A stretch of 64,000 bases of DNA from Chloroflexota bacterium (lineage in GTDB: Bacteria > Chloroflexota > Anaerolineae > Anaerolineales > Anaerolineaceae), in NCBI GenBank assembly GCA_004347695.1, contig SLTK01000007.1:226823-290822 (forward strand). Direction: 5' to 3'. Below, piece after piece: positions 1-64,000 of the stretch (the first letter of the stretch is position 1; each line of letters opens with the position of its first letter). The notes under the pieces were generated by a model that was not told the DNA's origin, ran no database searches, and worked only from the letters and a program-made list of their open reading frames with translations. The translations under genes were made by a program, and so were the position numbers.

Positions 1-1
1 C

Positions 2-301
2 ATCGAGTTAATGATGACGGAGGTCGGGCATTTTATCCATCAACCGGTGAGCAGCGAGGAGCTGAAAGACAGCCAGTCCAGCTACATCGGGGGATTACCG
101 CTATCATTAGAATCAAATGCCGGGGTTTCCCGGGCAATATTGAATATCGAGCGTTACCAGCTCGGATTGGATTATTTAGTGAATTATGCGAGTATGATCG
201 AAAAAATTACGCCGGAGCAAATCCTGGAAACTGCTCAGCGTTATCTTGTCCCGGCTCATTTTGTTACTATTTCAGCCGGGCCACATCCAAGTGAGGAATG
301 A
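2..301 (+). CDS. M16 family zinc peptidase, C-terminal end (partial)
   Basis: The reading frame is open at the left edge, so only about the last 99 residues are visible. The sequence has the look of the C-terminal inactive half of insulinase/processing-peptidase-like M16 proteins: a helix followed by SLESNAGVSRAIL, a short LGLDYLVNY segment, then ITPEQILETAQRYLVPAHFV, the typical final repeat in which the product helps close the peptidase chamber. The zinc motif HxxEH would lie upstream, outside the window. The stop codon overlaps the acpS start (ATGA), so the two are probably co-transcribed. Family assignment rests on this tail alone. Confidence 0.7.
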   Translation: MELMMTEVGHFIHQPVSSEELKDSQSSYIGGLPLSLESNAGVSRAILNIERYQLGLDYLVNYASMIEKITPEQILETAQRYLVPAHFVTISAGPHPSEE

Positions 302-711
302 TGATTTTACGTACAGGTGTTGATATACTGGAAATTGACCGGCTGGATTCGGTATCACTGGCGATTCGCAGGCGATTTATCCAACGGGTCTACACTCCCG
401 CTGAAAGAGAAATCCTCGGCGAGGACAACGAAGCTCTGGCCGGTCGCTTCGCAGCGAAAGAAGCGGTTTCCAAAGCGCTTGGCTCGGGTATCGGCTTTGT
501 TCGCTGGCAGGATATCGAAATTCTTGATGGTCGATACGGCGAACCCATTCTCAATCTTTACGGGAATGCAGTTAAAATTGCAGAACGACTGGGGCTGGAC
601 ACTTGGTCTGTCAGCATTAGCCATTCACGCAATCACGCGGTGGCAGTAGCAGTCGCCATGGGCCAGACCGGATCGGTCGCAGGGATGCATGAAAATCCTG
701 GCAGTCAGTGA
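298..711 (+). CDS. acpS: holo-[acyl-carrier-protein] synthase
   Basis: Transfers the 4'-phosphopantetheine arm of CoA to a serine of apo-ACP, activating it for fatty acid synthesis in the cytoplasm. The three family signatures are present: GVDILEIDRL near the start (Mg-binding Asp9), RFAAKEAVSKALG at residues 50-62 (Glu55 and the Lys residues that bind metal and CoA), and SISHSRNHAVA near the end. Length is 137 aa, a little over the usual 120-130 because of a C-terminal tail of about 15 residues. Two consecutive ATGs (298 and 301) are possible starts behind GAGG. It overlaps the upstream peptidase by 4 nt and the downstream phosphoesterase by 23 nt. Confidence 0.95.
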   Translation: MMILRTGVDILEIDRLDSVSLAIRRRFIQRVYTPAEREILGEDNEALAGRFAAKEAVSKALGSGIGFVRWQDIEILDGRYGEPILNLYGNAVKIAERLGLDTWSVSISHSRNHAVAVAVAMGQTGSVAGMHENPGSQ

Positions 712-1363
712 TATCGAACTAGGCTACATCTACAACCTGCAAATATCGCAGCGTTTCAAAGATGCCGAGCTGTTAATAAGCTGCGGCGATTTGCCGTATT
801 TTTACCTCGAGTTTATGATCAGCATGCTGGACCGCCCTTTGTATTTCATCCGCGGCAACCACGCGCACGAGGTCGAAATTACGACGGGGGGTGAGCGTCG
901 CGCTCCCTGGGGCGCAGTTGATCTGCACCGCAAAGTAGTGAGAACGGAAAGCGGCTTGCTTCTGGCAGGCATCGAAGGCAGCAATCGTTACAACAACGGC
1001 CCCTATCAATACACCCAGTCCGAGATGTGGCAAATGGTGTATGAATTGGCCCCTGCCTTGCTGTATAATCGCATCCGCTACGGACGCTTCCTGGACATCT
1101 TTGTCAGTCATGCTCCCCCCTGGCATATCCACGACATGGATGACCCAACTCACCAGGGAATCAAAGCTTTCCGCTGGTTGATCCAGGCTTTTCAACCGCG
1201 GTATCATCTGCATGGCCATATTCACGTTTACCGCAATGATATCGTGCGGCAGACACGGGTCGGCAAAACCACAGTGATCAACTGTTACGGCTACCATGAA
1301 TTAAACACGGAAATTTTACAGGAGGACTTCATCCAGACAAAAAAGGATAAGTCCCCAGCCTGA
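689..1363 (+). CDS. calcineurin-like metallophosphoesterase
   Basis: A 224-aa protein with the metal-binding blocks of the calcineurin-like phosphoesterase fold in order: SDIE at residues 7-10, GDLPY at 33-37, GNHAHE at 57-62, SHAPPWHIHD and LHGHIHVY. These normally coordinate two metal ions and hydrolyse phosphoesters. The first block has Asp-x-Glu instead of the usual Asp-x-His, which may alter the metal site. Substrate unknown. The start overlaps the end of acpS by 23 nt, suggesting translational coupling; the next gene starts 14 nt after the stop, so the genes form one operon. Confidence 0.85.
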   Translation: MKILAVSDIELGYIYNLQISQRFKDAELLISCGDLPYFYLEFMISMLDRPLYFIRGNHAHEVEITTGGERRAPWGAVDLHRKVVRTESGLLLAGIEGSNRYNNGPYQYTQSEMWQMVYELAPALLYNRIRYGRFLDIFVSHAPPWHIHDMDDPTHQGIKAFRWLIQAFQPRYHLHGHIHVYRNDIVRQTRVGKTTVINCYGYHELNTEILQEDFIQTKKDKSPA

Positions 1364-1377
1364 AGGTAAATAACACG

Positions 1378-2421
1378 ATGACCGATTCGAATAATGTCAA
1401 CTCTTCGTTTTTGAAACAAATAGCCCACAGCGAGTATGAAACGGCGCTGCGACGCGGTTTTTGGCGCAGCGTCATGGGCTGGTTAACCCAGCAAAATAAC
1501 AAGCTGCTGCCCTTTGATGAAATCAGACGTATCCTGCCGGTACATGGACAGTATTACGCCGGACTGCATGAAATCCCGCTGGATAAAATTGTGGGCAGTG
1601 TGGCGCGCTACAATGATTTCGACCGCGCATTTCTGCCGCGCCAGCGCCACACTCGCTCCCGCTGGGTCAGTATCGACGTGGCCAATCTCCAGGACGTCGT
1701 TCTGCCGCCGATCGAAGTTTATAAAATTGGCGAAATTTACTTCGTCAAGGACGGCAACCACCGGGTCTCAGTAGCCCGGGAAAAAGGGCAGGCTTTTATT
1801 GATGCGCAGATCGTGGAAATTGTCACCGAGGTGCCCATCACGGCCAAGACCGATATCAATACCCTGATTCGAGAACAAGAACGGATCGATTTCTACCATA
1901 AAACCCAACTGATTTCCCTGCGTCCGGATGCTAAGGTCGAACTGACCATTCCCGGTCAGTATGACAAACTTTTGGAACACATCAGCGTCCACCGCTGGTT
2001 TATGGGTGAACGCGTTCAGAAGGAAGTGCCTTACCCTGAAGCAGTGGCTGGGTGGTTCGACGAAGTGTATATGCCCCTGGCCACGGTAATCGAGGAGCAA
2101 AAAATCCTCAAGGAATTCCCCGGCCGAACGGTAGCTGACCTTTATTTATGGATAATCGAGCATTTATGGTATTTGCGCGATCAATTTCAAAAGGATGTCA
2201 GCCTCAGCGAAGCCGCTTCACACTTTGCGCAAAATTACTCGCAAAAACCGCTCGCTCGCCTGCACCGGTTATTCGGCAATCTGGCCGAAATTCTTGCGGA
2301 TGTCACGCCTGTCGAACCTGGCATGACGCCGGGAGACGCGATGAACGACAGTGGCGAGAACCTGCCCAAGGTCGAGAAGCCGCCTGAAGGGTCTGAATCC
2401 TCGGAAGAAAAACCGGACTAA
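1378..2421 (+). CDS. ParB/Srx-like domain protein of unknown function
   Basis: A 347-aa soluble protein. Residues of roughly 40-150 contain a ParB/sulfiredoxin-like module: IPLDKIVGSVARYNDF, a VVLPPIEVYKIG strand and VKDGNHRVSVAREKG, whose GNHR resembles the G-x-H-R box of ParB-fold NTPase/nuclease domains. A helical middle region follows, then a charged low-complexity tail (about 30 residues rich in Glu, Ser and Pro). No helix-turn-helix or transmembrane segment is evident. It follows the phosphoesterase by 14 nt and converges on the next gene with a 4-nt overlap of stops. I cannot name a function; a DUF4032-like protein is one possible family. Confidence 0.6.
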   Translation: MTDSNNVNSSFLKQIAHSEYETALRRGFWRSVMGWLTQQNNKLLPFDEIRRILPVHGQYYAGLHEIPLDKIVGSVARYNDFDRAFLPRQRHTRSRWVSIDVANLQDVVLPPIEVYKIGEIYFVKDGNHRVSVAREKGQAFIDAQIVEIVTEVPITAKTDINTLIREQERIDFYHKTQLISLRPDAKVELTIPGQYDKLLEHISVHRWFMGERVQKEVPYPEAVAGWFDEVYMPLATVIEEQKILKEFPGRTVADLYLWIIEHLWYLRDQFQKDVSLSEAASHFAQNYSQKPLARLHRLFGNLAEILADVTPVEPGMTPGDAMNDSGENLPKVEKPPEGSESSEEKPD

Positions 2422-2642
2422 GCGTTCTTGCCGATCCAGAAATGATGCGGCAATACCCGGGTATTGGTGCGGATTTCAATTCCGTTGCGCCCGTCCCTGT
2501 CCGTTTTGATCATCGTGGGATGCACAAAACACAGATCTGGCCTGGTGCCGTACTTTTTTTGATAAAAATCGACTGCGCGCAGGATTTTGCTGTTCAGGTC
2601 TGATTTGGGATCGTTATCGAACCATAACATTCCGGTAACCAT
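2418..2642 (-). CDS. small conserved-looking hypothetical protein
   Basis: About 74 aa. The longer frame opens at a TTG at 2654, but an ATG at 2642 lies behind GGAGG with 5-nt spacing and is the better start. The protein has a FYQKKYG segment followed by a predicted strand (LCFVHPTM) and a basic stretch, with no recognised domain. It starts 15 nt after the stop of the P-loop ATPase gene and is probably its operon partner under the same strongly marked promoter at about 3530-3558. The 3' end overlaps the convergent ParB-like gene. Function unknown. Confidence 0.6.
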   Translation of the reverse strand: MVTGMLWFDNDPKSDLNSKILRAVDFYQKKYGTRPDLCFVHPTMIKTDRDGRNGIEIRTNTRVLPHHFWIGKNA

Positions 2643-2657
2643 GGTGTCCTCCAAAAT

Positions 2658-3479
2658 TCAATCCAGGGATTCAGGCAGGTAAAATTGCAGCCAATTTTGC
2701 TGGATGCGAACCGTGAACCGCCGGTTAAGCCCTTCTGCTGCTCGTTTTTGTAATCGCGAGGGCAGCAGGCGTGTTGCCATGTTCGGGTCATTGACCGCAC
2801 CGGTAATGCGTGTGCGGAACAGGTCGGCGTAATAACGCTGTTCCAGCATGGAAGCCGGGTCCAGAGTTGCTGCCGTCCAGATTTGTTGGCGCGCGCCATA
2901 CCGCACCAGCCATTCGAAGTTAGCGCGCAGATCAACATCCATGTGCGGCAGGACGTCCATGCCATCGAAGAGCAGTATGTATGCTGTGCCAACATGGCCG
3001 CCGTTCTGCCGTCCTTCGACCAGGTCACCAAGCTGATAGATCAGATCAACGGCTGCGCTGTCAATATTGGATGTTATTTGCAGAAAATATTGCGCAAAAC
3101 GCGTTGCTTCCTCTGCCCATTCCTCCGGTTTGGCGGTGATCACGGCAAAGCGCACGTCCTCGGGTCGATTTTGCCGCACCAGGGAATTCACCAGGGTCTT
3201 CAGCAGGGCTGTTTTCCCGGCAAAACGGTCTGCCATCACGAGTAATGAGCCGGGTTGAGGATCAGTCAGGTTGAACAGTAGCGGCAGGCCTTCGGCGCTG
3301 GCACCCAGTAAACCGGTGCGTTTTGGCAGCGGTGGCAGGCGCTTCAATATGCCGCTCAAGGTGTACGGCTCAGGTTGGACAGTCGGAGCTTCGGTCACCC
3401 GCCGGTTCAATTTCCAATCCAGCGCCGGGTGAAAAGATGCCTTTTGAATATTCGATCGGACAATTGGGATTTGTAACAT
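2658..3479 (-). CDS. P-loop ATPase, distantly FtsK/HerA-like
   Basis: A 273-aa protein with one nucleotide-binding core. Residues 83-92 (ADRFAGKTAL) form a Walker A loop with Gly88-Lys89-Thr90, and YILLFDGMDVL around residues 168-177 is a Walker B strand with Asp172. The region between (FAVITAKPEEW) and the late arginine-rich segment fit the additional-strand ATPases of the FtsK/HerA group, but there is no membrane domain and no gamma domain, so this is a placement by fold only. The promoter carries a perfect 18-bp inverted repeat, so expression is probably tightly repressed. The small gene downstream is likely co-expressed. Substrate and partner unknown. Confidence 0.55.
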   Translation of the reverse strand: MLQIPIVRSNIQKASFHPALDWKLNRRVTEAPTVQPEPYTLSGILKRLPPLPKRTGLLGASAEGLPLLFNLTDPQPGSLLVMADRFAGKTALLKTLVNSLVRQNRPEDVRFAVITAKPEEWAEEATRFAQYFLQITSNIDSAAVDLIYQLGDLVEGRQNGGHVGTAYILLFDGMDVLPHMDVDLRANFEWLVRYGARQQIWTAATLDPASMLEQRYYADLFRTRITGAVNDPNMATRLLPSRLQKRAAEGLNRRFTVRIQQNWLQFYLPESLD

Positions 3480-3505
3480 GATCGCCGCCTTTTCAAAAAA
3501 TCAAT

Positions 3506-3552
3506 AATTGAAATTATGTTCTATTTTTAGATTATAGAACATAATTTCAATT
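3506..3552. promoter_or_regulatory. 18-bp perfect inverted repeat, probable operator
   Basis: Arms 3506-3523 and 3535-3552 are exact reverse complements (AATTGAAATTATGTTCTA and its complement) with an 11-nt centre. One arm fills the whole -35/-10 spacer of the minus-strand promoter and the other begins at the predicted start of transcription, the geometry expected for a repressor operator. A 12-mer inside it (ATTATGTTCTAT) recurs just downstream of the -10 of the Panacea operon at 21400-21411. Confidence 0.7.
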
Positions 3553-3558
3553 TGTCAA
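3531..3558 (-). promoter_or_regulatory. sigma70-type promoter of the ATPase gene
   Basis: Read on the minus strand: TTGACA at 3558-3553, 16-nt spacer, TATAAT at 3536-3531, both perfect consensus. Predicted transcription start near 3524, about 45 nt before the ATG at 3479. Confidence 0.75.
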
Positions 3559-3733
3559 GCGTCAATTTTGAATTTCTTCAGGCCGTCCCATGAACCGCAG
3601 CAGCGTACCCGCAGGGTAAAATCGTGGCTTTTTTTATTATTTTGCGGTATCCTTAACCTTGTTCTAAACCTCTTACGCCGTAATGGGGGTAATCTCTCTT
3701 TTTGCCCAATCCGTGATAATCAAGGAGGCTCTC

Positions 3734-4291
3734 GTGATTAAAGAAACTGTAAAAGATGCCGAAAACCGGATGAAAGGTGCAATTCAAAGCCTGGAAGAAG
3801 ATTTAGCCGGAATTCGGACTGGTCGGGCAAACCCGGGACTGATAGAAAAACTCCCGGTCGAGTATTACGGCGCGCCCACTCCCCTTATGCAGTTAGCCTC
3901 CATCAGCGTTCCCGATCCGCGCACGCTGCTCGTCAAGCCGTTCGACCCCACCACCCTGAAAGCGATCGAGCGCGGCATTGTCGTTTCCAATCTTGGTCTG
4001 ACGCCTAATAACGACGGTAAGACGATCCGTTTGAATCTGCCTCCACTAAATGAAGAGCGCCGCCGGGAGCTGGTAAAGGTTGTCAGCCACCGGTTGGAAG
4101 AAGGTAAAGTTGCAACCCGCAATATTCGCCGTGACATCATCAAAGAATTGCGCGAGTTTGAAAAAGAGAAATTGATCTCAGAAGATGATCTCAAGAAAGC
4201 CGAAGAAGAGCTGCAAAAACTGACCGACCACATGGTCAGCGAAATCGAAATGATCGGCCAGAAAAAAGAAAAAGAAATCATGGAAGTTTAA
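3734..4291 (+). CDS. frr: ribosome recycling factor
   Basis: Splits post-termination ribosomes together with EF-G. A GTG start at 3734 behind AAGGAGG (3722-3728, 5-nt spacing) gives 185 aa, exactly the usual family length; the longer open frame starting at 3683 has no ribosome site. The protein shows the expected N-terminal helix ([28 protein letters not shown] split over the first 40 residues), the domain II block around [23 protein letters not shown] and the long C-terminal helices rich in Lys and Glu. It leads a translation/envelope operon with uppS and cdsA 10 nt and then 0-5 nt apart, as in many bacteria. Confidence 0.97.
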
Positions 4292-4301
4292 TTATCTTTC
4301 T

Positions 4302-5048
4302 ATGATGCCCGAGTCGCCCATTCAGCCACTTGAACCCATTCAAAAGGTTCCCCGCCACATTGCTATCGTCATGGATGGTAATGGTCGTTGGGCTGCTTCC
4401 AGGGGATTGCCGCGCCTGGCAGGCCACCGGGCCGGAACAGAAAATCTGCGGCGCGTGATTCGCGCCTGCGTAGAATTTAATGTCAAGGTTCTTACGATTT
4501 ACGCTTTTTCCACTGAAAATTGGGGGCGGCCCAGTGACGAGGTGGAAGGCCTGATGATGATCCTGGAAGACGTCATCGATCGCGAGCTGGATGAATTGCA
4601 CGCGGAAGGGGTACGCCTGCGCCATATTGGACGCCTTGACCGCCTTAATCCACGGCTGCGGGAAAAAGTCCTCAACGCGGTGGAACTCACCAAAAATAAC
4701 GACCAATTGGTGCTGTGCATTGCCTGGAATTACGGCGGGCGTGACGAGATCATCTGCGCCATCCAAAATTTGATCGCCGACGGCATCAAGCCCGAGCAAA
4801 TTAGCGAAGAACTGGTGAGCAACTATATGTTTACCGTCGGCATTCCGGACCCGGATTTGATCATTCGTACTTCGGGCGAAATGCGCATCAGCAACTTCCT
4901 CATCTGGCAATCTGCGTATTCAGAGTGGTACATCACCCCCACCCTTTGGCCTGATTTCAACCGCGAGGAATTGTACAAGGCGCTGCAGGCTTATAGTCAA
5001 CGCGACCGCCGTTTTGGCAAATTAACCAACGGCTGCGAAAAGGATTGA
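4302..5048 (+). CDS. uppS: isoprenyl (undecaprenyl) diphosphate synthase
   Basis: Cis-prenyltransferase that condenses isopentenyl diphosphate onto farnesyl diphosphate to make the C55 carrier lipid for cell-wall and glycan synthesis. MDGNGRWA at residues 24-31 carries the catalytic Mg-binding Asp25; [21 protein letters not shown] and [21 protein letters not shown] are the remaining family blocks. Length 248 aa is normal. Two consecutive ATGs at 4302 and 4305; no convincing Shine-Dalgarno, so translation may depend on coupling to frr. The stop overlaps the beginning of cdsA. Confidence 0.96.
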
Positions 5049-5053
5049 CGAGG

Positions 5054-5860
5054 ATGCTGGCAAGCCGCCTTAAAGTTGCCATCGTCCTCATCCCAATCGC
5101 TGTAACCTGTGTGGTGCTTGGCGGCTATTTTTTTCTCGCCCTGATTCTTTTTATGTTAGGGCTGGCTGCCTGGGAATTCGGTCGTCTATTTAAGCTTGGC
5201 GGTTACTCGCCAGCATTATGGGTGCTCGTGCCGGGCGTTGTTTTGATCACGCTTGCCCGCTATTTCTGGGGTTTCGAGCACAACGACGCCATCCTCTCCG
5301 TGCTGGTTCTGGCAACCATGGCCTATCACACCATCGAATGCGGCAAGGGCTGCCAGACGCCTGCCATTGATTTTGCCATCACGACAGCCGGGTTGATTTA
5401 CATTGGCTGGATTGGCAGCTATTTGATTTCGCTGCGGAATTTACCAAACGGCATGTGGTGGACTTTGCTGGCAATTCCGGCGATTGCCATTGGCGATACC
5501 GGGGCTTATTTCGTTGGGCGTCATTTCGGTAAACACAAGCTGGCGCCGCACATCAGCCCCAATAAAACGGTCGAAGGGTTGATCGGCGGAATCATAACCA
5601 CAACGCTTGGCGGGATTCTGCTTGCACTAATATGGGGCATGCGCGCGCCAGCCCTCGAATGGCAGCAGGGCCTTATCCTTGGCGCTGTTCTCGGGGTGCT
5701 TTCTCCGCTGGGCGACCTGGGCGAGAGCATGCTCAAACGCCAGTTTAACGTCAAGGATTCCGGAAAAATATTTCAGGCCCATGGTGGCATGTTGGACCGC
5801 ATGGATTCATGGATTTGGGGGGCGGTGATCAGTTATTACCTGATCACCTGGTTGTGGTAA
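5054..5860 (+). CDS. cdsA: phosphatidate cytidylyltransferase
   Basis: Integral membrane enzyme that makes CDP-diacylglycerol from phosphatidic acid and CTP, the precursor of bacterial phospholipids. About eight hydrophobic segments are visible, and the C-terminal signature SMLKRQFNVKDSG followed by HGGMLDRMDS matches the family pattern (S-x-L-K-R ... K-D ... H-G-G-x-x-D-R). The open frame extends to a TTG at 5045 that overlaps the uppS stop; ATG 5054 has AAGGA 9 nt upstream and is preferred. Usual follow-on genes (dxr, rseP) are absent here. Confidence 0.95.
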   Translation: MLASRLKVAIVLIPIAVTCVVLGGYFFLALILFMLGLAAWEFGRLFKLGGYSPALWVLVPGVVLITLARYFWGFEHNDAILSVLVLATMAYHTIECGKGCQTPAIDFAITTAGLIYIGWIGSYLISLRNLPNGMWWTLLAIPAIAIGDTGAYFVGRHFGKHKLAPHISPNKTVEGLIGGIITTTLGGILLALIWGMRAPALEWQQGLILGAVLGVLSPLGDLGESMLKRQFNVKDSGKIFQAHGGMLDRMDSWIWGAVISYYLITWLW

Positions 5861-5862
5861 AC

Positions 5863-5886
5863 CAGCCAGTCTTGCTATACTGGCTG
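5863..5886 (+). terminator. possible stem-loop after cdsA
   Basis: CAGCCAGT (5863-5870) pairs perfectly with ACTGGCTG (5879-5886) across an 8-nt loop. The following stretch is TTAGAAATCTATTT rather than a clean T-run, so this is a weak terminator or processing hairpin. Confidence 0.4.
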
Positions 5887-5928
5887 TTAGAAATCTATTT
5901 CAGAAATTAACCTCAAGGAGGAATGGAT

Positions 5929-6915
5929 ATGATCGACAGCCGGCCAACCCGCAACCTGGCTCTTGAACTTGTCCGTGTAACCGAAGCTGCCGCACTGGCT
6001 GCCGGGCGTTTTGTTGGGCGCGGCGATAAATACGGCGCCGACAAAGCCGCCGTGGATGCCATGCGCCTGATTCTTAACACGGTGCAAATGGATGGGGTCA
6101 TTGTTATCGGGGAAGGCGAAAAGGACGAAGCGCCCATGCTGTACAATGGCGAGCGCCTTGGCACCGGCGAACCGCCGTTGGTGGATATCGCCGTCGATCC
6201 AATCGATGGTACCCGGCCGACCGCCCACGGTCTGCCAAACGCAATCGCCACGGTGGCGCTGGCGCCTCGCGGTACCATGTTCAACCCCGGGCCAATAGTC
6301 TATATGGATAAGATCGCGGTTGGCCCTGAAGCCAAAGATGTAATCGATATCGAAGCGCCGGTGGAAGACAACCTGCGCAAAGTGGCCAAAGCCACCGGTC
6401 AGGATGTGGACGATTTACTGATTGTGATCTTGGACCGGCCGCGCCACGCTGAACTGATTTCCCGTGTGCGCGAGTATGGCGCTCGCATCACACTCATTCC
6501 GGATGGCGATGTTTCGGGCGCGCTGATGACCGCCATGACAAATTCTAAAGTGGATATGCTGCTGGGTATCGGCGGCACCCCCGAAGGCGTACTGGCGGCC
6601 TGCGCCATGCGTTGTCTCGGCGGTAACATTCAGGGCAAACTATATGCGCGCAATGACGAGGAACGACGGCGCGGTATCGAAATGGGATATGATTTCAACA
6701 AAGTTTTAACGTTGGACGACCTGGTTTCGTCCGAAGATGTGTTTTTTGCCGCCACCGGCATTACCGATGGCGAATTTTTAACCGGAGTGGATTACTTCGC
6801 TGACGGCGCAACCACCGAATCGGTCATTATGCGCGGCCTGACCGGTACCAGCCGCCGGATCATCGCCACCCACCGGCTGACAAAACTATCACAGATCAGC
6901 CAGATCCCCTATTAA
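5929..6915 (+). CDS. glpX: class II fructose-1,6-bisphosphatase
   Basis: Hydrolyses fructose 1,6-bisphosphate to fructose 6-phosphate in gluconeogenesis; may also act on sedoheptulose bisphosphate. Family blocks are clear: GEGEKDEAPML (metal/substrate loop), DPIDGTRPTAHGLPNAIATVAL (the D-P-I-D-G-T lithium-sensitive phosphatase motif) and LGIGGTPEGVLAACAMRCLGG. The frame also has an ATG at 5923, but the AAGGAGGA at 5915-5922 abuts it; ATG 5929 has proper 6-nt spacing. Length about 328 aa is typical. A strong bidirectional terminator follows. Confidence 0.95.
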   Translation: MIDSRPTRNLALELVRVTEAAALAAGRFVGRGDKYGADKAAVDAMRLILNTVQMDGVIVIGEGEKDEAPMLYNGERLGTGEPPLVDIAVDPIDGTRPTAHGLPNAIATVALAPRGTMFNPGPIVYMDKIAVGPEAKDVIDIEAPVEDNLRKVAKATGQDVDDLLIVILDRPRHAELISRVREYGARITLIPDGDVSGALMTAMTNSKVDMLLGIGGTPEGVLAACAMRCLGGNIQGKLYARNDEERRRGIEMGYDFNKVLTLDDLVSSEDVFFAATGITDGEFLTGVDYFADGATTESVIMRGLTGTSRRIIATHRLTKLSQISQIPY

Positions 6916-6926
6916 TCGCAATATTA

Positions 6927-6970
6927 AACCAAAACGAGGCCGGGCACGACCGTCCGGTCTCGTTTTGGTT
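6927..6970. terminator. strong bidirectional terminator
   Basis: AACCAAAACGAG pairs with CTCGTTTTGGTT, extended by an inner GCCGG/CCGGT-type stem around a short loop. The A-tract and T-tract are inside the arms, so it serves both glpX (+) and the convergent SIMPL gene (-). Confidence 0.85.
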
Positions 6971-6986
6971 ACCCGGAAAACCCGGG

Positions 6987-7709
6987 TTATTTGATTGCGT
7001 AAGACAGGCTGGCTTCCATTTGGATGACCATTTGTCCGGCAGCAATCGGGGTGGTCGAGGCCATTGCGGCGCCGCCCTTGGCTTCATAAACCGGCTGCGG
7101 GCCGCCCGAGCTGTACACATTGACTGAGTACAGTTGGCCCAGGGTTACGCCCGTCAGGCTTGCCAGTTCTTCAGCCTTGGCTTTGGCATCTTCGATCGCC
7201 AGACGGCGAGCTTCTTTTTCGGCTGCTGTATGGTCTTCGACGTCAAAGCTGATGCCATTGATGGTATTGGCGCCGGCGCGAACCACTGAATCAAGCAGTG
7301 TGCCAAGGCTGCTCAGATCGCGGACTTTGATGTAAACCGTGTTTTCGACCACGTACACAGTCTCCATCGGTAGGCCTTCAGGGCTGTAGTTTTGCTGCGG
7401 GTAAACATTGAAAGCCGTGGTCTGGATATCTTCCGGCGCAACGCCTTTTTCTTCCAATGCTGAAGCAATTGCGGTCGCCTGTGAATTATTCTGGCTCAAT
7501 GCGGTCCCAACATTATCTGCCTGGCTGCGGACGCCGACATAGACATTGGCAATATCGGGCGCCAGATAGACCTTGCCCGTACCGGAGACGCTGATCATGG
7601 GAATCTGGTTATAACCACCATTACCACTCACCGGCGCTCCTCCCTGGCAGGCTGCCAGCAGACCCACAATCATTAATCCAGCTAAAACGACGAAAAGTTT
7701 GTTCTTCAT
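6987..7709 (-). CDS. SIMPL-domain (DUF541) lipoprotein
   Basis: A 240-aa exported protein. The start at 7709 has AGGAGG 4 nt upstream; the frame's earlier start lacks one. Residues 1-20 form a lipoprotein signal ending in the lipobox LLAAC, so it is anchored outside the membrane. The remainder is the SIMPL fold: ISVSGTGKVYLAPDIANVYVGV near the start, the repeated alternation of strands and helices with NNSQATAIASALEEKGV, and the late AIEDAKAKAEELASLTGVTLG. SIMPL proteins (BP26/OMP28, YggE) have been linked to oxidative stress and can form channel-like rings; a specific role here is not evident. Single gene facing the glpX terminator. Confidence 0.88.
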   Translation of the reverse strand: MKNKLFVVLAGLMIVGLLAACQGGAPVSGNGGYNQIPMISVSGTGKVYLAPDIANVYVGVRSQADNVGTALSQNNSQATAIASALEEKGVAPEDIQTTAFNVYPQQNYSPEGLPMETVYVVENTVYIKVRDLSSLGTLLDSVVRAGANTINGISFDVEDHTAAEKEARRLAIEDAKAKAEELASLTGVTLGQLYSVNVYSSGGPQPVYEAKGGAAMASTTPIAAGQMVIQMEASLSYAIK

Positions 7710-7818
7710 TCTTCCTCCTATGCGCAAAGGCACAATATTTTTTGTTAGGTCTGAGACGATGCAGGTGAATGGTTTGTTCCCGTAATTGGTAGCAGATTTT
7801 CCAGGGGGAAAATTAGCG

Positions 7819-8874
7819 CTAATTCACCACGACCAGGGAGACCAGACCGACCGGCTGCTCAACCGTCAACCGAATTTTGGCGTTGGCCGCGGTCGCGTTG
7901 GGTGAATAGATCACGTTTCCCTGTTTTTCAAAGCCGGCAGGCACATTGTGTGTGGAGATGGCTGTATCCAGGCGCAATTCGATTAAAGCGCCTTCCGGAA
8001 TGCGGATGGTAAGCCTGCCAACCGGATTCGAAAGCTTGCCCTGCAATTCGTCCTGCGGATCAAGTGTGACATCCAGCGAGCCGACCGCAACCGTTGCGTT
8101 TAGTTCTTCTATATCCAGACCGGTCAGATCCAATGACAGGCTGCCTGCAGCAGTCTCAGCCCGAAGGTCAAGGGGAACATCGTTGGTTAACTCCAACACC
8201 CAGAGCGGCTCACCCAACCCACCCGACCAGGTTGCCCAACCTTCGCCGCTGGTCGAAAGGTTAAGGCTGCCGTGTTTGGCCTGAACATTGTAGTCCTGCG
8301 CCAACTTAACCTTGCCGGGTAACTCCACGGTTCCCTCGACCAGTAAATCGCCGCTGGCGCCGCTGGTCAATTCCATCCGTCCCACCGGGTCAGAGATGCG
8401 CACATTCGCACTGGCCGCCCCTTCCAGGGGCTGTGAAACCGGGGTGGCTCCCAGCTTGCTGGTTGGCGAATTGCCAATGGCGAACCAGGCAACTCCAATC
8501 ATGATGATTACTGCAATCAACACGCCGATGATGGTTGCCGGCGCTGAACGCCCCTCAAAGATCAGGTCGAGCCCAAGCGCCACCAGGATCAACGGCCACA
8601 TGCGCAGCAAGAGGTTCCAGGAGTCCCACGGCAGATAGCCGAAATTCGCCAGCAGGAAAACAGTGCCAAGACCTAAAGAGATGACTGCCCAAACCCAGCC
8701 GCGCCCCTGGACGATATTGTCAAGGCCGCCGGTGATAAATAACACTGGCCATAGTTTGATCAGCAGGTCAATGATATTGCCGGGCAGGATGCCCATCGTG
8801 TTCAGCAGCAGGACTGTCCCCGCCACAATTAAGATGAGCGCCCAAAATATACTGTGTCGATGATTCTTTCCCAT
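7819..8874 (-). CDS. LiaF-like membrane protein with adhesin-like beta domain
   Basis: A 351-aa protein. The first 130 residues hold paired hydrophobic segments of the LiaI/LiaF-type TM domain (FWALILIVAGTVLLLN, LWPVLFITGGLD, LILVALGLDLI), then a single TM (VLIAVIIMIGVAWFAI). The extracellular part, from about residue 160, is a beta-rich toastrack-like repeat domain with strands such as LRAETAAGSLSLDLTGL and ATVAVGSLDVTLDP, as in DUF2154/DUF4097 proteins that sense or respond to envelope stress in LiaFSR-type systems. Last gene of a four-gene minus-strand run starting at 10813; no histidine kinase or response regulator is adjacent. Confidence 0.75.
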   Translation of the reverse strand: MGKNHRHSIFWALILIVAGTVLLLNTMGILPGNIIDLLIKLWPVLFITGGLDNIVQGRGWVWAVISLGLGTVFLLANFGYLPWDSWNLLLRMWPLILVALGLDLIFEGRSAPATIIGVLIAVIIMIGVAWFAIGNSPTSKLGATPVSQPLEGAASANVRISDPVGRMELTSGASGDLLVEGTVELPGKVKLAQDYNVQAKHGSLNLSTSGEGWATWSGGLGEPLWVLELTNDVPLDLRAETAAGSLSLDLTGLDIEELNATVAVGSLDVTLDPQDELQGKLSNPVGRLTIRIPEGALIELRLDTAISTHNVPAGFEKQGNVIYSPNATAANAKIRLTVEQPVGLVSLVVVN

Positions 8875-8892
8875 ATTGAAACCCTTTCTTAT

Positions 8893-9531
8893 TTAAGCGT
8901 GAGTCCGCAACGACCGCAGTACTAAAAACAAGCCAATTCCGATCACGATCACCGGCATGATATAACCCGCCCAATCGCTCGCGCCAATTCCTACGATCAG
9001 CGCCACCAACAGCAGACCGCCAGCAGGGTAAACCGGCCAGATGGACCGTTTGCCGTTGTCGATTGGCAATAGCGCCAGAGCGCCGAAAGTGGCTGCCAGG
9101 CCAAGAAAAAAGATGATGGCCGGCTCTGACAGATACGGGTCCAGCAGGATGAGCGCCACCAGCGAGAACATGACGCCCATGGGGATGATGGCCCACCAGA
9201 AGCTGCGGTTAAGCAAGTAAACCACCAGGAAACTGACGCCGATGCCTGCCAGCACCAACGCTCCGCCGACCTGGTTGGCGGAGCGCGGCGCAATCTGGTC
9301 AAGGCCAATCAAAGCCCCTATTCCAAGCAAGGTAAAGCCCGGAATAGCCGCCCACCAATGATTGCGGTTGCTCGCCATCACGGAGATGAAAGCCAGCCCG
9401 CCCAGCACAAACAATACTGCCCAGACAAAACCGCCCAGATCAATTCCAGTAACGGCATTGATCATTGCAAAAACACCTGCCAGAATGAGCAGTCCTCCAA
9501 CCAAAATTCGCCATCGCATAGGGTTCATCAC
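8893..9531 (-). CDS. polytopic membrane protein, LiaI/LiaF-TM-like
   Basis: A 212-aa protein made almost wholly of membrane helices, about eight, in short hairpin pairs (ILVGGLLILAGVFAMIN, VLFVLGGLAFISVMA, WAAIPGFTLLGIGALIG, and so on) joined by NRNHWW or NRSFWW turns. The repeated pattern suggests internal duplication of a two-helix unit with a WW-aromatic turn. No catalytic motif. It lies between two LiaF-like proteins in the same operon, with 14-18 nt gaps, and is probably part of the same envelope-associated assembly. Function unknown. Confidence 0.65.
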   Translation of the reverse strand: MMNPMRWRILVGGLLILAGVFAMINAVTGIDLGGFVWAVLFVLGGLAFISVMASNRNHWWAAIPGFTLLGIGALIGLDQIAPRSANQVGGALVLAGIGVSFLVVYLLNRSFWWAIIPMGVMFSLVALILLDPYLSEPAIIFFLGLAATFGALALLPIDNGKRSIWPVYPAGGLLLVALIVGIGASDWAGYIMPVIVIGIGLFLVLRSLRTHA

Positions 9532-9545
9532 TTATCCTTTTCTCG

Positions 9546-10349
9546 TTACGCGCTTTTTACTTCAATCGAACCAACGCCGGCTTCGACCCGAATCTCAACC
9601 CGGTTTGCGGCGCTGTCATAACCCGGTGTTTCATAAGTAGTGCCGTTGAACGGAAAGCGACCAATGTCGATGTTGGTCCCAACCAGCCCGCTCTTCATGG
9701 TAATCCGGCCGGCCACACCCTGCGGGACCTGCAGCACTACGGAAGCAGCCCCGGCGTGCACATCGACATTGGTAAAACCGGCTTTGGCCGGCAAGGTGAT
9801 GATAGTCGAACTGGCGCCGGTTTCCAGAGTAAGTTTTTGAACGCGCAGCGTACTCAAATCGATGCGCGCTTCTCCCGCGCCGGTGTGCAGGCGCATGTCT
9901 AATGGGATTGCATCCGTCAGGTGAAAATCCCAACGGAAACCCTCTGCGCCAAAGCCGCCGGGAAAACCCCACACCACATTGCTCGGGGGATTGAGCGTCA
10001 GACTTGCGCCGGCGCCAATTTTCTCCATACGCGAATCGACCCCCCCAGCGAAAACGCCTGCCATCAACTGAGTCGGCCCTGCTCCGCCGCTGATCTTCAG
10101 CGTACCGGCGCCGTGGTTGACGTCGATGACTGCTTCCTGGATCGATTCCAACGGAAAATCCAGATTGACCGTTTCTGCCTTCCCTTTAGTAAGAGCTGGG
10201 CCGAACAGCAGCCACACGCCAGCCATAACCAGGATCACCGGCCAAAAGATCAGCCAAACATTGAAGGTGATGATGCCAAGGCTTTTAAGTAACAGCAGGC
10301 CGCCGAGCACCACCAGGATTACACCCCAAAACAAACGACTTGATTTCAT
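9546..10349 (-). CDS. LiaF-like membrane protein with toastrack domain
   Basis: A 267-aa protein. The longer open frame begins at 10475, but ATG 10349 has GAGGT 5 nt upstream and immediately opens a two-helix TM domain (FWGVILVVLGGLLLL; WLIFWPVILVMAGVWLLFG). The outer part begins with a strand-rich segment (AVIDVNHGAGTLKISGG) and includes the repeated pattern LRLHTGAGEARIDLSTL and VDVHAGAASVVLQVP typical of DUF4097-like beta-solenoid domains; the end (IRVEAGVGSIEVK) is the usual closing strand. Paralogous in design to the protein at 7819-8874, so the operon encodes two related surface sensors or scaffolds. Confidence 0.72.
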   Translation of the reverse strand: MKSSRLFWGVILVVLGGLLLLKSLGIITFNVWLIFWPVILVMAGVWLLFGPALTKGKAETVNLDFPLESIQEAVIDVNHGAGTLKISGGAGPTQLMAGVFAGGVDSRMEKIGAGASLTLNPPSNVVWGFPGGFGAEGFRWDFHLTDAIPLDMRLHTGAGEARIDLSTLRVQKLTLETGASSTIITLPAKAGFTNVDVHAGAASVVLQVPQGVAGRITMKSGLVGTNIDIGRFPFNGTTYETPGYDSAANRVEIRVEAGVGSIEVKSA

Positions 10350-10378
10350 AATTACCTCACTAGAGTCTGATAAATGGG

Positions 10379-10813
10379 TCACAATGTATTTTGCCAGGAT
10401 GAAATGGCCAGCACCAGAGCCGTCGCCATGCCAGTCAGCATCAACCCATAACTTAAACGCCGCGTAAAACGCCAACCCTGCCCGCGGGAAATTTCAATCA
10501 GCATCCCTGCCCCCGCCAGCCCAGGAACCAGGCTCAAACCTGCCAGCCAGAAAAAATGTTCCGGAATAAGGATGCGCAAGGTGAAAGTTACACTCATTCC
10601 GAGCAGCGCCCCCGCCAGAACGAACGGACCTGAAACCGCAGCCTGCCAGCCGTACAAGATTAACCCCGCTCCAGCGGCCGCAGATAAAATTGGCCAAAAC
10701 ACCGGCGCCCACCACCCATTTTGTGCAGCCACTACAGCGGTTATAAAGCGCCAAATGCCAATCATCAGCATGACGATCAACGTTCCAAACCAAACAGACT
10801 GCTGACGGGTCAC
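10379..10813 (-). CDS. small polytopic membrane protein
   Basis: A 144-aa protein with four or five hydrophobic segments (TLIVMLMIGIWRFITAVVAA, FWPILSAAAGAGLILYGW, FVLAGALLGMSVTFTLRI, LSLVPGLAGAGMLI, GLMLTGMATALVLAI). GTG start at 10813 with GGGAG 8 nt upstream. No family motif recognised. It is the first gene of the LiaF-like operon; 29 nt separate it from the next start. Confidence 0.6.
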   Translation of the reverse strand: MTRQQSVWFGTLIVMLMIGIWRFITAVVAAQNGWWAPVFWPILSAAAGAGLILYGWQAAVSGPFVLAGALLGMSVTFTLRILIPEHFFWLAGLSLVPGLAGAGMLIEISRGQGWRFTRRLSYGLMLTGMATALVLAISSWQNTL

Positions 10814-10972
10814 AGTTGTTCTCCCGCCATAGGTGCAATAATGATAGATATGGTGAATGATAGTTTAAAGCGATTATACGGCAAGATGGTTTATACATAA
10901 CGCGGATTGGGGTGCAAAGTTGCAGTACATTTTTTAGAAGCCAAGCGTATCTCTAGACTTGCACAAATCTTG

Positions 10973-10978
10973 TATAAT
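10973..10978 (+). promoter_or_regulatory. candidate -10 box upstream of the beta-helix protein
   Basis: TATAAT with a preceding TTG, about 80 nt before the preferred TTG start. No good -35 hexamer at 16-18 nt, so only the -10 element is supported. Confidence 0.4.
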
Positions 10979-11057
10979 TACCAAAATCGAAGGATTTAAG
11001 TGCAAGAAATATTGAGTGGGGTTTTCTTCGATTGCGGTTAAGGGGATAGGGGGCAAT

Positions 11058-13124
11058 TTGAATATCAAGGTTAGAGGTAAAAACCGTATTTTTAGTACGA
11101 TGCTAACCATACTGGCTGTTACAACCAGTCTGTTGACATTCTCGCGTCCTGCTCGTGCCGGAAATATTCGGGTTCCGGAGGATTATCCCACCATCCAGGC
11201 GGCCATTAATGCAGCCGTCACTGGGGATGTGGTCATTGTCTCCCCGGGAACATACAACGAAAACCTGGTGATTGCAGGAAAAACCATTACTCTGACATCT
11301 CTTTATTACACAACCGGCGACCGGCAGTACATCGACAGCACCATTATCAACGGACGATTGTTAGGCCCTGTTATTCAAGTCAGCAGCTCCGTTGGTCCTG
11401 AAACGACCATTCAGGGATTAACGATTTATAACGGGTTAGACGGAATTAGTGCTTTTACAAAATTAAACATACTCGATAACCGTTTCAACGCGAACGACGA
11501 TGGCATCGACTTCAGCGACAGTGGTGGGTTGGTACGCGGCAATATCTTCGAGAATGGCACCGATGACGGTGTGGATTTTGATATGAAGTCCGAGGCTATC
11601 GTTGAAAACAATATAATGCGGAATAACCATGAGGATGGAATCGAAATCCGTTTCCAGGACTATGTTGGCCCAACCCTCAATATCACTATTCGTAACAATC
11701 AACTTATTGGCAACGGGCAAAATGGTATCCAACTTATTGGGTATCCTGCCACCAGCAATCGGGTCATCAACATCGAACATAACCTGATCAAGGACAATTC
11801 GCGGGTTGGCGTCGGACTGATGGATAATGCCCAGAGCGGTGAAGATTACCGGGCTGCCAGCCTTCTTGAACGAATTAATGTGATCAACAATACTTTTTCC
11901 GGGAATAAATATGCGATAACAGGCGGGGACAACCTGGTAGCGGTGAACAATATTTTTACGGGTTCGACGACCATGGGGATAAAAAACATTGACGGCAATT
12001 CTGTTGTCTCACACAACCTCTTTTGGAACAACGGGACTGATCATTCTGGCAGCAATGTCGATTTATCGTCTTCTTTATTCGCCAACCCTCTGCTGGATCT
12101 GGATTTTGGCTTGCAGTATGGCAGCCCGGCAATCGACGCGGGTACAGCCCAATTCATCTTTCAGGGAAGCACCATATTCGATTATTTACCAAGTACCTAT
12201 TTCGGGACAGCTCCCGATCTGGGATGGCTTGAAAGTAATTTTCTCAACGAGCCAACAGCCATCCACACGCCTACCATCCCGCCAACATCAACCCCCAGGC
12301 CCGGCGATACTTTTACTTTTGCTCCGCTGGACGATGCAACAGTTAACAATTTCTCCCCAGGAACGAATTACGCCTCAGATGCCCTGCTAATTGTTGATAA
12401 TTCTCCGATTGAACATTTCCTGATTAAATTCCAGGTAGATGGACTGAATGGGCTTGAAATTACCCAAGCCACCTTGAATCTGTACGTAAACAACGAATCG
12501 ACCAGGGGAGGTGACTTTTATCTGGTACTGGATAATTTCTGGGCTGAAGAAACAATAAATTGGTATAACGCTCCAATCGCGGACTCAACCCTGGTGGCTT
12601 CGCTCGATACTGTTGCAATTAACAATTGGGTTTCCATTGATTTAACCTCGCTAATCACGGATGACGGACTGTATTCCCTGCGGGTATCTTCTACCACTAC
12701 CGACGCCGCTAAGTACTCTTCAAAGGAAGGAGAGTTTCCACCGTTCCTTGAGATCATTGCGGCCAGTCCGCCAGCCACGACCCCGGATCTACGAACCCCG
12801 ACCGACACAACGACGACCACGCCAACTACTACACAGATAATTCCACCCACCGTCACATTTACAAATACAGTCACGGCGACTCCGACCTTAACCAATACAT
12901 TTACACCAACAGCCACAGTAACAAAAGTGTTTACTCCTACTCCGACCTTCACTGAAACTTTTACTCCCACTCCTACTGAGACTGAAACGATCACACCTGC
13001 ATTAACCGCCTCAAGAACCGTTACATCAACGGCCACGGTTACAAAAACCATTACACTGGCCGTGACATCTACTCCCATCCGAGAAGAGTATTTTTATTTC
13101 CTCCCGTGCATCTTTTCTTATTGA
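11058..13124 (+). CDS. secreted right-handed beta-helix protein with DNRLRE-like domain and Thr/Pro stalk
   Basis: About 688 aa. The frame opens at GTG 11016, but TTG 11058 lies behind AGGGGG (4-nt spacing) and directly gives a basic n-region and signal peptide ending RPARA-G. Next is IRVPEDYPTIQAAINAAVTGDVVIVSPGTYNEN, split over two strands, the standard opening of parallel beta-helix (pectate-lyase/NosD-like) proteins, followed by many NN-rich turns to about residue 400. Residues of about 430-580 (FAPLDDATVNNFSPGTNYASD, FLIKFQVDGL, WYNAPIADSTLVAS) match DNRLRE/CBM96-type carbohydrate-binding domains. The last 110 residues are a Thr/Pro-rich repeat stalk and a hydrophobic FLPCIFSY end, typical of cell-surface proteins of Anaerolineae. 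Likely polysaccharide binding or breakdown; no catalytic residues assigned. Confidence 0.8.
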   Translation: MNIKVRGKNRIFSTMLTILAVTTSLLTFSRPARAGNIRVPEDYPTIQAAINAAVTGDVVIVSPGTYNENLVIAGKTITLTSLYYTTGDRQYIDSTIINGRLLGPVIQVSSSVGPETTIQGLTIYNGLDGISAFTKLNILDNRFNANDDGIDFSDSGGLVRGNIFENGTDDGVDFDMKSEAIVENNIMRNNHEDGIEIRFQDYVGPTLNITIRNNQLIGNGQNGIQLIGYPATSNRVINIEHNLIKDNSRVGVGLMDNAQSGEDYRAASLLERINVINNTFSGNKYAITGGDNLVAVNNIFTGSTTMGIKNIDGNSVVSHNLFWNNGTDHSGSNVDLSSSLFANPLLDLDFGLQYGSPAIDAGTAQFIFQGSTIFDYLPSTYFGTAPDLGWLESNFLNEPTAIHTPTIPPTSTPRPGDTFTFAPLDDATVNNFSPGTNYASDALLIVDNSPIEHFLIKFQVDGLNGLEITQATLNLYVNNESTRGGDFYLVLDNFWAEETINWYNAPIADSTLVASLDTVAINNWVSIDLTSLITDDGLYSLRVSSTTTDAAKYSSKEGEFPPFLEIIAASPPATTPDLRTPTDTTTTTPTTTQIIPPTVTFTNTVTATPTLTNTFTPTATVTKVFTPTPTFTETFTPTPTETETITPALTASRTVTSTATVTKTITLAVTSTPIREEYFYFLPCIFSY

Positions 13125-13203
13125 AGTCGTTCCCGTTAATTTTTCTCCACCTGAAAAATATCGATGCCAGGCAAATGTGCGGGGTCACTTATGCATTAAG
13201 CTC

Positions 13204-13231
13204 TTGACAAACCTTTTATTCAGTCTATAAT
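13204..13231 (+). promoter_or_regulatory. consensus sigma70-type promoter of the cysK-cysE unit
   Basis: TTGACA at 13204-13209, 16-nt spacer, TATAAT at 13226-13231; both hexamers perfect. Predicted start near 13238 gives a leader of about 240 nt before cysK. Confidence 0.85.
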
Positions 13232-13275
13232 CAGGCAATATTATGAGATTTATGATAAATATTGAGGCTTTTGAT

Positions 13276-13326
13276 ATGCAACATTGCATGTGTCTGAGGC
13301 GGGGTTTGCAAGCACCGCTGCCTTAG
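13276..13326 (+). CDS. putative cysteine-rich leader peptide of cysK
   Basis: A 16-codon frame, MQHCMCLRRGLQAPLP, starts at ATG 13276 with GAGG at 13264-13267 (8-nt spacing). Codons 4-6 are Cys-Met-Cys (TGC ATG TGT), the sulfur amino acids made by the pathway encoded downstream. The frame is open further up to ATG 13243, but that lies within a few nt of the predicted transcription start without a ribosome site. The stop TAG at 13324-13326 sits inside the second arm of the hairpin 13292-13328. This arrangement matches leader peptides of amino-acid attenuators; the role is inferred. Confidence 0.6.
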   Translation: MQHCMCLRRGLQAPLP

Positions 13327-13423
13327 ACTGAACCGATAAATTTATCGTCAGCCAGCAGACTCAGGCAGTGGACTGCAGCCCCGCAGGAATTTTGGTTTTG
13401 CGCGGCAGCCGTCCGCTGTTTTT
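13292..13423 (+). promoter_or_regulatory. candidate transcription attenuator of cysK-cysE
   Basis: Four segments can pair in competing ways. Segment 1 (13292-13300) pairs with segment 2 (13320-13328), 9 pairs with one G-U. Segment 2 (13318-13330) pairs with segment 3 (13356-13368), 11 of 13 pairs. Segment 3 end (13366-13373, CAGTGGAC) pairs with segment 4 (13411-13418, GTCCGCTG), 8 pairs with one G-U, followed by five T (13419-13423), i.e. a terminator. Segment 1 begins at the Cys codons of the leader peptide. Energies were not computed. Confidence 0.55.
13334..13347. repeat. 14-bp perfect palindrome in the cysK leader
   Basis: CGATAAATTTATCG reads identically on both strands. It lies in the loop between attenuator segments 2 and 3; it could be a protein-binding site or simply fold as a local stem. 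Confidence 0.4.
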
Positions 13424-13475
13424 AATTCTGCTGGCTATTGTTTTAATCACACTTTTTACTTTTGAGGAGTCATGA

Positions 13476-14408
13476 ATGAAAATCGCCAATAACGTCACCG
13501 ATCTGATCGGCAATACCCCGCTCGTCCGCCTTAACCGTATCACGGACGGGGCCGTAGCCCAGGTTGTCGCCAAACTGGAATTCTATAACCCGGCCCACTC
13601 GGTCAAAGACCGCATTGGCGCTGCCATGCTGGATGCAGCCGAGCGCGAAGGCAGGATCAACAAAGACACGATCATCCTGGAACCGACAAGCGGCAATACC
13701 GGCATTGCCCTGGCATTCGTGGCGGCTGCCCGCGGTTATAAAGCCACCATGGTCATGCCTGAATCGGCCAGTAAAGAACGGCGCATCCTCATGCGCGCCT
13801 ACGGCGCCGACTTGATTTTGACGCCAGCCAGCGAGGGAATGGCCGGAGCCATCCGTAAAACAGAAGAATTGGCTGCCAGCGACTCGCGCTACTTCATTCC
13901 GCAGCAGTTCCAAAACCCCGCCAACCCTGAAATCCACCGGCGCACAACTGCCGAGGAAATTTGGAACGACACGGACGGAAAAGTGGATATTTTGGTGGCC
14001 GGCGTTGGTACGGGTGGTACGATCACCGGGGTTGGCGAGGCAATCAAAGCCCGCAAGCCGTCCTTCCGCGTGGTGGCCGTCGAACCGGATGCATCCGCAG
14101 TGCTTTCGGGTGAACCGAAGGCCTCGCACCCGATTCAAGGTATTGGCGCGGGTTTCATCCCCGATGTGTTGAATACCAAAATTTACGATGAAATCGTCCG
14201 GGTCAAAAACGAAGACGCCTTCCGCACCGCCCGCGATTCAGCGGCTCGTGAAGGTTTGCTGGTCGGCATTTCTTCAGGCGCAGCCATCTGGGCGGCAATT
14301 CAGGTCGCCAAACGCCCGGAAAACGCGGGCAAGTTGATTGTAGTCATCATCCCATCCTTCGGCGAACGCTACTTGAGCACCGCCTTATACGCCGATCTGG
14401 TTGACTGA
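13476..14408 (+). CDS. cysK: O-acetylserine sulfhydrylase (cysteine synthase A)
   Basis: PLP enzyme that makes cysteine from O-acetylserine and sulfide. The PLP lysine is Lys44 in the [11 protein letters not shown] block; [15 protein letters not shown] binds the substrate carboxylate; [13 protein letters not shown] is the phosphate-binding loop; SSGAA sits near the end. At 310 aa it has CysK length and the motif set of the O-acetylserine-specific enzymes. Start ATG 13476 has GAGGAG with 6-nt spacing. It is followed after 54 nt by cysE, which supplies its substrate and normally forms the cysteine synthase complex with it. The 240-nt leader carries a candidate cysteine attenuator. Confidence 0.96.
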
Positions 14409-14462
14409 TCCTCTCTCGCAACCGCTCCCCCTCCGGGGAGAAAACGAGAAGGAAGGTGAAGT

Positions 14463-15227
14463 ATGGTACGTTTATTTCAAAAAGCCAAATCCGATATTCA
14501 ATCCGCTTTTGAGCGCGATCCGGCCGCTCGCCGGCCGTTGGAAGTCCTGCTGACCTACCCCGGTGTGCATGCCATCTGGGGGTACCGGCTGGCACACTGG
14601 CTGTGGCTCCATCGCATCAAGCTGATTGCGCGCTGGTTGGCGCATATCAATCGCTTCCTGACCGGAATCGAGATTCACCCCGGCGCCGCGATCGGTGAAA
14701 AGTTGTTCATCGATCACGGCATGGGCGTGGTCATTGGTGAGACCGCGATTATCGGCAATAACGTGACCCTGTACCACGGCGTCACCCTCGGCGGCGTCAG
14801 CCTGGATAAGGGCAAGCGCCATCCGACCATCGAAGATGACGTGGTGATCGGCGCCGGCGGCAAAGTGCTCGGTAACATCACCATTGGCCGCGGCAGCCGG
14901 GTGGGCGCGAATGCGGTTGTGGTGCATTCTGTTCCGCCGAACTCGGTGGTCGTGGGAGTTCCCGGTCAGGTGATGGTGCGCTCCAAACCTCAGCACCAAC
15001 CCGACCTGGATCACGACAAAATGCCGGACGCTATCGGTGAAACCCTGGCATCCGTGATGGCGCGGCTTGAGGCCCTGGAGACGGAGATGCACACACATCA
15101 ATTGGAGCGCAATGGCGGCAACGGGCACGCCGTCTCGGGATCACGCGAATCGCAAATCCTGGAGCACCCGATATTGATCCATGCGCCTGAACACGGTGTT
15201 TGGCGCGGAGACGATTTTTCGATCTAA
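14463..15227 (+). CDS. cysE: serine O-acetyltransferase
   Basis: Acetylates serine with acetyl-CoA, the first step of cysteine synthesis. N-terminal helices ([23 protein letters not shown]) precede the left-handed beta-helix of hexapeptide repeats, with [16 protein letters not shown] carrying the catalytic Asp-His pair and [20 protein letters not shown] the second His and substrate loop. The C-terminus is about 60 residues longer than short CysE forms and ends EDDFSI-like (GDDFSI), an Ile-terminated tail of the sort that inserts into the CysK active site. Second gene of the cys operon. Confidence 0.95.
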
Positions 15228-15234
15228 AACTGCG

Positions 15235-16224
15235 CTAGGATTTTTTCCGCAGCGAAGACAGCACCACCATTAACAGGCCGATGCCGCTGATGGCGATAAT
15301 GCCTACTCCCAGCGTATTCCGCCCGGCCCAATCTGGCGGAGTCCAGTTGAATAGCGGGCGCGGCGTTGCGGTGGGTGTGAGCGTGACGGTCGGTGTAACG
15401 GTCGAGGTGCGCGGCGTGGGTGTCGGTGTTGGCGTGCGGGTCGGCGGGCGAGGCGTCAGGGTGACTGTCGGTGAGACCGTTGGTGTAAATGCCTGGCGCA
15501 CGATGAGTTTCTGGCCGATTGACAGCACCGGATTTGCAGGAAGTTGATTCAAAGAGATCAAATCGACGATTTTAACGCCGTAAGCAATGGCGATGCTCCA
15601 CAACGCCTGTCCGGGCTGCACCTCGTGCACGATCGACCCGTCATCTCCCGGCGTGGCCGTGATGACCGGTTTCACAACGCCGCTGGTGGCTATAGGCTGG
15701 CTCGACCCTGAAGTTGTAGGAGCAACCGGCGCAGAGCTATACGAGCCGCCTGAAACATAAGCAGCATGAATAACATAAAAGACCCGCCCATCGACCACGG
15801 TCACTCCGCCGCCAATATGGGTGTATTTCGGGTCGGTCATGGGCATCATGTGGGTGGCATCCGCCCAATACTGATAGACGACGTCCTCGACCGTCATGGT
15901 GATGCCGCAGGCAATATTTTCAGTGGCAAAGACCGTCGCTCCGCCGCCGTACCCGGCTGCGGCGATGCGTCCACTCGCATTGCCAATGTGGGAACAACTG
16001 CCGTTGGCAGCCATCACATCCGAGGATGCCTGGGCAGTTCCCATCAAAATGCCGTCGATTTCGAGAGCCGGAAGCCCGTTGGATGTGCGCACGGCATTCA
16101 CGGCTGCCACCAGGTCATAGGCAGTACCGCCCTGTGCCCGCACGGCTGGGGGCGCCGGAAGAACAGCCAGACCAATAATCACCATTGTCAAGATCAAGCG
16201 GGAAATTAATAATAAAAGGCGCAT
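15235..16224 (-). CDS. secreted CAP/SCP-domain protein with LysM and Thr/Pro stalk
   Basis: About 329 aa. ATG 16224 opens directly into a signal peptide ending VRAQ. Residues of about 35-160 are a CAP (SCP/PR-1, YkwD-like) domain: LVAAVNAVRTSNGLPAL, a CSHIG element, and YWADATHMMPMTDPKYTHIGGG. A LysM domain (VQPGQALWSIAIAYGV ... LISLNQLPANPVLSIGQKLIV) suggests peptidoglycan or glycan binding. A Thr/Pro repeat follows, then a C-terminal TM helix with basic KK end, so the protein is membrane-anchored outside the cell. The -10 TATAAT ends only 7 nt before the ATG, implying a leaderless transcript. Confidence 0.85.
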   Translation of the reverse strand: MRLLLLISRLILTMVIIGLAVLPAPPAVRAQGGTAYDLVAAVNAVRTSNGLPALEIDGILMGTAQASSDVMAANGSCSHIGNASGRIAAAGYGGGATVFATENIACGITMTVEDVVYQYWADATHMMPMTDPKYTHIGGGVTVVDGRVFYVIHAAYVSGGSYSSAPVAPTTSGSSQPIATSGVVKPVITATPGDDGSIVHEVQPGQALWSIAIAYGVKIVDLISLNQLPANPVLSIGQKLIVRQAFTPTVSPTVTLTPRPPTRTPTPTPTPRTSTVTPTVTLTPTATPRPLFNWTPPDWAGRNTLGVGIIAISGIGLLMVVLSSLRKKS

Positions 16225-16231
16225 CGTGTTG

Positions 16232-16237
16232 ATTATA
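16232..16237 (-). promoter_or_regulatory. -10 box placing +1 at the CAP-LysM start codon
   Basis: On the minus strand TATAAT occupies 16237-16232, leaving 7 nt to the A of ATG at 16224. No ribosome site lies between. No clear -35 at the normal distance. Confidence 0.4.
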
Positions 16238-16273
16238 ATCGATGCGCCCTGGGTCATTTTGGTCAATGAATTG

Positions 16274-16693
16274 CTAATGGAGCGTTCGTTCGCCGTTGCC
16301 GTGCCCCAGTTGTTCCGCCACAATCAGGAAATCGTTGGCAGAAATCATACCCACCACCGTACCGTTGGCATCCGCAACCGGCAGATGGTGAATGCGGTGA
16401 TCTTTCATGACCTTGGCGCATTCTACGATCGTCATCTGGGTGGTGACGGTGATCAAGGGTGAGCTCATAATCTCATGAACTTTCACCGTCGAAGGATCGC
16501 GCCCTTGAGCAACGATCTTGTCACAAATATCGATCGAGGTGACAATGCCGTATTCAGGCGACTCCTTGGTCTTCTTGGTGATCAAGTTATTGACATACCT
16601 TCTGCGCATGATTCCCAATGCTTCAGTGATTGTACTGTTCGGATCGACGAAAACGACCAGGTCGTTCATCCAATCACGCACGGTATTTAACAT
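16274..16693 (-). CDS. CBS-domain pair protein
   Basis: A 139-aa stand-alone Bateman module. First CBS repeat: MNDLVVFVDPNSTITEALGIMRRRYVNNL split about residues 9-36, closing with YGIVTSIDICDKIV; second: IMSSPLITVTTQMTIVECAKVMKDHRIHHLPV closing with VVGMISANDFL. Such pairs bind adenosyl ligands (AMP, ATP, SAM) and regulate partner proteins. AAGGAG precedes the ATG. No fused effector domain; target unknown. Monocistronic, divergent features on neither side. Confidence 0.85.
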   Translation of the reverse strand: MLNTVRDWMNDLVVFVDPNSTITEALGIMRRRYVNNLITKKTKESPEYGIVTSIDICDKIVAQGRDPSTVKVHEIMSSPLITVTTQMTIVECAKVMKDHRIHHLPVADANGTVVGMISANDFLIVAEQLGHGNGERTLH

Positions 16694-16855
16694 AACCCCT
16701 TCTCCTTGAGAATTCTTATGATAGTCGTGCTTTTGCGCATCTGCAATGATTTGATTGCGTAGAACAGGTACCGCTTAAATCAGTATAGCATATGGAAGAT
16801 AAAAGACAACCTGTTGAAAATCAACTGTTCGGCGGGCAAACTACACGGAAGAAAG

Positions 16856-17632
16856 TTACCCTCCGATATGCCAATCCCAGGTGCGCAGGGTTTCCAGCGA
16901 GCGGTGGGCAGTAAAATCCAATTGGACCGGACAAATCGATACAAAATTACCGGCCAACGCGCCAATGTCTGTGCCTTCCTCTGGCACTCCGGTCGGGGCA
17001 TCTCCACCGATCCAGTAATAGGGTTTGCCGCGCGGGTCCTCGCGTGAAACCAGCACATCCCGATAAATCCGCAGGCCAAGCCGGGTCACCAGGGAACCTT
17101 TGATTTCACTCATGGGAAGATTTGGCACATTTACATTGAGCAGGACATTTTGAGGAAGCCCATTTTTTTGCACCATTCCCACCACCTGGGCTGCAATGGC
17201 TGCTGCTGTGTCATAGAAATAGAGAGTTGAGCCGGTTTCGCTCGTATCCAGTGAAAACGCCAGCGACGGCAGTCCGCAGATCGCACCTTCCATGGCAGCG
17301 GTTACCGTACCGGAATAGGTCATGTCGTGACCGACATTGGCGCCCGGGTTGATCCCCGAGACCACCAGATCGACCGGCTCTGTCAGAATGCCAAGGACCG
17401 CCAGCGCAACGCAATCTGAGGGTGCGCCGTCGGTCGCCAGAGCCGGGTAGTCGTCAGCCAGCCGGGCCTCGGTCACGCGCAGCGGGCGGTGCAGGGTTTT
17501 TACATGCCCGGAAGCGCTCCAGTTACGGTCGGGTGCAAGCACCGATACTTTGCCCAGCGGCAGCATAGCCCGAGTTAAAGCCAGCAAACCCGGGGCATTC
17601 ACCCCGTCATCATTGGTCACTAAGATGTGCAT
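16856..17632 (-). CDS. surE: 5'/3'-nucleotidase SurE
   Basis: Metal-dependent phosphatase acting on nucleoside 5'- and 3'-monophosphates and short polyphosphates, linked to stationary-phase survival. MHILVTNDDGVNAPGL contains the metal-binding Asp8-Asp9; RNWSASGH, a SGINPGANVGHDMTYSGTVTAA block (Asn and Ser ligands) and FVSICPVQLDFTAH near the end complete the fold. Length 258 aa is typical. Single gene. Confidence 0.94.
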   Translation of the reverse strand: MHILVTNDDGVNAPGLLALTRAMLPLGKVSVLAPDRNWSASGHVKTLHRPLRVTEARLADDYPALATDGAPSDCVALAVLGILTEPVDLVVSGINPGANVGHDMTYSGTVTAAMEGAICGLPSLAFSLDTSETGSTLYFYDTAAAIAAQVVGMVQKNGLPQNVLLNVNVPNLPMSEIKGSLVTRLGLRIYRDVLVSREDPRGKPYYWIGGDAPTGVPEEGTDIGALAGNFVSICPVQLDFTAHRSLETLRTWDWHIGG

Positions 17633-17718
17633 TGTTTACCCCGAAAAGTCCAGTTTTTTCTTCCAATAATTCGATCCGAGCGGACAGGTTTATGCATGAT
17701 TATATACCCCCGTGGAAC

Positions 17719-17900
17719 GATTTTGGTTGTGAGACCCCCAGGAGATCGAAGCAATCGAGCCGGAATTTAAAGCTGCCAGCCTGAAGCCAGACAACCCGGC
17801 TGACAGACGAATATCGCTGCGCGCCCCTCGGTCACTCGCGATGGCAGTTGGACCTGTTGTCATTGCGAATGTAGTGAAGCGAAATGAAGCAATCTGCGTT
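17719..17900. repeat. degenerate dispersed repeat (GAAGCAATC type)
   Basis: Contains GAGACCCCCAGGAGATCGAAGCAATC at the left and CATTGCGAATGTAGTGAAGCGAAATGAAGCAATC at the right (each read in pieces). A related stretch lies at 41249-41290. This class of AT-poor non-coding repeat is common between genes in Chloroflexota and does not encode a protein; short open frames here are fortuitous. Confidence 0.45.
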
Positions 17901-17921
17901 AACCGAAAGTGGTATCCGTTA

Positions 17922-18055
17922 GTTGGATTGAGGGCGAGAAAGGCATTATTGAAAAAAAGGACTGTGTTGCAGCCCGAAATCCAACGGTTCGCCGCGTTCT
18001 GGTTGTTGGGTTTTGTGGCCAAAAAAAGACAATATTCCGTCGTTCGGCTTTCGTC
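17922..18055. repeat. long direct repeat, copy 1
   Basis: About 134 bp beginning GTTGGATTGAGGGCGAGAAAGG and ending TTCGGCTTTCGTC. It matches 18143-18274 with only scattered differences, including a shared GGACTGTGTTGCAGCCC and CCAACGGTTCGCCGCGTTCTG. No open frame of quality. Confidence 0.7.
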
Positions 18056-18060
18056 GCCGC

Positions 18061-18120
18061 TCACTCGCAGAGTACCCTGCCCGCAGGGTACCCTGTGGGT
18101 GTAGGCAACCCAACCTACGA
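18061..18120. repeat. 60-bp hairpin-bearing repeat, copy 1
   Basis: Core stem 18072-18079 / 18084-18091 (GTACCCTG, loop CCCG, CAGGGTAC). Identical in length to 18437-18496, differing at two bases that are paired with each other. Confidence 0.7.
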
Positions 18121-18142
18121 AAATATTGACGATCATTTGTAG

Positions 18143-18274
18143 GTTGGATTGAGGGCGAGTAAGGCATTATTGCAAAAAGGACTGTGTTGCAGCCCTCAAT
18201 CCAACGGTTCGCCGCGTTCTGGTTGTTGGGTTTTTTGGCCAAAAAAGGCAATATTCTGCCGTTCGGCTTTCGTC
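18143..18274. repeat. long direct repeat, copy 2
   Basis: About 132 bp, near-identical to 17922-18055. Followed by a degenerate third stretch (about 18330-18400) that retains CAGCCCGAAATCCAACG and GTTGGGTTTCGGG. Confidence 0.7.
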
Positions 18275-18436
18275 ACCCCTTTGCGAGTGAGGGCGGACAA
18301 TAGTTTCCCTTCGGTCACACGCTTTTGCAGCCCGAAATCCAACGATTATTATTGGTTTATCCCTCTGTGCCTGTTGGATATTGTTGGGTTTCGGGGCTGC
18401 CCGAAAAATTCTTTAATCATCGCTCTTAACTGCCCC

Positions 18437-18496
18437 TCACTCGCAGAGTGCCCTGCCCGCAGGGCACCCTGTGGGTGTAGGCAACCCAACCTACGA
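18437..18496. repeat. 60-bp hairpin-bearing repeat, copy 2
   Basis: Core stem 18048-equivalent here 18448-18455 / 18460-18467 (GTGCCCTG, loop CCCG, CAGGGCAC). The A-T pair of copy 1 is a G-C pair here, a compensatory change. Confidence 0.7.
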
Positions 18497-18520
18497 TGTT
18501 TCACGATGACAAAATAATCA

Positions 18521-18549
18521 TAAAAAAGGCCGCGGCATTTCTGCCGCGG
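18521..18549 (-). terminator. terminator of the radical SAM gene
   Basis: CCGCGGCA (18530-18537) pairs perfectly with TGCCGCGG (18542-18549). On the minus strand the hairpin is followed by CCTTTTTTA, a classic intrinsic terminator. Confidence 0.9.
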
Positions 18550-18558
18550 TTCCTCGTG

Positions 18559-20346
18559 TTAGTTATCGCGAAAAATCTTGGCCCGGTCGTGCCACCAGTC
18601 CCCCGCCACGCGAGCAGCAGCCTGAAACAAATTGATCGTCGGTCCATGCATCGGAATTTCAAGCTCGCGTTTATCGCAAACCGTCGAAAGATTGGCGTCA
18701 TCCACGTGGTGTTTAAGGTCATTCAGGTGCACCTGACGCTGCGCCGGATCTGAAACGGTCTGCACAATGCGATCGATCTCAGCCATCAGTGCTACCGCGC
18801 GCGTGATGCGTTGGTCGGTGGCCTGCACCTGAGCAGCCTTGAGCACGCCAAACTCACCCTTCATCAGGTTCAACTGACGACCGGATTCATAGGTAGCGTT
18901 TGCAATTTGGTCGCGGTTCATCCAGATGGTCTCGTAATTGAGCACGTATTTCCAGGAAGGCGCCAGTAACTGGCGGCGGTGCTCTTCAAGGGTGCGGGCG
19001 AACAGCCGGTAGCCGTGTTTATCCGGTTCCTCGAAGGCGCGGCTGCCTGGGTCAACAAACGGCGCCAGCGGCGAGATGAAAGGAATCACCCGGTGTTCAC
19101 CACCGCGGTCGTATCTTTTCAGCATCTGCCGCGAATATTCGACCGTGCCCATTACCGACTCATAGGTTTGGCCTTTCAGGCCAACCATAAAGAACAAATC
19201 CAGGCGTTTGCAGCCGGCATCCAGGGCATCGTCCATGCTGCGCTCGATGTCCACGGTGGAGTATGGTCGGCCAAAGGCTTTCCGTACCGGTTCATCATGT
19301 GATTCCATCGAAATTTCGACGGTGAAATTAGGTATCGCTTTGGCAACGTCCTGGAAGAACTTTTTAGGGGCTGCATCGAACAATTCGATGAAAACCGGCT
19401 TTTTGTATCCAGAAATGGCATCCAGGAAACGGCGGGTGTATTCTTCGCCTGGCTGCCGGATATCGCCAAGGATAAATACAGGGCCTTTGGAATATTCGCC
19501 GATGCGGCGAATGTCCTGCGCCAACAGCTCCGGCGAACGGTATGCCGGGCGCTGGCGGTTGGAAATGCCGCGGAAAGCGCAAGCCGAACCGCCGCAGGTG
19601 GTGCAATTATAGCGGCAGCCGCGTACTGTGAGCGCCGCAGTGATGGGGTACTTCATCCAGTTGCGGAAGGGTTTATAGCTGGCCAGGTCGCGGTAACGTA
19701 CCACTGACCGCAGTACATGGGTGTAATCCAGCAGCAAATCGTCCAGGTTATCCGGGCTGTATGAGATCGGGTTGGCGTGCATCTCGCCGTCACCGGTCTT
19801 GTACACCAGGTTGGGTATGGCTTCCAGCCGGCCAGCGTCCAACGATAATGGTTCAGGCCGCATCTCGCCGCCGGCCCGCAGGTATTGCATCAACATCAAC
19901 AGCGGGAGTTCGGTTGAATCGCCGCGAATGATGAAATCAACGGACGGGTAGCTGATTAATTCTTTATAGAAATAACTCGATGAGAAACCCCCGAACAAAA
20001 CCGGCGATTTGGGATGGTATCGTTTGACGATTTTTGAAATTTCAACCGAGCCGTGGGCATGCGGCAGCCAGTGCAGGTCAATCCCATATACCATTGAATC
20101 CAGCTTCTGGATGTAGTCTTCGACGTCAAAGTTGATATCATCCAGCATACGGACGGCCAGGTTGACGATTCGTGTTTGCAGGTCATGGCGTTCCAGGTAC
20201 TCCGCCATGGTGGTAAAACCGATCGGATACATTTCGAAGACCGGCGTTGAAGGTACCAGGTCGCTGACCGGCCCGTAAAGAATGGATTCTCGCCGGAAAT
20301 CATATACGCTTGGAGCGTGAAGCAGGGTCAAATCAGGGATTGCCAT
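18559..20346 (-). CDS. B12-binding/radical SAM protein
   Basis: A 595-aa protein. The first 150 residues resemble a B12-binding Rossmann domain (PIGFTTMAEYLERHDLQTRIVNL, then SPVLFGGFSSSYF and VDFIIRGDSTELPL), without a clear D-x-H-x-x-G. The radical SAM core starts with ALTVRGCRYNCTTCGGSA, with Cys244, Cys248 and Cys251 holding the 4Fe-4S cluster; FILGDIRQPGEEYT and FFMVGLKGQTYESV are later barrel strands. The layout resembles the Ta0216-type family (TIGR04190), whose substrate is unknown. Start ATG behind GAGGTAA. A stand-alone gene with its own strong terminator. Confidence 0.82.
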   Translation of the reverse strand: MAIPDLTLLHAPSVYDFRRESILYGPVSDLVPSTPVFEMYPIGFTTMAEYLERHDLQTRIVNLAVRMLDDINFDVEDYIQKLDSMVYGIDLHWLPHAHGSVEISKIVKRYHPKSPVLFGGFSSSYFYKELISYPSVDFIIRGDSTELPLLMLMQYLRAGGEMRPEPLSLDAGRLEAIPNLVYKTGDGEMHANPISYSPDNLDDLLLDYTHVLRSVVRYRDLASYKPFRNWMKYPITAALTVRGCRYNCTTCGGSACAFRGISNRQRPAYRSPELLAQDIRRIGEYSKGPVFILGDIRQPGEEYTRRFLDAISGYKKPVFIELFDAAPKKFFQDVAKAIPNFTVEISMESHDEPVRKAFGRPYSTVDIERSMDDALDAGCKRLDLFFMVGLKGQTYESVMGTVEYSRQMLKRYDRGGEHRVIPFISPLAPFVDPGSRAFEEPDKHGYRLFARTLEEHRRQLLAPSWKYVLNYETIWMNRDQIANATYESGRQLNLMKGEFGVLKAAQVQATDQRITRAVALMAEIDRIVQTVSDPAQRQVHLNDLKHHVDDANLSTVCDKRELEIPMHGPTINLFQAAARVAGDWWHDRAKIFRDN

Positions 20347-20674
20347 GGATTTACCTCGGGAGATGGCTTGCGCCTTGGGAAAACCAATAAATCAGGGGTA
20401 CTATTAAAAAAGCGTTCAGGCGAACGCATTTACAAAATCATCAGTCGTAAATGAAGGGACTGGTTTGCAATGCTCTGTGATTCTTAAAATTACCGGTAAA
20501 GCCAATAATTCGTTTGTCGTTGGTAATTCTTTTCACAAACGCAATTCATTATACCATTATCAAATTGCTATAGATTAATATACGCCAAACTTAGGAAAAA
20601 GATACTACAAGTAGGATAACAAATTACCTCTTTTTTCTGGGACTAATCTGACATTCTTCCCCCTGATTATATAA

Positions 20675-20700
20675 AAACAGCCGCCCAAAAGCGGCTGTTT
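20675..20700. terminator. bidirectional terminator
   Basis: AAACAGCCGC (20675-20684) pairs with GCGGCTGTTT (20691-20700) around CCAAAA. It terminates the small gene at 20758-20943 (minus). The rest of 20347-20674 shows only AT-rich upstream sequence of the radical SAM gene. Confidence 0.85.
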
Positions 20701-20757
20701 AATACCGATAAGTAAGCGCTTGCGCACCAATAAACTTTTTTTGTGAAACACTGCCAG

Positions 20758-20943
20758 CTAAGCGGGTTGGCGCAGCGAGACCAGTTCCTGTTCCACAGCA
20801 ATTATTTCGGCTTTCAAATCGCGCAGGTAATTCTCCAAACGCACGATATATTCGTCGCGGGAAAGTTCGACAACATCCGTCTCTAATTCAGCAGTCTGGC
20901 AACCGCACGATCCACCGCAAGCACATTCATGATCACTGGACAT
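20758..20943 (-). CDS. small protein with Cys cluster and coiled coil
   Basis: A 61-aa protein with AAGGAGA before its ATG and a terminator after its stop, so it is very likely expressed. The N-terminus has four cysteines in C-A-C-(3)-C-G-C (Cys7, 9, 13, 15), which could bind zinc or an iron-sulfur cluster. The rest, from about residue 22, is an amphipathic helix (EYIVRLENYLRDLKAEIIAVEQEL) with heptad-like spacing. Reminiscent of DUF5320-like Cys-plus-coiled-coil proteins; function unknown. Confidence 0.65.
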   Translation of the reverse strand: MSSDHECACGGSCGCQTAELETDVVELSRDEYIVRLENYLRDLKAEIIAVEQELVSLRQPA

Positions 20944-21103
20944 AGCGCGTCTCCTTTGTTGGTCGGTTTGAGTTCTTCGGCAATATTATAACCAATATTA
21001 CCATTTTTGTAAAATTAAGGTTCAATTAGACTATATTACCCATTACAAACCATAGGAGATTGCCCAATTCGATCAGCAAACATTTAAATAAAGGAGGCAA
21101 TCC

Positions 21104-21132
21104 TTGCCAGCAGTATGGGGAGATGATATAAT
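21104..21132 (+). promoter_or_regulatory. promoter of tRNA-Val
   Basis: TTGCCA at 21104-21109, 17-nt spacer, TATAAT at 21127-21132, placing the start a few nt before the mature tRNA 5' end at 21144. Confidence 0.7.
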
Positions 21133-21143
21133 TTTGGCACCCA

Positions 21144-21218
<75 letters not shown>

Positions 21219-21270
21219 CTATACCGCAAATATTTTGTCATTGTGAAATCATTCGAGTGTGCATGCGCCC

Positions 21271-21299
21271 CTAATGATCAGTAACCCAGGCCCTGACAG
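21271..21299. repeat. 29-bp imperfect direct repeat, left copy
   Basis: TAATGATCAGTAACCCAGGC... matches 22413-22441 at about 25 of 29 positions. The right copy is the 3' end of the pseudogene at 22420-22815, so this copy looks like a leftover 3' end of a related gene. Confidence 0.5.
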
Positions 21300-21399
21300 G
21301 TCTAGGTTTCGCTTTAATCGCATTATGTTACGGAAAAACGAAAAACCAAAGTATTGATCGGATAGAACAGTGAAAATTATGCTATAATGCAAATAAGGT

Positions 21400-21421
21400 A
21401 TTATGTTCTATTTGTGTTCTA
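21400..21421. promoter_or_regulatory. TGTTCTA repeats, possible operator of the Panacea pair
   Basis: TGTTCTA occurs at 21404-21410 and 21415-21421 in direct orientation (GTTC-N7-GTTC), with an inverted TAGAACA at 21363-21369. A -10 box TATAAT lies at 21383-21388. The first site is part of the 12-mer also found in the operator at 3506-3552. Confidence 0.45.
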
Positions 21422-21451
21422 TATTTCCTTTCCACGATCTGGAAGGATGTC

Positions 21452-21997
21452 ATGTTCCCGCAGTATAACGAAAAGAAAACAACACAAATAGCTGCCTACT
21501 TGTTGCAGAAGGCAGGTGGTGTTATGCACTACCTTAAGCTCCTGAAGCTCCTCTATTTACTTGATAGAGCTGCTTTGAAAGTTTGGAGAGAGCCATTAAC
21601 AAATGACAAGTATTATTCTATGCGTCACGGCCCGGTACTAAGTAATACATATGATCGTATTCGTTATCGCAGCCCAATTGATGTTGATTCATACTGGTAC
21701 AACTGTATTTCAGAGCCGAAGAATTATCAGGTGAAATTAATAACGCCTTGTAGTGTGTCCGAACTTTCTCCAGCTGAGATTCAATTAATTGATATAATTT
21801 ATCGCCAGTTTGGGGATTGGGATCGGTGGAAATTGCGTGATTATTGCCACACACTCCCAGAATATAAACAGACGACCTCATCAATTCCCATCGATCTTAA
21901 AGAGATTTTATTGGCTATCGGAAAAAACGAAGACGAAATAAATCAAATAGAAATCGAACTCAAAGATCAAGCCTATCTGGATGCCCTATTTGGTTGA
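21452..21997 (+). CDS. Panacea-domain (DUF4065) antitoxin-like protein
   Basis: A 181-aa protein. The N-terminal 110 residues match the Panacea (DUF4065, SocA/GepA-like) domain: AAYLLQKAGGVMHYLKLLKLLYLLDRAAL, then YYSMRHGPVLSNTYDRI and the later LSPAEIQLIDIIYRQFGDWDRWKLRDYCHTLPEYK, quoted here in parts. Panacea proteins are known as hyperpromiscuous antitoxins paired with unrelated toxins. It starts behind GGAAGGA and the next gene begins 4 nt after its stop, the usual two-gene toxin-antitoxin layout. Sequence is AT-richer than the neighbourhood, fitting horizontal acquisition. Antitoxin role is inferred from family and context. Confidence 0.8.
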   Translation: MFPQYNEKKTTQIAAYLLQKAGGVMHYLKLLKLLYLLDRAALKVWREPLTNDKYYSMRHGPVLSNTYDRIRYRSPIDVDSYWYNCISEPKNYQVKLITPCSVSELSPAEIQLIDIIYRQFGDWDRWKLRDYCHTLPEYKQTTSSIPIDLKEILLAIGKNEDEINQIEIELKDQAYLDALFG

Positions 21998-22001
21998 TTA
22001 A

Positions 22002-22409
22002 ATGACATTCTCTGCCATTCCTGGGGAAACACTATTGATCCCAACGCCGAATCGTAATGACCCAAATGGTGCGAGAAAACATCTCAACATCATAATCACC
22101 GACATTGACCCGGTAACAGGGACAGTAATTATTGTAGGTATTGAATCATATTGGCGTGGTTGCGATACCACCACAGTTATTCGGCAAGGTGAGCATCCCA
22201 GCATAACCCATAAGACATCCGTCAACTATGCCAAAGCAAGGATTGTCGAAGTTACTCGGTTATTGGACTTGGTAAAAAATCGATTTGCTATTCCTCAAGA
22301 TCCATGTTCGGAAGAGTTATTCAAAAGGATTAAGAGCGGCATCCGTAGATCCCCTCGGACTCCTAATAAAATCCGTGAACGGTTTGTTGATGATGAGTGG
22401 CCATTCTGA
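22002..22409 (+). CDS. Panacea partner, putative toxin of unrecognised family
   Basis: A 135-aa protein encoded 4 nt after the Panacea gene. The front half looks like a small beta barrel (GETLLIPTPNR, HLNIIITDIDPVTGTVIIVGI), with a YWRGCDTTTVI turn and GEHPSITHKTSVNYAKARIV, which has an overall resemblance to SH3-like PemK/MazF-type folds but no motif I can align. The C-terminal third is basic and helical (ELFKRIKSGIRRSPRTPNKI). By position it would be the toxin (PanT); sequence alone does not prove this. Confidence 0.55.
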   Translation: MTFSAIPGETLLIPTPNRNDPNGARKHLNIIITDIDPVTGTVIIVGIESYWRGCDTTTVIRQGEHPSITHKTSVNYAKARIVEVTRLLDLVKNRFAIPQDPCSEELFKRIKSGIRRSPRTPNKIRERFVDDEWPF

Positions 22410-22419
22410 TTTATAATGA

Positions 22420-22815
22420 TTAGAAACCCAGGCCTTGGCAGTGACCAGAGCCTGCATTTGTAATCTTCATTTTATAAATGCCGCTGCAGACGATTTGGTG
22501 ACCGTCTCTACCCGGATATGCAACTGTAGCTATGGGAAAGGTAGCGTAAACCACGCCAGCAGCAGTGTCGTTGACTGTGATGGTAATATTGATGCCTGCG
22601 AAGACGAATAAACCAACGATGCCAAATTTTCCGGTCGCGCTTACGGTTGTAAAGGTCCAGGATCCGGTGGTGACTACTCGCGTGTTATTGAACGATCCTG
22701 GTTATCCCTGCGGAAAGGCTGCGTAGCTGTAAAATGGTGCGGTGATGGTGGCGTTGTCGATCGAATAGTCCGCATTGCTGATGATCGTCAGAATGAAAGC
22801 TAACTTGCATTCCAT
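22420..22815 (-). pseudogene. nonsense-interrupted gene of unknown family
   Basis: On the minus strand ATG 22815 lies behind TAGGAG and opens a frame of 132 codons ending TAA at 22420, broken once by an in-frame TAA at codon 38 (after AAFPQG). Both sides read like one Thr/Ile/Val-rich beta protein (for example TTGSWTFTTVSATGKFGIVG and ITITVNDTAAGVVYATFP). The end, HCQGLGF, is echoed as CQGLGY at 21271-21299. No family recognised. A promoter TTGATT-16-TATAAT lies upstream (minus strand, about 22836-22863) next to the inverted repeat TTATAGAA/TTCTATAA at 22835-22856. Confidence 0.55.
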
Positions 22816-22986
22816 CTCCTAGCCAAAACATTAATTATAGAATAATAGTTCTATAAATCAATACCTATATTAGTTTATAATGACGTAATAATGGTGGGAT
22901 TATTCCAGATGGAATTGTGCAGGTGGTAAAGGGTCCTTACAGCACAGAATCTGTCTTCGCATATTTGAACAGCACAGAATCGGAAT

Positions 22987-23187
22987 ATGTCAATTTATCA
23001 TTTGACCCCGGACCAACCTTTATTTGGGTTCGATAATTACGACGATTTCTGGATTCATAAAGGCTCCGGTCGAAAAGTAAGGAGAAGACGGGATAAAAAT
23101 GAAATATCGAGTTTACCTAACAGCAACGGCCTGGACTTCCGACGCTACAATGCCGAAGAAATTAGAGCCCAAACCTTTCGAATTTGA
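22987..23187 (+). CDS. hypothetical small ORF
   Basis: A 66-codon frame starting MSIYHLTPDQPLFGFDNYDD and turning strongly basic (KVRRRRDKN). Only a weak GGA precedes the ATG. Its second half overlaps the better candidate at 23099-23305 in another frame, so at most the first part may be real, or the two may be halves of one frameshifted gene. A 13-bp repeat (ACAGCACAGAATC) occurs twice just upstream. Confidence 0.3.
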   Translation: MSIYHLTPDQPLFGFDNYDDFWIHKGSGRKVRRRRDKNEISSLPNSNGLDFRRYNAEEIRAQTFRI

Positions 23188-23305
23188 TGATATTGTCGAA
23201 TTTGATGGTGACCTCACCAAGGAAATTGCAATTTCCATAATTCAAAGGAAGTATCAGCGTCCATTAACCAAGATTAATGTGCTCGAAATTACACTTTTGG
23301 GATAG
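23099..23305 (+). CDS. hypothetical small protein
   Basis: A 68-aa frame, KYRVYLTATAWTSDATMPKK then an acidic EFDDIVEFDGDLTKE and a helical AISIIQRKYQRPLTK. Composition and helix/strand pattern look protein-like. AAGGAG is about 14 nt upstream of the ATG (long spacing), with GGGA nearer. It overlaps the convergent membrane-protein gene by 17 nt. Function unknown. Confidence 0.45.
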   Translation: MKYRVYLTATAWTSDATMPKKLEPKPFEFDDIVEFDGDLTKEIAISIIQRKYQRPLTKINVLEITLLG

Positions 23306-23792
23306 CAGCCATAAAGATGACAAGTATGATAATGACGCCCCACAATATCGCCGACCATTTTACGTAATTTGTTTTCTTAATGACTATTGGTCGGTTGAAT
23401 TTCATACTCTCCAAATAACTACTCAAAATCATTGCCTGCCGACCAATCTCTGGAACACATAGGTTTTTTGTTAAGATGTCGTAATCATCCGGAAACGGTT
23501 TTGTAATGGGCGTCGGCAGAAAACCTTTTATGGAAAAGAAGGTGAAGCCGCAATATGCCAATATCAGAAGGGCTAACAAAATCCAATAAGGAACTCTCCA
23601 GGAAGGCTCAACCTTAACAAAGAAAAGATTTAGAGAAATGACCAGGGAAATCACCACGCTGGCAGCCGTGAAAAATGATTTTGCTGTATCCCTGAGAATA
23701 GTCAGGCTGTGCCTTTGATCGGCCATATATCCAGAAACTTCACTGACCGCTACTTTTAAGCCTGCAATAATGTCGTCTTCAGTGTTTTCCAT
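23289..23792 (-). CDS. three-helix membrane protein of the accessory island
   Basis: A 167-aa protein. N-terminal soluble helix (AGLKVAVSEVSGYMADQRHS), two adjacent TM helices (AASVVISLVISLNLFFV; ILLALLILAYCGFTFFSI), a cytoplasmic-looking 60-residue loop with PTPITKPFPDDYDILTKNL, and a third TM (WSAILWGVIIILVIFMAAI) at the end. The 2+1 topology with a short sensor-like N-terminus resembles small membrane effectors seen next to defence genes, but no SLATT or Pycsar motif could be assigned. It lies between the Panacea pair and two tandem proline-rich mini-genes. Confidence 0.6.
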   Translation of the reverse strand: MENTEDDIIAGLKVAVSEVSGYMADQRHSLTILRDTAKSFFTAASVVISLVISLNLFFVKVEPSWRVPYWILLALLILAYCGFTFFSIKGFLPTPITKPFPDDYDILTKNLCVPEIGRQAMILSSYLESMKFNRPIVIKKTNYVKWSAILWGVIIILVIFMAAIPKV

Positions 23793-23865
23793 TTCCGCTA
23801 CTCCTTAGATATTTCATTCTATTGTAACCATTTCGAAAAATAAATCATTAGCAAGGAGAATTCAC

Positions 23866-24024
23866 ATGCCCGACCCTCTGGATCCGAAACCAGAAACAAG
23901 CCCTTCATCCCCTCAAATTCCACCGCGGCCAATTCCACCAACGAGGCCAGAACCGGATCGTACCATCCAAGAGGGTAGTTTGCCTGATAGGGATAAAGGA
24001 GGCCCATTCATAATAAAGAAATAA
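23866..24024 (+). CDS. short proline-rich protein, paralogue 1
   Basis: A 52-aa frame behind AAGGAG (7-8 nt spacing). It starts MPDPLDPKPETSPSSPQIPP, continues with RPIPPTRPEPD and ends GPFIIKK. It has no hydrophobic segment, so it is probably a soluble, disordered cytoplasmic protein. The next gene encodes a clear paralogue: both share DPKPET, SSP-x-IP-x-RP-x-PPT-x-P-x-PD and a P-x-IIK tail. Conservation at protein level between two adjacent copies indicates that they are translated. Function unknown. Confidence 0.6.
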   Translation: MPDPLDPKPETSPSSPQIPPRPIPPTRPEPDRTIQEGSLPDRDKGGPFIIKK

Positions 24025-24095
24025 TAAGCATGCGTAAATGATGATACCGATTGAATGAAATCTCCTAATTATCAATTTGTAGAAGGAGGATCTAT

Positions 24096-24269
24096 ATGCT
24101 TGAAGAACCTGACCCAAAACCTGAAACAAAGCCAGACTCACAATCATCGTCGCCAAAAATCCCGAAAAGGCCGGTTCCCCCAACAAACCCAGTGCCAGAT
24201 TCTAGCGCACAAAAGAGTCTTAATCCGAACGATGAAGAAAGAAGGCCATTGATAATCAAAGGGAATTAA
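24096..24269 (+). CDS. short proline-rich protein, paralogue 2
   Basis: A 57-aa frame behind AAGGAGG (6-7 nt spacing), starting MLEEPDPKPETKPDSQSSSP and continuing KIPKRPVPPTNPVPD, with a charged linker (NPNDEERR) and the tail PLIIKGN. It is paralogous to the protein at 23866-24024, 71 nt upstream. Highly charged and proline-rich, no membrane segment or cysteine. The conserved first third and the hydrophobic IIK end could be partner-binding sites. Function unknown. Confidence 0.6.
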   Translation: MLEEPDPKPETKPDSQSSSPKIPKRPVPPTNPVPDSSAQKSLNPNDEERRPLIIKGN

Positions 24270-24280
24270 TTGGTCATTTC

Positions 24281-24412
24281 TTACCCACCCAATCCGGTAA
24301 TGAGGTCTCTCACATCGTCATTTACTTGCTTGCTATAGATCCCGACTGTAATTTCCTTATTGCTGTGCATCAGGATCTGGCTAGCCGCTTTTAGCAATGC
24401 AATGGTTTTCGC
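24281..24412 (-). pseudogene. tyrosine recombinase C-terminal fragment
   Basis: On the minus strand 43 codons read AKTIALLKAASQILMHSNKE then ITVGIYSKQVNDDVRDLI, ending TAA at 24281. The HSN-x-E-I-T-x-x-x-Y-S pattern matches the H-S-x-x-x-T-x-x-x-Y end of phage-type integrases with the catalytic Tyr, lacking the usual Gly before His. No start and no upstream catalytic domain remain, so it is a scrap. Confidence 0.45.
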
Positions 24413-24540
24413 CCGCCTTGGCTGCAAACAGCAAAGCTGTGCCTCTATTTGTAAGGCGACTGGTGTTAAGCATTGGCTCGGGTGACTTAATCAATCAATT
24501 CAAAGCGAAAAATGTGATACACCTCATCCGTCCAAAATCC

Positions 24541-24720
24541 ATTAAGAAGGCGCGTTTGCTTTCTCCCAGCCCTTCGACAGGCTCAGGGCACGGCTCGCCC
24601 CCAAATGTTGATTTTGCTAGGCGGCTCCCACTCGCTACGTTCGCTCGCAGAGCGCCCTGCGGGTGGGGATGCCAAAACCGCCATCGCGAGCCGCCTCTAC
24701 CGCAAGCCCCTACTGCATTG
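24541..24720. repeat. dispersed repeat remnants
   Basis: Contains CCCTTCGACAGGCTCAGGGC, also present in altered form at 44286-44320, and TCGCTCGCAGAGCGCCCTGCGGG, related to the hairpin repeat at 18061-18120. No gene seen in 24413-24810. Confidence 0.45.
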
Positions 24721-24740
24721 GACGCCCTTCGTGCAACATA

Positions 24741-24769
24741 TTGAAATCCATCTTTTCCCTCTCTATAAT
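24741..24769 (+). promoter_or_regulatory. sigma70-type promoter
   Basis: TTGAAA at 24741-24746, 17-nt spacer, TATAAT at 24764-24769, 42 nt upstream of the ATG at 24811. Confidence 0.75.
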
Positions 24770-24810
24770 GGATTTAAGACCGCTAATCGGGTGGAAGGGA
24801 GGATGGGGTC

Positions 24811-25095
24811 ATGCCGTACGTTTTAACTCAATTTTCAGTGAAAAATTTTAGCCAGTGGAAAGTCGTTTTCGATGAGTTTGTCCCAATCCGCAGGCATTAC
24901 AGCTCAAAGGGCGCTCGCGCGTTTTGTGTCTCGAATAATCCAGAATCGGTTGTGGTCCTTACCGAATTCGAAGACCTGGAACGGGCGATCGAGATGTACG
25001 CGTCGAAGGATTTCAAAGACGCCATCCAACGGGCCGGGGTGATCGGTGCTCCAGTGGTTACCTTATTGAAAGAGGTCGACCGGCTTTCTGCCTAA
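24811..25095 (+). CDS. small dimeric alpha/beta-barrel-like protein
   Basis: A 94-aa protein with the pattern of ferredoxin-like ABM/Dabb or cyclase-type small proteins: an opening strand YVLTQFSVKNFSQWKVVFDEF, a central VVVLTEFEDLERAIEMYAS and a late strand PVVTLLKEVDRL. These usually dimerise; substrate unknown. Start ATG behind GGAGG, with a consensus promoter at 24741-24769. Monocistronic. Confidence 0.65.
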   Translation: MPYVLTQFSVKNFSQWKVVFDEFVPIRRHYSSKGARAFCVSNNPESVVVLTEFEDLERAIEMYASKDFKDAIQRAGVIGAPVVTLLKEVDRLSA

Positions 25096-25306
25096 CAGGC
25101 AGAACAGTACAGAGGGCACCTCACCCACTTTTTGGCTGGTTTTATGCAATCCCACAGGCTGCCAGAGCGCGAAAATTATATTAAGGGTAATTCCGCATAA
25201 TGTAATTGTGAAGTAAAGCACTATAATTATTTGTATCCACTTTGCATCTGTCCCCATAAATAGAGGTATCGCAGCCACATTTCAGTATTCTATTCGGAGG
25301 GGTTTT

Positions 25307-26626
25307 ATGATTAATATTTCATTCTTGCGCAAGCTTTTTATTGCGCTGATCGTTGTGGCTTTAGCCGGCTGGCCTACAACGCAAGCAGCCGCGCAAACCG
25401 AACCATTCGAGATCACCGTCAATTCCACCGATGATTTGGATGATATTCAGCGCGGGGATGGAATCTGCACAGCTTCAATTATGTTCACGAAATGTATGCT
25501 CAGAGCGGCTGTAAGTGAAGCGGTCGCGTACAATGGCGAGAGTGATCTGGTATACATTCACCTGCCTGCTGGAGTGTACAAATTGTTAATCCCCGGGGAG
25601 GATGAAAATTCTAATGCTACCGGTGATTTAGATATCTCCAACCCTCACAAAGATATCTTATTGGAAGGTACCGACCCGCTTCATCCACCGGTGATCGATG
25701 GGAATCATCTTGACCGGATTTTTGGGATTGACGGGAGTCAACACGTCGAATTGCGGTATCTTGTTATCCGGAACGGACAAATCAACAATTTGAATGACTA
25801 TAACCGGATGGGAGGGGGGATTTTAAACAGCGCCAATCTGGATTTGAACACTGTACTGATTGAAAACAATACAGTGACCTGCAGCCCCCAATCCGGAAGC
25901 TGCGCCGGAGCTGTAGGCGGGGGTATTAACAACCTTGGTACCCTGAGAATATTTAATTCCACCATCCGTGGAAATTATGCTTATCGCGGAGGAGGAATAT
26001 TTATTGGAGGATCTGCTACAGGTACCGAGCTCATTAATTCGACCGTTTTTGATAATGGCGCTTCCTCGGTCGGGGCAATCAATTCTTTTGCGCCGCTCAC
26101 GATGCTGAATTCGACCATCAGTGGGAACACGGATACCAATTCAACAGGCGGGGTGTTTATGAATGACGCATTGCTGATGATGGCTAATGTTACCCTGGCG
26201 ATGAATACCACAGGCTCGGGAACTGCCAGTAATCTTGTTGTCAAAGTTCCGCCGATCATTCGCAACAGCATTATCGCCTACCCGGCCACCGGGAAGCCGA
26301 ATTGCAGTCTGCTTTCAGGCACTGTTACACCGCAGGGTGTGAATCTTTCCAGTGACGCTTCGTGTGGGTTAAACTCTGGCGTGGATAAAATAAACCAGGA
26401 CCCAAAATTAACTTCGCTCATGGATTGGGGTGGGCCGACCTGGACCCACGGGTTATTAAGTGGCAGTCCAGCAATCAACGCCGGCGATCCATTGGGCTGC
26501 AAAGATTTCAACAATTATCTTTTAACCAACGATCAACGCGGGGTCTTTCGTACTCTGGCCGGCTGCGATATTGGCGCCTTCGAAGGAGTGATTTACGCCA
26601 CCTTCCAGCCATTGATCATGCGCTAA
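25307..26626 (+). CDS. secreted CSLREA / choice-of-anchor Q beta-helix protein
   Basis: A 439-aa exported protein. Signal peptide to about residue 30 (IVVALAGWPTTQAAAQ). Then the CSLREA-type domain: ITVNSTDDLDDIQRGDGICT with KCMLRAAVSEAVAYNG replacing the usual C-S-L-R-E-A. The middle is a right-handed beta helix with many GGGI and NSTI turns (for instance GGGILNSANLDLNTVLIENN). The end, GSPAINAGDPLGC with DQRGVFRTLAGCDIGAFEG, is the choice-of-anchor Q surface-anchoring domain. Probably a cell-surface adhesin or polysaccharide-binding protein. GGAGG lies before the ATG; a strong terminator follows. Confidence 0.82.
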   Translation: MINISFLRKLFIALIVVALAGWPTTQAAAQTEPFEITVNSTDDLDDIQRGDGICTASIMFTKCMLRAAVSEAVAYNGESDLVYIHLPAGVYKLLIPGEDENSNATGDLDISNPHKDILLEGTDPLHPPVIDGNHLDRIFGIDGSQHVELRYLVIRNGQINNLNDYNRMGGGILNSANLDLNTVLIENNTVTCSPQSGSCAGAVGGGINNLGTLRIFNSTIRGNYAYRGGGIFIGGSATGTELINSTVFDNGASSVGAINSFAPLTMLNSTISGNTDTNSTGGVFMNDALLMMANVTLAMNTTGSGTASNLVVKVPPIIRNSIIAYPATGKPNCSLLSGTVTPQGVNLSSDASCGLNSGVDKINQDPKLTSLMDWGGPTWTHGLLSGSPAINAGDPLGCKDFNNYLLTNDQRGVFRTLAGCDIGAFEGVIYATFQPLIMR

Positions 26627-26637
26627 AGATTAAAACC

Positions 26638-26660
26638 GAAACCGGCCTAACGCCGGTTTC
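26638..26660. terminator. bidirectional terminator
   Basis: GAAACCGGC pairs with GCCGGTTTC around CTAAC, flanked by A-rich and T-rich sequence. Serves the surface protein (+) and the CoA-transferase pair (-). Confidence 0.85.
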
Positions 26661-26680
26661 AGGTTTAATTGACCTCTGTT

Positions 26681-27439
26681 TTATTTCAAATGGATTCCCT
26701 GCGGGTCGAGCTCCTCGTGCAGGATGCGCAACTCCTCGGCAGTGGGTGGTTCAGTGATGCGAATCGTACCGTGGGAGCGCAGCGCCCAACCGGTATTTTC
26801 GCGCGCCTGGTCAACACTGATGCCCGGATGCAACGCGGTCAACACCAGTTCACCGGTCTCGTCCGGCTCGAGGATGCCAAGGTTGGTTACCACCGCCTGC
26901 GGACCGCCGCCGCGCACGCCCGAAGCTGCGCGTTCAGCGCGCCCGCCCAGGAACCCGGCTGAAGTGCGGAAATCGACTTTCTCCGGGAAGCGCCGTTTTT
27001 GGTGGGGGGTGATGATGTAGCAGCGGTTCGCCCAGGCGGCAATTTCCATCGAGCCGCCGGAGCCGGGCAGGCGGGTCTTGGGGCGCCCGTAATCGCCGAT
27101 GACGGTGGCATTGATGTTGCCAAAGCGGTCGATCTGGGCGCCGCCCAGGAAGCCAACGTCGACATTGCCGCGCTGCAGGTATAAGCTGAAGATATCATAC
27201 ATACTGCAAACTGCATTCGCGCCGGACACCAGTGTCGGGTCGCCGATGGAGAGCGGCAGGCGAGCCGGACGGGCGCCGATCACACCGGCCTCGTAGATCA
27301 TTACCAGGCCCGGCGCATGGGTGCGGCGCGCCAGGTTGCAGGCTAAATTCGGCAGGCCAACGCCGACAAAAACGGTGTCCCCGTCGCGCAGCAGGCGGGC
27401 CGCATTGACGGTCATTAATTCGGCAGCAGTGAAGGTCAT
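26681..27439 (-). CDS. family I CoA-transferase, subunit B
   Basis: About 252 aa. Start taken at ATG 27439 (GGAG 9 nt upstream) rather than 27454, leaving 1 nt after the A subunit. The sequence follows beta subunits of family I CoA-transferases: ARLLRDGDTVFVGVGLPNLAC, VMIYEAGVIGARP (position of the catalytic Glu loop, E-x-G), GAQIDRFGNINATVIGDYGRPKTRLPGSGG and VVTNLGILEPDETGELVLTALHPG, quoted in parts. Closest in look to glutaconate CoA-transferase B / IpdB-like proteins. Acts as a heteromer with the A subunit; exact acyl-CoA not determinable. Confidence 0.85.
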   Translation of the reverse strand: MTFTAAELMTVNAARLLRDGDTVFVGVGLPNLACNLARRTHAPGLVMIYEAGVIGARPARLPLSIGDPTLVSGANAVCSMYDIFSLYLQRGNVDVGFLGGAQIDRFGNINATVIGDYGRPKTRLPGSGGSMEIAAWANRCYIITPHQKRRFPEKVDFRTSAGFLGGRAERAASGVRGGGPQAVVTNLGILEPDETGELVLTALHPGISVDQARENTGWALRSHGTIRITEPPTAEELRILHEELDPQGIHLK

Positions 27440-27440
27440 A

Positions 27441-28343
27441 TCAATATGCTCCATAATTGACCGGCGTGCTCATCAGCGGCGCCACTTTCAACCGGTCATG
27501 GGTTTCTGCGCCCAGTTTTTCCCAATACGCAGCCCGGTCCTTGACGCCAAAGACCCACTCGTCCAGCCAGGCTTGAACTGCCTCGCGCGACTCGGTTACC
27601 TTGTCCCAGTCCAGGTAGAAGGCGTTGTCGCGGTCATAATAGCCCTGAGTGTACGAGGGATGGGCGCAATAAGGCACGTGGCAGACGGCGTCCACGATAA
27701 ATTCGGGGATCAGGGTGCGGTTGGGGTCGGAGCGGATGATTTCCTCATCGACAATTTCTTCAGCAGTGAGGATGACATGTTTGGCAGCGAAAGCGGCTTC
27801 TTTTTGTTCGCCGATGATGCCCCAGATGTGCGCATTGCCGGCTGCGTCGGCGCGCTGCACATGAACGATGGCGACCTCCGGGTTCAGGGCCGGCACGGTG
27901 ACCACTTCCTGCCCGGAATACGGGTCGATTACCCGGCGGTATTGCGGGTTGCTGCGTTCCAGATCGCCGGCAGCGGTTGGCTTCATCGGGAAGAAAGGCA
28001 GTCCGCTGGCGCCAGCCTGAAGCCGCGAAATCATGCCGTAGTGCGAATACTCCTCCCATTCCAGCCGCCCGGCTTCCAATTCTTCGCGGATGATGCGCAG
28101 CGAGCCGACGCCGGGGTTGCCGATATACGAGAAAATGACTTTTTTAGCGCAGCCGGCCGCCACCATTTGATCGTAGATCAGGTCCGGTGTGGCGCGCGCC
28201 AGGACAAGGTTTTTGCGTCCCTGGCGAATAATCTCATGCCCGGCGGCGAATGGAATCAAGTGCGTAAAACCGGCAGCATAAACCGTGTCGCCATCCTGGA
28301 CAAACTGGTTAATGGCTTCAGAGAGGGAACATAGTTTGGTCAT
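27441..28343 (-). CDS. family I CoA-transferase, subunit A
   Basis: About 300 aa from ATG 28343; the frame extends upstream to 28436 without a ribosome site. Features of the alpha subunit are present: LSEAINQFVQDGDTVYAAGF, the turn IGNPGVGSLRIIREEL, SHYGMISRLQAGASGLPFFP and VAIVHVQRADAAGNAHIWG. This architecture fits glutaconate CoA-transferase A / IpdA-like proteins, used for CoA transfer to dicarboxylic or ring-cleavage products. The two subunits and the following P5C dehydrogenase suggest catabolism of amino acids or related acids. Confidence 0.85.
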   Translation of the reverse strand: MTKLCSLSEAINQFVQDGDTVYAAGFTHLIPFAAGHEIIRQGRKNLVLARATPDLIYDQMVAAGCAKKVIFSYIGNPGVGSLRIIREELEAGRLEWEEYSHYGMISRLQAGASGLPFFPMKPTAAGDLERSNPQYRRVIDPYSGQEVVTVPALNPEVAIVHVQRADAAGNAHIWGIIGEQKEAAFAAKHVILTAEEIVDEEIIRSDPNRTLIPEFIVDAVCHVPYCAHPSYTQGYYDRDNAFYLDWDKVTESREAVQAWLDEWVFGVKDRAAYWEKLGAETHDRLKVAPLMSTPVNYGAY

Positions 28344-28402
28344 AAGGGTGATTTTTTCTAGAAAAAATTCGGATGGGGTGGATTTTTGGACAGGGTAAGG
28401 GG

Positions 28403-28672
28403 TTAACGGTCTTCTTCTTGTTCTTCCTCTTCCCACCTCGGCCGCGGCTGATTGCGTTTGTTGCCCTTTTTCAGAATGCGGAAGCGGCCACTCGGCTCAG
28501 GCGGCGGTTTTGGGAAGCGAAAGTACAGGAATGCTCCCAATGCGAGAGCCAACAGCCCCCATAGCAGCATTCCTTCACTTTTGTCCACGCCGGCTTTAAC
28601 GGCGAAGACAAACAGCATCAGGATGATGAGCCCAACCAGCATGAAAAATGTGCCAACCCGATAGAGCTTCAT
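28403..28672 (-). CDS. small two-helix membrane protein
   Basis: About 89 aa from ATG 28672 (MKLYRVGTFF). Two TM helices (FMLVGLIILMLFVFAVKAG; LLWGLLALALGAFLYFRF) are followed by a basic linker and a very acidic end (WEEEEQEEDR). The upstream start at 28714 lies in the terminator hairpin and is unlikely. Weak ribosome site. Located between the dehydrogenase and the CoA-transferase; unknown function. Confidence 0.55.
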   Translation of the reverse strand: MKLYRVGTFFMLVGLIILMLFVFAVKAGVDKSEGMLLWGLLALALGAFLYFRFPKPPPEPSGRFRILKKGNKRNQPRPRWEEEEQEEDR

Positions 28673-28683
28673 AGGAAGAAGAG

Positions 28684-28707
28684 ATTGGGCAGCCTGCGGG
28701 CTGCCCA
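28684..28707 (-). terminator. hairpin after the P5C dehydrogenase gene
   Basis: TTGGGCAGCC pairs with GGCTGCCCAA around a 4-nt loop. On the minus strand it is followed by TCTCTTCTTCC, a pyrimidine-rich but not pure U tract. Confidence 0.65.
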
Positions 28708-28723
28708 ATGCCACTTTTTCAGA

Positions 28724-30310
28724 TCAGGCGCGGCGCACGAGGGTGTGAATCTGCTCGTGCATGTACAACTGAACGTAATGCGGGCCGCCGGAGTTCTTGC
28801 CGCTGGAACCGGAGCCCTTCCAACCACCAAACGGCTGGAAACCAGGCCAGGCGCCGGTGGTGGCGCCCTGCGGGCGGTTGGCGTACGTTACGCCAGCCTG
28901 AATATTATCGAAGAACCAGTCAGTCTCTTCCGGCGCGCCGTAGAACCCGGCTGTCAGGCCGTATTCGACGTTGTTGGCGCGCACCATGGCCTCATCCAGG
29001 TTCTTGACTCTGGCGATGGTGGTGATGGGCACGAACATCTCCTGCTGCCAGAGTTTGTGCTCGGCGGGCAGGTCAACGGCAATGGTCGGGGTGCAGAAGT
29101 AACCCTTGCTGTACTGGCCGTCCAGGAGCACCTTGCCGCCGGTCAGGATGCGGCTGTTCTGGTGCAAGTCCTCGGAGAACTGCTGGTAATCGCGGTATGA
29201 ACCTTTGTTGACTACCGGGCCAAGGTAAACCTGGCGATCGGTCGGGTCGCCGATGGCGAGTTTATTGGTTAATTCAACGATGCGTCCGACCAACTGGTCA
29301 TATACCGGCTCTTCGATGAAAACGCGCGAGCAGGCCGAACATTTTTGCCCTTGCAGGCCAAAGGCCGAACGGACAATGCCCACGGCGGCATCTTCCAGGT
29401 TAGCATGGCGGCTGACAATGGCCGGATTCTTGCCGCCTAATTCCAGGACAGTCGGGCGTACCCAACGGCCGCTGCCAAAGTCGCGGTAGATCTTCATGCC
29501 GACGTCGTATGAACCGGTAAAGGTGATGCCGTCCACCTGCGGGCTTTCGATGATGGCCTGGCCTAACGTGCTGCCCGGGCCGGTAACGAAGTTATACACA
29601 CCGTCGGGGATGCCCGCATCACGCAGGCATTCAGCGATCAGGCGCGAGGTCCATGGAGTGTCCGTGGCTGGTTTGAAAACGACGGTATTGCCGGCCACCA
29701 GTGCAGCGCCCAGCGGGCCGCCGGTCAATGCGGCGGGGAAATTGAACGGGCTGATGACCACCCACACGCCGTATGGGCGCAGCACCGAGACATTGGAGGA
29801 TTCGAACCCGGTCAAAGGGTCTCGGCCTAATTCAATGGCAAATCCCTCGTTGGCTTCCATGCGGGAACAGGAATAGCGCAGCAAGTCAGCCGTTTCAGCC
29901 ACATCTCCCAGCGCTTCCATGCGGTTCTTGCCTACTTCCAGCGAAACGGCGACGCCGATCTGGAAGATGCGCTGGTCCATCAGGTCAGCGGCTTTGCGCA
30001 CCAGGGCTACGCGATCCTGCCATTTCATCCTGCTCCACATGGGAAAGGCTTTGCGAGCCGCGGAGAGCGCCTCGTCAGCATGTTTGGCGCCGCCTTTTTG
30101 GAACACACCCAGCAGTTGATCGGTATTGGCCGGGTTGCGGTCTTCAAATTTGTCATCCGCAAACACATCTTTACCGTTGATGATCATGGCGTGTTCCTGG
30201 CCCAGGTTGCTGCGCAGCTTTTCCAGGGCAGCCTCGAAGCTAGCATGCAGTTCTTCGGGCGGATTGAACATGGTGGCGTAGGTAAGCTTAAACGTGCTGT
30301 TTGCAGTCAT
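28724..30310 (-). CDS. L-glutamate gamma-semialdehyde (1-pyrroline-5-carboxylate) dehydrogenase
   Basis: NAD-dependent aldehyde dehydrogenase that oxidises glutamate semialdehyde to glutamate in proline/arginine breakdown. 528 aa, as for RocA/PruA-type enzymes. The catalytic Cys is in FGLQGQKCSACSRV and the general-base Glu in PTVLELGGKNPAIV; the NAD-binding loop is VISPFNFPAALTGGPLGAAL and GITFTGSYDVGMKIYRDFG; the end GPHYVQLYMHEQIHTLVRR fits this subfamily. No proline dehydrogenase neighbour, so it may serve arginine/ornithine or be paired elsewhere. The frame is on the minus strand with a terminator at 28684-28707. Confidence 0.9.
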   Translation of the reverse strand: MTANSTFKLTYATMFNPPEELHASFEAALEKLRSNLGQEHAMIINGKDVFADDKFEDRNPANTDQLLGVFQKGGAKHADEALSAARKAFPMWSRMKWQDRVALVRKAADLMDQRIFQIGVAVSLEVGKNRMEALGDVAETADLLRYSCSRMEANEGFAIELGRDPLTGFESSNVSVLRPYGVWVVISPFNFPAALTGGPLGAALVAGNTVVFKPATDTPWTSRLIAECLRDAGIPDGVYNFVTGPGSTLGQAIIESPQVDGITFTGSYDVGMKIYRDFGSGRWVRPTVLELGGKNPAIVSRHANLEDAAVGIVRSAFGLQGQKCSACSRVFIEEPVYDQLVGRIVELTNKLAIGDPTDRQVYLGPVVNKGSYRDYQQFSEDLHQNSRILTGGKVLLDGQYSKGYFCTPTIAVDLPAEHKLWQQEMFVPITTIARVKNLDEAMVRANNVEYGLTAGFYGAPEETDWFFDNIQAGVTYANRPQGATTGAWPGFQPFGGWKGSGSSGKNSGGPHYVQLYMHEQIHTLVRRA

Positions 30311-30473
30311 ACTTATTTAGCCCTCCTTCACACTTGAACGCAAAGCATCGCAAGGATGGCCTGAACGCTCAGGCATGATTAAGTATAGCCCAGGAAGAAT
30401 TTATCGTCAAAGCAGGGAGATGTGGTTATGGGATTTTGGGTCGAACACACAACTCACGGTGAATAATAAAGGA

Positions 30474-30510
30474 TTGTGGGGTTTGCGCAGCAATGGCGCA
30501 AACCCCACAA
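30474..30510 (-). terminator. strong terminator of the NBR1-Ig lipoprotein
   Basis: TTGTGGGGTTTGCGC (30474-30488) pairs with GCGCAAACCCCACAA (30496-30510), 15 bp. On the minus strand it is followed by TCCTTTATTATT. Confidence 0.88.
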
Positions 30511-30546
30511 TTAATTCGCCTTTCAGACGCCCGGGAAGGATTTCCC

Positions 30547-31215
30547 TTACGGCGTAACCGCTTCGATGCTGACCGGCAGCGTGCACAACGTTGTGCCGTC
30601 CATTAGCAGCTTCCAGGTGGCGGAGTACTTGCCGGCATTGGCGGGAACCGCCATGTCAACGATCAAAGTCAGTTCCTTGCCAGGCTCGACCAGTGTCGAG
30701 ACATCGAAGACGTCCGCTACTTTTTGCATCTTTTGACCGCTGTCATATTTCAGATCCAGCGTGCCGACTTCCCAGTTCTTCAGGCCGGTGTTTTTGACCA
30801 CCCAGACTGCATCGAATTCGTCATTGACGTTGTATTTGGCGCCAGCAGCCGGGGATGAGCTGGACACGCTGCAGCCGAAGTTAGCCGGGGTGGCAGTGAA
30901 AGTCGGCGCCAGGGTGACGGGGATGCGGGTGTTGGTGGCAGTTGGCAGCGGCGTGCTGGTTGCCAGCGGGGTGGCAGTGGCTGCCAGCGTCGGTATCTGG
31001 GTGGCGGTAGCCGTATGGGTTGGCTGGGCGAGAGCGGTGCCAGTCAACTGGGCTGCGATGGTCAGCACTGCCTGGGTGGCTGCGGCATCGATGGTGGACT
31101 GAATCACCAGCGGGTTGGGGGTTGGCGGGATTTGCGGTCCGAATGCATTACACGCACTAAGGATCAGCATCAAGGCAAAGACGGCAGATAGACTTGCAAA
31201 CCTGAATTTTCGCAT
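30547..31215 (-). CDS. lipoprotein with Thr-rich linker and NBR1-Ig-like domain
   Basis: A 222-aa exported lipoprotein. Lipobox LILSAC at residues 18-22 after a basic start; AAGGAG 9 nt before the ATG. Residues of about 30-115 are Thr/Ala/Pro-rich (a flexible stalk), and about 120-222 form a beta-sandwich (AGAKYNVNDEFDAVWVVKNTGLKNW, VDMAVPANAGKYSATWKLLMDG) typical of NBR1-type Ig-like domains, a common extracellular module in Anaerolineae. Ligand unknown. Own terminator downstream. Confidence 0.8.
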   Translation of the reverse strand: MRKFRFASLSAVFALMLILSACNAFGPQIPPTPNPLVIQSTIDAAATQAVLTIAAQLTGTALAQPTHTATATQIPTLAATATPLATSTPLPTATNTRIPVTLAPTFTATPANFGCSVSSSSPAAGAKYNVNDEFDAVWVVKNTGLKNWEVGTLDLKYDSGQKMQKVADVFDVSTLVEPGKELTLIVDMAVPANAGKYSATWKLLMDGTTLCTLPVSIEAVTP

Positions 31216-31363
31216 TTTTGGGGTTCTCCTTTTAGGGGTGTTACCTTAAATGGGTACACCTCCTCTGAATGGACGATTGATGCGGGGTTCAAGTTCCCGA
31301 CATCACCCGCTGCATGTTTCGAATCGTTCAACCGATAAGCAGTGATGAGAACGCAGGGTAGGA

Positions 31364-32332
31364 TTATGCGGCCTGGTCCTGGCTTTTGAAAGACTTAGCA
31401 GCGTCTGTGGTCAGGCATCCCGCCAGATGATCTGCCAGCGTGATAAAGTCAGGCAGCCGCCAGATTGCTCCGCTTTGTAAAGGCCATTCACCGCGCAACA
31501 TCGTTTTCCAGGCTTCCGGGATCGCTTCCAGACCGTAGGCGGCTCCTGCCAGTGCTCCGACAACTGCGCCGGCTGTATCTGCGTCTGCGCCAAGGTTGAT
31601 CACACTGACCAGGGCATCTTCGAAGGTGTCGGTGTTAAGCAGCCCCCACAGGGCGCTCTCGACAGTGTGGCGTACCCAGCCGGTGTTACGCAGTTCTTCG
31701 CGCTTACGACGCGGCGCCAGGCGAATGGTTTGCCTGAGCCCTTCCGGCATCTCGACCAGGGTAAGTGCGTACTGGTAGGCGTCGAGAGGACTCTTGCCAT
31801 TGATCATTTGAGCAATCATGGAATTGATGAATGCGCTGCTGGCAATACATTCTTCATGAGCATGGGTCACCTGGCTTTGCATACGCGACCAGGCGTTTAA
31901 TGCACCTTCGTCATGCCAGCACATCAGCGCCACCGGCCAGGAGCGCATGACCGAACCATTACCGGCGCTGTCAGGATACCTCTTCTGCACCGTAACCGCT
32001 GCGGTTTGCCAGGTTTCTCCGAGCTCGATGCTTTCCAATACGTTGGTTGTGTGAATGCCGACATCCGGCGGCTGTCGCTTGTACCAATCCAGGAACCGGG
32101 CGGTGACATCTTGTGGGTCGAGCATGCGCTGCGCCAGCAAAGATTCGGCCAACGCTAGAGCCATTTCTGTATCGTCGGTGAAGGTGCCGGCAGGCAAGCG
32201 ACCGGCATGCATGTCACGGATTAATTTTGCAGGGGGTGAGGCCAGGCCAAATTCGAGCGGCATCCCAAGGGCATCGCCTACGGCAGCACCAACGGCAACG
32301 CCGCGTAAACGATGGGTGGTTTGCAGGTTCAT
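31364..32332 (-). CDS. ADP-ribosylglycohydrolase family protein
   Basis: Removes ADP-ribose from modified proteins, or acts on related ADP-ribosyl compounds. ATG 32332 has AGGAGG about 10 nt upstream. The family metal motifs are present: GAAVGDALGMPLEF, TFTDDTEMALALAESL (the T-D-D-T/S box), NGSVMRSWPVALM and the late GADADTAGAVVGALAGAAYG (the D-x-D-T box). Length about 322 aa. Last gene of the long minus-strand run from 41186; 32 nt after the glycosyltransferase stop. No DraT partner in the window. Confidence 0.92.
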   Translation of the reverse strand: MNLQTTHRLRGVAVGAAVGDALGMPLEFGLASPPAKLIRDMHAGRLPAGTFTDDTEMALALAESLLAQRMLDPQDVTARFLDWYKRQPPDVGIHTTNVLESIELGETWQTAAVTVQKRYPDSAGNGSVMRSWPVALMCWHDEGALNAWSRMQSQVTHAHEECIASSAFINSMIAQMINGKSPLDAYQYALTLVEMPEGLRQTIRLAPRRKREELRNTGWVRHTVESALWGLLNTDTFEDALVSVINLGADADTAGAVVGALAGAAYGLEAIPEAWKTMLRGEWPLQSGAIWRLPDFITLADHLAGCLTTDAAKSFKSQDQAA

Positions 32333-32364
32333 GGATGCATTTCCTCCTGGAGTCAATCGCAATT

Positions 32365-33576
32365 TTACCCTATTTCGAGTACCTTCTGGTAGAAAGCTGC
32401 AATTTTAGGACGGACGTGCGAGACTTCGGCGCGATCACGGATCATATTCAGGTTTGCCTGGTTGGCGTTTTCCCGCAAGCCAGGGTCGCTCAACGCCTGA
32501 AGAATGGCCGCTGCCAGTTCTCGGGGCGAACCCGGATTCACCAGCAGTCCGTTGACACCCGGGTCGATCCATTCACGCAGGCTTTCGATATTCCCGGCAA
32601 CCGGGAAGCTGCCGCAGCTCATGGCTTCCAGCAGGGTGTTGGGGGTGCCGTCATGGTCGGTGACAGAAATGGATACCGGGCAGCGGGTAAATAGTTCCCA
32701 GAGCTGACCCTGACCAAGAGCGGGCAGTAAGATCACGCGCTCATCGGCATGGATTGCGGCGGCCCAACGCTCCGCCACTGCTTCTCCTGCCATCGACGGG
32801 CAAAGGAATGCGGTTTGGGGCGCCTGCTCCAGCACCAGCGGGATTGCCTGGAAAAAGGTGTCGGTGCGGGTATAGGCCCGTACCCCACGCGGGTTGATGA
32901 CCAGAGTATGGTCCTTCGGGATGCGGGTTTCCCATTCAGGAGGCAGTGCGGCGCGCATCCGCTGGACGCGTTCCAGATCCATGCCGCCATTGCTGGGTAC
33001 TACCAGGCCAGGATGATCTGCCGGGTAGCCCCACTCATAGGCCAGGCGCAAATCGCGCTGGGCGTCGGTATGCAGGCCGTTGGCGCGCTGCAGAGTCTGG
33101 CGGGTGAGCTTACCCATTGCAGCCGTCTTCGGGGCGTGCAGCGTCAGGTCATTGCCCCAGATAGAGATCACCAACGGGATGCCCACCGGGGTATGGCTGG
33201 CGAGCATGCCCTCAAAGGGGATGCGCAGCGCGTGCACCAGATCAGGTTTGACCTGCGCCACGATTTCCCGGAAACGCGGGGCATAATAGCGCACGCTGAA
33301 CGGTGCAAGCTGGTAACGGGCTGTCAAGAAGGCGTTGCGAAACGTTTTAACCAACCCGCGGCGCAAGCCAGACCGGCGGTTGCCAACCTGCCCCGCTTTG
33401 CCCCCCGCAGTCAAACGGCTGAAGGCAATCGGCACAACATGCAGCGCCTGGATGCCCTCTGGCGGTTCGCAGGGATGCGAGGAGATCAACGTCACCTGAT
33501 ACTGAAGCGCCAATAAGCTATCGAGCCAGCGGTGGGTGATGGGGCTGCGCCCGTCTGCAACGAGTAAAATGTGCAT
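32365..33576 (-). CDS. GT4-type glycosyltransferase
   Basis: A 403-aa GT-B fold enzyme. The N-terminal Rossmann half begins MHILLVADGRSPITHRWLDSL, with PDLVHALRIPFEGMLASH and SIWGNDLTLHAPK; the C-terminal half has the retaining GT4 pattern, PVSISVTDHDGTPNTLLEAMSCGSFPVAGN with the E-x7-E-like glutamate region, and NGLLVNPGSPRELAAAI. Donor and acceptor unknown. It precedes a second GT4-like gene by 33 nt on the same strand, suggesting joint synthesis of a surface glycan or glycolipid. Confidence 0.85.
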   Translation of the reverse strand: MHILLVADGRSPITHRWLDSLLALQYQVTLISSHPCEPPEGIQALHVVPIAFSRLTAGGKAGQVGNRRSGLRRGLVKTFRNAFLTARYQLAPFSVRYYAPRFREIVAQVKPDLVHALRIPFEGMLASHTPVGIPLVISIWGNDLTLHAPKTAAMGKLTRQTLQRANGLHTDAQRDLRLAYEWGYPADHPGLVVPSNGGMDLERVQRMRAALPPEWETRIPKDHTLVINPRGVRAYTRTDTFFQAIPLVLEQAPQTAFLCPSMAGEAVAERWAAAIHADERVILLPALGQGQLWELFTRCPVSISVTDHDGTPNTLLEAMSCGSFPVAGNIESLREWIDPGVNGLLVNPGSPRELAAAILQALSDPGLRENANQANLNMIRDRAEVSHVRPKIAAFYQKVLEIG

Positions 33577-33609
33577 CCTGTCAACATCCTTAATTATTGG
33601 AAGAAATAA

Positions 33610-34722
33610 TTACCCGGAAGGCTCAGAGTAGGATTTTAATGCGGCGGCAATTGCCCGGGAAAACGCCTGGATCATGCCTTCCAGGTTGATGACATCTACG
33701 ATCTGGAAGGAGGCGGCGCCCATTTCACGCAGACGGCCAGGGTTGCTCAGCGCTTTGTAAAGCGCACCGGTCAAGGCCTGCAGGTCGCTGCCGGGCAGCA
33801 ACCAGCCATTTTCCGGACGCACCAGATCGGTCTGGGTGCCGTCAGCTTCGGCTACAATGACCGGCAGCGCAAAGGACATGGCTTGCTGCACTGCCAGCCC
33901 GCCGGTACCTGGCAGGACAAAGAGATCGGCGCTGCGGAACAAATCATCCAACTCATTGCCGTAACGCGCGCCCCAAAACCGCGCCGAGGGGTAAGCCGAA
34001 TCGGCCAGGGTTTCCAACTCCTGGCGCGCCGGACCGTCACCAACAATCCAAACCTGCGGCTGAAGCGAAAAGGGCAATGCTGCGCAGGCGCGCAGCAGCA
34101 AATCGACTCGCTTGCGCGGTTGCAACCGGCCGACATATAAAACGTTAGCCTGACGCGGATCGGTCAAAGGTTTACGCACCGGCGGCGGTTGGGTCGGTTT
34201 AGGCGTGACGGCGTTGGGCGCAACAAAAATACGCTCGGGCTTGCAGCCGATGCGTGCATACTCCTCCGCGCCGCGCCAGGAATAGGCAATCAGCGCGTCA
34301 AAGCGCGACAGGAAGCGCTGCCACGACCGTGCGCGCAAACTGCCGACGTTAGGCGCGCCTAATCCCCAGCCAATGACCGGCTGCCGGCGCGCGTGCATCC
34401 ATTTGACGGCCTGGGGAGTGGAAAGGTAGCGCGGGTTGGCCTCCATGACCAGTACCTCGGGCTGCCAGCTTTCCAGCCAGTCCAGAATGCCGCGCTGCCA
34501 GAGGAAATAAGCAGCACCGCCCAGAATGTGCAGGTTATGCGCCCGCACCAGTTCGCCATGCTGCAGGCTGGTTTGCGAGTCGACCGCTTCGCTGGCACGC
34601 GGCAGCCCGGCAAACAGATGTAAACCTTGCGGGCAAGCCTCGCCTAACGCCTCGAAAAACGGAGCGCGGTAAACCGGGAAGATACGCTGTTGTATGCCCA
34701 AACGCACAGGAATCGCGTTCAT
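33610..34722 (-). CDS. GT4-type glycosyltransferase
   Basis: A 370-aa GT-B protein. It opens IQQRIFPVYRAPFFEALGEACPQGL and has the C-terminal donor-binding features VLYVGRLQPRKRVDLLLRA, VWIVGDGPARQELE and FVLPGTGGLAVQQAMSFALPVIVAE, where the usual E-G-F/L-P-x-x-x-x-E region is replaced by a G-G-L-A-V-Q-Q-A loop. Its start overlaps the sbcC stop by 4 nt (ATGA), and it is followed by the other glycosyltransferase. Sugar and acceptor unknown. Confidence 0.83.
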   Translation of the reverse strand: MNAIPVRLGIQQRIFPVYRAPFFEALGEACPQGLHLFAGLPRASEAVDSQTSLQHGELVRAHNLHILGGAAYFLWQRGILDWLESWQPEVLVMEANPRYLSTPQAVKWMHARRQPVIGWGLGAPNVGSLRARSWQRFLSRFDALIAYSWRGAEEYARIGCKPERIFVAPNAVTPKPTQPPPVRKPLTDPRQANVLYVGRLQPRKRVDLLLRACAALPFSLQPQVWIVGDGPARQELETLADSAYPSARFWGARYGNELDDLFRSADLFVLPGTGGLAVQQAMSFALPVIVAEADGTQTDLVRPENGWLLPGSDLQALTGALYKALSNPGRLREMGAASFQIVDVINLEGMIQAFSRAIAAALKSYSEPSG

Positions 34723-37286
34723 AGCACCTGCACGTGGACGGTTGACCCGCCAACCCCTTTTTCAACCTCGATGCGGGCCGGAAAAGCGTCTTTGAGTTCT
34801 TCGAGGTGAGTAATGACCAGAATCTTCTCGAAATCACCGCGCACCTGGTTGATGGCTTCGATCAGGCGCTGGCGGCCGTCTGCGTCCTGGCTGCCAAAAC
34901 CTTCGTCAATGACCAGGGTTTGCAGGCGTGCTCCGGCACGGTGGGCCAACACCCGCGAAAGCGCCAGGCGGATGGCAAAGTTAACTCTGAATGCCTCGCC
35001 GCCGGAATACATTTCATATTCACGGTAGGCGCCGCTGGCATCGCTGATCTTGATGTCCAGCGTCTCTTTTTTATCCGAGCGTTTGTTGTCCTTGTAATCG
35101 GCCTGAGTCTCGAACTTGAGCGCCATGGCGCCGTTGCTCAAGCGTTCCAGCAAATCGTTGGCCTGGGTTTCGATTTCCGGCAGGGCTTGTTCGATCAATA
35201 AGGCCGGGATGCCGTCTTTGCTAAAAGCTCGTTCCAACTGCTTCAGCAGGCTGATCTGGCGTTGGATCTCGTCGCGCCTGGCAAGCAGTGATTTTTGTTG
35301 TTTGCGATGGTAGTCCAGATTCTTGATCCGGCCTTGCGCTCCGCCAACCTCGATGTTTTTACGGTTGACCTGTTCTTTGAGCGCGACCACCTCACTTTCC
35401 AGGCCTTTCCGGTCAGGCAGGCGGGATTTAAGCTGCTGAACTTCTTGCTCCGACTGCTGTTTTTCAACTGTCAATTGCTCCAGCGAATGCTGTTCGCTGG
35501 CAATGGATGCCGCGAGAGTGGAAATCTCGCGTTCCAGCGGCATGAGGGTGGCGCGGGCATGATCCACCGTGCGTTTCTGATCTTCACTGGTGCGGCGGCG
35601 CTGTTCAGATTGGCGCACGGCCTCGTGGACGGCTGCATCATAGCCGATCTGACCGGCTTCGGCATCTAGCGCCAGAATTGCGGCCCGAGCAGCGGGTTCA
35701 TAGTCCTCGTTTTCCAGTGATGTCTCCACAGCAGTCAATTGGGGCAGGAATTCGGCCTGGAATTTTTGACTCACCTCGCGAATTTGAGCCAGGCGGGCTT
35801 CCTCGCGGGAAAGGTTCTGGTGATTCTGCTGGATGCGGGCATCCAGGCTGGTCAGGTTGTTCAGTTGATCGACAATCGCCTTCATGCGGCCTTTATTGGC
35901 CTGTAATTGCCCGGCAAGCTCCCGCTGGCGGGTTTCCTTACCACTTTTCTCAGCTTGCAGGTCGCTCACCATTCGCTGGCGTTCTGAAACCGAAAGGGGT
36001 TTCTTGCACACCGGGCACAATTCCTCTTCCGCTTCACCCAGGCGAGCGATGCGTTCGGTCAATGAGCCTAATTCACGCACTACTGCCTGGAGATTGAGAT
36101 CCACTTCAGAGTTGGCCAGGCGCAGCGCTTCACGCTGCTCGTTCAACTCACCCATGTGCTGCTTCTGCCCGGCAAGGAGTTCGGCCTCGACACGCAGCCG
36201 TTCCAACGACTGTTCGATTTCCGATGTTTCCGCTGCTTTGGCATCCACCTCGGCCTGGCGTTGACGCAGCGCATTCAACAGGGTGGTAAGCTCGGCCTGC
36301 TTTTTTTCGAGTACAGCCTGTTGCGTAGATCGTTTCTCGGTCACTGCGCGTTGCCGGGCAGCCAGCGCTTCCCAATGCTCGAGCTGTTGGCGGTCCTTAA
36401 GCCAGGCCTGGTACTCCTGCTCGATTTCAGGTGCGGCGGCCAGCGCCTGCTGATATTTTTCTTTTTCCTGGATGCGCTGCTTGAGTTGCTGTTGCACACC
36501 GGCTAATCGCTGCTGATCGCTTTGCCACCGGACGGTTTTTTCCTCCAGCGACTTTTGCAAGCTTTTTAGCATGTTTTCCTGCTGAACAGCAGCTTCCAGC
36601 GCGGCTGATTTCGTATCGAGCAACTCGGTAAGATGTCCCAATTCAGTTTCGAGCTGTTTGAGTTGATTTTGATATTCCGGTTCGCGCGCCAGTTCCTCAT
36701 CGATTCCCTGTAACTGCCCGGCGATCCCATTTTTGTCAGATTCCTGCGCGCGAATATTTTTGGCCGCCTGCGCCCGGTAGGTTTCCCAGATCTCGAGCCC
36801 GAGGACATTGGAAAGGATGTGCTTGCGTTCACCGGGACGCTGCTGTGCAAATTGATCGGCTTTACCCTGCAGGAAGAACGAGGCATTGATGAACGTGTCA
36901 TAATCCAGGCGTAGCACCTGTTGGATACGGTCTTCGGTGGCGCGCAGCGAACTCTCGGTCAGTGTGCGCCAGCGGCCGGCATCATCCTGGATCATAAATT
37001 CCAACACAGTGGTCTTGTTGCGCGGTTTGCTGCGCTGCACCCGGTAAAGGCTGTTCTCATAGGTGAAATCCAGGATGACTTCAGCGGCGTCGGCGTGGCT
37101 GTTAATAATATCCTCATCCTTGCCGCGCGCTTTGCCAAATAATGCCCAGGTGATGCTGTCCAGAATGGAAGATTTACCGGCCCCATTTTGACCTGAAATG
37201 CAGGCCAGGTTGATCCCTTCGAAGGGTATCTCAACCGGATCCCGGTAAGACAAAAAGCCGCTGAGTTTCAGACGGACTGGGTTCAT
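34719..37286 (-). CDS. sbcC: SbcC/Rad50-like nuclease subunit, SMC-type ATPase
   Basis: ATPase subunit of the SbcCD (Mre11-Rad50) complex, which trims hairpins and protein-blocked DNA ends. 855 aa. Walker A GQNGAGKSS at residues 33-41; long coiled coils on both sides; the zinc-hook CPVC at 424-427 (Cys424, Cys427) in the middle; signature MYSGGEAFRVNFAIRLALSR and Walker B TLVIDEGFGSQDADG near the end. It is separated from sbcD by a CNNM/CorC gene rather than directly adjacent. Starts overlap: its ATG overlaps the CorC stop by 4 nt. Confidence 0.95.
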   Translation of the reverse strand: MNPVRLKLSGFLSYRDPVEIPFEGINLACISGQNGAGKSSILDSITWALFGKARGKDEDIINSHADAAEVILDFTYENSLYRVQRSKPRNKTTVLEFMIQDDAGRWRTLTESSLRATEDRIQQVLRLDYDTFINASFFLQGKADQFAQQRPGERKHILSNVLGLEIWETYRAQAAKNIRAQESDKNGIAGQLQGIDEELAREPEYQNQLKQLETELGHLTELLDTKSAALEAAVQQENMLKSLQKSLEEKTVRWQSDQQRLAGVQQQLKQRIQEKEKYQQALAAAPEIEQEYQAWLKDRQQLEHWEALAARQRAVTEKRSTQQAVLEKKQAELTTLLNALRQRQAEVDAKAAETSEIEQSLERLRVEAELLAGQKQHMGELNEQREALRLANSEVDLNLQAVVRELGSLTERIARLGEAEEELCPVCKKPLSVSERQRMVSDLQAEKSGKETRQRELAGQLQANKGRMKAIVDQLNNLTSLDARIQQNHQNLSREEARLAQIREVSQKFQAEFLPQLTAVETSLENEDYEPAARAAILALDAEAGQIGYDAAVHEAVRQSEQRRRTSEDQKRTVDHARATLMPLEREISTLAASIASEQHSLEQLTVEKQQSEQEVQQLKSRLPDRKGLESEVVALKEQVNRKNIEVGGAQGRIKNLDYHRKQQKSLLARRDEIQRQISLLKQLERAFSKDGIPALLIEQALPEIETQANDLLERLSNGAMALKFETQADYKDNKRSDKKETLDIKISDASGAYREYEMYSGGEAFRVNFAIRLALSRVLAHRAGARLQTLVIDEGFGSQDADGRQRLIEAINQVRGDFEKILVITHLEELKDAFPARIEVEKGVGGSTVHVQVL

Positions 37287-38605
37287 ATAGCAGCGCTTTC
37301 ATCCTCTAACGGTTTTTTCGTGACCAGCACCTTATCCACTCGCCGGCCATCCATATCAAGAATCTCGAAGCGGTACGCCTTCCACTCGAAAGAATGCCCA
37401 GCGGTCGGGATGGAGCCGATTTGACTCATGACAAAGCCGCCCAGGGTTTGATAACCAATCCTATCTTCGTCGGGCAGTTCATCCACGTCCAGGATCTCCT
37501 TCAAATCGACGATATCCAGCAGGCCGTCGAGCAGCCAGGAGCCGTCTTCACGCTGCACGGCTTCCGGTTCGGTATCGTCACCGGGGCCGGGAATGTCACC
37601 AACGATAGCCTTGAGCACGTCGTAGAGCGTGACCATGCCAAGCAGCCCACCATATTCATCGATGACCAGTGCTTCATGAACGCCGGCTTCTTTGATCAAC
37701 TCCAATACCTTCAACGCGGACATGCTGTCCGGGACAAATAGCGGCGGCACCAGCAAATCACGGATTTCAAAAGGGTCACCCGCGACCAGTTTTTCCAGGA
37801 AATCTTTGGCGCGCAAGATACCCTGCACATTATCCAGGTTATCCACACCCACCGGGAAGCGGCTGTGTTTGCTGCTGAGGAGATCGGCCAGGATCTCTTC
37901 ACGCGATTCGGTGAGATCGAGCCATTCGATCTCGGTGCGGGGCGTCATGATGGCATCGATGTAGCGGGCATTCAGTTGGAAAATACCTTCAACCATGTCC
38001 TGTTCGGCAGCCTGGAATACACCGACCTGCGTGCCCTGCTCCATTAAAACCCGGATTTCTTCTTCTGTGACAGGCGGTTCAGCCGGTGGGGTGATGCCGA
38101 GCAGGCGCAGGCCGAAATCGGTCGATGCGCTGAGCAGGCTGACTACTGGCGCGGCGATGCGTGAAAGGAAGCGCATGGGTTTGGCCATCGCCATGGCGGC
38201 TTTTTCCGGGTTATTCAAGGCCAGCCGCTTGGGAATCAACTCGCCGATCACCAGGGTGAAGTAGGTGGTGAGCAGTACCACAATGACAAAAGCGACGCCG
38301 GTTGCATACGGCTTTAGCCAGTCAATTCGGGCCAGCAAGACTCCCAGTCGTTCCGCCAGGGTCGCGCCGCCAAATGCGCCAGCTAAAATCCCGACCAGGG
38401 TGATGCCAATTTGAACCGTGGAGAGAAAGCGATTGGGCGATTCAGCCAGCTCCAATGCCACCCGGGCAGATGTGTCGCCTTCATCTGACTTCTGTTGCAG
38501 GCGTATCTTACGAGCGGAAAGGACAGCCAGTTCCGACATGGCAAAAACGCCGTTGATGATCAAGAGCAAAAAAATGATCGTGATTTCGACCAGCGAATTG
38601 TTCAT
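37283..38605 (-). CDS. CNNM/CorC-type membrane protein with CBS pair
   Basis: A 440-aa membrane protein. DUF21 domain with four hydrophobic segments (IIFLLLIINGVFAMSELAVLSA; a VGILAGAFGGATLA loop; GVAFVIVVLLTTYFTLVIGELIPKRLAL), then two CBS repeats (MTPRTEIEWLDL; LEKLVAGDPFEIRDLLV; VHEALVIDEYGGLLGMVTLYDVL) and a C-terminal CorC_HlyC transporter-associated domain (LGGFVMSQIGSIPTAGHSFEW). Family members are Mg2+ (Na+-exchange) transporters or cobalt/magnesium efflux proteins; often called hemolysin-like in older annotations. Lies within an sbcD-corC-sbcC series. Confidence 0.9.
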   Translation of the reverse strand: MNNSLVEITIIFLLLIINGVFAMSELAVLSARKIRLQQKSDEGDTSARVALELAESPNRFLSTVQIGITLVGILAGAFGGATLAERLGVLLARIDWLKPYATGVAFVIVVLLTTYFTLVIGELIPKRLALNNPEKAAMAMAKPMRFLSRIAAPVVSLLSASTDFGLRLLGITPPAEPPVTEEEIRVLMEQGTQVGVFQAAEQDMVEGIFQLNARYIDAIMTPRTEIEWLDLTESREEILADLLSSKHSRFPVGVDNLDNVQGILRAKDFLEKLVAGDPFEIRDLLVPPLFVPDSMSALKVLELIKEAGVHEALVIDEYGGLLGMVTLYDVLKAIVGDIPGPGDDTEPEAVQREDGSWLLDGLLDIVDLKEILDVDELPDEDRIGYQTLGGFVMSQIGSIPTAGHSFEWKAYRFEILDMDGRRVDKVLVTKKPLEDESAAI

Positions 38606-38619
38606 AAGACCGGCGTTGG

Positions 38620-39888
38620 CTAACCTGTTTCTTCTTCGTTATTTTCGGCGGCTTGCATAATCTGGCTGGCCAGCGCGTTCAATTCCGCGACCTCGCGATT
38701 TTCCTGATCGTAAGTCTTCCAGTACAGCCCCAGCAACTCCAGCGGCGGCAGTGTGCTGACGGCCTGGTCAGGCGCCAGGCGCAGCCGGGATTCGGATCTG
38801 GGACGGCGCACCAGGTGAAAATCGAAGGCTTCTTCCGCATATTTACGCAGAGCTGCCTCGTCGATCAGCGATTCCCAGTCGCGTGGATACTCGATAGACA
38901 ACCGGACGATAGCGTCCTTCAACTGCTCTTGAGGGGCCAGGGCAGCCAGCATAGCTTTTAATAAATCCTCGGCTGCGGGCAGCCCTTTGCCAGACCTTTT
39001 GGCCAGGTCTACCCGGCGGTCGATGAAGCGCCGGCCATTAAGCTTGCGCCATTCCACCTCGGTGTGCCCGCGCTCCACTCTGGCAATCACGTAATATTTG
39101 TCGTCTGCGGCTTCGCCAAAATCTACCCGCTCGATCGAGCCGGGGTAGATCACCGGCGGATGCTGGTTTTCGTTCAGGTTTTGGGATTTATGGATATGCC
39201 CGAGTGCGACGTAATCCAGGCGCGGGTCGCGCACCTGCGAACCCTGCAGGATCAGGTCGTTGCCCAGCATGACGCTGCGCTCGCTGCCGAACACAGCACC
39301 CTGCACGGACCCATGCGAGGTCAGAATCACAGGCAGGAGCGGGTCAATTTGCTTGAACCACTCCGCGATCAAATGTGAGAGCGCGCTTTCGATTTGTTCG
39401 TAAACAGCCCCTATCTGTACACCGCTTAATTCTCTGGCGGCCATCAAGTTGGAGCGTGAAATCCACGGCAGCGCCATAACCTGCACCTGCAGCCCGTCCA
39501 GGTCTTTCGGGGTGAGCAGCGCCGGCTGACCAAGAACGTGCACGCCCGAAACATCCAGCGTATCGTATTCCTGCATGGCGTGGGCGCGGCCGGTTGCCGG
39601 TGAAAGGTCGTGATTGCCAACCAGCAGCAATGTGGGAATCGCAGCCCGCGAAAGCCGCATGATGCGTTTGCCCCATTCGCGTTGGTAGGTGGGAGACGGG
39701 GAGCGGTCTTTGTAGGCGTCGCCGGCGAAGATCACCAGATCAACTTTTTCTTGAATGGCAGCATCCACGATGGTATCGAGCGCCTTGAGAAAATCCAACA
39801 CACGATATGGCAGACCGCTCACCGGGTCGTGGCGGCCATAATTGGCGATATCGATATGGGCGTCGGCGAAGTGGAGGACTTTGATCAT
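38620..39888 (-). CDS. sbcD: SbcD/Mre11-like nuclease subunit
   Basis: Mn-dependent 3'-5' exonuclease and endonuclease subunit of SbcCD. Phosphoesterase motifs are in order: LHFADAHID (Asp8 and His10), DLVIFAGDAYKD, LLVGNHDLSPATGRAHA, VILTSHGSVQGA and VALGHIHKSQNL. 422 aa; the C-terminal part is helical as in capping domains that bind SbcC. The stop lies 15 nt before the CorC gene and the C39-like gene upstream ends 9 nt before its ATG, so all probably share a transcript. Confidence 0.95.
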   Translation of the reverse strand: MIKVLHFADAHIDIANYGRHDPVSGLPYRVLDFLKALDTIVDAAIQEKVDLVIFAGDAYKDRSPSPTYQREWGKRIMRLSRAAIPTLLLVGNHDLSPATGRAHAMQEYDTLDVSGVHVLGQPALLTPKDLDGLQVQVMALPWISRSNLMAARELSGVQIGAVYEQIESALSHLIAEWFKQIDPLLPVILTSHGSVQGAVFGSERSVMLGNDLILQGSQVRDPRLDYVALGHIHKSQNLNENQHPPVIYPGSIERVDFGEAADDKYYVIARVERGHTEVEWRKLNGRRFIDRRVDLAKRSGKGLPAAEDLLKAMLAALAPQEQLKDAIVRLSIEYPRDWESLIDEAALRKYAEEAFDFHLVRRPRSESRLRLAPDQAVSTLPPLELLGLYWKTYDQENREVAELNALASQIMQAAENNEEETG

Positions 39889-39896
39889 GACTTTAT

Positions 39897-41186
39897 TCAG
39901 GGTTGAATGCCCAATTGCTGCGCCAGCTCTAAACCCGGCAGGAATCCGGGGTGATATTCCAGACTCTTGCGGACGTCTTCCGCTGCACCGGCAGTGTCGC
40001 CCAACAATGACCGGGCGCGAGCACGCCAGATGAAGCTCTCTTCCAGGTAAGGTTCGGCTGCTGATTGGATGGTGTTGTCAGCCAGGTTGATGACGTCCTG
40101 GTAACGGCCGGTGAAATAATAGGCAAAATACGGGCCGGTCTGGTACCACATCATACGCCAGGGGCGATCGTTCTCCGGTAGAGCTGCCATCAGGCGGAAC
40201 GCCTGGTCGAAGGCGCTGGAGGCCCCGCCGTAATCCTGCAGGCTCACCAGGCTGGAACCGCGGTTGAACCAGGTGAAAAATTGTTGCACCCCGGTCAAGC
40301 GGATGGCCTCATCCGCGGCGGTCTGGGCGGCAATCTGGTAACTGGTGGTTTCGTCGGCGGATGCGCCAAGAATACGCATCAAATTTTGTTCAAGATCCTG
40401 CGGGTAAATCACCAGATAAGTGTAATTGAAACTGCGCCACTGGGTGTATAAATCGTCATAGCTGATGAGGTAATCGGCGCTGTAATAGGAATCCTGGGTA
40501 ATGAACTCTTTTTTGGCATCATCGTAACCGGTGACCACGGCATAATGTCCCACCCAGCCTAACTTGCCGTTGAAATCTTTGAGGATGATGCCTTTTTCGA
40601 CCAATACAACAAATTCTTCAGCAACCAGTTTTTTGAGCAGGTCAAGGGTGCCGCCAACCCGTACGACGGCTTTGAATTGCGTATTACTGAGGACATAATC
40701 GGCCAGCTCATAAGGCATGACGTTTTTATCTTGTTCAAACGGTTTTACCACCTGCCCAACATCTGTGCGTTCGCCCTGCCAGCCCCAGTATGTCAGTGCC
40801 ATCGCCAGGGTGGCCGGCGCGCAGTAGTTCCACAGCCCGTGCTGATCGATGTAGCGGACGCCACTCAGGCTGACTGTCGCCGGGATAGGGGTGGCAGTTG
40901 GCGTGAGCGTTGGCGTAGGTCCGACCAGAGTGTTGGTCGGCAGCGGAGTAGAGGTGGCGGTGAGGGTCGCCTGGGCTTGCATGGTTTCCTGCACCATGGT
41001 TGCCAGTTGAGCCTCCGGCACAAAAACAGCTTCCTGCGGCGGCGAAATGGCGTATTGGATATTGACCCGCAGCTTATTCAACTGGAAAAGCGCAGGCTCA
41101 CGCAGGGAAGGAATGAGCAATATTGCCCCGATCGCCAGCAATCCCACTGTCAGCAGTCCGAGCAGGAAGATAACAGCTTTTCGCAT
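39897..41186 (-). CDS. membrane-anchored C39-like cysteine peptidase with TPR-type tail
   Basis: A 429-aa protein. One N-terminal TM helix (AVIFLLGLLTVGLLAIGAILLI) anchors it, followed by a Thr/Pro linker. Residues of about 110-265 form a papain-like C39 domain: HGLWNYCAPATLAMALTYWG places the catalytic Cys (NYCAPATL), and WVGHYAVVTGYDDAKKEF places His and the following Asp/Asn. The C-terminal 160 residues are helical, with TPR-like repeats (WFNRGSSLVSLQDYGGASSAF; FIWRARARSLLGDTAGAAEDV). Extracytoplasmic processing is likely; substrate unknown. First gene of the sbc/glycosyltransferase run. Confidence 0.85.
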   Translation of the reverse strand: MRKAVIFLLGLLTVGLLAIGAILLIPSLREPALFQLNKLRVNIQYAISPPQEAVFVPEAQLATMVQETMQAQATLTATSTPLPTNTLVGPTPTLTPTATPIPATVSLSGVRYIDQHGLWNYCAPATLAMALTYWGWQGERTDVGQVVKPFEQDKNVMPYELADYVLSNTQFKAVVRVGGTLDLLKKLVAEEFVVLVEKGIILKDFNGKLGWVGHYAVVTGYDDAKKEFITQDSYYSADYLISYDDLYTQWRSFNYTYLVIYPQDLEQNLMRILGASADETTSYQIAAQTAADEAIRLTGVQQFFTWFNRGSSLVSLQDYGGASSAFDQAFRLMAALPENDRPWRMMWYQTGPYFAYYFTGRYQDVINLADNTIQSAAEPYLEESFIWRARARSLLGDTAGAAEDVRKSLEYHPGFLPGLELAQQLGIQP

Positions 41187-41248
41187 GAATGAATTATAAC
41201 ATTTGCCATAATCGCGGGCATTTTGTAGAACAATACGCCGGTTGTCCT

Positions 41249-41290
41249 TACGAGACCTCGGAGAGGTCGAAGCAATCTAGGCTGGCATTC
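41249..41290. repeat. dispersed GAAGCAATC-type repeat
   Basis: TACGAGACCTCGGAGAGGTCGAAGCAATC (read in pieces) contains an internal GACCTC/GAGGTC stem and resembles 17719-17760. The remainder of 41187-41410 shows no gene. Confidence 0.45.
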
Positions 41291-41413
41291 GGGCAGCCTG
41301 TCTATGGCGCAGTTGCCTTGCAGGTGTATTCAGACCGCAGGCTCGCCTGGTTCGCTCATGGAGACATTGAAACAACAGGCAAGCAGACAGCTTATTCTCC
41401 ACGGCGTTGAAAA

Positions 41414-41441
41414 TTGGATATAATTCTCTCTATGGTATAAT
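41414..41441 (+). promoter_or_regulatory. candidate promoter of glgP
   Basis: TTGGAT at 41414-41419, 16-nt spacer, TATAAT at 41436-41441, followed by a leader of about 90 nt that includes a CTGC...GCAG stem at about 41460-41478. Confidence 0.55.
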
Positions 41442-41539
41442 TTCGCGCCGTTGTATAGACCTGCACGCTTGCGGGCAGCTTTACGATCGCACTAAATTAT
41501 TTTTTTATTTAACGATATTTAGTTTAGATTGGATGATCA

Positions 41540-43714
41540 ATGAAGCCATTGATTAAGAAAGAACTCCCTAACAATTTCAGCCTGCCGCGCCGCATCAGCC
41601 GCCTGTCGAACCTGGCTTACAATCTTTGGTGGGCCTGGAATCCGGATGCCTTGAACGTTTTCCGCACCATCAACAAACGGGTTTGGGATGATGTAGGCCA
41701 CAACCCGGTTGCATTCCTGCGCAAAGTGGAACGCAGCCAGCTAAACGCGGTCGCGAACAATTCTTTCTACCTGGAGTTATACGACCGGGTCATCCAGCAG
41801 TTTGACGCTTATATGGCGGATGAATCCACCTGGTTTGCGCGGGAGCATCCCGGCCTGAGCGAATCGGCCATAGCATATTTTTCGTTTGAATTCGGACTGC
41901 ATGAATCCCTGCCGGTTTATGCCGGCGGTCTTGGCATTCTGGCCGGCGATCATTTGAAAGAGGCCAGCGATTTGGGCTTGCCCCTGTCTGGCGTCGGTTT
42001 TATCTATAACCAGGGCTACTTCACCCAGCGCATTACCGAGGATGGCTGGCAGGAGACCGGCACCCATTACCTCGCCTTCGAGGATGCTCCCATCGTTCCG
42101 CTGTATGGCGAAGACGACCAGCCGATTACCATTTCCATCGACCTGCCAGGTCGCAGCGTTATCGCGCGCGTCTGGGCAGTGCAGGTGGGACGAATCTCCC
42201 TATATCTGCTGGACACCAACTTGCCAGCCAACTCAGATGCGGATAAACAACTGACAGCCCGTCTGTACAGCAACGATCTGGAAGTACGCATTTCGCAGGA
42301 AATCATGCTGGGCATGGGTGGGGTGCGCGCGCTGCGCCGGCTGGGCATCGAACCAACTGTCTGGCACATGAACGAAGGTCATTCGGCTTTCCTGGCGCTG
42401 GAGCGCACGCTGGAATTGGTGCATGCCGGCTCCACTTACACGGAAGCGGCTGCGGTGGTAAAACGCTCCAATGTCTTCACCACCCACACTCCTGTTCCAG
42501 CGGGTAACGATCAGTTCCCGTTATGGTTGATCGATAAGTACTTCCCTAATGTTTGGGCTGATTTAAACATGACCCGCGATCAGTTTGTTGATCTGGGACG
42601 GCAAGCGACGCCCTGGGGCGAAAGCTTCTGTATGCCTGTGTTAGCGCTACACCTTTCTGAGCATGCCAACGGCGTCTCGGAACTGCATGGTCAGGTTTCG
42701 CGGCGGATGTGGAACTTCATGTGGCCTAATAAACGTCCGGATGATGTGCCGATCACGCACATCACCAACGGCGTCCACACTTTTTCCTGGCTGGCGCGCC
42801 GCATGAGCGTACTGTTTGACGAATACCTTGGGGCCGATTGGAAAGCGCGCTTGGATGATCCAGCCCTTTGGTCGCTGGTAAATAACATCCCCGATCGCGA
42901 ATTATGGGCGGTTCGCCGGCACCTTAAGCGCAAATTATTCCTGTACGTCGATAACCGGGCGCGTGCTGCCTGGCAAAGCGGCGCTATTCACCCGATCCAG
43001 GCGCTGGCAGACGGAGTTTTTCTGGAACCTTATTCGTTGACCATCGGGTTCGCCCGACGCTTTGCGACCTATAAACGCGCCAACCTGATCCTGCGCGATT
43101 ATGAACGGCTAATCCGCCTGGTCACCGACCCGGATATGCCGGTGCAAATTATTTTTGCCGGCAAGGCGCACCCAGCGGATGAGCCCGGCAAGCTGCTTAT
43201 CCAACAGGTCTACCGGGCGGTAAAGGATTCTCGCTCCGGTGGCCGGCTGGTTTTCCTTGAAGACTATGACATGAATATGGCGCGCTTCCTGGTGCAGGGG
43301 GTCGACATCTGGATGAACAACCCGCGGCGACCCAATGAAGCCTCGGGAACCTCCGGGATGAAAGCCGCGCTGAACGGCGTGCTCAACCTGTCTGTGATGG
43401 ATGGCTGGTGGCGGGAAGGCTTCAATGGCAAAAATGGCTGGGCAATTGGCGAGGATGCCGATGCAGTGGACCCCAATCAGCAGGACGAAGCCGATTCACA
43501 CAGCCTTTATGATCACCTGGAAAATGAAATTATTCCGCTGTATTACAAAGAGCGGACATCGGATGATATTCCTGCCAAATATCTGGCATTGGTCAAAGAA
43601 AACATTCGCACACTGGTGCCGCAATTCAGCACTCGCCGGATGGTCAAGGAATACATGCAGGAAATGTATTTGCCCTGCATGGCAGGCGAGAAAAAACCAG
43701 TGGTGAAGGGTTAA
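41540..43714 (+). CDS. glgP: alpha-glucan (maltodextrin/glycogen) phosphorylase
   Basis: PLP-dependent GT35 enzyme that releases glucose 1-phosphate from glycogen or maltodextrin. 724 aa, of the shorter bacterial/archaeal type with an N-terminal DUF3417-like part (ISRLSNLAYNLWWAWNPDAL). The chain shows FSFEFGLHESLPVYAGGLGILAGDHLKEASDLGLP (active-site glycine-rich segment, in parts), THTPVPAGNDQFP, ITNGVHTFSWL, FAGKAHPADEPGK and the PLP site EASGTSGMKAALNG with its Lys. The final portion LSVMDGWWREGFNGKNGWAIG is the usual C-terminal phosphate-binding region. Directly followed by a UPF0316 gene with no gap. Confidence 0.94.
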   Translation: MKPLIKKELPNNFSLPRRISRLSNLAYNLWWAWNPDALNVFRTINKRVWDDVGHNPVAFLRKVERSQLNAVANNSFYLELYDRVIQQFDAYMADESTWFAREHPGLSESAIAYFSFEFGLHESLPVYAGGLGILAGDHLKEASDLGLPLSGVGFIYNQGYFTQRITEDGWQETGTHYLAFEDAPIVPLYGEDDQPITISIDLPGRSVIARVWAVQVGRISLYLLDTNLPANSDADKQLTARLYSNDLEVRISQEIMLGMGGVRALRRLGIEPTVWHMNEGHSAFLALERTLELVHAGSTYTEAAAVVKRSNVFTTHTPVPAGNDQFPLWLIDKYFPNVWADLNMTRDQFVDLGRQATPWGESFCMPVLALHLSEHANGVSELHGQVSRRMWNFMWPNKRPDDVPITHITNGVHTFSWLARRMSVLFDEYLGADWKARLDDPALWSLVNNIPDRELWAVRRHLKRKLFLYVDNRARAAWQSGAIHPIQALADGVFLEPYSLTIGFARRFATYKRANLILRDYERLIRLVTDPDMPVQIIFAGKAHPADEPGKLLIQQVYRAVKDSRSGGRLVFLEDYDMNMARFLVQGVDIWMNNPRRPNEASGTSGMKAALNGVLNLSVMDGWWREGFNGKNGWAIGEDADAVDPNQQDEADSHSLYDHLENEIIPLYYKERTSDDIPAKYLALVKENIRTLVPQFSTRRMVKEYMQEMYLPCMAGEKKPVVKG

Positions 43715-44242
43715 ATGGAAAGCTGGTTAGCACTCCCACCGCTTTTGATCGCGCTAATTATTTTCTTTTTACGCGTCGTCGATATGTCCCTGGACACCAT
43801 CCGGGTGTTGTTTGTGGTACGCGGGCGCAAGCTGCTGGCCTGGATTCTTGGATTTTTCCAGTCAGCGGTGTTCATCGTTGCAATCAGCAGCGTGCTGACC
43901 AATCAACAAAGTTTCTTAACCATTCTTGCCTATGCTGCCGGTTTTGCGACCGGTAATGTGGTTGGCATGCTCATCGAAGAACGCCTGGCGGTCGGACATA
44001 TTCATTTGAGTATTGTCAGCCCTTCGCGCGGGGTTGGAATCGCCGAAATGCTGCGCGAGCAGGGCTACGCGGTAACCGAATTATCAGCTCGCGGGCTGCA
44101 GGGTATGGTCACTCTGCTGCATGTGGATGTAATGCGCAAGCAGCTCGAGGCAGTCGAGAAGCTGGTTCGCGAAGCAGACCCCGAGGCATTCGTCACCGCC
44201 GAGGATGTCCGTCCGATCCGGCGCGGGTTCTGGCGGGCGTAG
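43715..44242 (+). CDS. UPF0316 (DUF2179/DUF5698) membrane protein
   Basis: A 175-aa protein. Three TM helices in the first 90 residues (LLIALIIFFLRVVDMSLDTI; LLAWILGFFQSAVFIVAI; ILAYAAGFATGNVVGMLI), matching the DUF5698 N-terminal domain with its R-V-x-D-x-S-L-x-T motif, followed by a small soluble DUF2179 domain (GYAVTELSARGLQGMVTLLHVDV). UPF0316 proteins are conserved but of unknown function, perhaps ligand- or nucleotide-responsive. The start follows the glgP stop immediately, suggesting coupling. Confidence 0.85.
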   Translation: MESWLALPPLLIALIIFFLRVVDMSLDTIRVLFVVRGRKLLAWILGFFQSAVFIVAISSVLTNQQSFLTILAYAAGFATGNVVGMLIEERLAVGHIHLSIVSPSRGVGIAEMLREQGYAVTELSARGLQGMVTLLHVDVMRKQLEAVEKLVREADPEAFVTAEDVRPIRRGFWRA

Positions 44243-44386
44243 GCTTTACCCGATCCCTGTCTGCAGTACAATCTGCTATTGAGTTTGTCGAAGGGTCTTG
44301 GCTTCGACAGGCTCAGCCACCGGTTTAGTCAATGGGCTTCCTGTGCTCTGTGAGTGCAGGCAGCCACGGGCTTTTACGGATGGTAG

Positions 44387-44436
44387 GGGCATGGGGGTTT
44401 AGGCGAATTTCGGGAATCTTCTACAACCCCATGCCC
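44387..44436. repeat. long-loop inverted repeat GGGCATGGGG/CCCCATGCCC
   Basis: Arms 44387-44396 and 44427-44436. Part of the non-coding stretch 44243-44593, which also holds CCCTTCGACAGGCTCAG-type sequence near 44290-44320. Confidence 0.55.
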
Positions 44437-44497
44437 GTTCTCTACCTGCAAAGGGGGTCGCGATTCGGTTCTTGATCCTTGAGACGGATAATAAAAC

Positions 44498-44547
44498 GGG
44501 CACGGGGTTAGTTGGTTGATGGAGGGTCGGTTAACATCCCCGTGCCC
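44498..44547. repeat. long-loop inverted repeat GGGCACGGGG/CCCCGTGCCC
   Basis: Arms 44498-44507 and 44538-44547, the same spacing as the preceding repeat but with a compensatory T-A to C-G change in the middle of the stem. Confidence 0.55.
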
Positions 44548-44593
44548 CTACCGACGAAGGATAGAACATAAAGGCGTCGGAGACAACGGCCTT

Positions 44594-45925
44594 CTATTCC
44601 GCTTTCTTAACCTTCAACTTCAGCCCATTGACCGTGGTGACAACCACCCGGGTGCCTTGCGGCAGAGGTTCGCCAGGTTCTGCCAGTTCAGCGCTCCATA
44701 GTTCACCGGCCAGTTGAATGCTGCCCACCGGGTCGAGCATTTGACTGACCACGCCGGTCTTGCCAACCAATGATTCCTTCCCCATAACCGCTGGCGCTTT
44801 GAGCGCCCGGATGGCGAAGCTGATGATGATGCTGAAGCTAAGCGCCAGGAAAACACCGGTGCCTATCACCAACGGCACGGATACGGATGGAAAACCAGGC
44901 GCGCGCACAGAATTGAACAGAATCAACGACCCGGCGATAAACGAGCCGATTCCGGCCGCGGTCAAGGCGCCATGGGTTGGCGCTTTAATATCCAAAATGA
45001 ATAGCACGAAGGCCAGCACGAGAAAAATAAGCCCGAACAGGTTGACGGGCAATATGCCGAAAGAATAGACCACCAGCGCCAGTGAAACCACGCCAATGGT
45101 GCCTGCCACCCAGCCACCCGGGCTGGACATCTCGATCAAAATGGCCTGCACGCCAATGGACAGCAGCAAGAATACAATGTTGGGGTTGGTCAACAGGGAT
45201 AAAGCGCGTTCGATGGCGGTTAACGGAATCTCACGGATTGTTGCGTTTTGGGTGTGGATTGTGACCTCGCGGTCGATCACCGTCACGGACCGGCCATCCA
45301 TCTGGCGTAAGAGGTCATTCAGGTCAGTGGCGATGTAGTCCACCAATCCGACGGCCAGCGCCTCGCTCGAGGATACCGCTTTGGCGGTTTCTATGGTTTG
45401 CTCGGCAACTGCAATGGCCTCCGGTGGCCTTCTTTCAGCCAGGGAACGCACCGTCGCGCGCAGGATTTCCTTTTCCTTGGCGGCCAACGTCTCGCCGATG
45501 TCTTCGCCCTGTGAACCCACCGGACTGGCGGCACCAATGGCGGTTTCTGGTGCCATGGCGGCCACATGACCGGCCAGTGTAATCAGGGTCCCGGCAGAGC
45601 CTGCCATAGCTCCCTGCGGAGACACGTAAACCACCACCGGTATTGTGCTGGCGCGAATGACCTGCACGATGGTATTCATCAATTGAATCGAGCCGCCCGG
45701 TGTGTTCAATTGCAATATGAGCAATTCTGCCGAGTCGCTGGCGGCAATATCCAAACTGCGCTCAATGGATGTAATCATGACCGGCGTAAGCGGCCCATCG
45801 ACTTTCAGAGATAAGACCAGGGGGGTGCCAGCGGGAGTCTGCGCAGCAGCCGGCTGGACCAGAAAGACCGCCGCCAGCAGAATAACTGCCAACCTCATTA
45901 TGAATAGTACATGGTGCTTGCTCAT
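44594..45925 (-). CDS. NfeD-like membrane serine protease with OB-fold domain
   Basis: About 443 aa from ATG 45925 (AGGAGA upstream). Signal-like N-terminus; residues of about 30-220 resemble ClpP-class proteases: LQLNTPGGSIQLMNTIVQVI, the putative nucleophile in GAMAGSAGTLITLAGH and a Lys in LAAKEKEILRATVRS. About five TM helices then precede a C-terminal NfeD OB-fold (GKTGVVSQMLDPVGSIQLAGELWSAE ... GTRVVVTTVNGLKLKVK). Such NfeD1b proteins act at membranes with flotillin-like stomatins, which are absent here. Single gene. Confidence 0.9.
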   Translation of the reverse strand: MSKHHVLFIMRLAVILLAAVFLVQPAAAQTPAGTPLVLSLKVDGPLTPVMITSIERSLDIAASDSAELLILQLNTPGGSIQLMNTIVQVIRASTIPVVVYVSPQGAMAGSAGTLITLAGHVAAMAPETAIGAASPVGSQGEDIGETLAAKEKEILRATVRSLAERRPPEAIAVAEQTIETAKAVSSSEALAVGLVDYIATDLNDLLRQMDGRSVTVIDREVTIHTQNATIREIPLTAIERALSLLTNPNIVFLLLSIGVQAILIEMSSPGGWVAGTIGVVSLALVVYSFGILPVNLFGLIFLVLAFVLFILDIKAPTHGALTAAGIGSFIAGSLILFNSVRAPGFPSVSVPLVIGTGVFLALSFSIIISFAIRALKAPAVMGKESLVGKTGVVSQMLDPVGSIQLAGELWSAELAEPGEPLPQGTRVVVTTVNGLKLKVKKAE

Positions 45926-46192
45926 CTTGTCTCCTGCCAGGCCCAACAATATAAAACCTTACCTCTATTATAGCCCGGCGATTTAAAAAGAAGATGAACT
46001 CTTTCTTTCCAGCGCTTATACGATTCCGATACCGCGTTAATGGTTTTCTTGCAAAGCTGCGTTATGTTAACGTTGTAGTGTTGGGTATCGCTTTGTTGCA
46101 AAGGCCATACCCATTTGTTATGGAAATAGCAACAAGGTGGTAACCGAACTGAAATTGAAAAACCCCGCCCTCGGGAGGGGAAGGAGATTGAT

Positions 46193-48076
46193 ATGTCTAA
46201 AATAATTGGTATTGATCTGGGAACTACGAACAGCGTGGTGGCCGTCATGGAAGGCGGATCGCCGACCGTCATCAACACGGCTGAAGGTCCACGCTTGCTG
46301 CCCTCGGTGGTGGCTTTCAATAAGAATGGCGAGCGCCTGGTGGGTCAAACCGCCAAGCGACAGGCGGTGATCAACCCGGAAAACACAATCTATTCCATCA
46401 AGCGGTTTATGGGACGTCGCTATGATGAAGTTGAAACAGAGCGCAAGAATGCGCCGTTTCAGGTGGTCAGCGGCCCATCCGGGGATGCGCGGGTTAAAAT
46501 CCCGGTGAACAACCGCGAATACACCCCGCAGGAAATATCCGCCATGATCCTCGGCAAACTTAAAGCGGATGCCGAAGCATACCTTGGCGAGTCTGTGACT
46601 CAGGCGGTGATTACCGTGCCGGCATATTTCAATGACAGTCAGCGTCAGGCCACCAAGGATGCCGGAAAAATTGCCGGGCTGGAGGTGCTGCGCATCATCA
46701 ATGAACCGACTGCCTCCGCATTGGCCTACGGTCTTGATAAGAAAAAGAATGAAAAGGTTCTGGTCTTCGACCTGGGTGGCGGCACCTTCGATGTGTCCAT
46801 CCTGGAGGTCGGCGACGGCGTATTCGAGGTTAAGTCAACTTCCGGCGACACACACCTGGGCGGCGATGACTGGGATCAACAGGTTGTCAACTGGGCGGTG
46901 GAAACCTTCCAAAAAGAACAGGGAATGGATTTGACCAAAGACCGTCAGGCGATGCAACGATTACGTGAGGCTGCGGAAAAGGCCAAAATCGAACTTTCCA
47001 CTATCATGGAAACTGAGATCAACCTGCCGTACATCACCGCAGATGCCAGCGGGCCCAAACACCTGCAACTGCGACTGACACGCGCTCACTTCGAGCAAAT
47101 GACTAAAGAACTGCTGGAGCGTACTCGCACGCCCTTTGAAACCGCCTTGAAAGATGCTGGGCTCAAAGCCAGTCAGTTGGATGAAATTGTGCTGGTCGGC
47201 GGCGCAACCCGCATGCCGATGGTACAGGAACTTGTCCGCCAGTTGACCGACAAAGAACCCAACAAGAGCGTCAACCCGGATGAGGTCGTGGCTGTTGGCG
47301 CGGCCATCCAGGCCGGTGTACTCGGCGGTGAAGTAAAAGATGTGCTGCTGTTGGACGTCACCCCGCTGACATTGGGTGTCGAAACCCTGGGCAGCGTGAT
47401 GACTCCGATTATCGAGCGGAACACGACGATCCCGGCGCGCCGATCGCAAATCTTCTCGACTGCCGAAGACAGCCAGTCTGCTGTGGACATCCATGTGCTG
47501 CAAGGTGAACGCACTACGGCGACCGATAACATCAGTCTCGGGCGCTTTCGCCTGGACGGCATCCCTGCTGCGCCGCGCGGAACACCTCAGGTGGAAGTCA
47601 CGTTTGACATGGACGCCAACGGCATCCTGAATGTGACCGCCAAAGATAAAGCTTCAGGGCGTGAGCAGAAAGTGACCATCACAGCCACGACCAACCTGTC
47701 GCGCAGCGATATCGACCGGATGGTGGACGAAGCCAAAAAACACGAGGCAGATGATGCCCGCCAACGCGAGTTGGTGGAAGCGCGCAATATGGCCGATAAC
47801 CTGGCCTACCAGGTTGAAAAAGAATTGAAAGAGAAAGGCGCCGACGTGCCCTCTGATCTACGCGGCGAAGCTGAGAGTCTGGTCAGTCAGCTGCGGCAAG
47901 CAGCGGCTGGCAATGAGACCAACCGCATCCGCACCCTTTCACAACAAGCACAGCAGTTGATCGGGCGCATCCAGCAGGCTGGCGGCACCCAGCCGGGATC
48001 TGACGGTCAAAATGGCAGCAGCGGCAACTCGAACCCTGAGGGCGAAGTGGTGGAAGGCGACTTCAAGGACGCCTAA
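46193..48076 (+). CDS. dnaK: molecular chaperone DnaK
   Basis: HSP70 chaperone that refolds and holds proteins in an ATP-driven cycle. 627 aa. [19 protein letters not shown] at the start, [36 protein letters not shown] and [14 protein letters not shown] are ATPase signatures; the peptide-binding domain includes [20 protein letters not shown]; the tail ends [17 protein letters not shown] precedes the ATG. No grpE or dnaJ flanks it. Upstream no CIRCE inverted repeat (TTAGCACTC-type) is visible; a CCCTCGGGAGGG hairpin lies directly before the ribosome site. Confidence 0.97.
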
Positions 48077-48097
48077 GCCCAATCGTACAACATTACC

Positions 48098-48146
48098 CCG
48101 CGCCTTATCATGGATGAAATCCATTTCCCAGATCAGGCGCGGGTGT
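48098..48146 (+). terminator. hairpin after dnaK
   Basis: CCCGCGCCT pairs with AGGCGCGGG across a loop that itself contains ATGGAT/ATCCAT, followed by TGTATTTTA. Terminator or repeat element. Confidence 0.55.
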
Positions 48147-48250
48147 ATTTTACGGGCACGGGGATAGTCAAAATAAAACGCCTCGTGTCTCGGCAATGTT
48201 GTGTCACACGCAAGGAGAATAAGGTCACCTTCTTGAAGTGGTCAAATATA

Positions 48251-48967
48251 TCAGTCAGCTACTTTTAGGCAGGATTCATTTGCCTCGATCGACAGGTCAA
48301 GCAACCGTCCATTGGCTTTGAGCCAGGTACGCCTGGAGCGGTAGTCCGGCAGCATTTTTTCCACCTGTTCCCAGAAAGCCCGGCTGTGGTTTTTCTGTAC
48401 AATGTGCGCCAGTTCGTGGATCACGATGTAGTCGATAATCTCGAGCGGAGCCATGACCAGCCGCCAGGTGAAGCTCAGGGCATTTAATCGGCTGCAAGAC
48501 CCCCAGCGCGTCCGGGCTGAGGTGATGCGGATCGAGCGGTATTTCAGGCCAAACTGCCGGGTATAATATTCCGTCCGTTCGCTGAGTAGATGGCGCGCCT
48601 GGTTTTTATACCAGACGGTCAGCACATCGGCGGCTTTTGGCAGCACAGACTCAGACAGGTAAAAACCGGTAGAAAATTGAACCCGGGCTGTGCCGTGTTC
48701 ACTCACATGCAGTGGATGGCTGGCTCCCAGATACCAGATGCGGGCGCCTTCGACCAGCTCGCGCTTACTAATCGCGATAGATGCTTTCCGCGATCGCTCC
48801 AGAGTTTTGAGAATCCAGTTGGCCTTCTTTGCAACGATATCCTCTATTTGAGCTCGGCTCAAGCGTTGAGGCGCGCGTACTTCCAATTGACCTTCGGGAG
48901 TAACGACCAGCGCAACCGTTTTCCGCCGGCTGCGGATAATGTGGTCGATAACAGGGGCATCGCTCAT
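48251..48967 (-). CDS. YgjP-like zinc metallopeptidase (DUF45)
   Basis: A 238-aa protein. The zinc-peptidase motif is IVIHELAHIVQKNHSRAFWEQV, with His-Glu-x-x-His and a third ligand downstream; this is the WLM/SprT-like YgjP (M48-family-annotated) arrangement. The N-terminal half is a small beta-rich domain (HIIRSRRKTVALVVTPEGQLEVRAP). RIRITSARTRWGSCSR-like sequence (ITSARTRWGSCSRLNALSF) is also typical of the family. Function unsettled, perhaps DNA-protein crosslink-related. Ends 16 nt before RNase Z upstream in the same direction. Confidence 0.88.
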   Translation of the reverse strand: MSDAPVIDHIIRSRRKTVALVVTPEGQLEVRAPQRLSRAQIEDIVAKKANWILKTLERSRKASIAISKRELVEGARIWYLGASHPLHVSEHGTARVQFSTGFYLSESVLPKAADVLTVWYKNQARHLLSERTEYYTRQFGLKYRSIRITSARTRWGSCSRLNALSFTWRLVMAPLEIIDYIVIHELAHIVQKNHSRAFWEQVEKMLPDYRSRRTWLKANGRLLDLSIEANESCLKVAD

Positions 48968-48982
48968 ACAGCCATCGGACGG

Positions 48983-49906
48983 TCAGGCTTCGGGCCGTTT
49001 GACCTGGACGACATCAAAATCGCGGGCGACAATAGCATTCTCGAACACCGATTGAGCTTCCGCTAATATATCTTTTTCACGGTAGCGGCGGGAAACATGG
49101 GTCAGCACCAGTTGACCGACACCCGCGTCGCGGGCAAGCTCTGCGGAACGCCGGGCGGTCATGTGGCCGAACTGGCGGGCCATTGCCGCTTCTTCGTCCA
49201 GGTAGGTGGCTTCCATCACCAGCGTATCCACCCCCTTGCAAACTTCCAGCAGGCTGCTGGTATCTCCAGCATCGCCAATGACAGCCAGACGTGTACCCGG
49301 TCTAAAGTCGCCCAGGACGCTGTCTGGCTCGATTTTCCGTCCGTCTGGCAGGAGAACACTACGCCCTTCCACCAATTCGCGTCGCAGCGGTCCATTGGGG
49401 ACGCCAAGCGCTTCGGCTTTTTCCGGCAAAAAGGGGCGGCGCCCCTTTTCTTCGAACAAATAGCCAAAGTTATCAGGGCCACGGTGCTGCACTGAGAAGG
49501 CGCTGAGGCTGAAATTGTCCTCTTCTAGAACCGGTCCTGCAACAATTGCCCGCAGATTTAGCGGCATGGGCGGTTCCTGCCCGCGCAGCACCACGCCGTA
49601 AAGCAGGTCATGGACGCGGTCAAGGGCGCCTTTTCCGCCAATTACTTCCAACTCATCAATCGATTCCCAGCGCATGAAGGTCGAAAGCAAACCGGCCAGC
49701 CCAAGAATATGATCGAGGTGACCGTGGGTGATCAGGATGCGATTGAGCCGCTTGAATCCGATGCCGGATTGCAGGATCTGCCGCTGGGTGCCTTCGCCAC
49801 AGTCAACCAGGAAACGGTACTCGTCATGTTTGACCACTAACGCCGGTAAATTACGGCGCACCGATGGAGCGGAAGCGGAGGTGCCAAGGAAGACGAGTTC
49901 AAACAC
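48983..49906 (-). CDS. rnz: ribonuclease Z (tRNA 3' endonuclease)
   Basis: Cleaves the 3' extension of tRNA precursors; relevant here because both tRNA genes in the window lack an encoded CCA. 307 aa metallo-beta-lactamase fold. FLGTSASAPSVRRNLPALVV opens it; ILITHGHLDHILGLAGLLST is the H-x-H-x-D-H zinc motif; VIGDAGDTSSLLEV and MEATYLDEEAAMARQFGHMTAR supply further ligands and LVLTHVSRRYR the last His. Paired with the YgjP-like gene by a 15-nt gap. Confidence 0.93.
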   Translation of the reverse strand: MFELVFLGTSASAPSVRRNLPALVVKHDEYRFLVDCGEGTQRQILQSGIGFKRLNRILITHGHLDHILGLAGLLSTFMRWESIDELEVIGGKGALDRVHDLLYGVVLRGQEPPMPLNLRAIVAGPVLEEDNFSLSAFSVQHRGPDNFGYLFEEKGRRPFLPEKAEALGVPNGPLRRELVEGRSVLLPDGRKIEPDSVLGDFRPGTRLAVIGDAGDTSSLLEVCKGVDTLVMEATYLDEEAAMARQFGHMTARRSAELARDAGVGQLVLTHVSRRYREKDILAEAQSVFENAIVARDFDVVQVKRPEA

Positions 49907-50148
49907 TGGGTTGGTAATCCTTCTGAAAAGTGCCTAATTGTACCGCATCTTCCCACGCGAGACAAAACGCAGCGGGTTAAGGAACGCGGGCTTTGGTGGG
50001 CTTAGCCACCGGAGGCCAGCCAGGCTTTTTTCACCCGCGCTCTGTGAGTGTGGGCAGCAACCGACTGCAGCGTCTATGGTGAACTACCGGATTATGGCGA
50101 GCATAGTTCCCAAAATTGGACAAGCTGAAGCTTATCCTTCAAAATGCT

Positions 50149-51054
50149 TTAATTTTTCGCTTGACTGGAAGAAATGGCCGTCTCAACGGCCACCGGACGG
50201 TAGTGCAGCAAATTTTCCATGGTGAACAGAATCAGCGCGATCCAGATAATAACAAATCCGATCACCTGGTTGCTGGAAAATCCTTCCTTGAATACAAACA
50301 CGCCCAGCAGGAATTGAGTGGTGGGCGTAATGTATTGCAGCAGTCCGACAGTGGTCAATGGAATCAGCTTTGTTCCGGCTGAGAAAAATATCAAAGGGAT
50401 GGCAGTGACCACACCCGTAGCGGCTAGCAGCAAGGTCGTGTTGACGCCAGCATTAACGAAAGCGCCAACGCCACGGACCTGCTCGATGATCAGGTAGGCT
50501 AACGTTGGCAGGAAAACTGCGGCAGTCTCAAGGGTCAACCCTTGCAGCGAACCTAGCGGTGTAATCTTCTTCATCAGACCGTATAACCCGAACGAAAGCG
50601 CCAAAACCAGCGCGATCCACGGTAGCTTGCCCATGCTGACCGTCAGGTAGGTGACCCCCACACCTGCCAGAACTACGGGCACCCATTGCAGCGGGCGCAG
50701 CCGTTCGCGCAGGAAAATGACCCCCAGCAGCACACTGACCAGCGGATTGATGAAGTAACCCAGGCTGGCCTCCACCACGTAACCGGCATTTACCCCCCAG
50801 ACATAGGTGACCCAATTGATCGCCAGCAGCGTGCCGGCAATTGCGTACAGGAAAACAATCCGCGGGGTCGCGGCCGAAAGCATGGGTTTCAGTTCCTTGC
50901 GGAAAATAAGAATAGCCGTCATTAGTAGGAACGACCATACCACCCGATGGGCCATGATCTGAAACGCAGGTGCAGCCTGCAGCGTTTTGAAATAAAGTGG
51001 GAAGAATCCCCAGATCGCATATCCTGCCAGAGCAAATAGAACGCCTTTTTTCAC
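50149..51054 (-). CDS. rarD: RarD-type EamA-family transporter
   Basis: A 301-aa drug/metabolite-transporter protein with ten hydrophobic segments. The opening GVLFALAGYAIWGFFPLYFKTL and the segments AHRVVWSFLLMTAILIF, LLAINWVTYVWGVNAGYVVEASLGYFINPLVSVLLGVIFLRERL (quoted in parts) are RarD-typical (the N-W-x-x-Y-x-W pattern). RarD substrates are not firmly known. It follows a gene-free stretch (49907-50148) that contains remnants of dispersed repeats. Confidence 0.88.
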   Translation of the reverse strand: MKKGVLFALAGYAIWGFFPLYFKTLQAAPAFQIMAHRVVWSFLLMTAILIFRKELKPMLSAATPRIVFLYAIAGTLLAINWVTYVWGVNAGYVVEASLGYFINPLVSVLLGVIFLRERLRPLQWVPVVLAGVGVTYLTVSMGKLPWIALVLALSFGLYGLMKKITPLGSLQGLTLETAAVFLPTLAYLIIEQVRGVGAFVNAGVNTTLLLAATGVVTAIPLIFFSAGTKLIPLTTVGLLQYITPTTQFLLGVFVFKEGFSSNQVIGFVIIWIALILFTMENLLHYRPVAVETAISSSQAKN

Positions 51055-51084
51055 AAGGAAACCTGTAATTTACGGAAGAAATAA

Positions 51085-51834
51085 TTAGGAGGTAGCCGGG
51101 CGCAAAGACCGCGCTTGCAGCACCATGTACAGCGCAATGGAACCTGCCACGGCTGCGTTGAGTGAATCCACCCGCCCGCGCATCGGCAGTTGAGCCAGCA
51201 GGTCGCACTTCTGGCGGATCAGGCGGCGCATGCCTTCACCCTCATTACCGACCACCAGCGCCAGTGGGCCGGATAACGGCGCTTCGGTCAGCGGCCGGGA
51301 GTCCGGGCCACCTTCCAGACCCACTACCCAGGCGTCTTGTTCTTTGAGCGAGTCTATGGCCTGAGACAGGTTCATTTGGGCTACCAGCAAGTGCTCGGTG
51401 GCGCCAGAGGAAGCATGTACCACCGCGGGGGTCACATCGGCAGCGTGGCGGAAGGGAATCACCACTCCGTGCACTCCGGTAGCCTCAGCGCTGCGCAGCA
51501 GTGTGCCGAGATTCTGCGGGTTTTGCAACATGTCCAGTAGCAGCACCAGCAGCGACTCCTGCCGTTTGCGCGCCAGAGCTAAAATATCAGGGAGGGTACT
51601 GAAGGGATACTCACTAACTTCAATTGCGACTCCCTGGTGACCTTCGCCAAGCGCATCCAATCGCTGCCGCGCTACCCGTTCGACCTGGATTTTATATTTT
51701 GCTGCCAGGGATAAGATTTCGGCCAGACGGCCTTTTTCTTCCACGCCAGCAGCCACCAGCAGGCGAAAAACCTGGCGGCGGTGGGCCTGAAAAACTTCAT
51801 AGACCGGATTGCGCCCGGTGATAATATCTCGCAT
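51085..51834 (-). CDS. rlmB: 23S rRNA (guanosine-2'-O)-methyltransferase RlmB-like (SpoU family)
   Basis: A 249-aa protein. N-terminal L30e-like substrate-binding domain (ITGRNPVYEVFQAHRRQVFRLLVA), then the SPOUT trefoil-knot catalytic domain: LLVLLLDMLQNPQNLGTLLRSAEATGVHGVVIP (motif 1, in parts), VVGNEGEGMRRLIRQKCD (motif 2) and PMRGRVDSLNAAVAGSIALYMV (motif 3). SAM-dependent 2'-O-methylation of rRNA or tRNA. Convergent on neither neighbour; 27 nt before the PIN-TRAM gene on the same strand. Confidence 0.92.
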   Translation of the reverse strand: MRDIITGRNPVYEVFQAHRRQVFRLLVAAGVEEKGRLAEILSLAAKYKIQVERVARQRLDALGEGHQGVAIEVSEYPFSTLPDILALARKRQESLLVLLLDMLQNPQNLGTLLRSAEATGVHGVVIPFRHAADVTPAVVHASSGATEHLLVAQMNLSQAIDSLKEQDAWVVGLEGGPDSRPLTEAPLSGPLALVVGNEGEGMRRLIRQKCDLLAQLPMRGRVDSLNAAVAGSIALYMVLQARSLRPATS

Positions 51835-51860
51835 AAGGTGAAATCCCTGACCGCAGTGGA

Positions 51861-52949
51861 TTAGCGTTCGGAATCCGGACGGGCAAAGATCATGCGCCCG
51901 GCTGCGGTTTGTAATACTTTGGTTACGGTGACCAATATTTCCTGGCTAAGGTATTCGCGCCCATTTTCGATCACCACCATGGTTCCGTCGTCCATGTAAC
52001 CCACACCCTGGCCCGATTCCTTGCCTTCCTGGATCACCCGGATGGCAAGCGCTTCGCCTGGCAGCAGCACCGATTTAACCGCGTTGGCCAATTCGTTGAC
52101 ATTGAGGACATTGACCCCCTGCAGTTCAGCGACCCGGTTGAGGTTGTAATCGTTGGTCAGGATCGGGCAGCGCAGTTGGCGCGCCAGGATCACCAGCTTA
52201 TCGTCCACATCGCGAACGCCTTCTACATCGATGTCTGTGATGCGGACCGGGATCACAGGTTCCTTTTGCAACTGCGAAAGGACCTCCATGCCGCGCCGGC
52301 CGCGCTGGCGGCGCAGGCTGTCCGGCGAGTCGGCAATGTATTGCAGCTCGTTGAGGACAAAACGCGGAATCAGAAGCGACCCGGGCAGAAAACCAGTGCG
52401 GGCAATATCGGCAATTCGGCCGTCGATGATGACGCTGGTATCCAGCAAAATGGTGCGGGATTCAGCCCAACCAGCCGATTGGTCCACTGAGGCAGACACA
52501 GGCCCTCCCTTGTTGAAACTGCCAAGGAACATGGCCAGGTCGTTTTGACGCATTAAGAAGGTGGCGACGCCAAGGTAACTAAAAACCAGGACCCCGATGA
52601 ATGGAAAAACTTCCCCAAAAGGGGATGGCAACCGCGAAAGCGGGAAAGATAGCAGTACGGCGATGGTCAGTCCGGAAATTAATCCAATCAGTCCGGAAAA
52701 TAAGGTCTGCGCCGAGACTTTTAGTAAAAAACCGCGAAGCGCCCGTACTGGCCGGGTGGTGAGGTAAGGGGTTAAGATCAACCCGACCAGCGCTCCAACC
52801 AATCCGAAGGTGATTGCATACTGGTCTGTGGTGAAGACATTCGGGCTAAGGTTGACATTCGCCATGCCACCAAGCTGAGTGCCCCAAACTACACCGATGA
52901 CCGTAAACGCAACCATGCCAATCAAACGAAAAACAAAATCAGTGCTCAT
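51861..52949 (-). CDS. membrane-anchored PIN-TRAM protein (YacL-like)
   Basis: About 362 aa from ATG 52949, AGGAG 6 nt upstream. Four TM helices occupy residues 1-130 (FRLIGMVAFTVIGVVWG; ITFGLVGALVGLILTPYL; TLFSGLIGLISGLTIAVLL; FIGVLVFSYLGVATFLM). A PIN endoribonuclease domain spans about 165-285, opening LLDTSVIIDGRIADIARTG (Asp170) and including DVDDKLVILARQLRCPILTNDYNLNRVA with the other acidic residues; a TRAM RNA-binding domain follows (about 290-350). Bacillus YacL family members are of unsettled role, probably RNA decay at the membrane. Confidence 0.88.
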   Translation of the reverse strand: MSTDFVFRLIGMVAFTVIGVVWGTQLGGMANVNLSPNVFTTDQYAITFGLVGALVGLILTPYLTTRPVRALRGFLLKVSAQTLFSGLIGLISGLTIAVLLSFPLSRLPSPFGEVFPFIGVLVFSYLGVATFLMRQNDLAMFLGSFNKGGPVSASVDQSAGWAESRTILLDTSVIIDGRIADIARTGFLPGSLLIPRFVLNELQYIADSPDSLRRQRGRRGMEVLSQLQKEPVIPVRITDIDVEGVRDVDDKLVILARQLRCPILTNDYNLNRVAELQGVNVLNVNELANAVKSVLLPGEALAIRVIQEGKESGQGVGYMDDGTMVVIENGREYLSQEILVTVTKVLQTAAGRMIFARPDSER

Positions 52950-53070
52950 AATGGCTCCTAAAAAATGAGGGCTGTTAAAGTGCGGGATAAAACGAACAGG
53001 CAAATGATATGAGGAATAAATAATAAAGTCATTCAATCATAGCATACTTGGCAGGCGTGTCAATGAATTA

Positions 53071-53099
53071 TTGACAAGGGTATAGGCGCATGATAGAAT
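53071..53099 (+). promoter_or_regulatory. promoter of tRNA-Glu
   Basis: TTGACA at 53071-53076, 17-nt spacer, TAGAAT at 53094-53099, ending 13 nt before the mature tRNA. Confidence 0.75.
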
Positions 53100-53112
53100 C
53101 CAGCCGCCCTAC

Positions 53113-53185
53113 GCCCCCATCGTCTAGTGGCCCAGGACGTGGCCCTCTCAAGGCCAAAACGAGGATTCGAATTCCTCTGGGGGCA
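53113..53185 (+). tRNA. tRNA-Glu (CTC)
   Basis: Acceptor GCCCCCA/TGGGGGC; D-arm GTCTAGTGGCCCAGGAC; anticodon stem TGGCC/GGCCA with loop CTCTCAA giving CTC (reads GAG); T-arm GAGGA-TTCGAAT-TCCTC. Discriminator A at 53185; CCA not encoded. Confidence 0.95.
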
Positions 53186-53283
53186 CAAATGTTTTTTGGC
53201 CCTCTCATCCCATCGAGGGATAATTAAGGTCAAAACGAGGATTCGAATTCCTCCGCCCAACGGGCGCGCTGTGCGTGGGGGCA
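53186..53283 (+). repeat. 98-nt unit containing tRNA-Glu 3' half with insertions, copy 1
   Basis: Starts right after the tRNA. Carries GGCCCTCTC, then 19 nt (ATCCCATCGAGGGATAATT), then AAGGTCAAAACGAGGATTCGAATTCCTC-like sequence, then 22 nt (CGCCCAACGGGCGCGCTGTGCG in 2 pieces), then TGGGGGCA. It is thus the anticodon-to-acceptor half of the tRNA with one insertion in the anticodon loop and one between T-arm and acceptor. No 5' half. Confidence 0.8.
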
Positions 53284-53381
53284 CAAATGTTTTTTGGCCC
53301 TCTCATCCCATCGAGGGATAATTAAGGCCAAAACGGGGATTTGAATTCCTCCGCCCAACGGGCGCGCTGTGCGTGGGGGCA
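53284..53381 (+). repeat. 98-nt tRNA-Glu-derived unit, copy 2
   Basis: Tandem copy of 53186-53283 with the same length, differing at about three positions (AAGGCC for AAGGTC, GGGGATTTG for GAGGATTCG). After it, 53382-53564 shows nothing recognisable. Confidence 0.8.
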
Positions 53382-53564
53382 CAAGTCCCCTGTGTGTCAC
53401 GTGTCAAGTTCCAAGTTTACAAACTGCGCCTCGCGGGGCGTATATCCGGCATACTGTGCAACTCGCTTTGGTCGCTCACAAAGCTCACACAGGCTGGTGC
53501 ACAACGATGGCAATCTCATGATCAAATACAGGTTTCCGGGGTTGCGTTCAGAATGTATTAATAA

Positions 53565-53600
53565 ACCCCTCGCTCCTGCTGTTTTTGCGAAGCGAGGGGT
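53565..53600 (-). terminator. terminator of the DoxX gene
   Basis: ACCCCTCGC pairs with GCGAGGGGT; on the minus strand the stem is followed by TTATTAATAC. Confidence 0.75.
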
Positions 53601-53617
53601 CGATAATTTACCTGATG

Positions 53618-54196
53618 CTACGAGCGCCTACTACTTTTTATGGCGGTACCAGGTTGCCAAGGGGTGCCTAGCAGCTTTAGAACGAAACGGTCCAGTCCCC
53701 AATAACCGGCGGTCCTCCAGGCCAGTATCAATAAAATCGATAGGATTATAAGAACCGGGTTAGCACTGGCTGTTCCTGCCATCATGAAATTCCAATTCAT
53801 GAAGCCGCCAAAGAAAGCCGCAATGGCGGTGAATAAACCGAGGATCAAACCCAATCCAACCAGAATTTCTCCTGCCACTAAAAGCTTTGCAAACCAGACC
53901 TGAGATCCGCTTTCTAACAACCCCTGGAGAAAAGCGCGATACCAGTCAAAGACAATAAGTGGGCGAGCAGGTGCTTCAGGAATGGCAACAGCGCGGGTCC
54001 AAAACCCTTTGAGAATATCACCGGTCTGTACCCAACCAGGGTTGCTCAATTTGCCGATGCCGGACGAAAGCCATTCATATCCTACATACAATCGGACAAT
54101 CAGCCACAAAAAAGACCAGGGTTTACTATTGAATAACTTGTTCACAAAAGGCGGATTAGAAAAGCTGGTTTCTTGCTCTAGAGATAGAGTGCCCAT
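53618..54196 (-). CDS. DoxX-family membrane protein
   Basis: About 192 aa from ATG 54196 (AAGGAG 7 nt upstream; the longer frame to 54274 lacks one). Four TM helices: FLWLIVRLYVGYEWLSSGIGK, LLVAGEILVGLGLILGLFTAIAAFFGG, NWNFMMAGTASANPVLIILSILLILAW and the end, with the DoxX-typical R-x-x-x-G-x-x-x-x-x-x-G-x-x-K start. Family members are quinone-linked or redox-associated membrane subunits of varied role. Terminator downstream at 53565-53600. Confidence 0.85.
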   Translation of the reverse strand: MGTLSLEQETSFSNPPFVNKLFNSKPWSFLWLIVRLYVGYEWLSSGIGKLSNPGWVQTGDILKGFWTRAVAIPEAPARPLIVFDWYRAFLQGLLESGSQVWFAKLLVAGEILVGLGLILGLFTAIAAFFGGFMNWNFMMAGTASANPVLIILSILLILAWRTAGYWGLDRFVLKLLGTPWQPGTAIKSSRRS

Positions 54197-54359
54197 ATAT
54201 TTCTCCTTGAGATTAAATTGGATAGCTTGGATGCAGAATAACCAAATTATTATTTTTTTTGTTTCATTACACAATGTACTTTTTGCCTAAAAATTAAGCA
54301 GCATTTTTGCCCAATTTTGAACCAGGGAAAATACCTTGCTAATCAGCACAACAGGATAG

Positions 54360-54608
54360 TTATTCGACGTCCTTGGTGAAAGATAATGCCGCCAGTTTTA
54401 ACCCCTCAACCTGCGTCAGATATGGGAATAATGTCTCGGTGAGATCCGACACCTTTAGGCCAAACTTGACAGCTAATGTTGCAGTTTGAATGACCTCGCC
54501 GGCCTCTGCTGCCAGAACATGAACTCCCAAAATGCGCCCTGAGGATTCGTCCGTTACCAGCTTGATCAAACCACGAATATCTCTGGCTGCCAATGCGCGG
54601 GCTGCATT
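54360..54608 (-). pseudogene. merA (mercuric reductase-like) C-terminal fragment
   Basis: The last about 80 residues of a MerA-type disulfide oxidoreductase: RALAARDIRGLIKLVTDESS, GRILGVHVLAAEAGEVIQTA and the final LFPYLTQVEGLKLAALSFTKDVE, which matches the MerA dimerisation domain closely. It lacks the vicinal Cys pair normally near the C-terminus and the FAD/NAD domains. Upstream homology ends near 54608, where transposase-derived sequence begins. The rest of the gene is lost. Confidence 0.75.
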
Positions 54609-54639
54609 CCGCCATCCACCTGAAGAACACCCACCTCCG

Positions 54640-54845
54640 ACAACAAGGGGTCTGGCTGACTTGAGTCAAACCCCTCAGCATCAAGAGGAACAGAAAGGGC
54701 GGTATAAGATCGAGCGCCAATTTGGCGAAGCCAAACAAGGACACAGGTTTGGCCGCTGCCGCTATATTGGCAAAGCGCGCTTGCCTTGAATCTCAAGCGC
54801 TGGGGGGAAACATTGACCGGGATCAATTTCAAGGCGCGAGCTTAG
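54640..54845 (+). pseudogene. transposase C-terminal remnant (IS5/IS1182-like DDE)
   Basis: Reads RYKIERQFGEAKQGHRFGRCRYIGKARL in one frame (to about 54780) and, after a frameshift/deletion, ALNLKRWGETLTGINFKARA in the next, ending TAG at 54843-54845. This is the conserved R-Y-K-I-E-x-x-x-x-E-x-K ... N-L-K-R end of DDE transposases. No intact IS or terminal repeats seen. Confidence 0.65.
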
Positions 54846-55059
54846 GCAACGGAATAAACCGGGGAGGTTTGTCGATGGTGAACAAATTAACGGAAGTTAT
54901 GTCTGGTTTTACCCTGCGTTAGGTTGCATTGCGTGCCCTTTAGTCTATGTTGGATCCAAAATTTTGCCTTGCCGCTCAGGATAAGGCAAAATTTGGATAT
55001 TTGTAAACACCCCCTTTGTCTCAGTGAACGTTTAGATCACCCGATGCGATCTTTACACC

Positions 55060-55926
55060 TCAGTTGCTCTCATCGTCCCGTGGAAGATCGTGGATGCGCC
55101 GGATAAAGGCGGAAACCCGTTCATCCTCCTGTTCCGGGTAAATGAACTCAAAAGCTTCCGCCACCGGCTGAGCTGCACGGCGGAACAAACTTCCCATGGC
55201 AAACAAAGCCTGCCAGGTATTTTCCGGGTTCGCATCCGCATAGGTTTGTTCTAATTGCTGCCACAGATCATCATCAAGGCCTGCTTTGAGATATTTGCCA
55301 AATTTTCCGGCCGATTTTTTGAACCCAGTCTGAATGCCAAAATACCAGGTCAGCATCTTCAATAATTGATCGCGAAGAAAGGTGTCGAGCACAGTGTGGG
55401 CGTAGGTCAGCTCACCGCGCCACAGCCCTTTGGCGGCATACGGCGTTACCCACCAGAATTCATTGCAGCAATCTGCAAAGGCTTTAGCGGAGGGTTTCGC
55501 GGGCAGATAGCTGCGGTCGCTGGGTGGCGGCAGCGGTACAATGCGCTGGTCTTTGTCCAGTAGCACCAGCGATAAACTATCCTGTTGGATGCGTGCAATA
55601 CACTCCAATGAGTGAAAGCTGAGATCGATGCGGTTGCCGTCCAAAAATTGCATCAGATAGGCATAGCTGCCATCTTTATTCGATTCGGGATCGCCCAAGT
55701 CCTCAGGCGTCTGCAAAATCATCAACTCGCCGAAGAATTGCGGGATGCGCAAGTCGCCGCAAAAAGGTTTGACATCCAGAACGTAGCAGGCTATATCGTA
55801 ATCCTGGAAAGGATCCTTTTTGGCATTCGGATTGACGCGTGAGCCGTTCATCACCACCGCCCGAATGCCATCCTGGTTGCGGGCAAACTCGAGGATCAGG
55901 CCGAGTATTTCAGCTTCTGTGCGCAT
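55060..55926 (-). CDS. ANT(6)/AadE-like nucleotidyltransferase
   Basis: 288 aa, family of aminoglycoside 6-adenylyltransferases that transfer AMP to streptomycin-type drugs. The opening block VVMNGSRVNPNAKKDPFQDYDIACYV contains the nucleotidyltransferase G-S-R and D-x-D residues; QFLDGNRIDLSFHS is the next family block, and FWWVTPYAAKGLWRGELTYA and MLTWYFGIQTGFKKSAGKFGKYL, quoted in parts, are highly family-typical. Whether it confers resistance or has a housekeeping substrate cannot be told. Beside a merA and transposase remnant, so acquisition is possible. Confidence 0.85.
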   Translation of the reverse strand: MRTEAEILGLILEFARNQDGIRAVVMNGSRVNPNAKKDPFQDYDIACYVLDVKPFCGDLRIPQFFGELMILQTPEDLGDPESNKDGSYAYLMQFLDGNRIDLSFHSLECIARIQQDSLSLVLLDKDQRIVPLPPPSDRSYLPAKPSAKAFADCCNEFWWVTPYAAKGLWRGELTYAHTVLDTFLRDQLLKMLTWYFGIQTGFKKSAGKFGKYLKAGLDDDLWQQLEQTYADANPENTWQALFAMGSLFRRAAQPVAEAFEFIYPEQEDERVSAFIRRIHDLPRDDESN

Positions 55927-56051
55927 GGAAACCTTCCGAAATTTTTTAGTTGGTTGAAAGGCCGATAATCTTTATATTTACAATCCTATCCTCTCCAAAC
56001 CAAATTCACAATAGGATTATGCGTCTTGCCGCCAGATGTTTAAATAAAAAT

Positions 56052-56077
56052 CAGGGCCGCCGGGGAGAGCAGCCCTG
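56052..56077 (-). terminator. terminator of the lipoprotein gene
   Basis: CAGGGC (56052-56057) pairs with GCCCTG (56072-56077); on the minus strand the stem is followed by ATTTTTATTT. Confidence 0.75.
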
Positions 56078-56093
56078 ATAACCGGTAATCCGT

Positions 56094-56612
56094 TTAGCGC
56101 TTGCCGCCGTCCCAAACCATAAACGGCATGTTAACCACCACTCCCGGTTTCGTTGTACTGATTTCTCCGGCAGTCTCTGCCGCGCTGATTTCAGTTACCG
56201 ACTTCAACTCACGAGCTTTGCCTTCGTCAATCCATATAACCAGAATAATCTGGCGCAATGGTGAATAGCCGTCGGTTCCGGGCGGATTGTTGAAAACATC
56301 TGGCTGGTAGCCGAGCGGCCCCATTCCCTTCAACCCATTTTCAAAAACATACACATCTGCCAATGCTTCAGCCGGCACCTGAGCCAGGGCAGGAACGTAC
56401 AGCACCGGTGATTTCATCATATCCGTCAGCATCGCCGCGATATCCGCGTCGGATGTCTCAGTATGCGAAAAGTATATTTCCTTGCCTTCGGCGTACGCTT
56501 TGCCGGCCGGGACGCTGGCAAAATCGCCGGAGGTCTGAGCGGTGCAGGCAGTCAGCGTCAATATCAGAACCGACAAGGCTAAAACTACAGAATGTTTACG
56601 ATTAAACTTCAT
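56094..56612 (-). CDS. lipoprotein of unknown function
   Basis: About 172 aa from ATG 56612 (AGGAG 6 nt upstream). Lipobox LTLTAC at residues 18-23. The mature part has AEGKEIYFSHTETSDADIAAMLTDMMKSPVLYVPAL and late PGVVVNMPFMVWDGGKR; no domain I can name. It is divergent from the metal-handling genes 195 nt away and may belong with them functionally, as it shares their upstream region. Confidence 0.65.
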   Translation of the reverse strand: MKFNRKHSVVLALSVLILTLTACTAQTSGDFASVPAGKAYAEGKEIYFSHTETSDADIAAMLTDMMKSPVLYVPALAQVPAEALADVYVFENGLKGMGPLGYQPDVFNNPPGTDGYSPLRQIILVIWIDEGKARELKSVTEISAAETAGEISTTKPGVVVNMPFMVWDGGKR

Positions 56613-56807
56613 AGAATCTCCTGATAGGGATGACAAATTGGTTTCGATAGCGACTATCATAAAGGAAAAGACAGCCTTTACGATCCGCAATTCCCACAAA
56701 GAAAATACTGGCAATATGGCCTATAGTCTTCACAATCAAGAGATGATAGACTGGTCAAGTCATTTTTGTATCTTATATAAAACAGTAAAACAATTTCGGA
56801 GAGTCTC

Positions 56808-57914
56808 TTGGTAAACCTACTGGTTGCATTCGTAACCGGCCTGACAACAGGGGGATTGAGCTGCCTGGCCGTGCAAGGTGGACTGCTGGCCAGTTCGCTT
56901 GCCGGTCAAATCGAGGCTGATGTTCAAAAAATGTCCGTGCGTTCGCGCAAACAACGCAGGGATTTGCGAAAGCCCAGCACCAGAAGCTCACAGCTGGCTG
57001 CGCCCATTTTGGCTTTTTTAGTAGCCAAGCTGGCTGCCTACACCCTGCTCGGTTTTTTGCTCGGTTGGGTTGGGCAAATGTTCCAACTTTCTCCGGTCAC
57101 CCGTGCTTTTCTACAAATCGCCATTGGCATTTTCATGCTCGGCTCAGGGCTGCGTATGTTGAATGTGCACCCCATTTTCCGTTATTTCGCTTTCGAACCG
57201 CCCGCCTTTCTGCGCCGCAAGCTGCGCAAGGTCGCAGCAGATGGATCGGCTTCTTCGCTCTCAGCGCCGTTATTTTTGGGGTTTATGACCGTGCTGATCC
57301 CCTGCGGTGTGACTCAGGCAATGATGGCGGTCGCTCTCGGTACGGGGAATCCTCTACAGGCCGCTGCGCTGATGTTTGCCTTCACCCTGGGTACCAGTCC
57401 GGTCTTTTTTGCAGTGTCCTACTTTGCCACCCAGTTGGGTAAAAAACTGGAGCGCAATTTTGTCCGTGCAGTCGCTGTCGTTATCCTGGTGCTCGCTATC
57501 CTCACCATCGATAGCGGCATCACGCTGGCCGGCTCGCCGGTTAGTCTTTCACGCTGGGCAAGCGGTATATTTGGCAGCCCGGCCAACGCCCAGGCCGCAC
57601 CGAACGGTTTTACTCTGGGCGGCGCAGCCTCTGATCAGGGGGACGGGACGATAATCACAGTCACGGTCAAAAACACCAGCTATCAACCTGCAGTTATTCA
57701 CGCTAAAGCTGGCGTACCGGTCACGCTGCGAATGGTTTCGAAAAATGTTCGCTCGTGCTCGTTGGCGCTCATCATCCCCGCCCTGGATTTGTTCGAAATT
57801 TTAGACCCAACCGGGGTGCGTGAAATTGCAATCCCGCCTCAGGAAGCCGGTACACGGATGCCATATTCGTGCTCCATGGGCATGTATAGCGGGATGATCA
57901 TTTTTGATCTGTAG
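56808..57914 (+). CDS. SafE/DsbD-like membrane protein fused to a cupredoxin-like domain
   Basis: 368 aa from a TTG start with GGAGAG upstream. The N-terminal 230 residues are a sulfite-exporter/urease-accessory (DsbD_2-like) transmembrane domain with a cysteine in GLTTGGLSCLAVQGG and another in VLIPCGVTQAMMAVALGTGN, the C-x...PCG pattern. The C-terminus (from about residue 270) is a cupredoxin-like domain: VTVKNTSYQPAVIHAKAGVPVTLRM, RSCSLALIIPAL and MPYSCSMGMYSGMIIF, with the Cys and Met-rich YSCSMGMYSG loop that would bind copper. Likely electron or copper transfer across the membrane. Next gene is a CopZ-like protein, 8 nt on. Confidence 0.85.
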   Translation: MVNLLVAFVTGLTTGGLSCLAVQGGLLASSLAGQIEADVQKMSVRSRKQRRDLRKPSTRSSQLAAPILAFLVAKLAAYTLLGFLLGWVGQMFQLSPVTRAFLQIAIGIFMLGSGLRMLNVHPIFRYFAFEPPAFLRRKLRKVAADGSASSLSAPLFLGFMTVLIPCGVTQAMMAVALGTGNPLQAAALMFAFTLGTSPVFFAVSYFATQLGKKLERNFVRAVAVVILVLAILTIDSGITLAGSPVSLSRWASGIFGSPANAQAAPNGFTLGGAASDQGDGTIITVTVKNTSYQPAVIHAKAGVPVTLRMVSKNVRSCSLALIIPALDLFEILDPTGVREIAIPPQEAGTRMPYSCSMGMYSGMIIFDL

Positions 57915-57922
57915 CAGGTACT

Positions 57923-58141
57923 ATGGCAAAAAAAGTCACCTTAAAAATCATGGGCATGGAATGCCCCAACTGCTCCATGAACCTGGAACGCATCGAGGAT
58001 AAACTTAAAGGCATTGTCTTTGCTGAGGCCAGCTATCGCAAGGAGCAGATGGTGGTGGAATACGACGATGCAATCTTGACTCTGGATCAGATCAAAGCTG
58101 AGGTTAAGCGCCTGGGTTACGAGGTTGCCGGGGTAATATAA
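57923..58141 (+). CDS. CopZ-like heavy-metal-associated protein
   Basis: 72 aa HMA fold. The metal loop is GMECPNCSMNLE (Cys-x-x-Cys), followed by a helix, then EASYRKEQMVVEYDDAILTLDQIKAEVKRLGYEV. Free-standing HMA proteins bind Cu(I) and hand it to ATPases or regulators. Follows the SafE-cupredoxin gene by 8 nt and is probably in the same copper-handling operon. Confidence 0.9.
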   Translation: MAKKVTLKIMGMECPNCSMNLERIEDKLKGIVFAEASYRKEQMVVEYDDAILTLDQIKAEVKRLGYEVAGVI

Positions 58142-58206
58142 AATTTATTGACAATTTAGGTATAATATTCTGCGCAACCAGGTTCCAATTAAGCGGGGTA
58201 ATACGG

Positions 58207-58650
58207 ATGGCAGAACAAATAACCAGAGAAAACGATCGGAGCGTGGAACAATTTCTCAACCGCATAGAGGATGAGAAGAAACGGCAGGATTGCTTCGTCA
58301 TCCTGTCCCTTATGCAGCAAATCACCGGCTATCCACCCAGGATGTGGGGGGACAGTATTGTCGGGTTTGGCTCGATCCATTACAAATACGCTACCGGACA
58401 TGAAGGCGACATGGCGCTAACCGGGTTCTCGCCGCGTAAACAAAACCTGACCATCTATATCCAGATGGGTTTTGAACGGTATGCGGATTTAATGGCAAAA
58501 CTCGGGAAATTTAAAACCGGAAAATCCTGCTTGTACATCAAAACTGTTGAGGATATTGACCTGAAGGTATTGGGCAAGCTTGTCGAACGGTCGGTCAAAG
58601 AGGTGCAGGATTATTATCCGCGGGAGGAACATCATGAACAGCGTGGATAA
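58207..58650 (+). CDS. DUF1801 (YdhG-like) protein
   Basis: 147 aa. Features FLNRIEDEKKRQDCFVILSLMQQITGYPPRMWGDSIVGFGSIHYKYATGHEGD (in parts) and GFSPRKQNLTIYI match the DUF1801 ferredoxin-like fold, seen in many small enzymes and iron-chaperone-like proteins. No catalytic role known. Its end overlaps the next gene's start by 17 nt, so translation is probably coupled. Confidence 0.8.
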   Translation: MAEQITRENDRSVEQFLNRIEDEKKRQDCFVILSLMQQITGYPPRMWGDSIVGFGSIHYKYATGHEGDMALTGFSPRKQNLTIYIQMGFERYADLMAKLGKFKTGKSCLYIKTVEDIDLKVLGKLVERSVKEVQDYYPREEHHEQRG

Positions 58651-59209
58651 AGCTGTCGAGACCCAGTTAAAGAACATCGAAAAAAAGACGGGTAAACCAT
58701 TGGATGAACTATCCGCCATCATTCAGCAAAGCGGCCTGACCAAACATGCTGATATCCGGCAGATGCTCATGGACCGCTTCCAGTTGGGTTATGGCGATGC
58801 CAACAGTCTGGTGCATTACGCCTTGAAGTCCGATGCCAAAAGGGCTGCAGAGGAAAAAGGGTTATCCACAGAAGATGTCGTCAACGAACTATATGCCGGG
58901 CCCAAAGCTGCCCTGCGCCCGATCCACGAGCGAGTGATGGCGGCCATCATGTCCTTTGGCGAGTTCGAAATCGCGCCCAAAAAGACTTACCTGAGTCTGC
59001 GGCGCAAACGGCAGTTTGCCATGCTCGGCCCGGCAACCAAAGCCCGGGTTGAGGTAGGCCTGAACATGAAGGGCATCGAGCCCACCGAACGGCTGATTCT
59101 GCTGCCCCCCGGCGGCATGTGTAATTACAAAGTCAACCTGACCGATCCTGAGCAGGTCGATGCCGAATTGATCGCCTGGCTTCGTACCGCCTACGACAGC
59201 GCGGGCTAA
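58634..59209 (+). CDS. DUF4287/DUF5655-type protein
   Basis: 191 aa from ATG 58634 (GGGAGG 7 nt upstream). N-terminal half resembles DUF4287 (DKAVETQLKNIEKKTGKPLDELSAIIQQSG, with GYGDANSLVHYAL); the rest DUF5655 (RPIHERVMAAIMSFGEFEIAPKKTYLSLRRKRQFAMLGPATK, in parts). Such fused proteins are widespread next to DUF1801 genes, as here. Function unknown. A terminator hairpin follows at 59245-59281. Confidence 0.8.
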   Translation: MNSVDKAVETQLKNIEKKTGKPLDELSAIIQQSGLTKHADIRQMLMDRFQLGYGDANSLVHYALKSDAKRAAEEKGLSTEDVVNELYAGPKAALRPIHERVMAAIMSFGEFEIAPKKTYLSLRRKRQFAMLGPATKARVEVGLNMKGIEPTERLILLPPGGMCNYKVNLTDPEQVDAELIAWLRTAYDSAG

Positions 59210-59244
59210 TGAAAAAAAAACAAAAAAAACGGGGTTTTTTATTT

Positions 59245-59281
59245 GTGCCGGTCTCCCGTCCTGTGGAAGGTAGACCGGCAC
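59245..59281. terminator. bidirectional hairpin terminator
   Basis: GTGCCGGTCT pairs with AGACCGGCAC; an A-rich/T-rich stretch (AAAAAAAAC...GGGGTTTTTTA) flanks its left side. Confidence 0.75.
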
Positions 59282-59304
59282 GATTTGTAAATAAGCAGTG
59301 GCGA

Positions 59305-59949
59305 TTATTTGAACATCTTCGGGAACTGGTCGATGATCCCATTACTGAGCATATCTGCCATCTTCAATATCTCCACATGAACCTCATCGTAAGCAGCGAT
59401 GTCAGCCGCGTAATCGCCATTCAGCCTTGCCGCGGCCTCTTTGAGTGTCAGATCCAGATGAGTGCGCATCATGGCTTTCATCTCATCCAGCGGCCAGTTT
59501 TCGGGATTGGCGCTGCTCAAAAAAGTAGCGATTTCATCCGCATTGGCATACCAACGCGCGTTCGCATCGGCAAATGCAGCGGAGTCTCCGGCTTTGGCAG
59601 CATCAATCAAGGCGACAGCGATCAAAATATGATCATTCAATAACGCAGTGAGGTGATCGCCGCCTGCATCACCGTAGAAGGGCTTGATGGCGTTGCCAAT
59701 GTCCACCTGGTTCTGCAGCAATCGCCCGGCAGTTGCGCCTTTGTCGGGTAGATCAGCCGCCGCGCTGACGATATAGAGGCGGGTCCAGGTAATGTGATCT
59801 TCCCATAATTTCCGCATTCCGTCATGGAAAGCGGTTTGCTCTGCTGTCATTTTCTCGTGAGCAGAAACATTGGTTGCAGACATCAGCCCGGCTGCAACGA
59901 TCAAAACCACTAAAACCGCCGAGATCACGTACTTGAAATTGTTTTTCAT
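59305..59949 (-). CDS. secreted four-helix-like protein of unknown function
   Basis: 214 aa with a signal peptide (ISAVLVVLIVAAGLMSATNVSA). The mature part is all helical: HDGMRKLWEDHITWTRLYIVSAAADLPDK, LLQNQVDIGNAIKPFYGDAGGDHLTALL, HILIAVALIDAAKAGD, WYANADEIATFLSSANPENWP and MRTHLDLTLKEAAARLNGDY, with repeated His, Asp and Trp residues. This pattern recurs in uncharacterised Gram-positive and Chloroflexota secreted proteins. Metal binding via His is possible but not shown. Confidence 0.7.
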   Translation of the reverse strand: MKNNFKYVISAVLVVLIVAAGLMSATNVSAHEKMTAEQTAFHDGMRKLWEDHITWTRLYIVSAAADLPDKGATAGRLLQNQVDIGNAIKPFYGDAGGDHLTALLNDHILIAVALIDAAKAGDSAAFADANARWYANADEIATFLSSANPENWPLDEMKAMMRTHLDLTLKEAAARLNGDYAADIAAYDEVHVEILKMADMLSNGIIDQFPKMFK

Positions 59950-60077
59950 CTCATTCTCCTGTAAACATTAAGCCTGGCGGCAAACCATTTTTATTCATTT
60001 CCTTTTCAGGTTCGGTCTGCCTTATTTTTTCGTCTGCTTATGTGTGTCCCGAAAGGGAGAATTCTTACTAAAATGAA

Positions 60078-60106
60078 AAACGCTGGAGTTTTTCGCTCCA
60101 GTGTTT
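60078..60106 (-). terminator. terminator of the anti-sigma gene
   Basis: AAACGCTGGAG pairs with CTCCAGTGTTT (one G-U); on the minus strand it is followed by TTTTCATTTTAG. Confidence 0.8.
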
Positions 60107-60130
60107 GGGTAAATCGGATAGAAATTCAGT

Positions 60131-60406
60131 TTATTTTTTTAATTGGTTTATTAATTCTTCGTCAATTGGCAACCGCTGCTCAGCTTCCAGAACTGCCAAT
60201 TGGCGCAGAACCTGGTACTCTTCGGAGCACACCTGGCACTGATCCAGATGCTGTTTTACCTGCGGCAGTTTACCGGCAGCATCACCGGTGGAAATCTCCA
60301 GATCCACATATTGCGAAACCAGATCGAGGCATACCGAACAACTGATCTCAGTGTCCCGGGTATCATGAACGCGCCTGACGAATTTCGTTAAATTTGTTTT
60401 CACCAT
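60131..60406 (-). CDS. zinc-finger anti-sigma factor
   Basis: 91 aa. ISCSVCLDLVSQYVDLEIS, then KQHLDQCQVCSEEYQVL with Cys-x-x-Cys, His and Cys-x-x-Cys, the zf-HC2 (ZAS) arrangement seen in anti-sigma factors. No TM helix, so it is a soluble type. It lies 49 nt after the ECF sigma gene and is probably its partner. The His-x-x-x-Cys-x-x-Cys spacing fits redox- or zinc-sensitive anti-sigmas. Confidence 0.85.
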   Translation of the reverse strand: MVKTNLTKFVRRVHDTRDTEISCSVCLDLVSQYVDLEISTGDAAGKLPQVKQHLDQCQVCSEEYQVLRQLAVLEAEQRLPIDEELINQLKK

Positions 60407-60455
60407 TTCACCGCTTCTACTATTCGTTGCAGTAAACCCGCAAATCTTACCAATC

Positions 60456-61106
60456 CTATTGAAAAAGATCCATGACTTCCGCCAGGTCGTAGCCGCGCCG
60501 GACTAGCTGCTGCTTTATTTTCAGCCGGGCATCGTGCAGCAATTTATAGACTGCATTTCGGTTGGAATCCAGGCGTTGGACAACGACATCCATTGGTACA
60601 TTGTCAAAGGCAATCAGCTTCAGGGTCTGCCGTTGACGGGCCGTAAGCTGGGTGCGCAGCACTTCGCGAATCACCTCGACAACTTCCCTTTGGCGTACGG
60701 GCTGTTCGGAATCAGCGGTCTGAAGGCGTTCATCGCGCTGAAACCAGTTAAGGGTACCATCGTCATCCGCCAGGTCATCCAGCGACACCTGTTTCCAGCG
60801 CCAGCGCCGCGCTCGTGAAAGCGCTATGTTGATGCCAAATTTGTAGGCCCAGGTCGTAAACTTGCTATCCCCGCGAAAATCACCGAGTCGCACTAAAACC
60901 GTCATCATCGCTTCCTGGGCGCACTCCTCCGCCAGCGCCAACCGCTCCTCCTCAGGCATTTCATGCAGATCTGCCAGATGGGTCACCAGAGTGAACAGCG
61001 CGGCGCGTAAAAGCAGCCGCCGCAATTCTTCCAGCGCTATTTCCTGCTGTATACCCTGATTGCTCAACGCATCGAGCCATTCCTGATTGCTGCGGGTACC
61101 AGGCAT
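60456..61106 (-). CDS. ECF-type RNA polymerase sigma factor
   Basis: About 216 aa from ATG 61106 (AAGGA upstream; the open frame to 61181 has no ribosome site). Region 2 core: AQEAMMTVLVRLGDFRGDSKFTTWAYKFGINIALSRARRWRWKQ (in parts), with the conserved F-x-T-W-x-Y recognition helix; region 4: REVVEVIREVLRTQLTARQRQTLKLI and RLDSNRNAVYKLLHDAR, the HTH. A long linker separates the two. Directs transcription of a regulon not visible here; paired with the zinc-finger anti-sigma just downstream. Confidence 0.9.
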   Translation of the reverse strand: MPGTRSNQEWLDALSNQGIQQEIALEELRRLLLRAALFTLVTHLADLHEMPEEERLALAEECAQEAMMTVLVRLGDFRGDSKFTTWAYKFGINIALSRARRWRWKQVSLDDLADDDGTLNWFQRDERLQTADSEQPVRQREVVEVIREVLRTQLTARQRQTLKLIAFDNVPMDVVVQRLDSNRNAVYKLLHDARLKIKQQLVRRGYDLAEVMDLFQ

Positions 61107-61221
61107 AACCAAATCCTTAGTCGGGTGGTCAGACGAATAACGATGGATTGATTTTAGTCCTGAATTGCTTATTGTGGGCATGGCGTATTCGTGATTTTCA
61201 ATCAGCGGCTGGCTGACTCGA

Positions 61222-62454
61222 TCACGCCGACTCTGAGGTCACCGTCACATCCCGGCCAAAAATGACAAAAAACAGCGTGCCGAGCAGACCAAAGCCAAAA
61301 GCGACCAGGAAATTGACCTCCGGCGAAATATTCCACAGGAAGCCGGCGCTAAAGGCTGCCAGCGACACGATCACATCACGCAGCAGGTAGTACAGCCCAA
61401 ACATGCCGGCTTTTTGCCCCTCCGGCGCCAGGTCCATGATCAACGCCTTGCGCGTCGGTTCGCCAAATTCCTTCAGCCCGCGGATGACAAACGCTGCTAC
61501 GAACATCCAGAAGTCATGCGACAGCATGAATACCAGCGGGAAAAGCGTAAAAAAGCCGAAGGTGACGGCCACAAACGGTTTCTTCGAGCCGCGGTCAGCC
61601 AGATAGGCCACCGGGATATACACCAGCATGGCGGTAACCATCTCGATGGTCGTCAGCACGCCAAAAGTGACCGGCGACAGGCCGTTGTTTTTGACCACCC
61701 AGATGGCCATGAAGGCATAGGGGATCTGTTCGCTGAAGCGTACCAGGATGTCGGCGACCAGCAGCACGCGGAACGAGCCGGACATACGGTTGAACAGCTT
61801 GAAAGGATTGGCCTCGGCTTTGGCACTGCTCGGGCGGTCTTCCACAAAGATTTGTTGCACCACCAGCGCCACTGCTGCCAGGGCCAACGCGGCTATGAAA
61901 GCATAGCGAATGCCAACGATGTCGCCCTTCCAGGCGATCAGCAGCCCGCCGACCACCGGCCCAAGCGCCATGGGGATGCGCCGCACCAGCGAGTGCATCG
62001 ACACACCCATGGTACGCTTTTGATTGGGCAGCACTGCCGCCACCAGACTCATCGTGGCCGGCAGGGAAATCGCCGACCAGGACAAAAACAGCACGGCGCC
62101 AACAATAACCGCCCACCAGGCCGGGATCAGAATTACGATCAGGTAACCGGCCATGGCGACCAGATTGAAGACCAGCAGCGCGCGTTTGTAGCCCAGCCGG
62201 TCGCTGAGGTAACCACCGGGGAAGGAATACAACGCGCTGAGCAGGTTGTCCATGCCGTTTAACGCGCCGACCGCCAGCGCACCGCCGCCCAGGGCAAGCA
62301 GGTACACCGGCAAAAAGCGCTCGGCCATGTTCTCGCCCATGCCAACCAGAATGGCCATAGCCAGCATGGCTGCCATGCTGCGGCGCAGCCCGAGGAAATT
62401 CAAAACCCGCCGGGTCCAGGGCAGGACTTCAGGATTGGATGCTGGATTGGTCAA
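61222..62454 (-). CDS. MFS transporter
   Basis: 410 aa with twelve predicted TM helices. Opening GMGENMAERFLPVYLLALGGGALAVGALNGMDNLLSALYSFPGGYLSDRLGYKRALL (in parts) has the MFS G-x-x-x-D-R-x-G-x-R loop. Two helix bundles are visible, with a charged loop (VEDRPSSAKAEANPF) between. Substrate unknown. Its 3' end lies 22 nt before the P-ATPase on the same strand, so the two could be co-transcribed. Confidence 0.85.
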   Translation of the reverse strand: MTNPASNPEVLPWTRRVLNFLGLRRSMAAMLAMAILVGMGENMAERFLPVYLLALGGGALAVGALNGMDNLLSALYSFPGGYLSDRLGYKRALLVFNLVAMAGYLIVILIPAWWAVIVGAVLFLSWSAISLPATMSLVAAVLPNQKRTMGVSMHSLVRRIPMALGPVVGGLLIAWKGDIVGIRYAFIAALALAAVALVVQQIFVEDRPSSAKAEANPFKLFNRMSGSFRVLLVADILVRFSEQIPYAFMAIWVVKNNGLSPVTFGVLTTIEMVTAMLVYIPVAYLADRGSKKPFVAVTFGFFTLFPLVFMLSHDFWMFVAAFVIRGLKEFGEPTRKALIMDLAPEGQKAGMFGLYYLLRDVIVSLAAFSAGFLWNISPEVNFLVAFGFGLLGTLFFVIFGRDVTVTSESA

Positions 62455-62476
62455 ACTGCCTCCCGGCAGGCGTGAA

Positions 62477-64000
62477 TTAGAGGGCAGTACGGCGCAACAA
62501 TTGGGCGTTGATCGCCACGATCACCGTGCTGAGCGACATCAGTATAGCACCGACCGCCGGCGAGAGCAGAATGCCAGCCGATGCCAGTACGCCGGCTGCC
62601 AGCGGCAGCGCCACCACATTGTAACCTGCCGCCCAGCCCAGGTTCTGCATCATCTTGCGATAGCTGGATTGGCTGAGATTGATGATTTTCACCACGTCCA
62701 GCGGGTTATTGCGCACCAAAATGATCCCGGCCGATTCGACGGCCACATCCGTGCCGCTGCCGACTGCAATACCCACGTCGGCGCGGGTCAGGGCCGGCGC
62801 ATCGTTGACGCCGTCACCGACCATCGCCACCTTGCGCCCCCTGGCCTGCAGTTCGCTCACCCTGGCATCCTTATTTTCCGGCAGCACCTCGGCAAAGTAA
62901 GTGTCGATACCCAGTTCATCCGCCACTGTTTTGGCCACTGCCTGGCTGTCGCCGGTCAGCATGGCCACCTGAACGCCCATCTCATGCAATTTCTCGACTG
63001 CCTGGCGGCTTTCAGGCCGGATCACATCCGCCAGGGCAAAGGAAGCCACGGCTTGCACGCCGGAACCGTCATGATTGGATTGCAGCAGGTGGACCACGCT
63101 CTGGCCTTTGGCGCTGGCCTGCTGCTCAAATTGCGCCAGGGGTTCCGGAAGCTGCGTGGCGAGCATTTCCAGCAGACGCGGACCGCCAACATACAGCATG
63201 TGACTGTCGCTGTGCGCCTGAGCGCCGCGCCCTTTGATGGCCTCGAAGTCGCGCACCGCGGGTAGCGCCAGCCCGCGTTTCTCGGCGCTTTCACGGATGC
63301 CGCGCGCGATGGTATGTTCAGAATCGCCTTCCACCGCTGCAGCCAGCGCCAGCGCGTCATCTTCCTTGAAGCCGTCTGCCGCCGCCAGCCCAACGACGCC
63401 AAAGCGGCCCTCGGTCAGGGTGCCGGTCTTGTCGAACAGCACGGTATCGACCAGGCGCATTTTCTCGAGCGCCAGCCGGTCGCGCACCAGGATGCCGTTG
63501 GTGGCGCCGATTGCGGTAGTGATGGACACCACCAGCGGGATGGCCAGCCCAAGCGCATGCGGGCAGGCAATCACCAGCACGGTTGCCACCCGCTCGATAA
63601 CAGCAATATTAAAGCCGTCCGCGATAACCCAGGCAACGGCTGTAAGGGCTGCCACGCCCAGCGCGACATAAAACAGCCAGCCGGCGGCTTTGTCGGCCAG
63701 GATTTGCGTGCGGCTTTTGGACATCTGCGCCTGTTCCACCAGGCGCATGATTCCCGCCAGGGCGGTCTGGTCGCCGGTAGCAGTGACCTCCACCCGCAGG
63801 CTGCCGTCGCCGTTGATCGAACCGCCAATGACCTTTGCGCCGACTGCTTTATCCACCGGTTTTGATTCACCGGTGATCATGGATTCGTTGACAGCCGATT
63901 CGCCTTCCACAACCTGGCCATCGGCGGGGATGCTGGCACCCGGGCGCACCAATACGCGGTCGCCCGTGCGCAGTTGAGACGCCCGCACCGTCTCCAGGCT
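62477..64000 (-). CDS. CopB-type heavy-metal P-type ATPase (partial, N-terminus beyond window)
   Basis: The reading frame is open at the right edge, so only the C-terminal about 508 residues are present. Phosphorylation site [15 protein letters not shown]-domain [14 protein letters not shown]; ion-binding CPH in [16 protein letters not shown] (CPH rather than CPC, as in CopB/P1B-3 copper pumps); hinge [23 protein letters not shown]. Two late TM helices end the protein. Likely copper(I/II) export; belongs with the CopZ-like and cupredoxin genes. The N-terminal metal-binding segment is not visible. Confidence 0.93.

Follow-up and report, generated by a model that had tools for sequence, protein, structure and literature searches.

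A candidate cysteine-responsive transcription attenuator in the leaders of sulfur genes of Anaerolineae (Chloroflexota)

The leader preceding cysK-cysE in an Anaerolineaceae genome very probably functions as a ribosome-mediated transcription attenuator that reads the supply of cysteinyl-tRNA. The features by which such attenuators are recognized were found in it, namely a short Cys-containing leader ORF, mutually exclusive helices, a terminator predicted ahead of the first gene, the expected behavior when the RNA was folded with a ribosome masking part of it, and genes of sulfur or cysteine metabolism behind every inspected copy. The attenuator reading put forward by an initial annotation of this DNA was thus supported.

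Sequences and Methods

The window is the whole stretch of DNA that was analyzed, 64,000 nt from a Chloroflexota bacterium of the Anaerolineaceae (GCA_004347695.1, contig SLTK01000007.1, 226,823–290,822, forward strand). Relatives of cysK were gathered by a DNA search (60 related genomes) and by peptide patterns (named genomes), and 99 distinct leaders of Anaerolineae were used as the comparison set. A covariance model of the element core was built from cysK leaders only and then used to search whole genomes. Of its 72 best matches (E up to 0.0015), a few of which were training sequences, 70 were inspected. Short patterns of the conserved block showed poor specificity in GC-rich genomes, and RNAalifold applied to the plain alignment retained only the core of the segment 1:3b helix. 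Helices were compared with shuffled sequence in 30 leaders found via cysK homology alone, without the covariance model, and their partners were swapped among 59 diverged leaders. All findings on the leader ORF, on how well it is conserved, and on the competing helices, terminator and target genes are computational.

Results

Architecture of the leader

The features upstream of cysK-cysE are collected in Table 1. The promoter that the initial annotation called perfect agrees with the consensus throughout, and the 16-codon ORF, its GAGG 8 nt before the ATG, the Cys-Met-Cys at codons 4–6 and the five T that follow the hairpin were all read in the sequence as that annotation described them. GGAG or GAGG occupies the same site in most leaders with short N-termini. 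Along the RNA, segment 1 is followed by segment 2 (after or across the stop codon), one outer arm, segment 3, segment 3b, segment 4 with its T-tract, and the other outer arm. The outer arm pair, which is of the GCCAACTGG/CCAGTTGGC type in relatives, surrounds the terminator hairpin. Of the four pairing segments claimed earlier, the 1:2, 2:3 and 3:4 pairings were supported, but in segment 1 the conserved core lies at 13297–13304 instead of 13292–13300, and segment 3b together with its pairing to segment 1 had been overlooked. The stop codon does lie inside segment 2 in the window, as was stated; this is a trait of the genus, and most relatives stop before segment 2. The reading frame at 11016–13124, which ends 80 nt before the promoter and lies outside the operon, encodes a large repeat protein that looks secreted and whose tail is rich in Thr and Pro.

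Table 1. Features of the region upstream of and including cysK-cysE (positions in the window).
Feature	Position	Strand	Basis or remark
Promoter TTGACA-16-TATAAT	13204–13231	+	12/12 consensus positions
Shine-Dalgarno-like GAGG of leader ORF	13264–13267	+	Direct reading; 8 nt before ATG at 13276
Leader ORF, 16 codons, MQHCMCLRRGLQAPLP, stop TAG (13324–13326)	13276–13326	+	In-frame ATG in 99/99 relatives' leaders
Regulatory codons TGC ATG TGT (Cys-Met-Cys), codons 4–6	13285–13293	+	First codon TGC 93/TGT 6; second TGT 99/99
Segment 1, AGGCGGGG, within Arg-Arg-Gly codons	13297–13304	+	Strongest conservation past the Cys codons; partner is segment 2 or 3b
Segment 2, CCGCTGCCTTAGACTG	13315–13330	+	Partner is segment 1 or segment 3
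5' outer arm of terminator, AGCCAGCAGA	13350–13359	+	Perfect inverted repeat with 13427–13436
Segment 3, CAGACTCAGGCAGTGGAC	13356–13373	+	Antiterminator with segment 2, terminator with segment 4; both beat shuffled and swapped controls
Segment 3b, AGCCCCGC	13377–13384	+	Complementary to segment 1; 97% of cells paired in 29 leaders
Segment 4, GTCCGCTGT, and T-tract, 3' side of predicted intrinsic terminator	13411–13423	+	Terminator scan; TTTTT at 13419–13423
3' outer arm TCTGCTGGCT, then ATTGTTTTA	13427–13445	+	Inverted repeat with 13350–13359
cysK, cysteine synthase, 310 aa	13476–14408	+	Pfam PALP, E 1.3e-72
cysE-type serine acetyltransferase, 254 aa	14463–15227	+	Pfam Hexapep and SATase_N; 54 nt behind cysK

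Conservation of the leader ORF

Relatives of the same genus in which a match was obtained all keep the leader upstream of cysK, as do most Anaerolineae loci. The initial annotation had proposed that the Cys codons and hairpins be sought in relatives, and both proved to be kept across genera and families. All 99 leaders contain the two Cys codons (TGC-NNN-TGT pattern), the Arg-Gly segment and a stop codon. While an ATG precedes the Cys codons in their own frame in every leader, it was found in none for frame +1 and in 14 for frame +2; nearly all leaders of a frame-blind motif search likewise had an in-frame ATG. The stop is placed 8 codons past the first Cys in 72/99 leaders and 7–9 codons past it in 88/99, which in most leaders is six codons beyond the second Cys. 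The N-termini are variable (1 to 17 codons), and so are the peptides of other genera, such as MLTCMCLRRG, MFTCICRRRGS, MTHCICTRRGH and MKLNCLCKRRGTI, in which C-x-C and R-G are constant. A short C-x-C ORF was detected in 44 of 55 Chloroflexota cysK upstream regions versus 6 of 50 from other phyla, and the control doublets S-x-S, A-x-A and H-x-H gave a far smaller difference between Chloroflexota and the others.

In 37/99 leaders a TATAAT is found no more than 70 nt from the start of the uORF, compared with 6.9% of shuffles. One class of leaders is leaderless, with TATAAT 6–10 nt before the ATG, 9–16 codons before the first Cys and no Shine-Dalgarno sequence (L010, L027, L034, L202, L205, L169 and L023); the other bears a Shine-Dalgarno sequence and usually has 3 codons ahead of the first Cys. 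Since leaders belong to either class, promoter position and start codon agree with each other. The leader ORF is hence real, and its translation is predicted from these sequence features. At codon +4 the first base varies (AGG, GGG, CGG, TGG) and the last two are GG in most leaders, and the third base of the Gly codon is free (T28 C25 A20 G19), so that the pairing of segment 1, a constraint at the RNA level, accounts for the Arg and Gly codons.

Some cysK leaders of Chloroflexota are diverged, with C-x-C or C-x-C-x-C in the peptide but a GGCGGGG block that is weaker or absent (L011, L013, L015, L022, L043, L072, L078 and L096); those with C-x-C-x-C peptides are L015, L043 and L078. Most of them score low or nil with the covariance model, which indicates that the family is wider than counted here. 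Three metagenome assemblies titled Herpetosiphon sp. or proteobacterium (L037, L042, L047) contain a cysK 75–79% identical to that of the window, and their titles may be wrong; L037 also has an Anaerolineae-type leader.

Choice of Cys codons

Every leader of the comparison set, and 36/36 of the frame-blind set, has TGT as its second Cys codon. TGC is the usual codon in the long ORFs of the window (TGC:TGT = 51:13). Coding by itself does not account for this constancy of the third bases (TGC, then TGT). The leading edge of a ribosome lies approximately 13 nt past the first base of its A-site codon. A stall at the second Cys would therefore set this edge just over segment 1, and a slow codon at that position would sharpen the switch.

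Helices and the switch

Folding of RNA 13238–13480, which the initial annotation had suggested, gave −93.8 kcal/mol (z = −7.5), a value equaled by none of 200 shuffles. Each of the S1:S2, S2:S3, S1:S3b and S3:S4 helices (S, segment) was supported. In 29 leaders, S1:S3b and S2:S3 together showed 87% of cells paired versus 45–60% when the alignment was slid, and the conserved CCCCGC block of segment 3b is the partner of segment 1. For S1:S2, 81% of cells were paired, with covariation no greater than in shuffles. The mean number of pairs in the 30 leaders was 10.3 for S2:S3 (2.0 in shuffled downstream sequence), 6.5 for S1:S3b (0.45 shuffled) and 12.8 for S3:S4 (4.2 shuffled). Swapping partners among the 59 diverged leaders weakened the helices, with z = −11.0 for S2:S3, −11.3 for S3:S4, −8.2 for S1:S3b and −6.7 for S1:S2, kinship being reduced and not removed in these control tests. 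Only 57/92 leaders have four or more T among the 9 nt that follow the hairpin; the minority without a clear T-tract suggests that some leaders may act via the outer hairpin or via translation.

The initial annotation had expected a stalled ribosome to favor the 2:3 helix, and folding with a ribosome mask reproduced this switch in RNA that ends just past segment 3b. S2:S3 formed in 97/98 leaders with the first Cys codon in the A site, in 98/98 with the second, and in 5/98 with the stop codon there. With the ribosome at the stop, segment 3 formed 12.9 pairs with downstream RNA. When the RNA was grown with no ribosome, S1:S2 appeared first and was followed by S2:S3 and S1:S3b once segment 3b was out. 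Antitermination is thus favored at that point also without a ribosome, unlike trp. S1:S3b would help a ribosome stalled at the first Cys, and perhaps a lack of translation as well, to antiterminate. In equilibrium folding the terminator wins after segment 4 is complete, wherever the ribosome sits, which indicates that kinetics must decide the outcome, as they do in known attenuators.

Regulon and phylogenetic range

The covariance model matched 79 of 396 Anaerolineae genomes. A 400-genome draw across the phylum yielded matches in Anaerolineae only, apart from one weak match (G615), which was rejected as apparent protein-coding sequence with no leader. A minus-strand match at 15660–15763 of the window (22 bits) lies within a coding region and was attributed to chance. 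Those cysK loci of named Actinobacteria and Betaproteobacteria that were searched with this model gave no match.

Both the uORF and downstream sulfur genes were present at all 70 inspected matches. These genes comprised 48 PALP cysteine synthase/CBS-type enzymes, 10 rhodaneses (thiosulfate sulfurtransferase; five then followed by SufE), 4 O-acetylhomoserine (OAH) sulfhydrylases, 4 DUF4395 proteins (three then followed by a cysteine synthase), 3 nitrite/sulfite reductases (NIR_SIR) and 1 sulfur transporter (Sulf_transp). As training had used cysK leaders alone, the assignment of these genes serves as an independent test. The source genome itself (G000) contains a diverged second copy at C3:64785–64890 (L180:486–591), with the leader MGHCICHRREL and a PALP enzyme with CBS domains as the next gene; it was missed by a DNA search of this genome and recovered by the covariance model. 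Neither the class-wide regulon nor the second copy was noticed in the initial annotation.

Discussion

In the cell, we infer, stalling, termination and read-through would take the following course. RNA polymerase would start near 13238, with a ribosome following on the leader ORF. When cysteine is plentiful, the ribosome would pass TGC ATG TGT, reach the stop codon and cover segments 1 and 2; segment 3 would then pair with segment 4, and transcription would end at approximately 13420. When Cys-tRNA is scarce, the ribosome would stall at a Cys codon. At the second of these its leading edge would cover segment 1 and leave segment 2 free to pair with segment 3, so that the terminator would be pre-empted, cysK-cysE transcribed and cysteine made. 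The little-studied Anaerolineae probably tune their sulfur use in this manner, by sensing ribosomes that are short of cysteine.

Two other readings ascribe the conserved core to something other than stalling for want of Cys-tRNA. It is very unlikely that the element is a riboswitch binding cysteine, O-acetylserine or S-adenosylmethionine, with the conserved TGCnnnTGTnnnnGGCGGGG block as its aptamer and the short ORF incidental. The overall structure is strong, and constraint at the nucleotide level, such as the invariant TGT and the nearly constant G as third base of the codon before CGG, would suit an aptamer. Such a reading, however, leaves the in-frame ATG unaccounted for in leaders of so variable an N-terminus, together with the near-fixed in-frame stop and start sites that fit either a Shine-Dalgarno sequence or a leaderless promoter. 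The unpaired triplets that separate and follow the Cys codons are moreover free to vary, and no Rfam family, T-boxes included, matched at gathering score (only sub-threshold antisense matches, E 0.9–2). An arrest peptide, in which the nascent chain, in response to free cysteine or a related metabolite, would halt the ribosome near the end of the ORF, is scarcely credible. The C-x-C-x-x-R-G core is conserved as it might be in such a peptide, but no residues other than C, C, R and G are fixed, the residues after G and the entire N-terminus vary, and the number of Cys differs among relatives. R and G are, furthermore, accounted for by the pairing of segment 1.

The Cys leader could alternatively act by occluding a ribosome-binding site or through Rho, its hairpins then governing translation or the access of Rho and not serving as an intrinsic terminator. 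Cys leaders of actinobacteria lack terminators and have been discussed as Rho-dependent (PMC1262725) or, in mycobacteria, as translational attenuators (PMC13236596), and a minority of the present leaders has no obvious T-tract. We consider this very unlikely here, as the hairpin of segments 3 and 4 recurs with TTTT tails, and the Shine-Dalgarno sequence and start of cysK in the window (13464–13478) lie approximately 28 nt beyond the outer hairpin, outside the switch of segments 1–4.

If transcription attenuation by the cysteine-sensing ribosome is true, it constitutes a class-wide regulon in Chloroflexota whose cysteine-response genes can be predicted from sequence alone. Its predicted members include some that are not normally filed under cysteine synthesis, namely thiosulfate sulfurtransferase-SufE, DUF4395 and a sulfur transporter. 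The fixed order of TGC then TGT also raises a testable question, how codon identity tunes attenuators. A more far-reaching version, which we regard as tentative and rather doubtful, is that the logic differs from that of trp: the order of TGC and the rare, wobble-read TGT would set the stall at the second Cys with the ribosome edge just over segment 1, and the 1:3b helix would make antitermination the default unless the ribosome finishes the ORF, so that failed translation would also turn the sulfur genes on. The element would then be the ancestral control of this class-wide sulfur regulon.

Comparison with known systems

The trp, his and leu attenuators of Proteobacteria share with the present element a promoter, a leader ORF that includes codons of the amino acid being made, 1:2, 2:3 and 3:4 helices that exclude one another, a T-tract terminator and cognate biosynthesis genes downstream. 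The element differs from them in that it senses cysteine through no more than two codons, which are not adjacent, in that segment 1 has a further partner, segment 3b, which lengthens the antiterminator, and in that the leader ORF is leaderless in some relatives. The antitermination logic is shared with the cysteine T-boxes of Firmicutes, in which uncharged tRNA-Cys turns on cys genes. Unlike the element here, T-boxes bind the tRNA directly and have no leader ORF.

Cys leader peptides of Actinobacteria are reportedly the subject of work by Canestrari et al. in 2020, which we know through citations. Poly-Cys leaders before actinobacterial sulfur genes, to which the initial annotation correctly referred, contain runs of Cys codons and have no terminators (Seliverstov et al. 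2005, PMC1262725); those of mycobacteria were described as translational attenuators (PMC13236596). Like the present leaders, they place Cys codons in a short ORF that precedes cys/cbs operons, and leaderless starts occur among them. Their Cys runs, however, lie near the stop and have no conserved terminator hairpins, whereas here C-x-C is placed six codons before the stop and the terminator is conserved, so that the element does not belong among the poly-Cys leaders. Another related system is uORFC-8-2, a candidate cysteine attenuator of cysS in Rhodobacterales with uORF Cys codons and an intrinsic terminator (Brewer et al. 2021, PMC8632094). It has tandem Cys codons at positions 14–15 with UGC dominant and occurs only upstream of cysS in Alphaproteobacteria (PMC8632094). 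Its description sets it apart from the present element, in which C-x-C is encoded by TGC then TGT before sulfur-assimilation genes of Anaerolineae. With the actinobacterial Cys leaders and the terminator-bearing cysS candidate published, the kind of element is already known. A literature search found no amino-acid attenuator, of the Cys type or other, described for Chloroflexota. As far as this literature shows, the phylum, the genes, the sequence family and the extension of the antiterminator by S1:S3b are new.

Follow-up and report, generated by a model that had tools for sequence, protein, structure and literature searches.

The window, by which we mean the whole 64,000-nucleotide stretch of DNA analysed here, comes from a lineage of the Anaerolineaceae (Chloroflexota). 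On its forward strand, at 53113..53185, it carries an intact tRNA-Glu gene with the anticodon CTC, which was called by ARAGORN at 53113-53186 and by Rfam at 53113-53185 (RF00005, 61.8 bits). Two units directly abut tRNA-Glu(CUC) with no gap, unit 1 at 53186..53283 and unit 2 at 53284..53381, both on the same strand and 97% identical to each other. Each is composed of a trailer, the anticodon arm, the T arm and the acceptor 3’ strand of tRNA-Glu(CUC), and this last element (TGGGGGCA) ends unit 1 at 53276..53283 and unit 2 at 53374..53381 on the forward strand. The 5’ acceptor strand and the D arm are absent from both units, in line with the missing 5’ half reported by a first-pass annotation made from the sequence alone. 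A T run opens unit 1 at 53192..53197 on the forward strand, with its unit 2 counterpart at 53290-53295; by eye, every unit of several relatives (L007, L018, L059) shows a terminator-like hairpin plus T run at this place.

Two inserts interrupt the tRNA-derived sequence, and each is identical in both units. A 19-nt insert (53207..53225 in unit 1 and 53305..53323 in unit 2, forward strand) follows the CTCTC of the anticodon arm, placing it in the anticodon loop, and consists of the hairpin ATCCC-ATCGA-GGGAT plus AATT. A 22-nt insert (53254..53275 and 53352..53373, forward strand) lies at the junction of the T stem and the acceptor 3’ strand and is palindromic (CGCCC-AAC-GGGCG and CGC-TGT-GCG); we found a close version of it in a congener (L004) and a related one in Anaerolinea thermolimosa (L039). 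The places given earlier for both inserts were correct, as was the conclusion that duplication took in the inserts along with the rest.

Tandem Repeats Finder reported a period of 98 with 2.1 copies and 97% matches (score 393), the strongest of three arrays in the window. The other two, at 12930-12988 and 32258-32302, are short weak tandem repeats with periods of 30 and 24 that are apparently unrelated to the array. Aligned to the 450 nt downstream of the gene, the 3’ half of tRNA-Glu(CUC) scored 56; the highest of 200 shuffles reached 23 and the upstream DNA 14. The reading first proposed, a tRNA-Glu followed by two tandem 98-nt copies of its own 3’ half, is confirmed. Rfam matched the tRNA alone in the window and offered no family for the units; a 44-nt stretch of a window unit had no exact match among viral contigs, and plasmid and phage collections contained no match to a window unit. 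The units fold into anticodon-arm and T-arm hairpins with z of -2.4 and -1.9 (-3.3 for the true tRNA-Glu), which is not exceptional for their composition. The next gene-like long ORF downstream of the array lies on the opposite strand (53618-54274), leaving no obvious gene in sense orientation directly after it.

Introns of tRNA genes occur at position 37/38, where the 19-nt insert also stands. The position had been recognised correctly in the first-pass annotation, but the insert shows no sign of being an intron: its host is a copy that lacks the tRNA 5’ half, and other hairpins occur in the T loop and at the T/acceptor junction. An intron-containing tRNA was accordingly rejected, the 5’ half being absent from the units and ARAGORN and Rfam calling the upstream gene only. 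We also rejected a CRISPR array, as the two units are alike throughout (97% identical) and have no unrelated spacers. An assembly artefact is unlikely: comparable arrays follow tRNA-Glu(CUC) in relatives, namely a congener (L131), A. thermolimosa IMO-1 (L039) and single-contig genomes from the order (G071 and G240).

Arrays in the genome, the family and the phylum

As a control, we examined 46 other tRNA genes, 39 from the window’s own genome and seven from A. thermolimosa. Twelve were flagged; four of these were neighbouring intact tRNAs (Thr twice, Ala and Ser-TGA) and were left out. In the other eight (Gly-TCC, Gly-GCC, Lys-TTT, Lys-CTT, Met, Ser-GCT, Pro-GGG and Glu-TTC), all among the 39 of the own genome, the gene is followed by a self-copy truncated to its 3’ part. 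In every one of these self-copies the T loop has the same kind of hairpin at its 5’ edge, and hairpin-free partial copies were not flagged at any of the 39 genes. These hairpins have the form CCCC-loop-GGGG, or a close variant, with a tail near GATGNTA; their consensus is YCCCC-loop-GGGGATGNTA, directly before TTCGA. The loop is variable (ACAG, ATCGA, ATTGA and others), and the stem and tail are constant. Written as the motif CCCCN{3,6}GGGATGNTA, the hairpin occurs 16 times in the 3.3-Mb genome, compared with two matches for the reversed pattern. Fifteen of the 16 copies lie behind tRNAs, L251 being the exception, and none of the 16 is found at the far end of an island.

To survey tRNA-Glu(CUC) itself, a 37-nt pattern of its 5’ half was matched in 86 of 147 family genomes and the downstream DNA was then taken. 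We removed six of 89 loci (fewer than 60 nt downstream, an incomplete tRNA, or N), and in local alignments the tRNA’s own 3’ half recurred downstream with a score beating all 200 shuffles at 26 of the remaining 83 loci, a set in which two loci belong to another family (L028, L031) and one is a false match to a pseudo-tRNA (L076). The other 57 showed no copy at the shuffle criterion; five (L005, L010, L067, L084, L093) were scored negative because one or two of the 200 shuffles reached their score, and by eye parts of units are visible in L005, L010 and L093. A stricter test built on the final 14 nt of each gene was positive at 20 of the 89 loci and missed the window because of the 22-nt insert. 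The group is the Anaerolineaceae, with A. thermolimosa IMO-1 among the named matches. Outside the window’s family, we picked 40 of 55 pattern matches, and of the 37 loci that were long enough one (L176) was positive.

The arrays reach at least eight units within the stretch read (L059). The T arms of the units tend to match the local tRNA, including at loci where that tRNA is unusual (L061, L092), suggesting that units and gene are homogenised or that units are made anew, and the distal ends of arrays are decayed. Some contigs end within the tRNA 3’ half or directly behind it (L042, L043, L044), as expected where that half is repeated. At L061 (G036, tRNA-Glu CUC), an anticodon-loop segment is inverted beside a degenerate direct copy, forming a large palindrome. 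At L092 and L047, the T loop or spacer of tRNA-Glu units holds other palindromes that resemble intergenic repeats.

The motif followed by TTCGA was found in 22 of the 147 family genomes and in 20 of 400 phylum genomes, with no match for the reversed control in either set. The 20 phylum genomes comprise three of the ten sampled from the window’s family (f1), 16 of the 24 from f12, a second family of the same order, and one from outside the order (G502, L225); this sole outside match has no called tRNA nearby and was taken as chance. We fetched 20 family loci: 19 lie directly behind an intact tRNA, and the remaining one starts at a contig end. Among 11 further loci (ten from f12, and L225), nine have a tRNA and one, L231 (G212:C17:7400-8200), has hairpin units behind a tmRNA gene (Rfam RF00023, 75 bits). 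A called tRNA lies within 260 nt in 14 of 19 more loci, three of which (L259, L260, L261) repeat loci of the phylum survey. The five without one are three contig ends, L257, where the tRNA is cut by the stretch taken and a tRNA match was found nonetheless, and L251, which is off-tRNA.

The tRNAs that bear arrays differ from species to species. In A. thermolimosa (L197, G103:C1:3137600-3139400), a segment of about 583 bp with tRNA-Ser(GGA) and its array is duplicated in tandem, the two arrays having two and six hairpin units. Literature searches among open-access papers yielded no description of such arrays, a weak negative given that most subscription journals lay outside the scope of the search. 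The arrays apparently represent an order-level class of repeat, tied to tRNA loops, that has so far gone undescribed.

Anatomy of the units and the two forms of the hairpin

The arrays can be described by a single scheme, in which a gene A-B-C-D becomes a locus A-B-C-D’-[B’-hairpin-C-D’]n, where B is the variable loop and the 5’ T strand, C runs from the T loop to the 3’ end and D is the trailer, often with a terminator. We collected 90 distinct T-type units, which, as the search pattern dictates, resume at the T loop and then run toward the 3’ end; 86 of them stand behind a tRNA. The first hairpin lies 19-50 nt past the tRNA in 33 of 39 arrays, and the gene upstream is intact wherever the contig shows that side. 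About 10 nt 5’ of the T-loop hairpin match positions 44-53 of the array’s own tRNA with a mean identity of 0.87. When segment C was compared with the isotypes of the set by ungapped identity, the own tRNA was the best match in 65 of 86 units and tied in seven; another isotype was better in 14, which look like decayed or indel-bearing copies. The flanks B’ and C thus largely track the local tRNA, and the hairpins are common to different tRNAs. Pairing of the T stem is full in 37 of the 86 units, compared with 86 of 86 tRNAs. The units are mostly 60-130 nt long and free of genes, and many of them have a terminator-like hairpin with a T run in D’ (L018, L059, L193; by eye).

The hairpin occupies one of two sites: it borders the T loop on its 5’ side or, in arrays of tRNA-Glu and of some tRNA-Val genes, lies in or beside the anticodon loop. 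The window units belong to the second type. The two forms are linked by their presence in one array or even one unit: the first unit of L131, from the window’s genus, has an anticodon-loop hairpin (ATCCCATCGAGGGAT) and a T-loop hairpin, with the T-loop hairpin alone in later units, and at L202 and L229 (tRNA-Val) both forms stand within one unit. Judged by these sequences, the window hairpins are the anticodon-loop form of the T-loop hairpin. At L060 (G056), the hairpin is present about five times in a row inside one unit, a pattern from which it appears that the hairpin can multiply on its own.

An anticodon-loop hairpin with the loop AUCGA is kept behind tRNA-Glu(CUC) across many genera. We examined 26 distinct hairpins of the CCAT[CT]GAG type near tRNA-Glu, a set that includes a few T-loop and chance matches, and found the outer three pairs formed in 58 of 78 cells, compared with a mean of 33.6 and a maximum of 46 in 2000 shuffles. 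The proposal that the inserts are hairpins is therefore upheld by covariation across relatives as well as by their own sequence. This covariation could have its source in the correction of palindromes during replication rather than in selection or mobility.

Short hairpins that are repeated in one lineage, inside other sequences, are also known from REP/BIME and Rickettsia palindromic elements, to which the array hairpin bears a likeness. REPs are dispersed over intergenic space, unlike the array hairpin, which is nearly confined to the loops of tRNA-end copies; in the own genome, 15 of the motif’s 16 copies adjoin tRNAs, a distribution that differs from REP-type dispersal. Nor does the hairpin appear to track Y1 transposases, and such an enzyme is not supported as the driver: Y1_Tnp was detected in 15 of the 16 genomes with the motif and in 11 of the 14 without it, and G044 has the motif but lacks Y1. 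We identified neither a transposase or recombinase for the arrays nor an intermediate.

Origin of the arrays

The anatomy and spread of the arrays are well supported, and from them we infer, with moderate confidence, a lineage-specific tandem repeat that is built from tRNA and tmRNA 3’ ends and in which gaining a loop hairpin and duplicating the 3’ end are coupled events at the DNA level. Shared hairpins stand on local flanks, they stand in copies and not in the working gene, and no hairpin-free copy was flagged; together these sequence patterns suggest the coupling. The essential gene would survive and the spare copies alone would carry the hairpin, and the arrays would then grow, shrink and homogenise with the tRNA through recombination. 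Palindrome-driven template switching or a putative loop-directed enzyme may act on the DNA, and an RNA product would not be needed, considering that in many arrays each unit contains its own terminator-like hairpin. On the opposing side, the set of array-bearing tRNAs changes between species, so that the arrays may be short-lived minisatellites whose hairpins arise from a shared mutational bias. More tentatively, the hairpin and its GATGNTA tail might be a mobile palindrome for tRNA and tmRNA loops, whose insertion would duplicate the 3’ end of the target in the same step and leave the gene whole, with repeated rounds enlarging the arrays. That would constitute a new class of insertion, sparing essential RNA genes without carrying their sequence.

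If coupled duplication is right, one bacterial order has a repeat that builds itself from tRNA and tmRNA ends and a shared hairpin. The arrays would offer a clean natural system for the links between palindromes, tRNA loops and duplication, and for the targeting of essential RNA genes that stay unbroken. Partial tRNA copies in this order should not automatically be taken as attR sites, and some contigs end at such 3’ halves.

The two origins first offered for the window units were scars of integration and duplication with hairpins. The second is closer to our results; simple scars are unsupported, as most units measure 60-130 nt, contain no element body and extend over more of the tRNA than an attachment-type block would. 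We consider it unlikely that elements recombining at T or anticodon loops left attR blocks of the 3’ end after a conserved hairpin end and were reduced to mini-units by deletion of their bodies. The closest precedent is in the same phylum, in the ssrA islands of Dehalococcoides, where insertion occurs in the tmRNA T loop with 20-bp direct repeats and a conserved 15-bp motif directly upstream (PMC3146451). As in the arrays, copies of the tmRNA 3’ end starting from the T loop stand in tandem, several of them downstream of the intact gene, with the conserved motif just upstream of each (PMC3146451). Arrays are likewise found behind tmRNA. The islands also include an integrase gene with an embedded repeat, dsiB (PMC3146451), to which we compare a serine-recombinase-like ORF of at least 539 aa in the relative G160 that runs into tRNA-Glu(CUC) on the opposite strand. 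The C-terminal 293 aa of this ORF match Zn_ribbon_recom (E 9.4e-9), and its start is resolvase-like by eye. Among the loci read, G160 alone has a clear recombinase gene adjoining the tRNA. At this locus (L246, G160:C11:1-6000), an apparent integrated element lies directly behind tRNA-Glu(CUC), with the serine-recombinase-like ORF followed by DNA-methyltransferase-like and tyrosine-recombinase-like ORFs, the last two recognised by eye. Since integration does occur at tRNA-Glu(CUC) in this relative, the arrays may have a historic link to it.

Against scars stands the local origin of the flanks. The 90 T-type units have the block from crossover point to tRNA 3’ end expected of an attR, by construction of the pattern, but where element-derived 5’ sequence is expected there are about 10 nt resembling the own tRNA, and in the window type the whole anticodon arm matches the local tRNA as well. 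The motif upstream of the Dehalococcoides repeats, in contrast, does not align with ssrA, and those repeats bound islands with genes (PMC3146451); the array units are short and gene-free, hold more of the local tRNA, have hairpins and stand behind many different tRNAs. A single element end would have to suit a dozen tRNAs with differing 3’ ends. Fifteen of the 16 motif copies of the own genome are in tRNA-adjacent arrays with none at an island’s far end, and the window locus contains no element, nor does one separate gene from copy in the own genome’s arrays. Partial tRNA genes left by mobile elements resemble the arrays in that a duplicated 3’ part lies next to or near the intact gene; in the main example of the source, an element of about 21.4 kb separates the partial and complete copies (PMC9897764), whereas the arrays are tandem, adjacent and hairpin-bearing. 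Plain integrase scars thus fit less well than coupled duplication.

Less probable again is plain tandem duplication with decay, in which slippage copies 3’ ends and template switching grows palindromes in their loops with no specific element or enzyme. The decay of distal array ends would fit, as would the stems, which stay paired through two-sided changes as palindrome correction would give, and the other palindromes that also occupy these loops (L009, L047, L092). Random growth should, however, yield many sequences in many places. We instead found that the GATGNTA tail and the exact site before TTCGA recur across tRNAs and genera (reversed control, 0), and the T loop bears the hairpin in eight of eight clear copies of the own genome. 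A functional tRNA-like or trailer RNA made from the units, for example a sponge or one tuning the maturation or charging of tRNA-Glu, is improbable: the AUCGA-loop anticodon hairpin does persist in many genera and covaries, and the units do fold into two tRNA-like arms, but this folding is unexceptional for composition, the units match no Rfam family, many arrays have a terminator-like hairpin per unit (L018, L059, L193), 49 of 86 T-type units do not pair their T stem in full, and 57 of 83 tRNA-Glu(CUC) loci are without a copy at the shuffle criterion.

Downstream copies of tRNA-Glu at L077 and L070, both from genus g15, keep the 5’ half, and in them a hairpin (GCCCATGGGGC or similar) replaces the anticodon loop. 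These copies are possibly an early stage.
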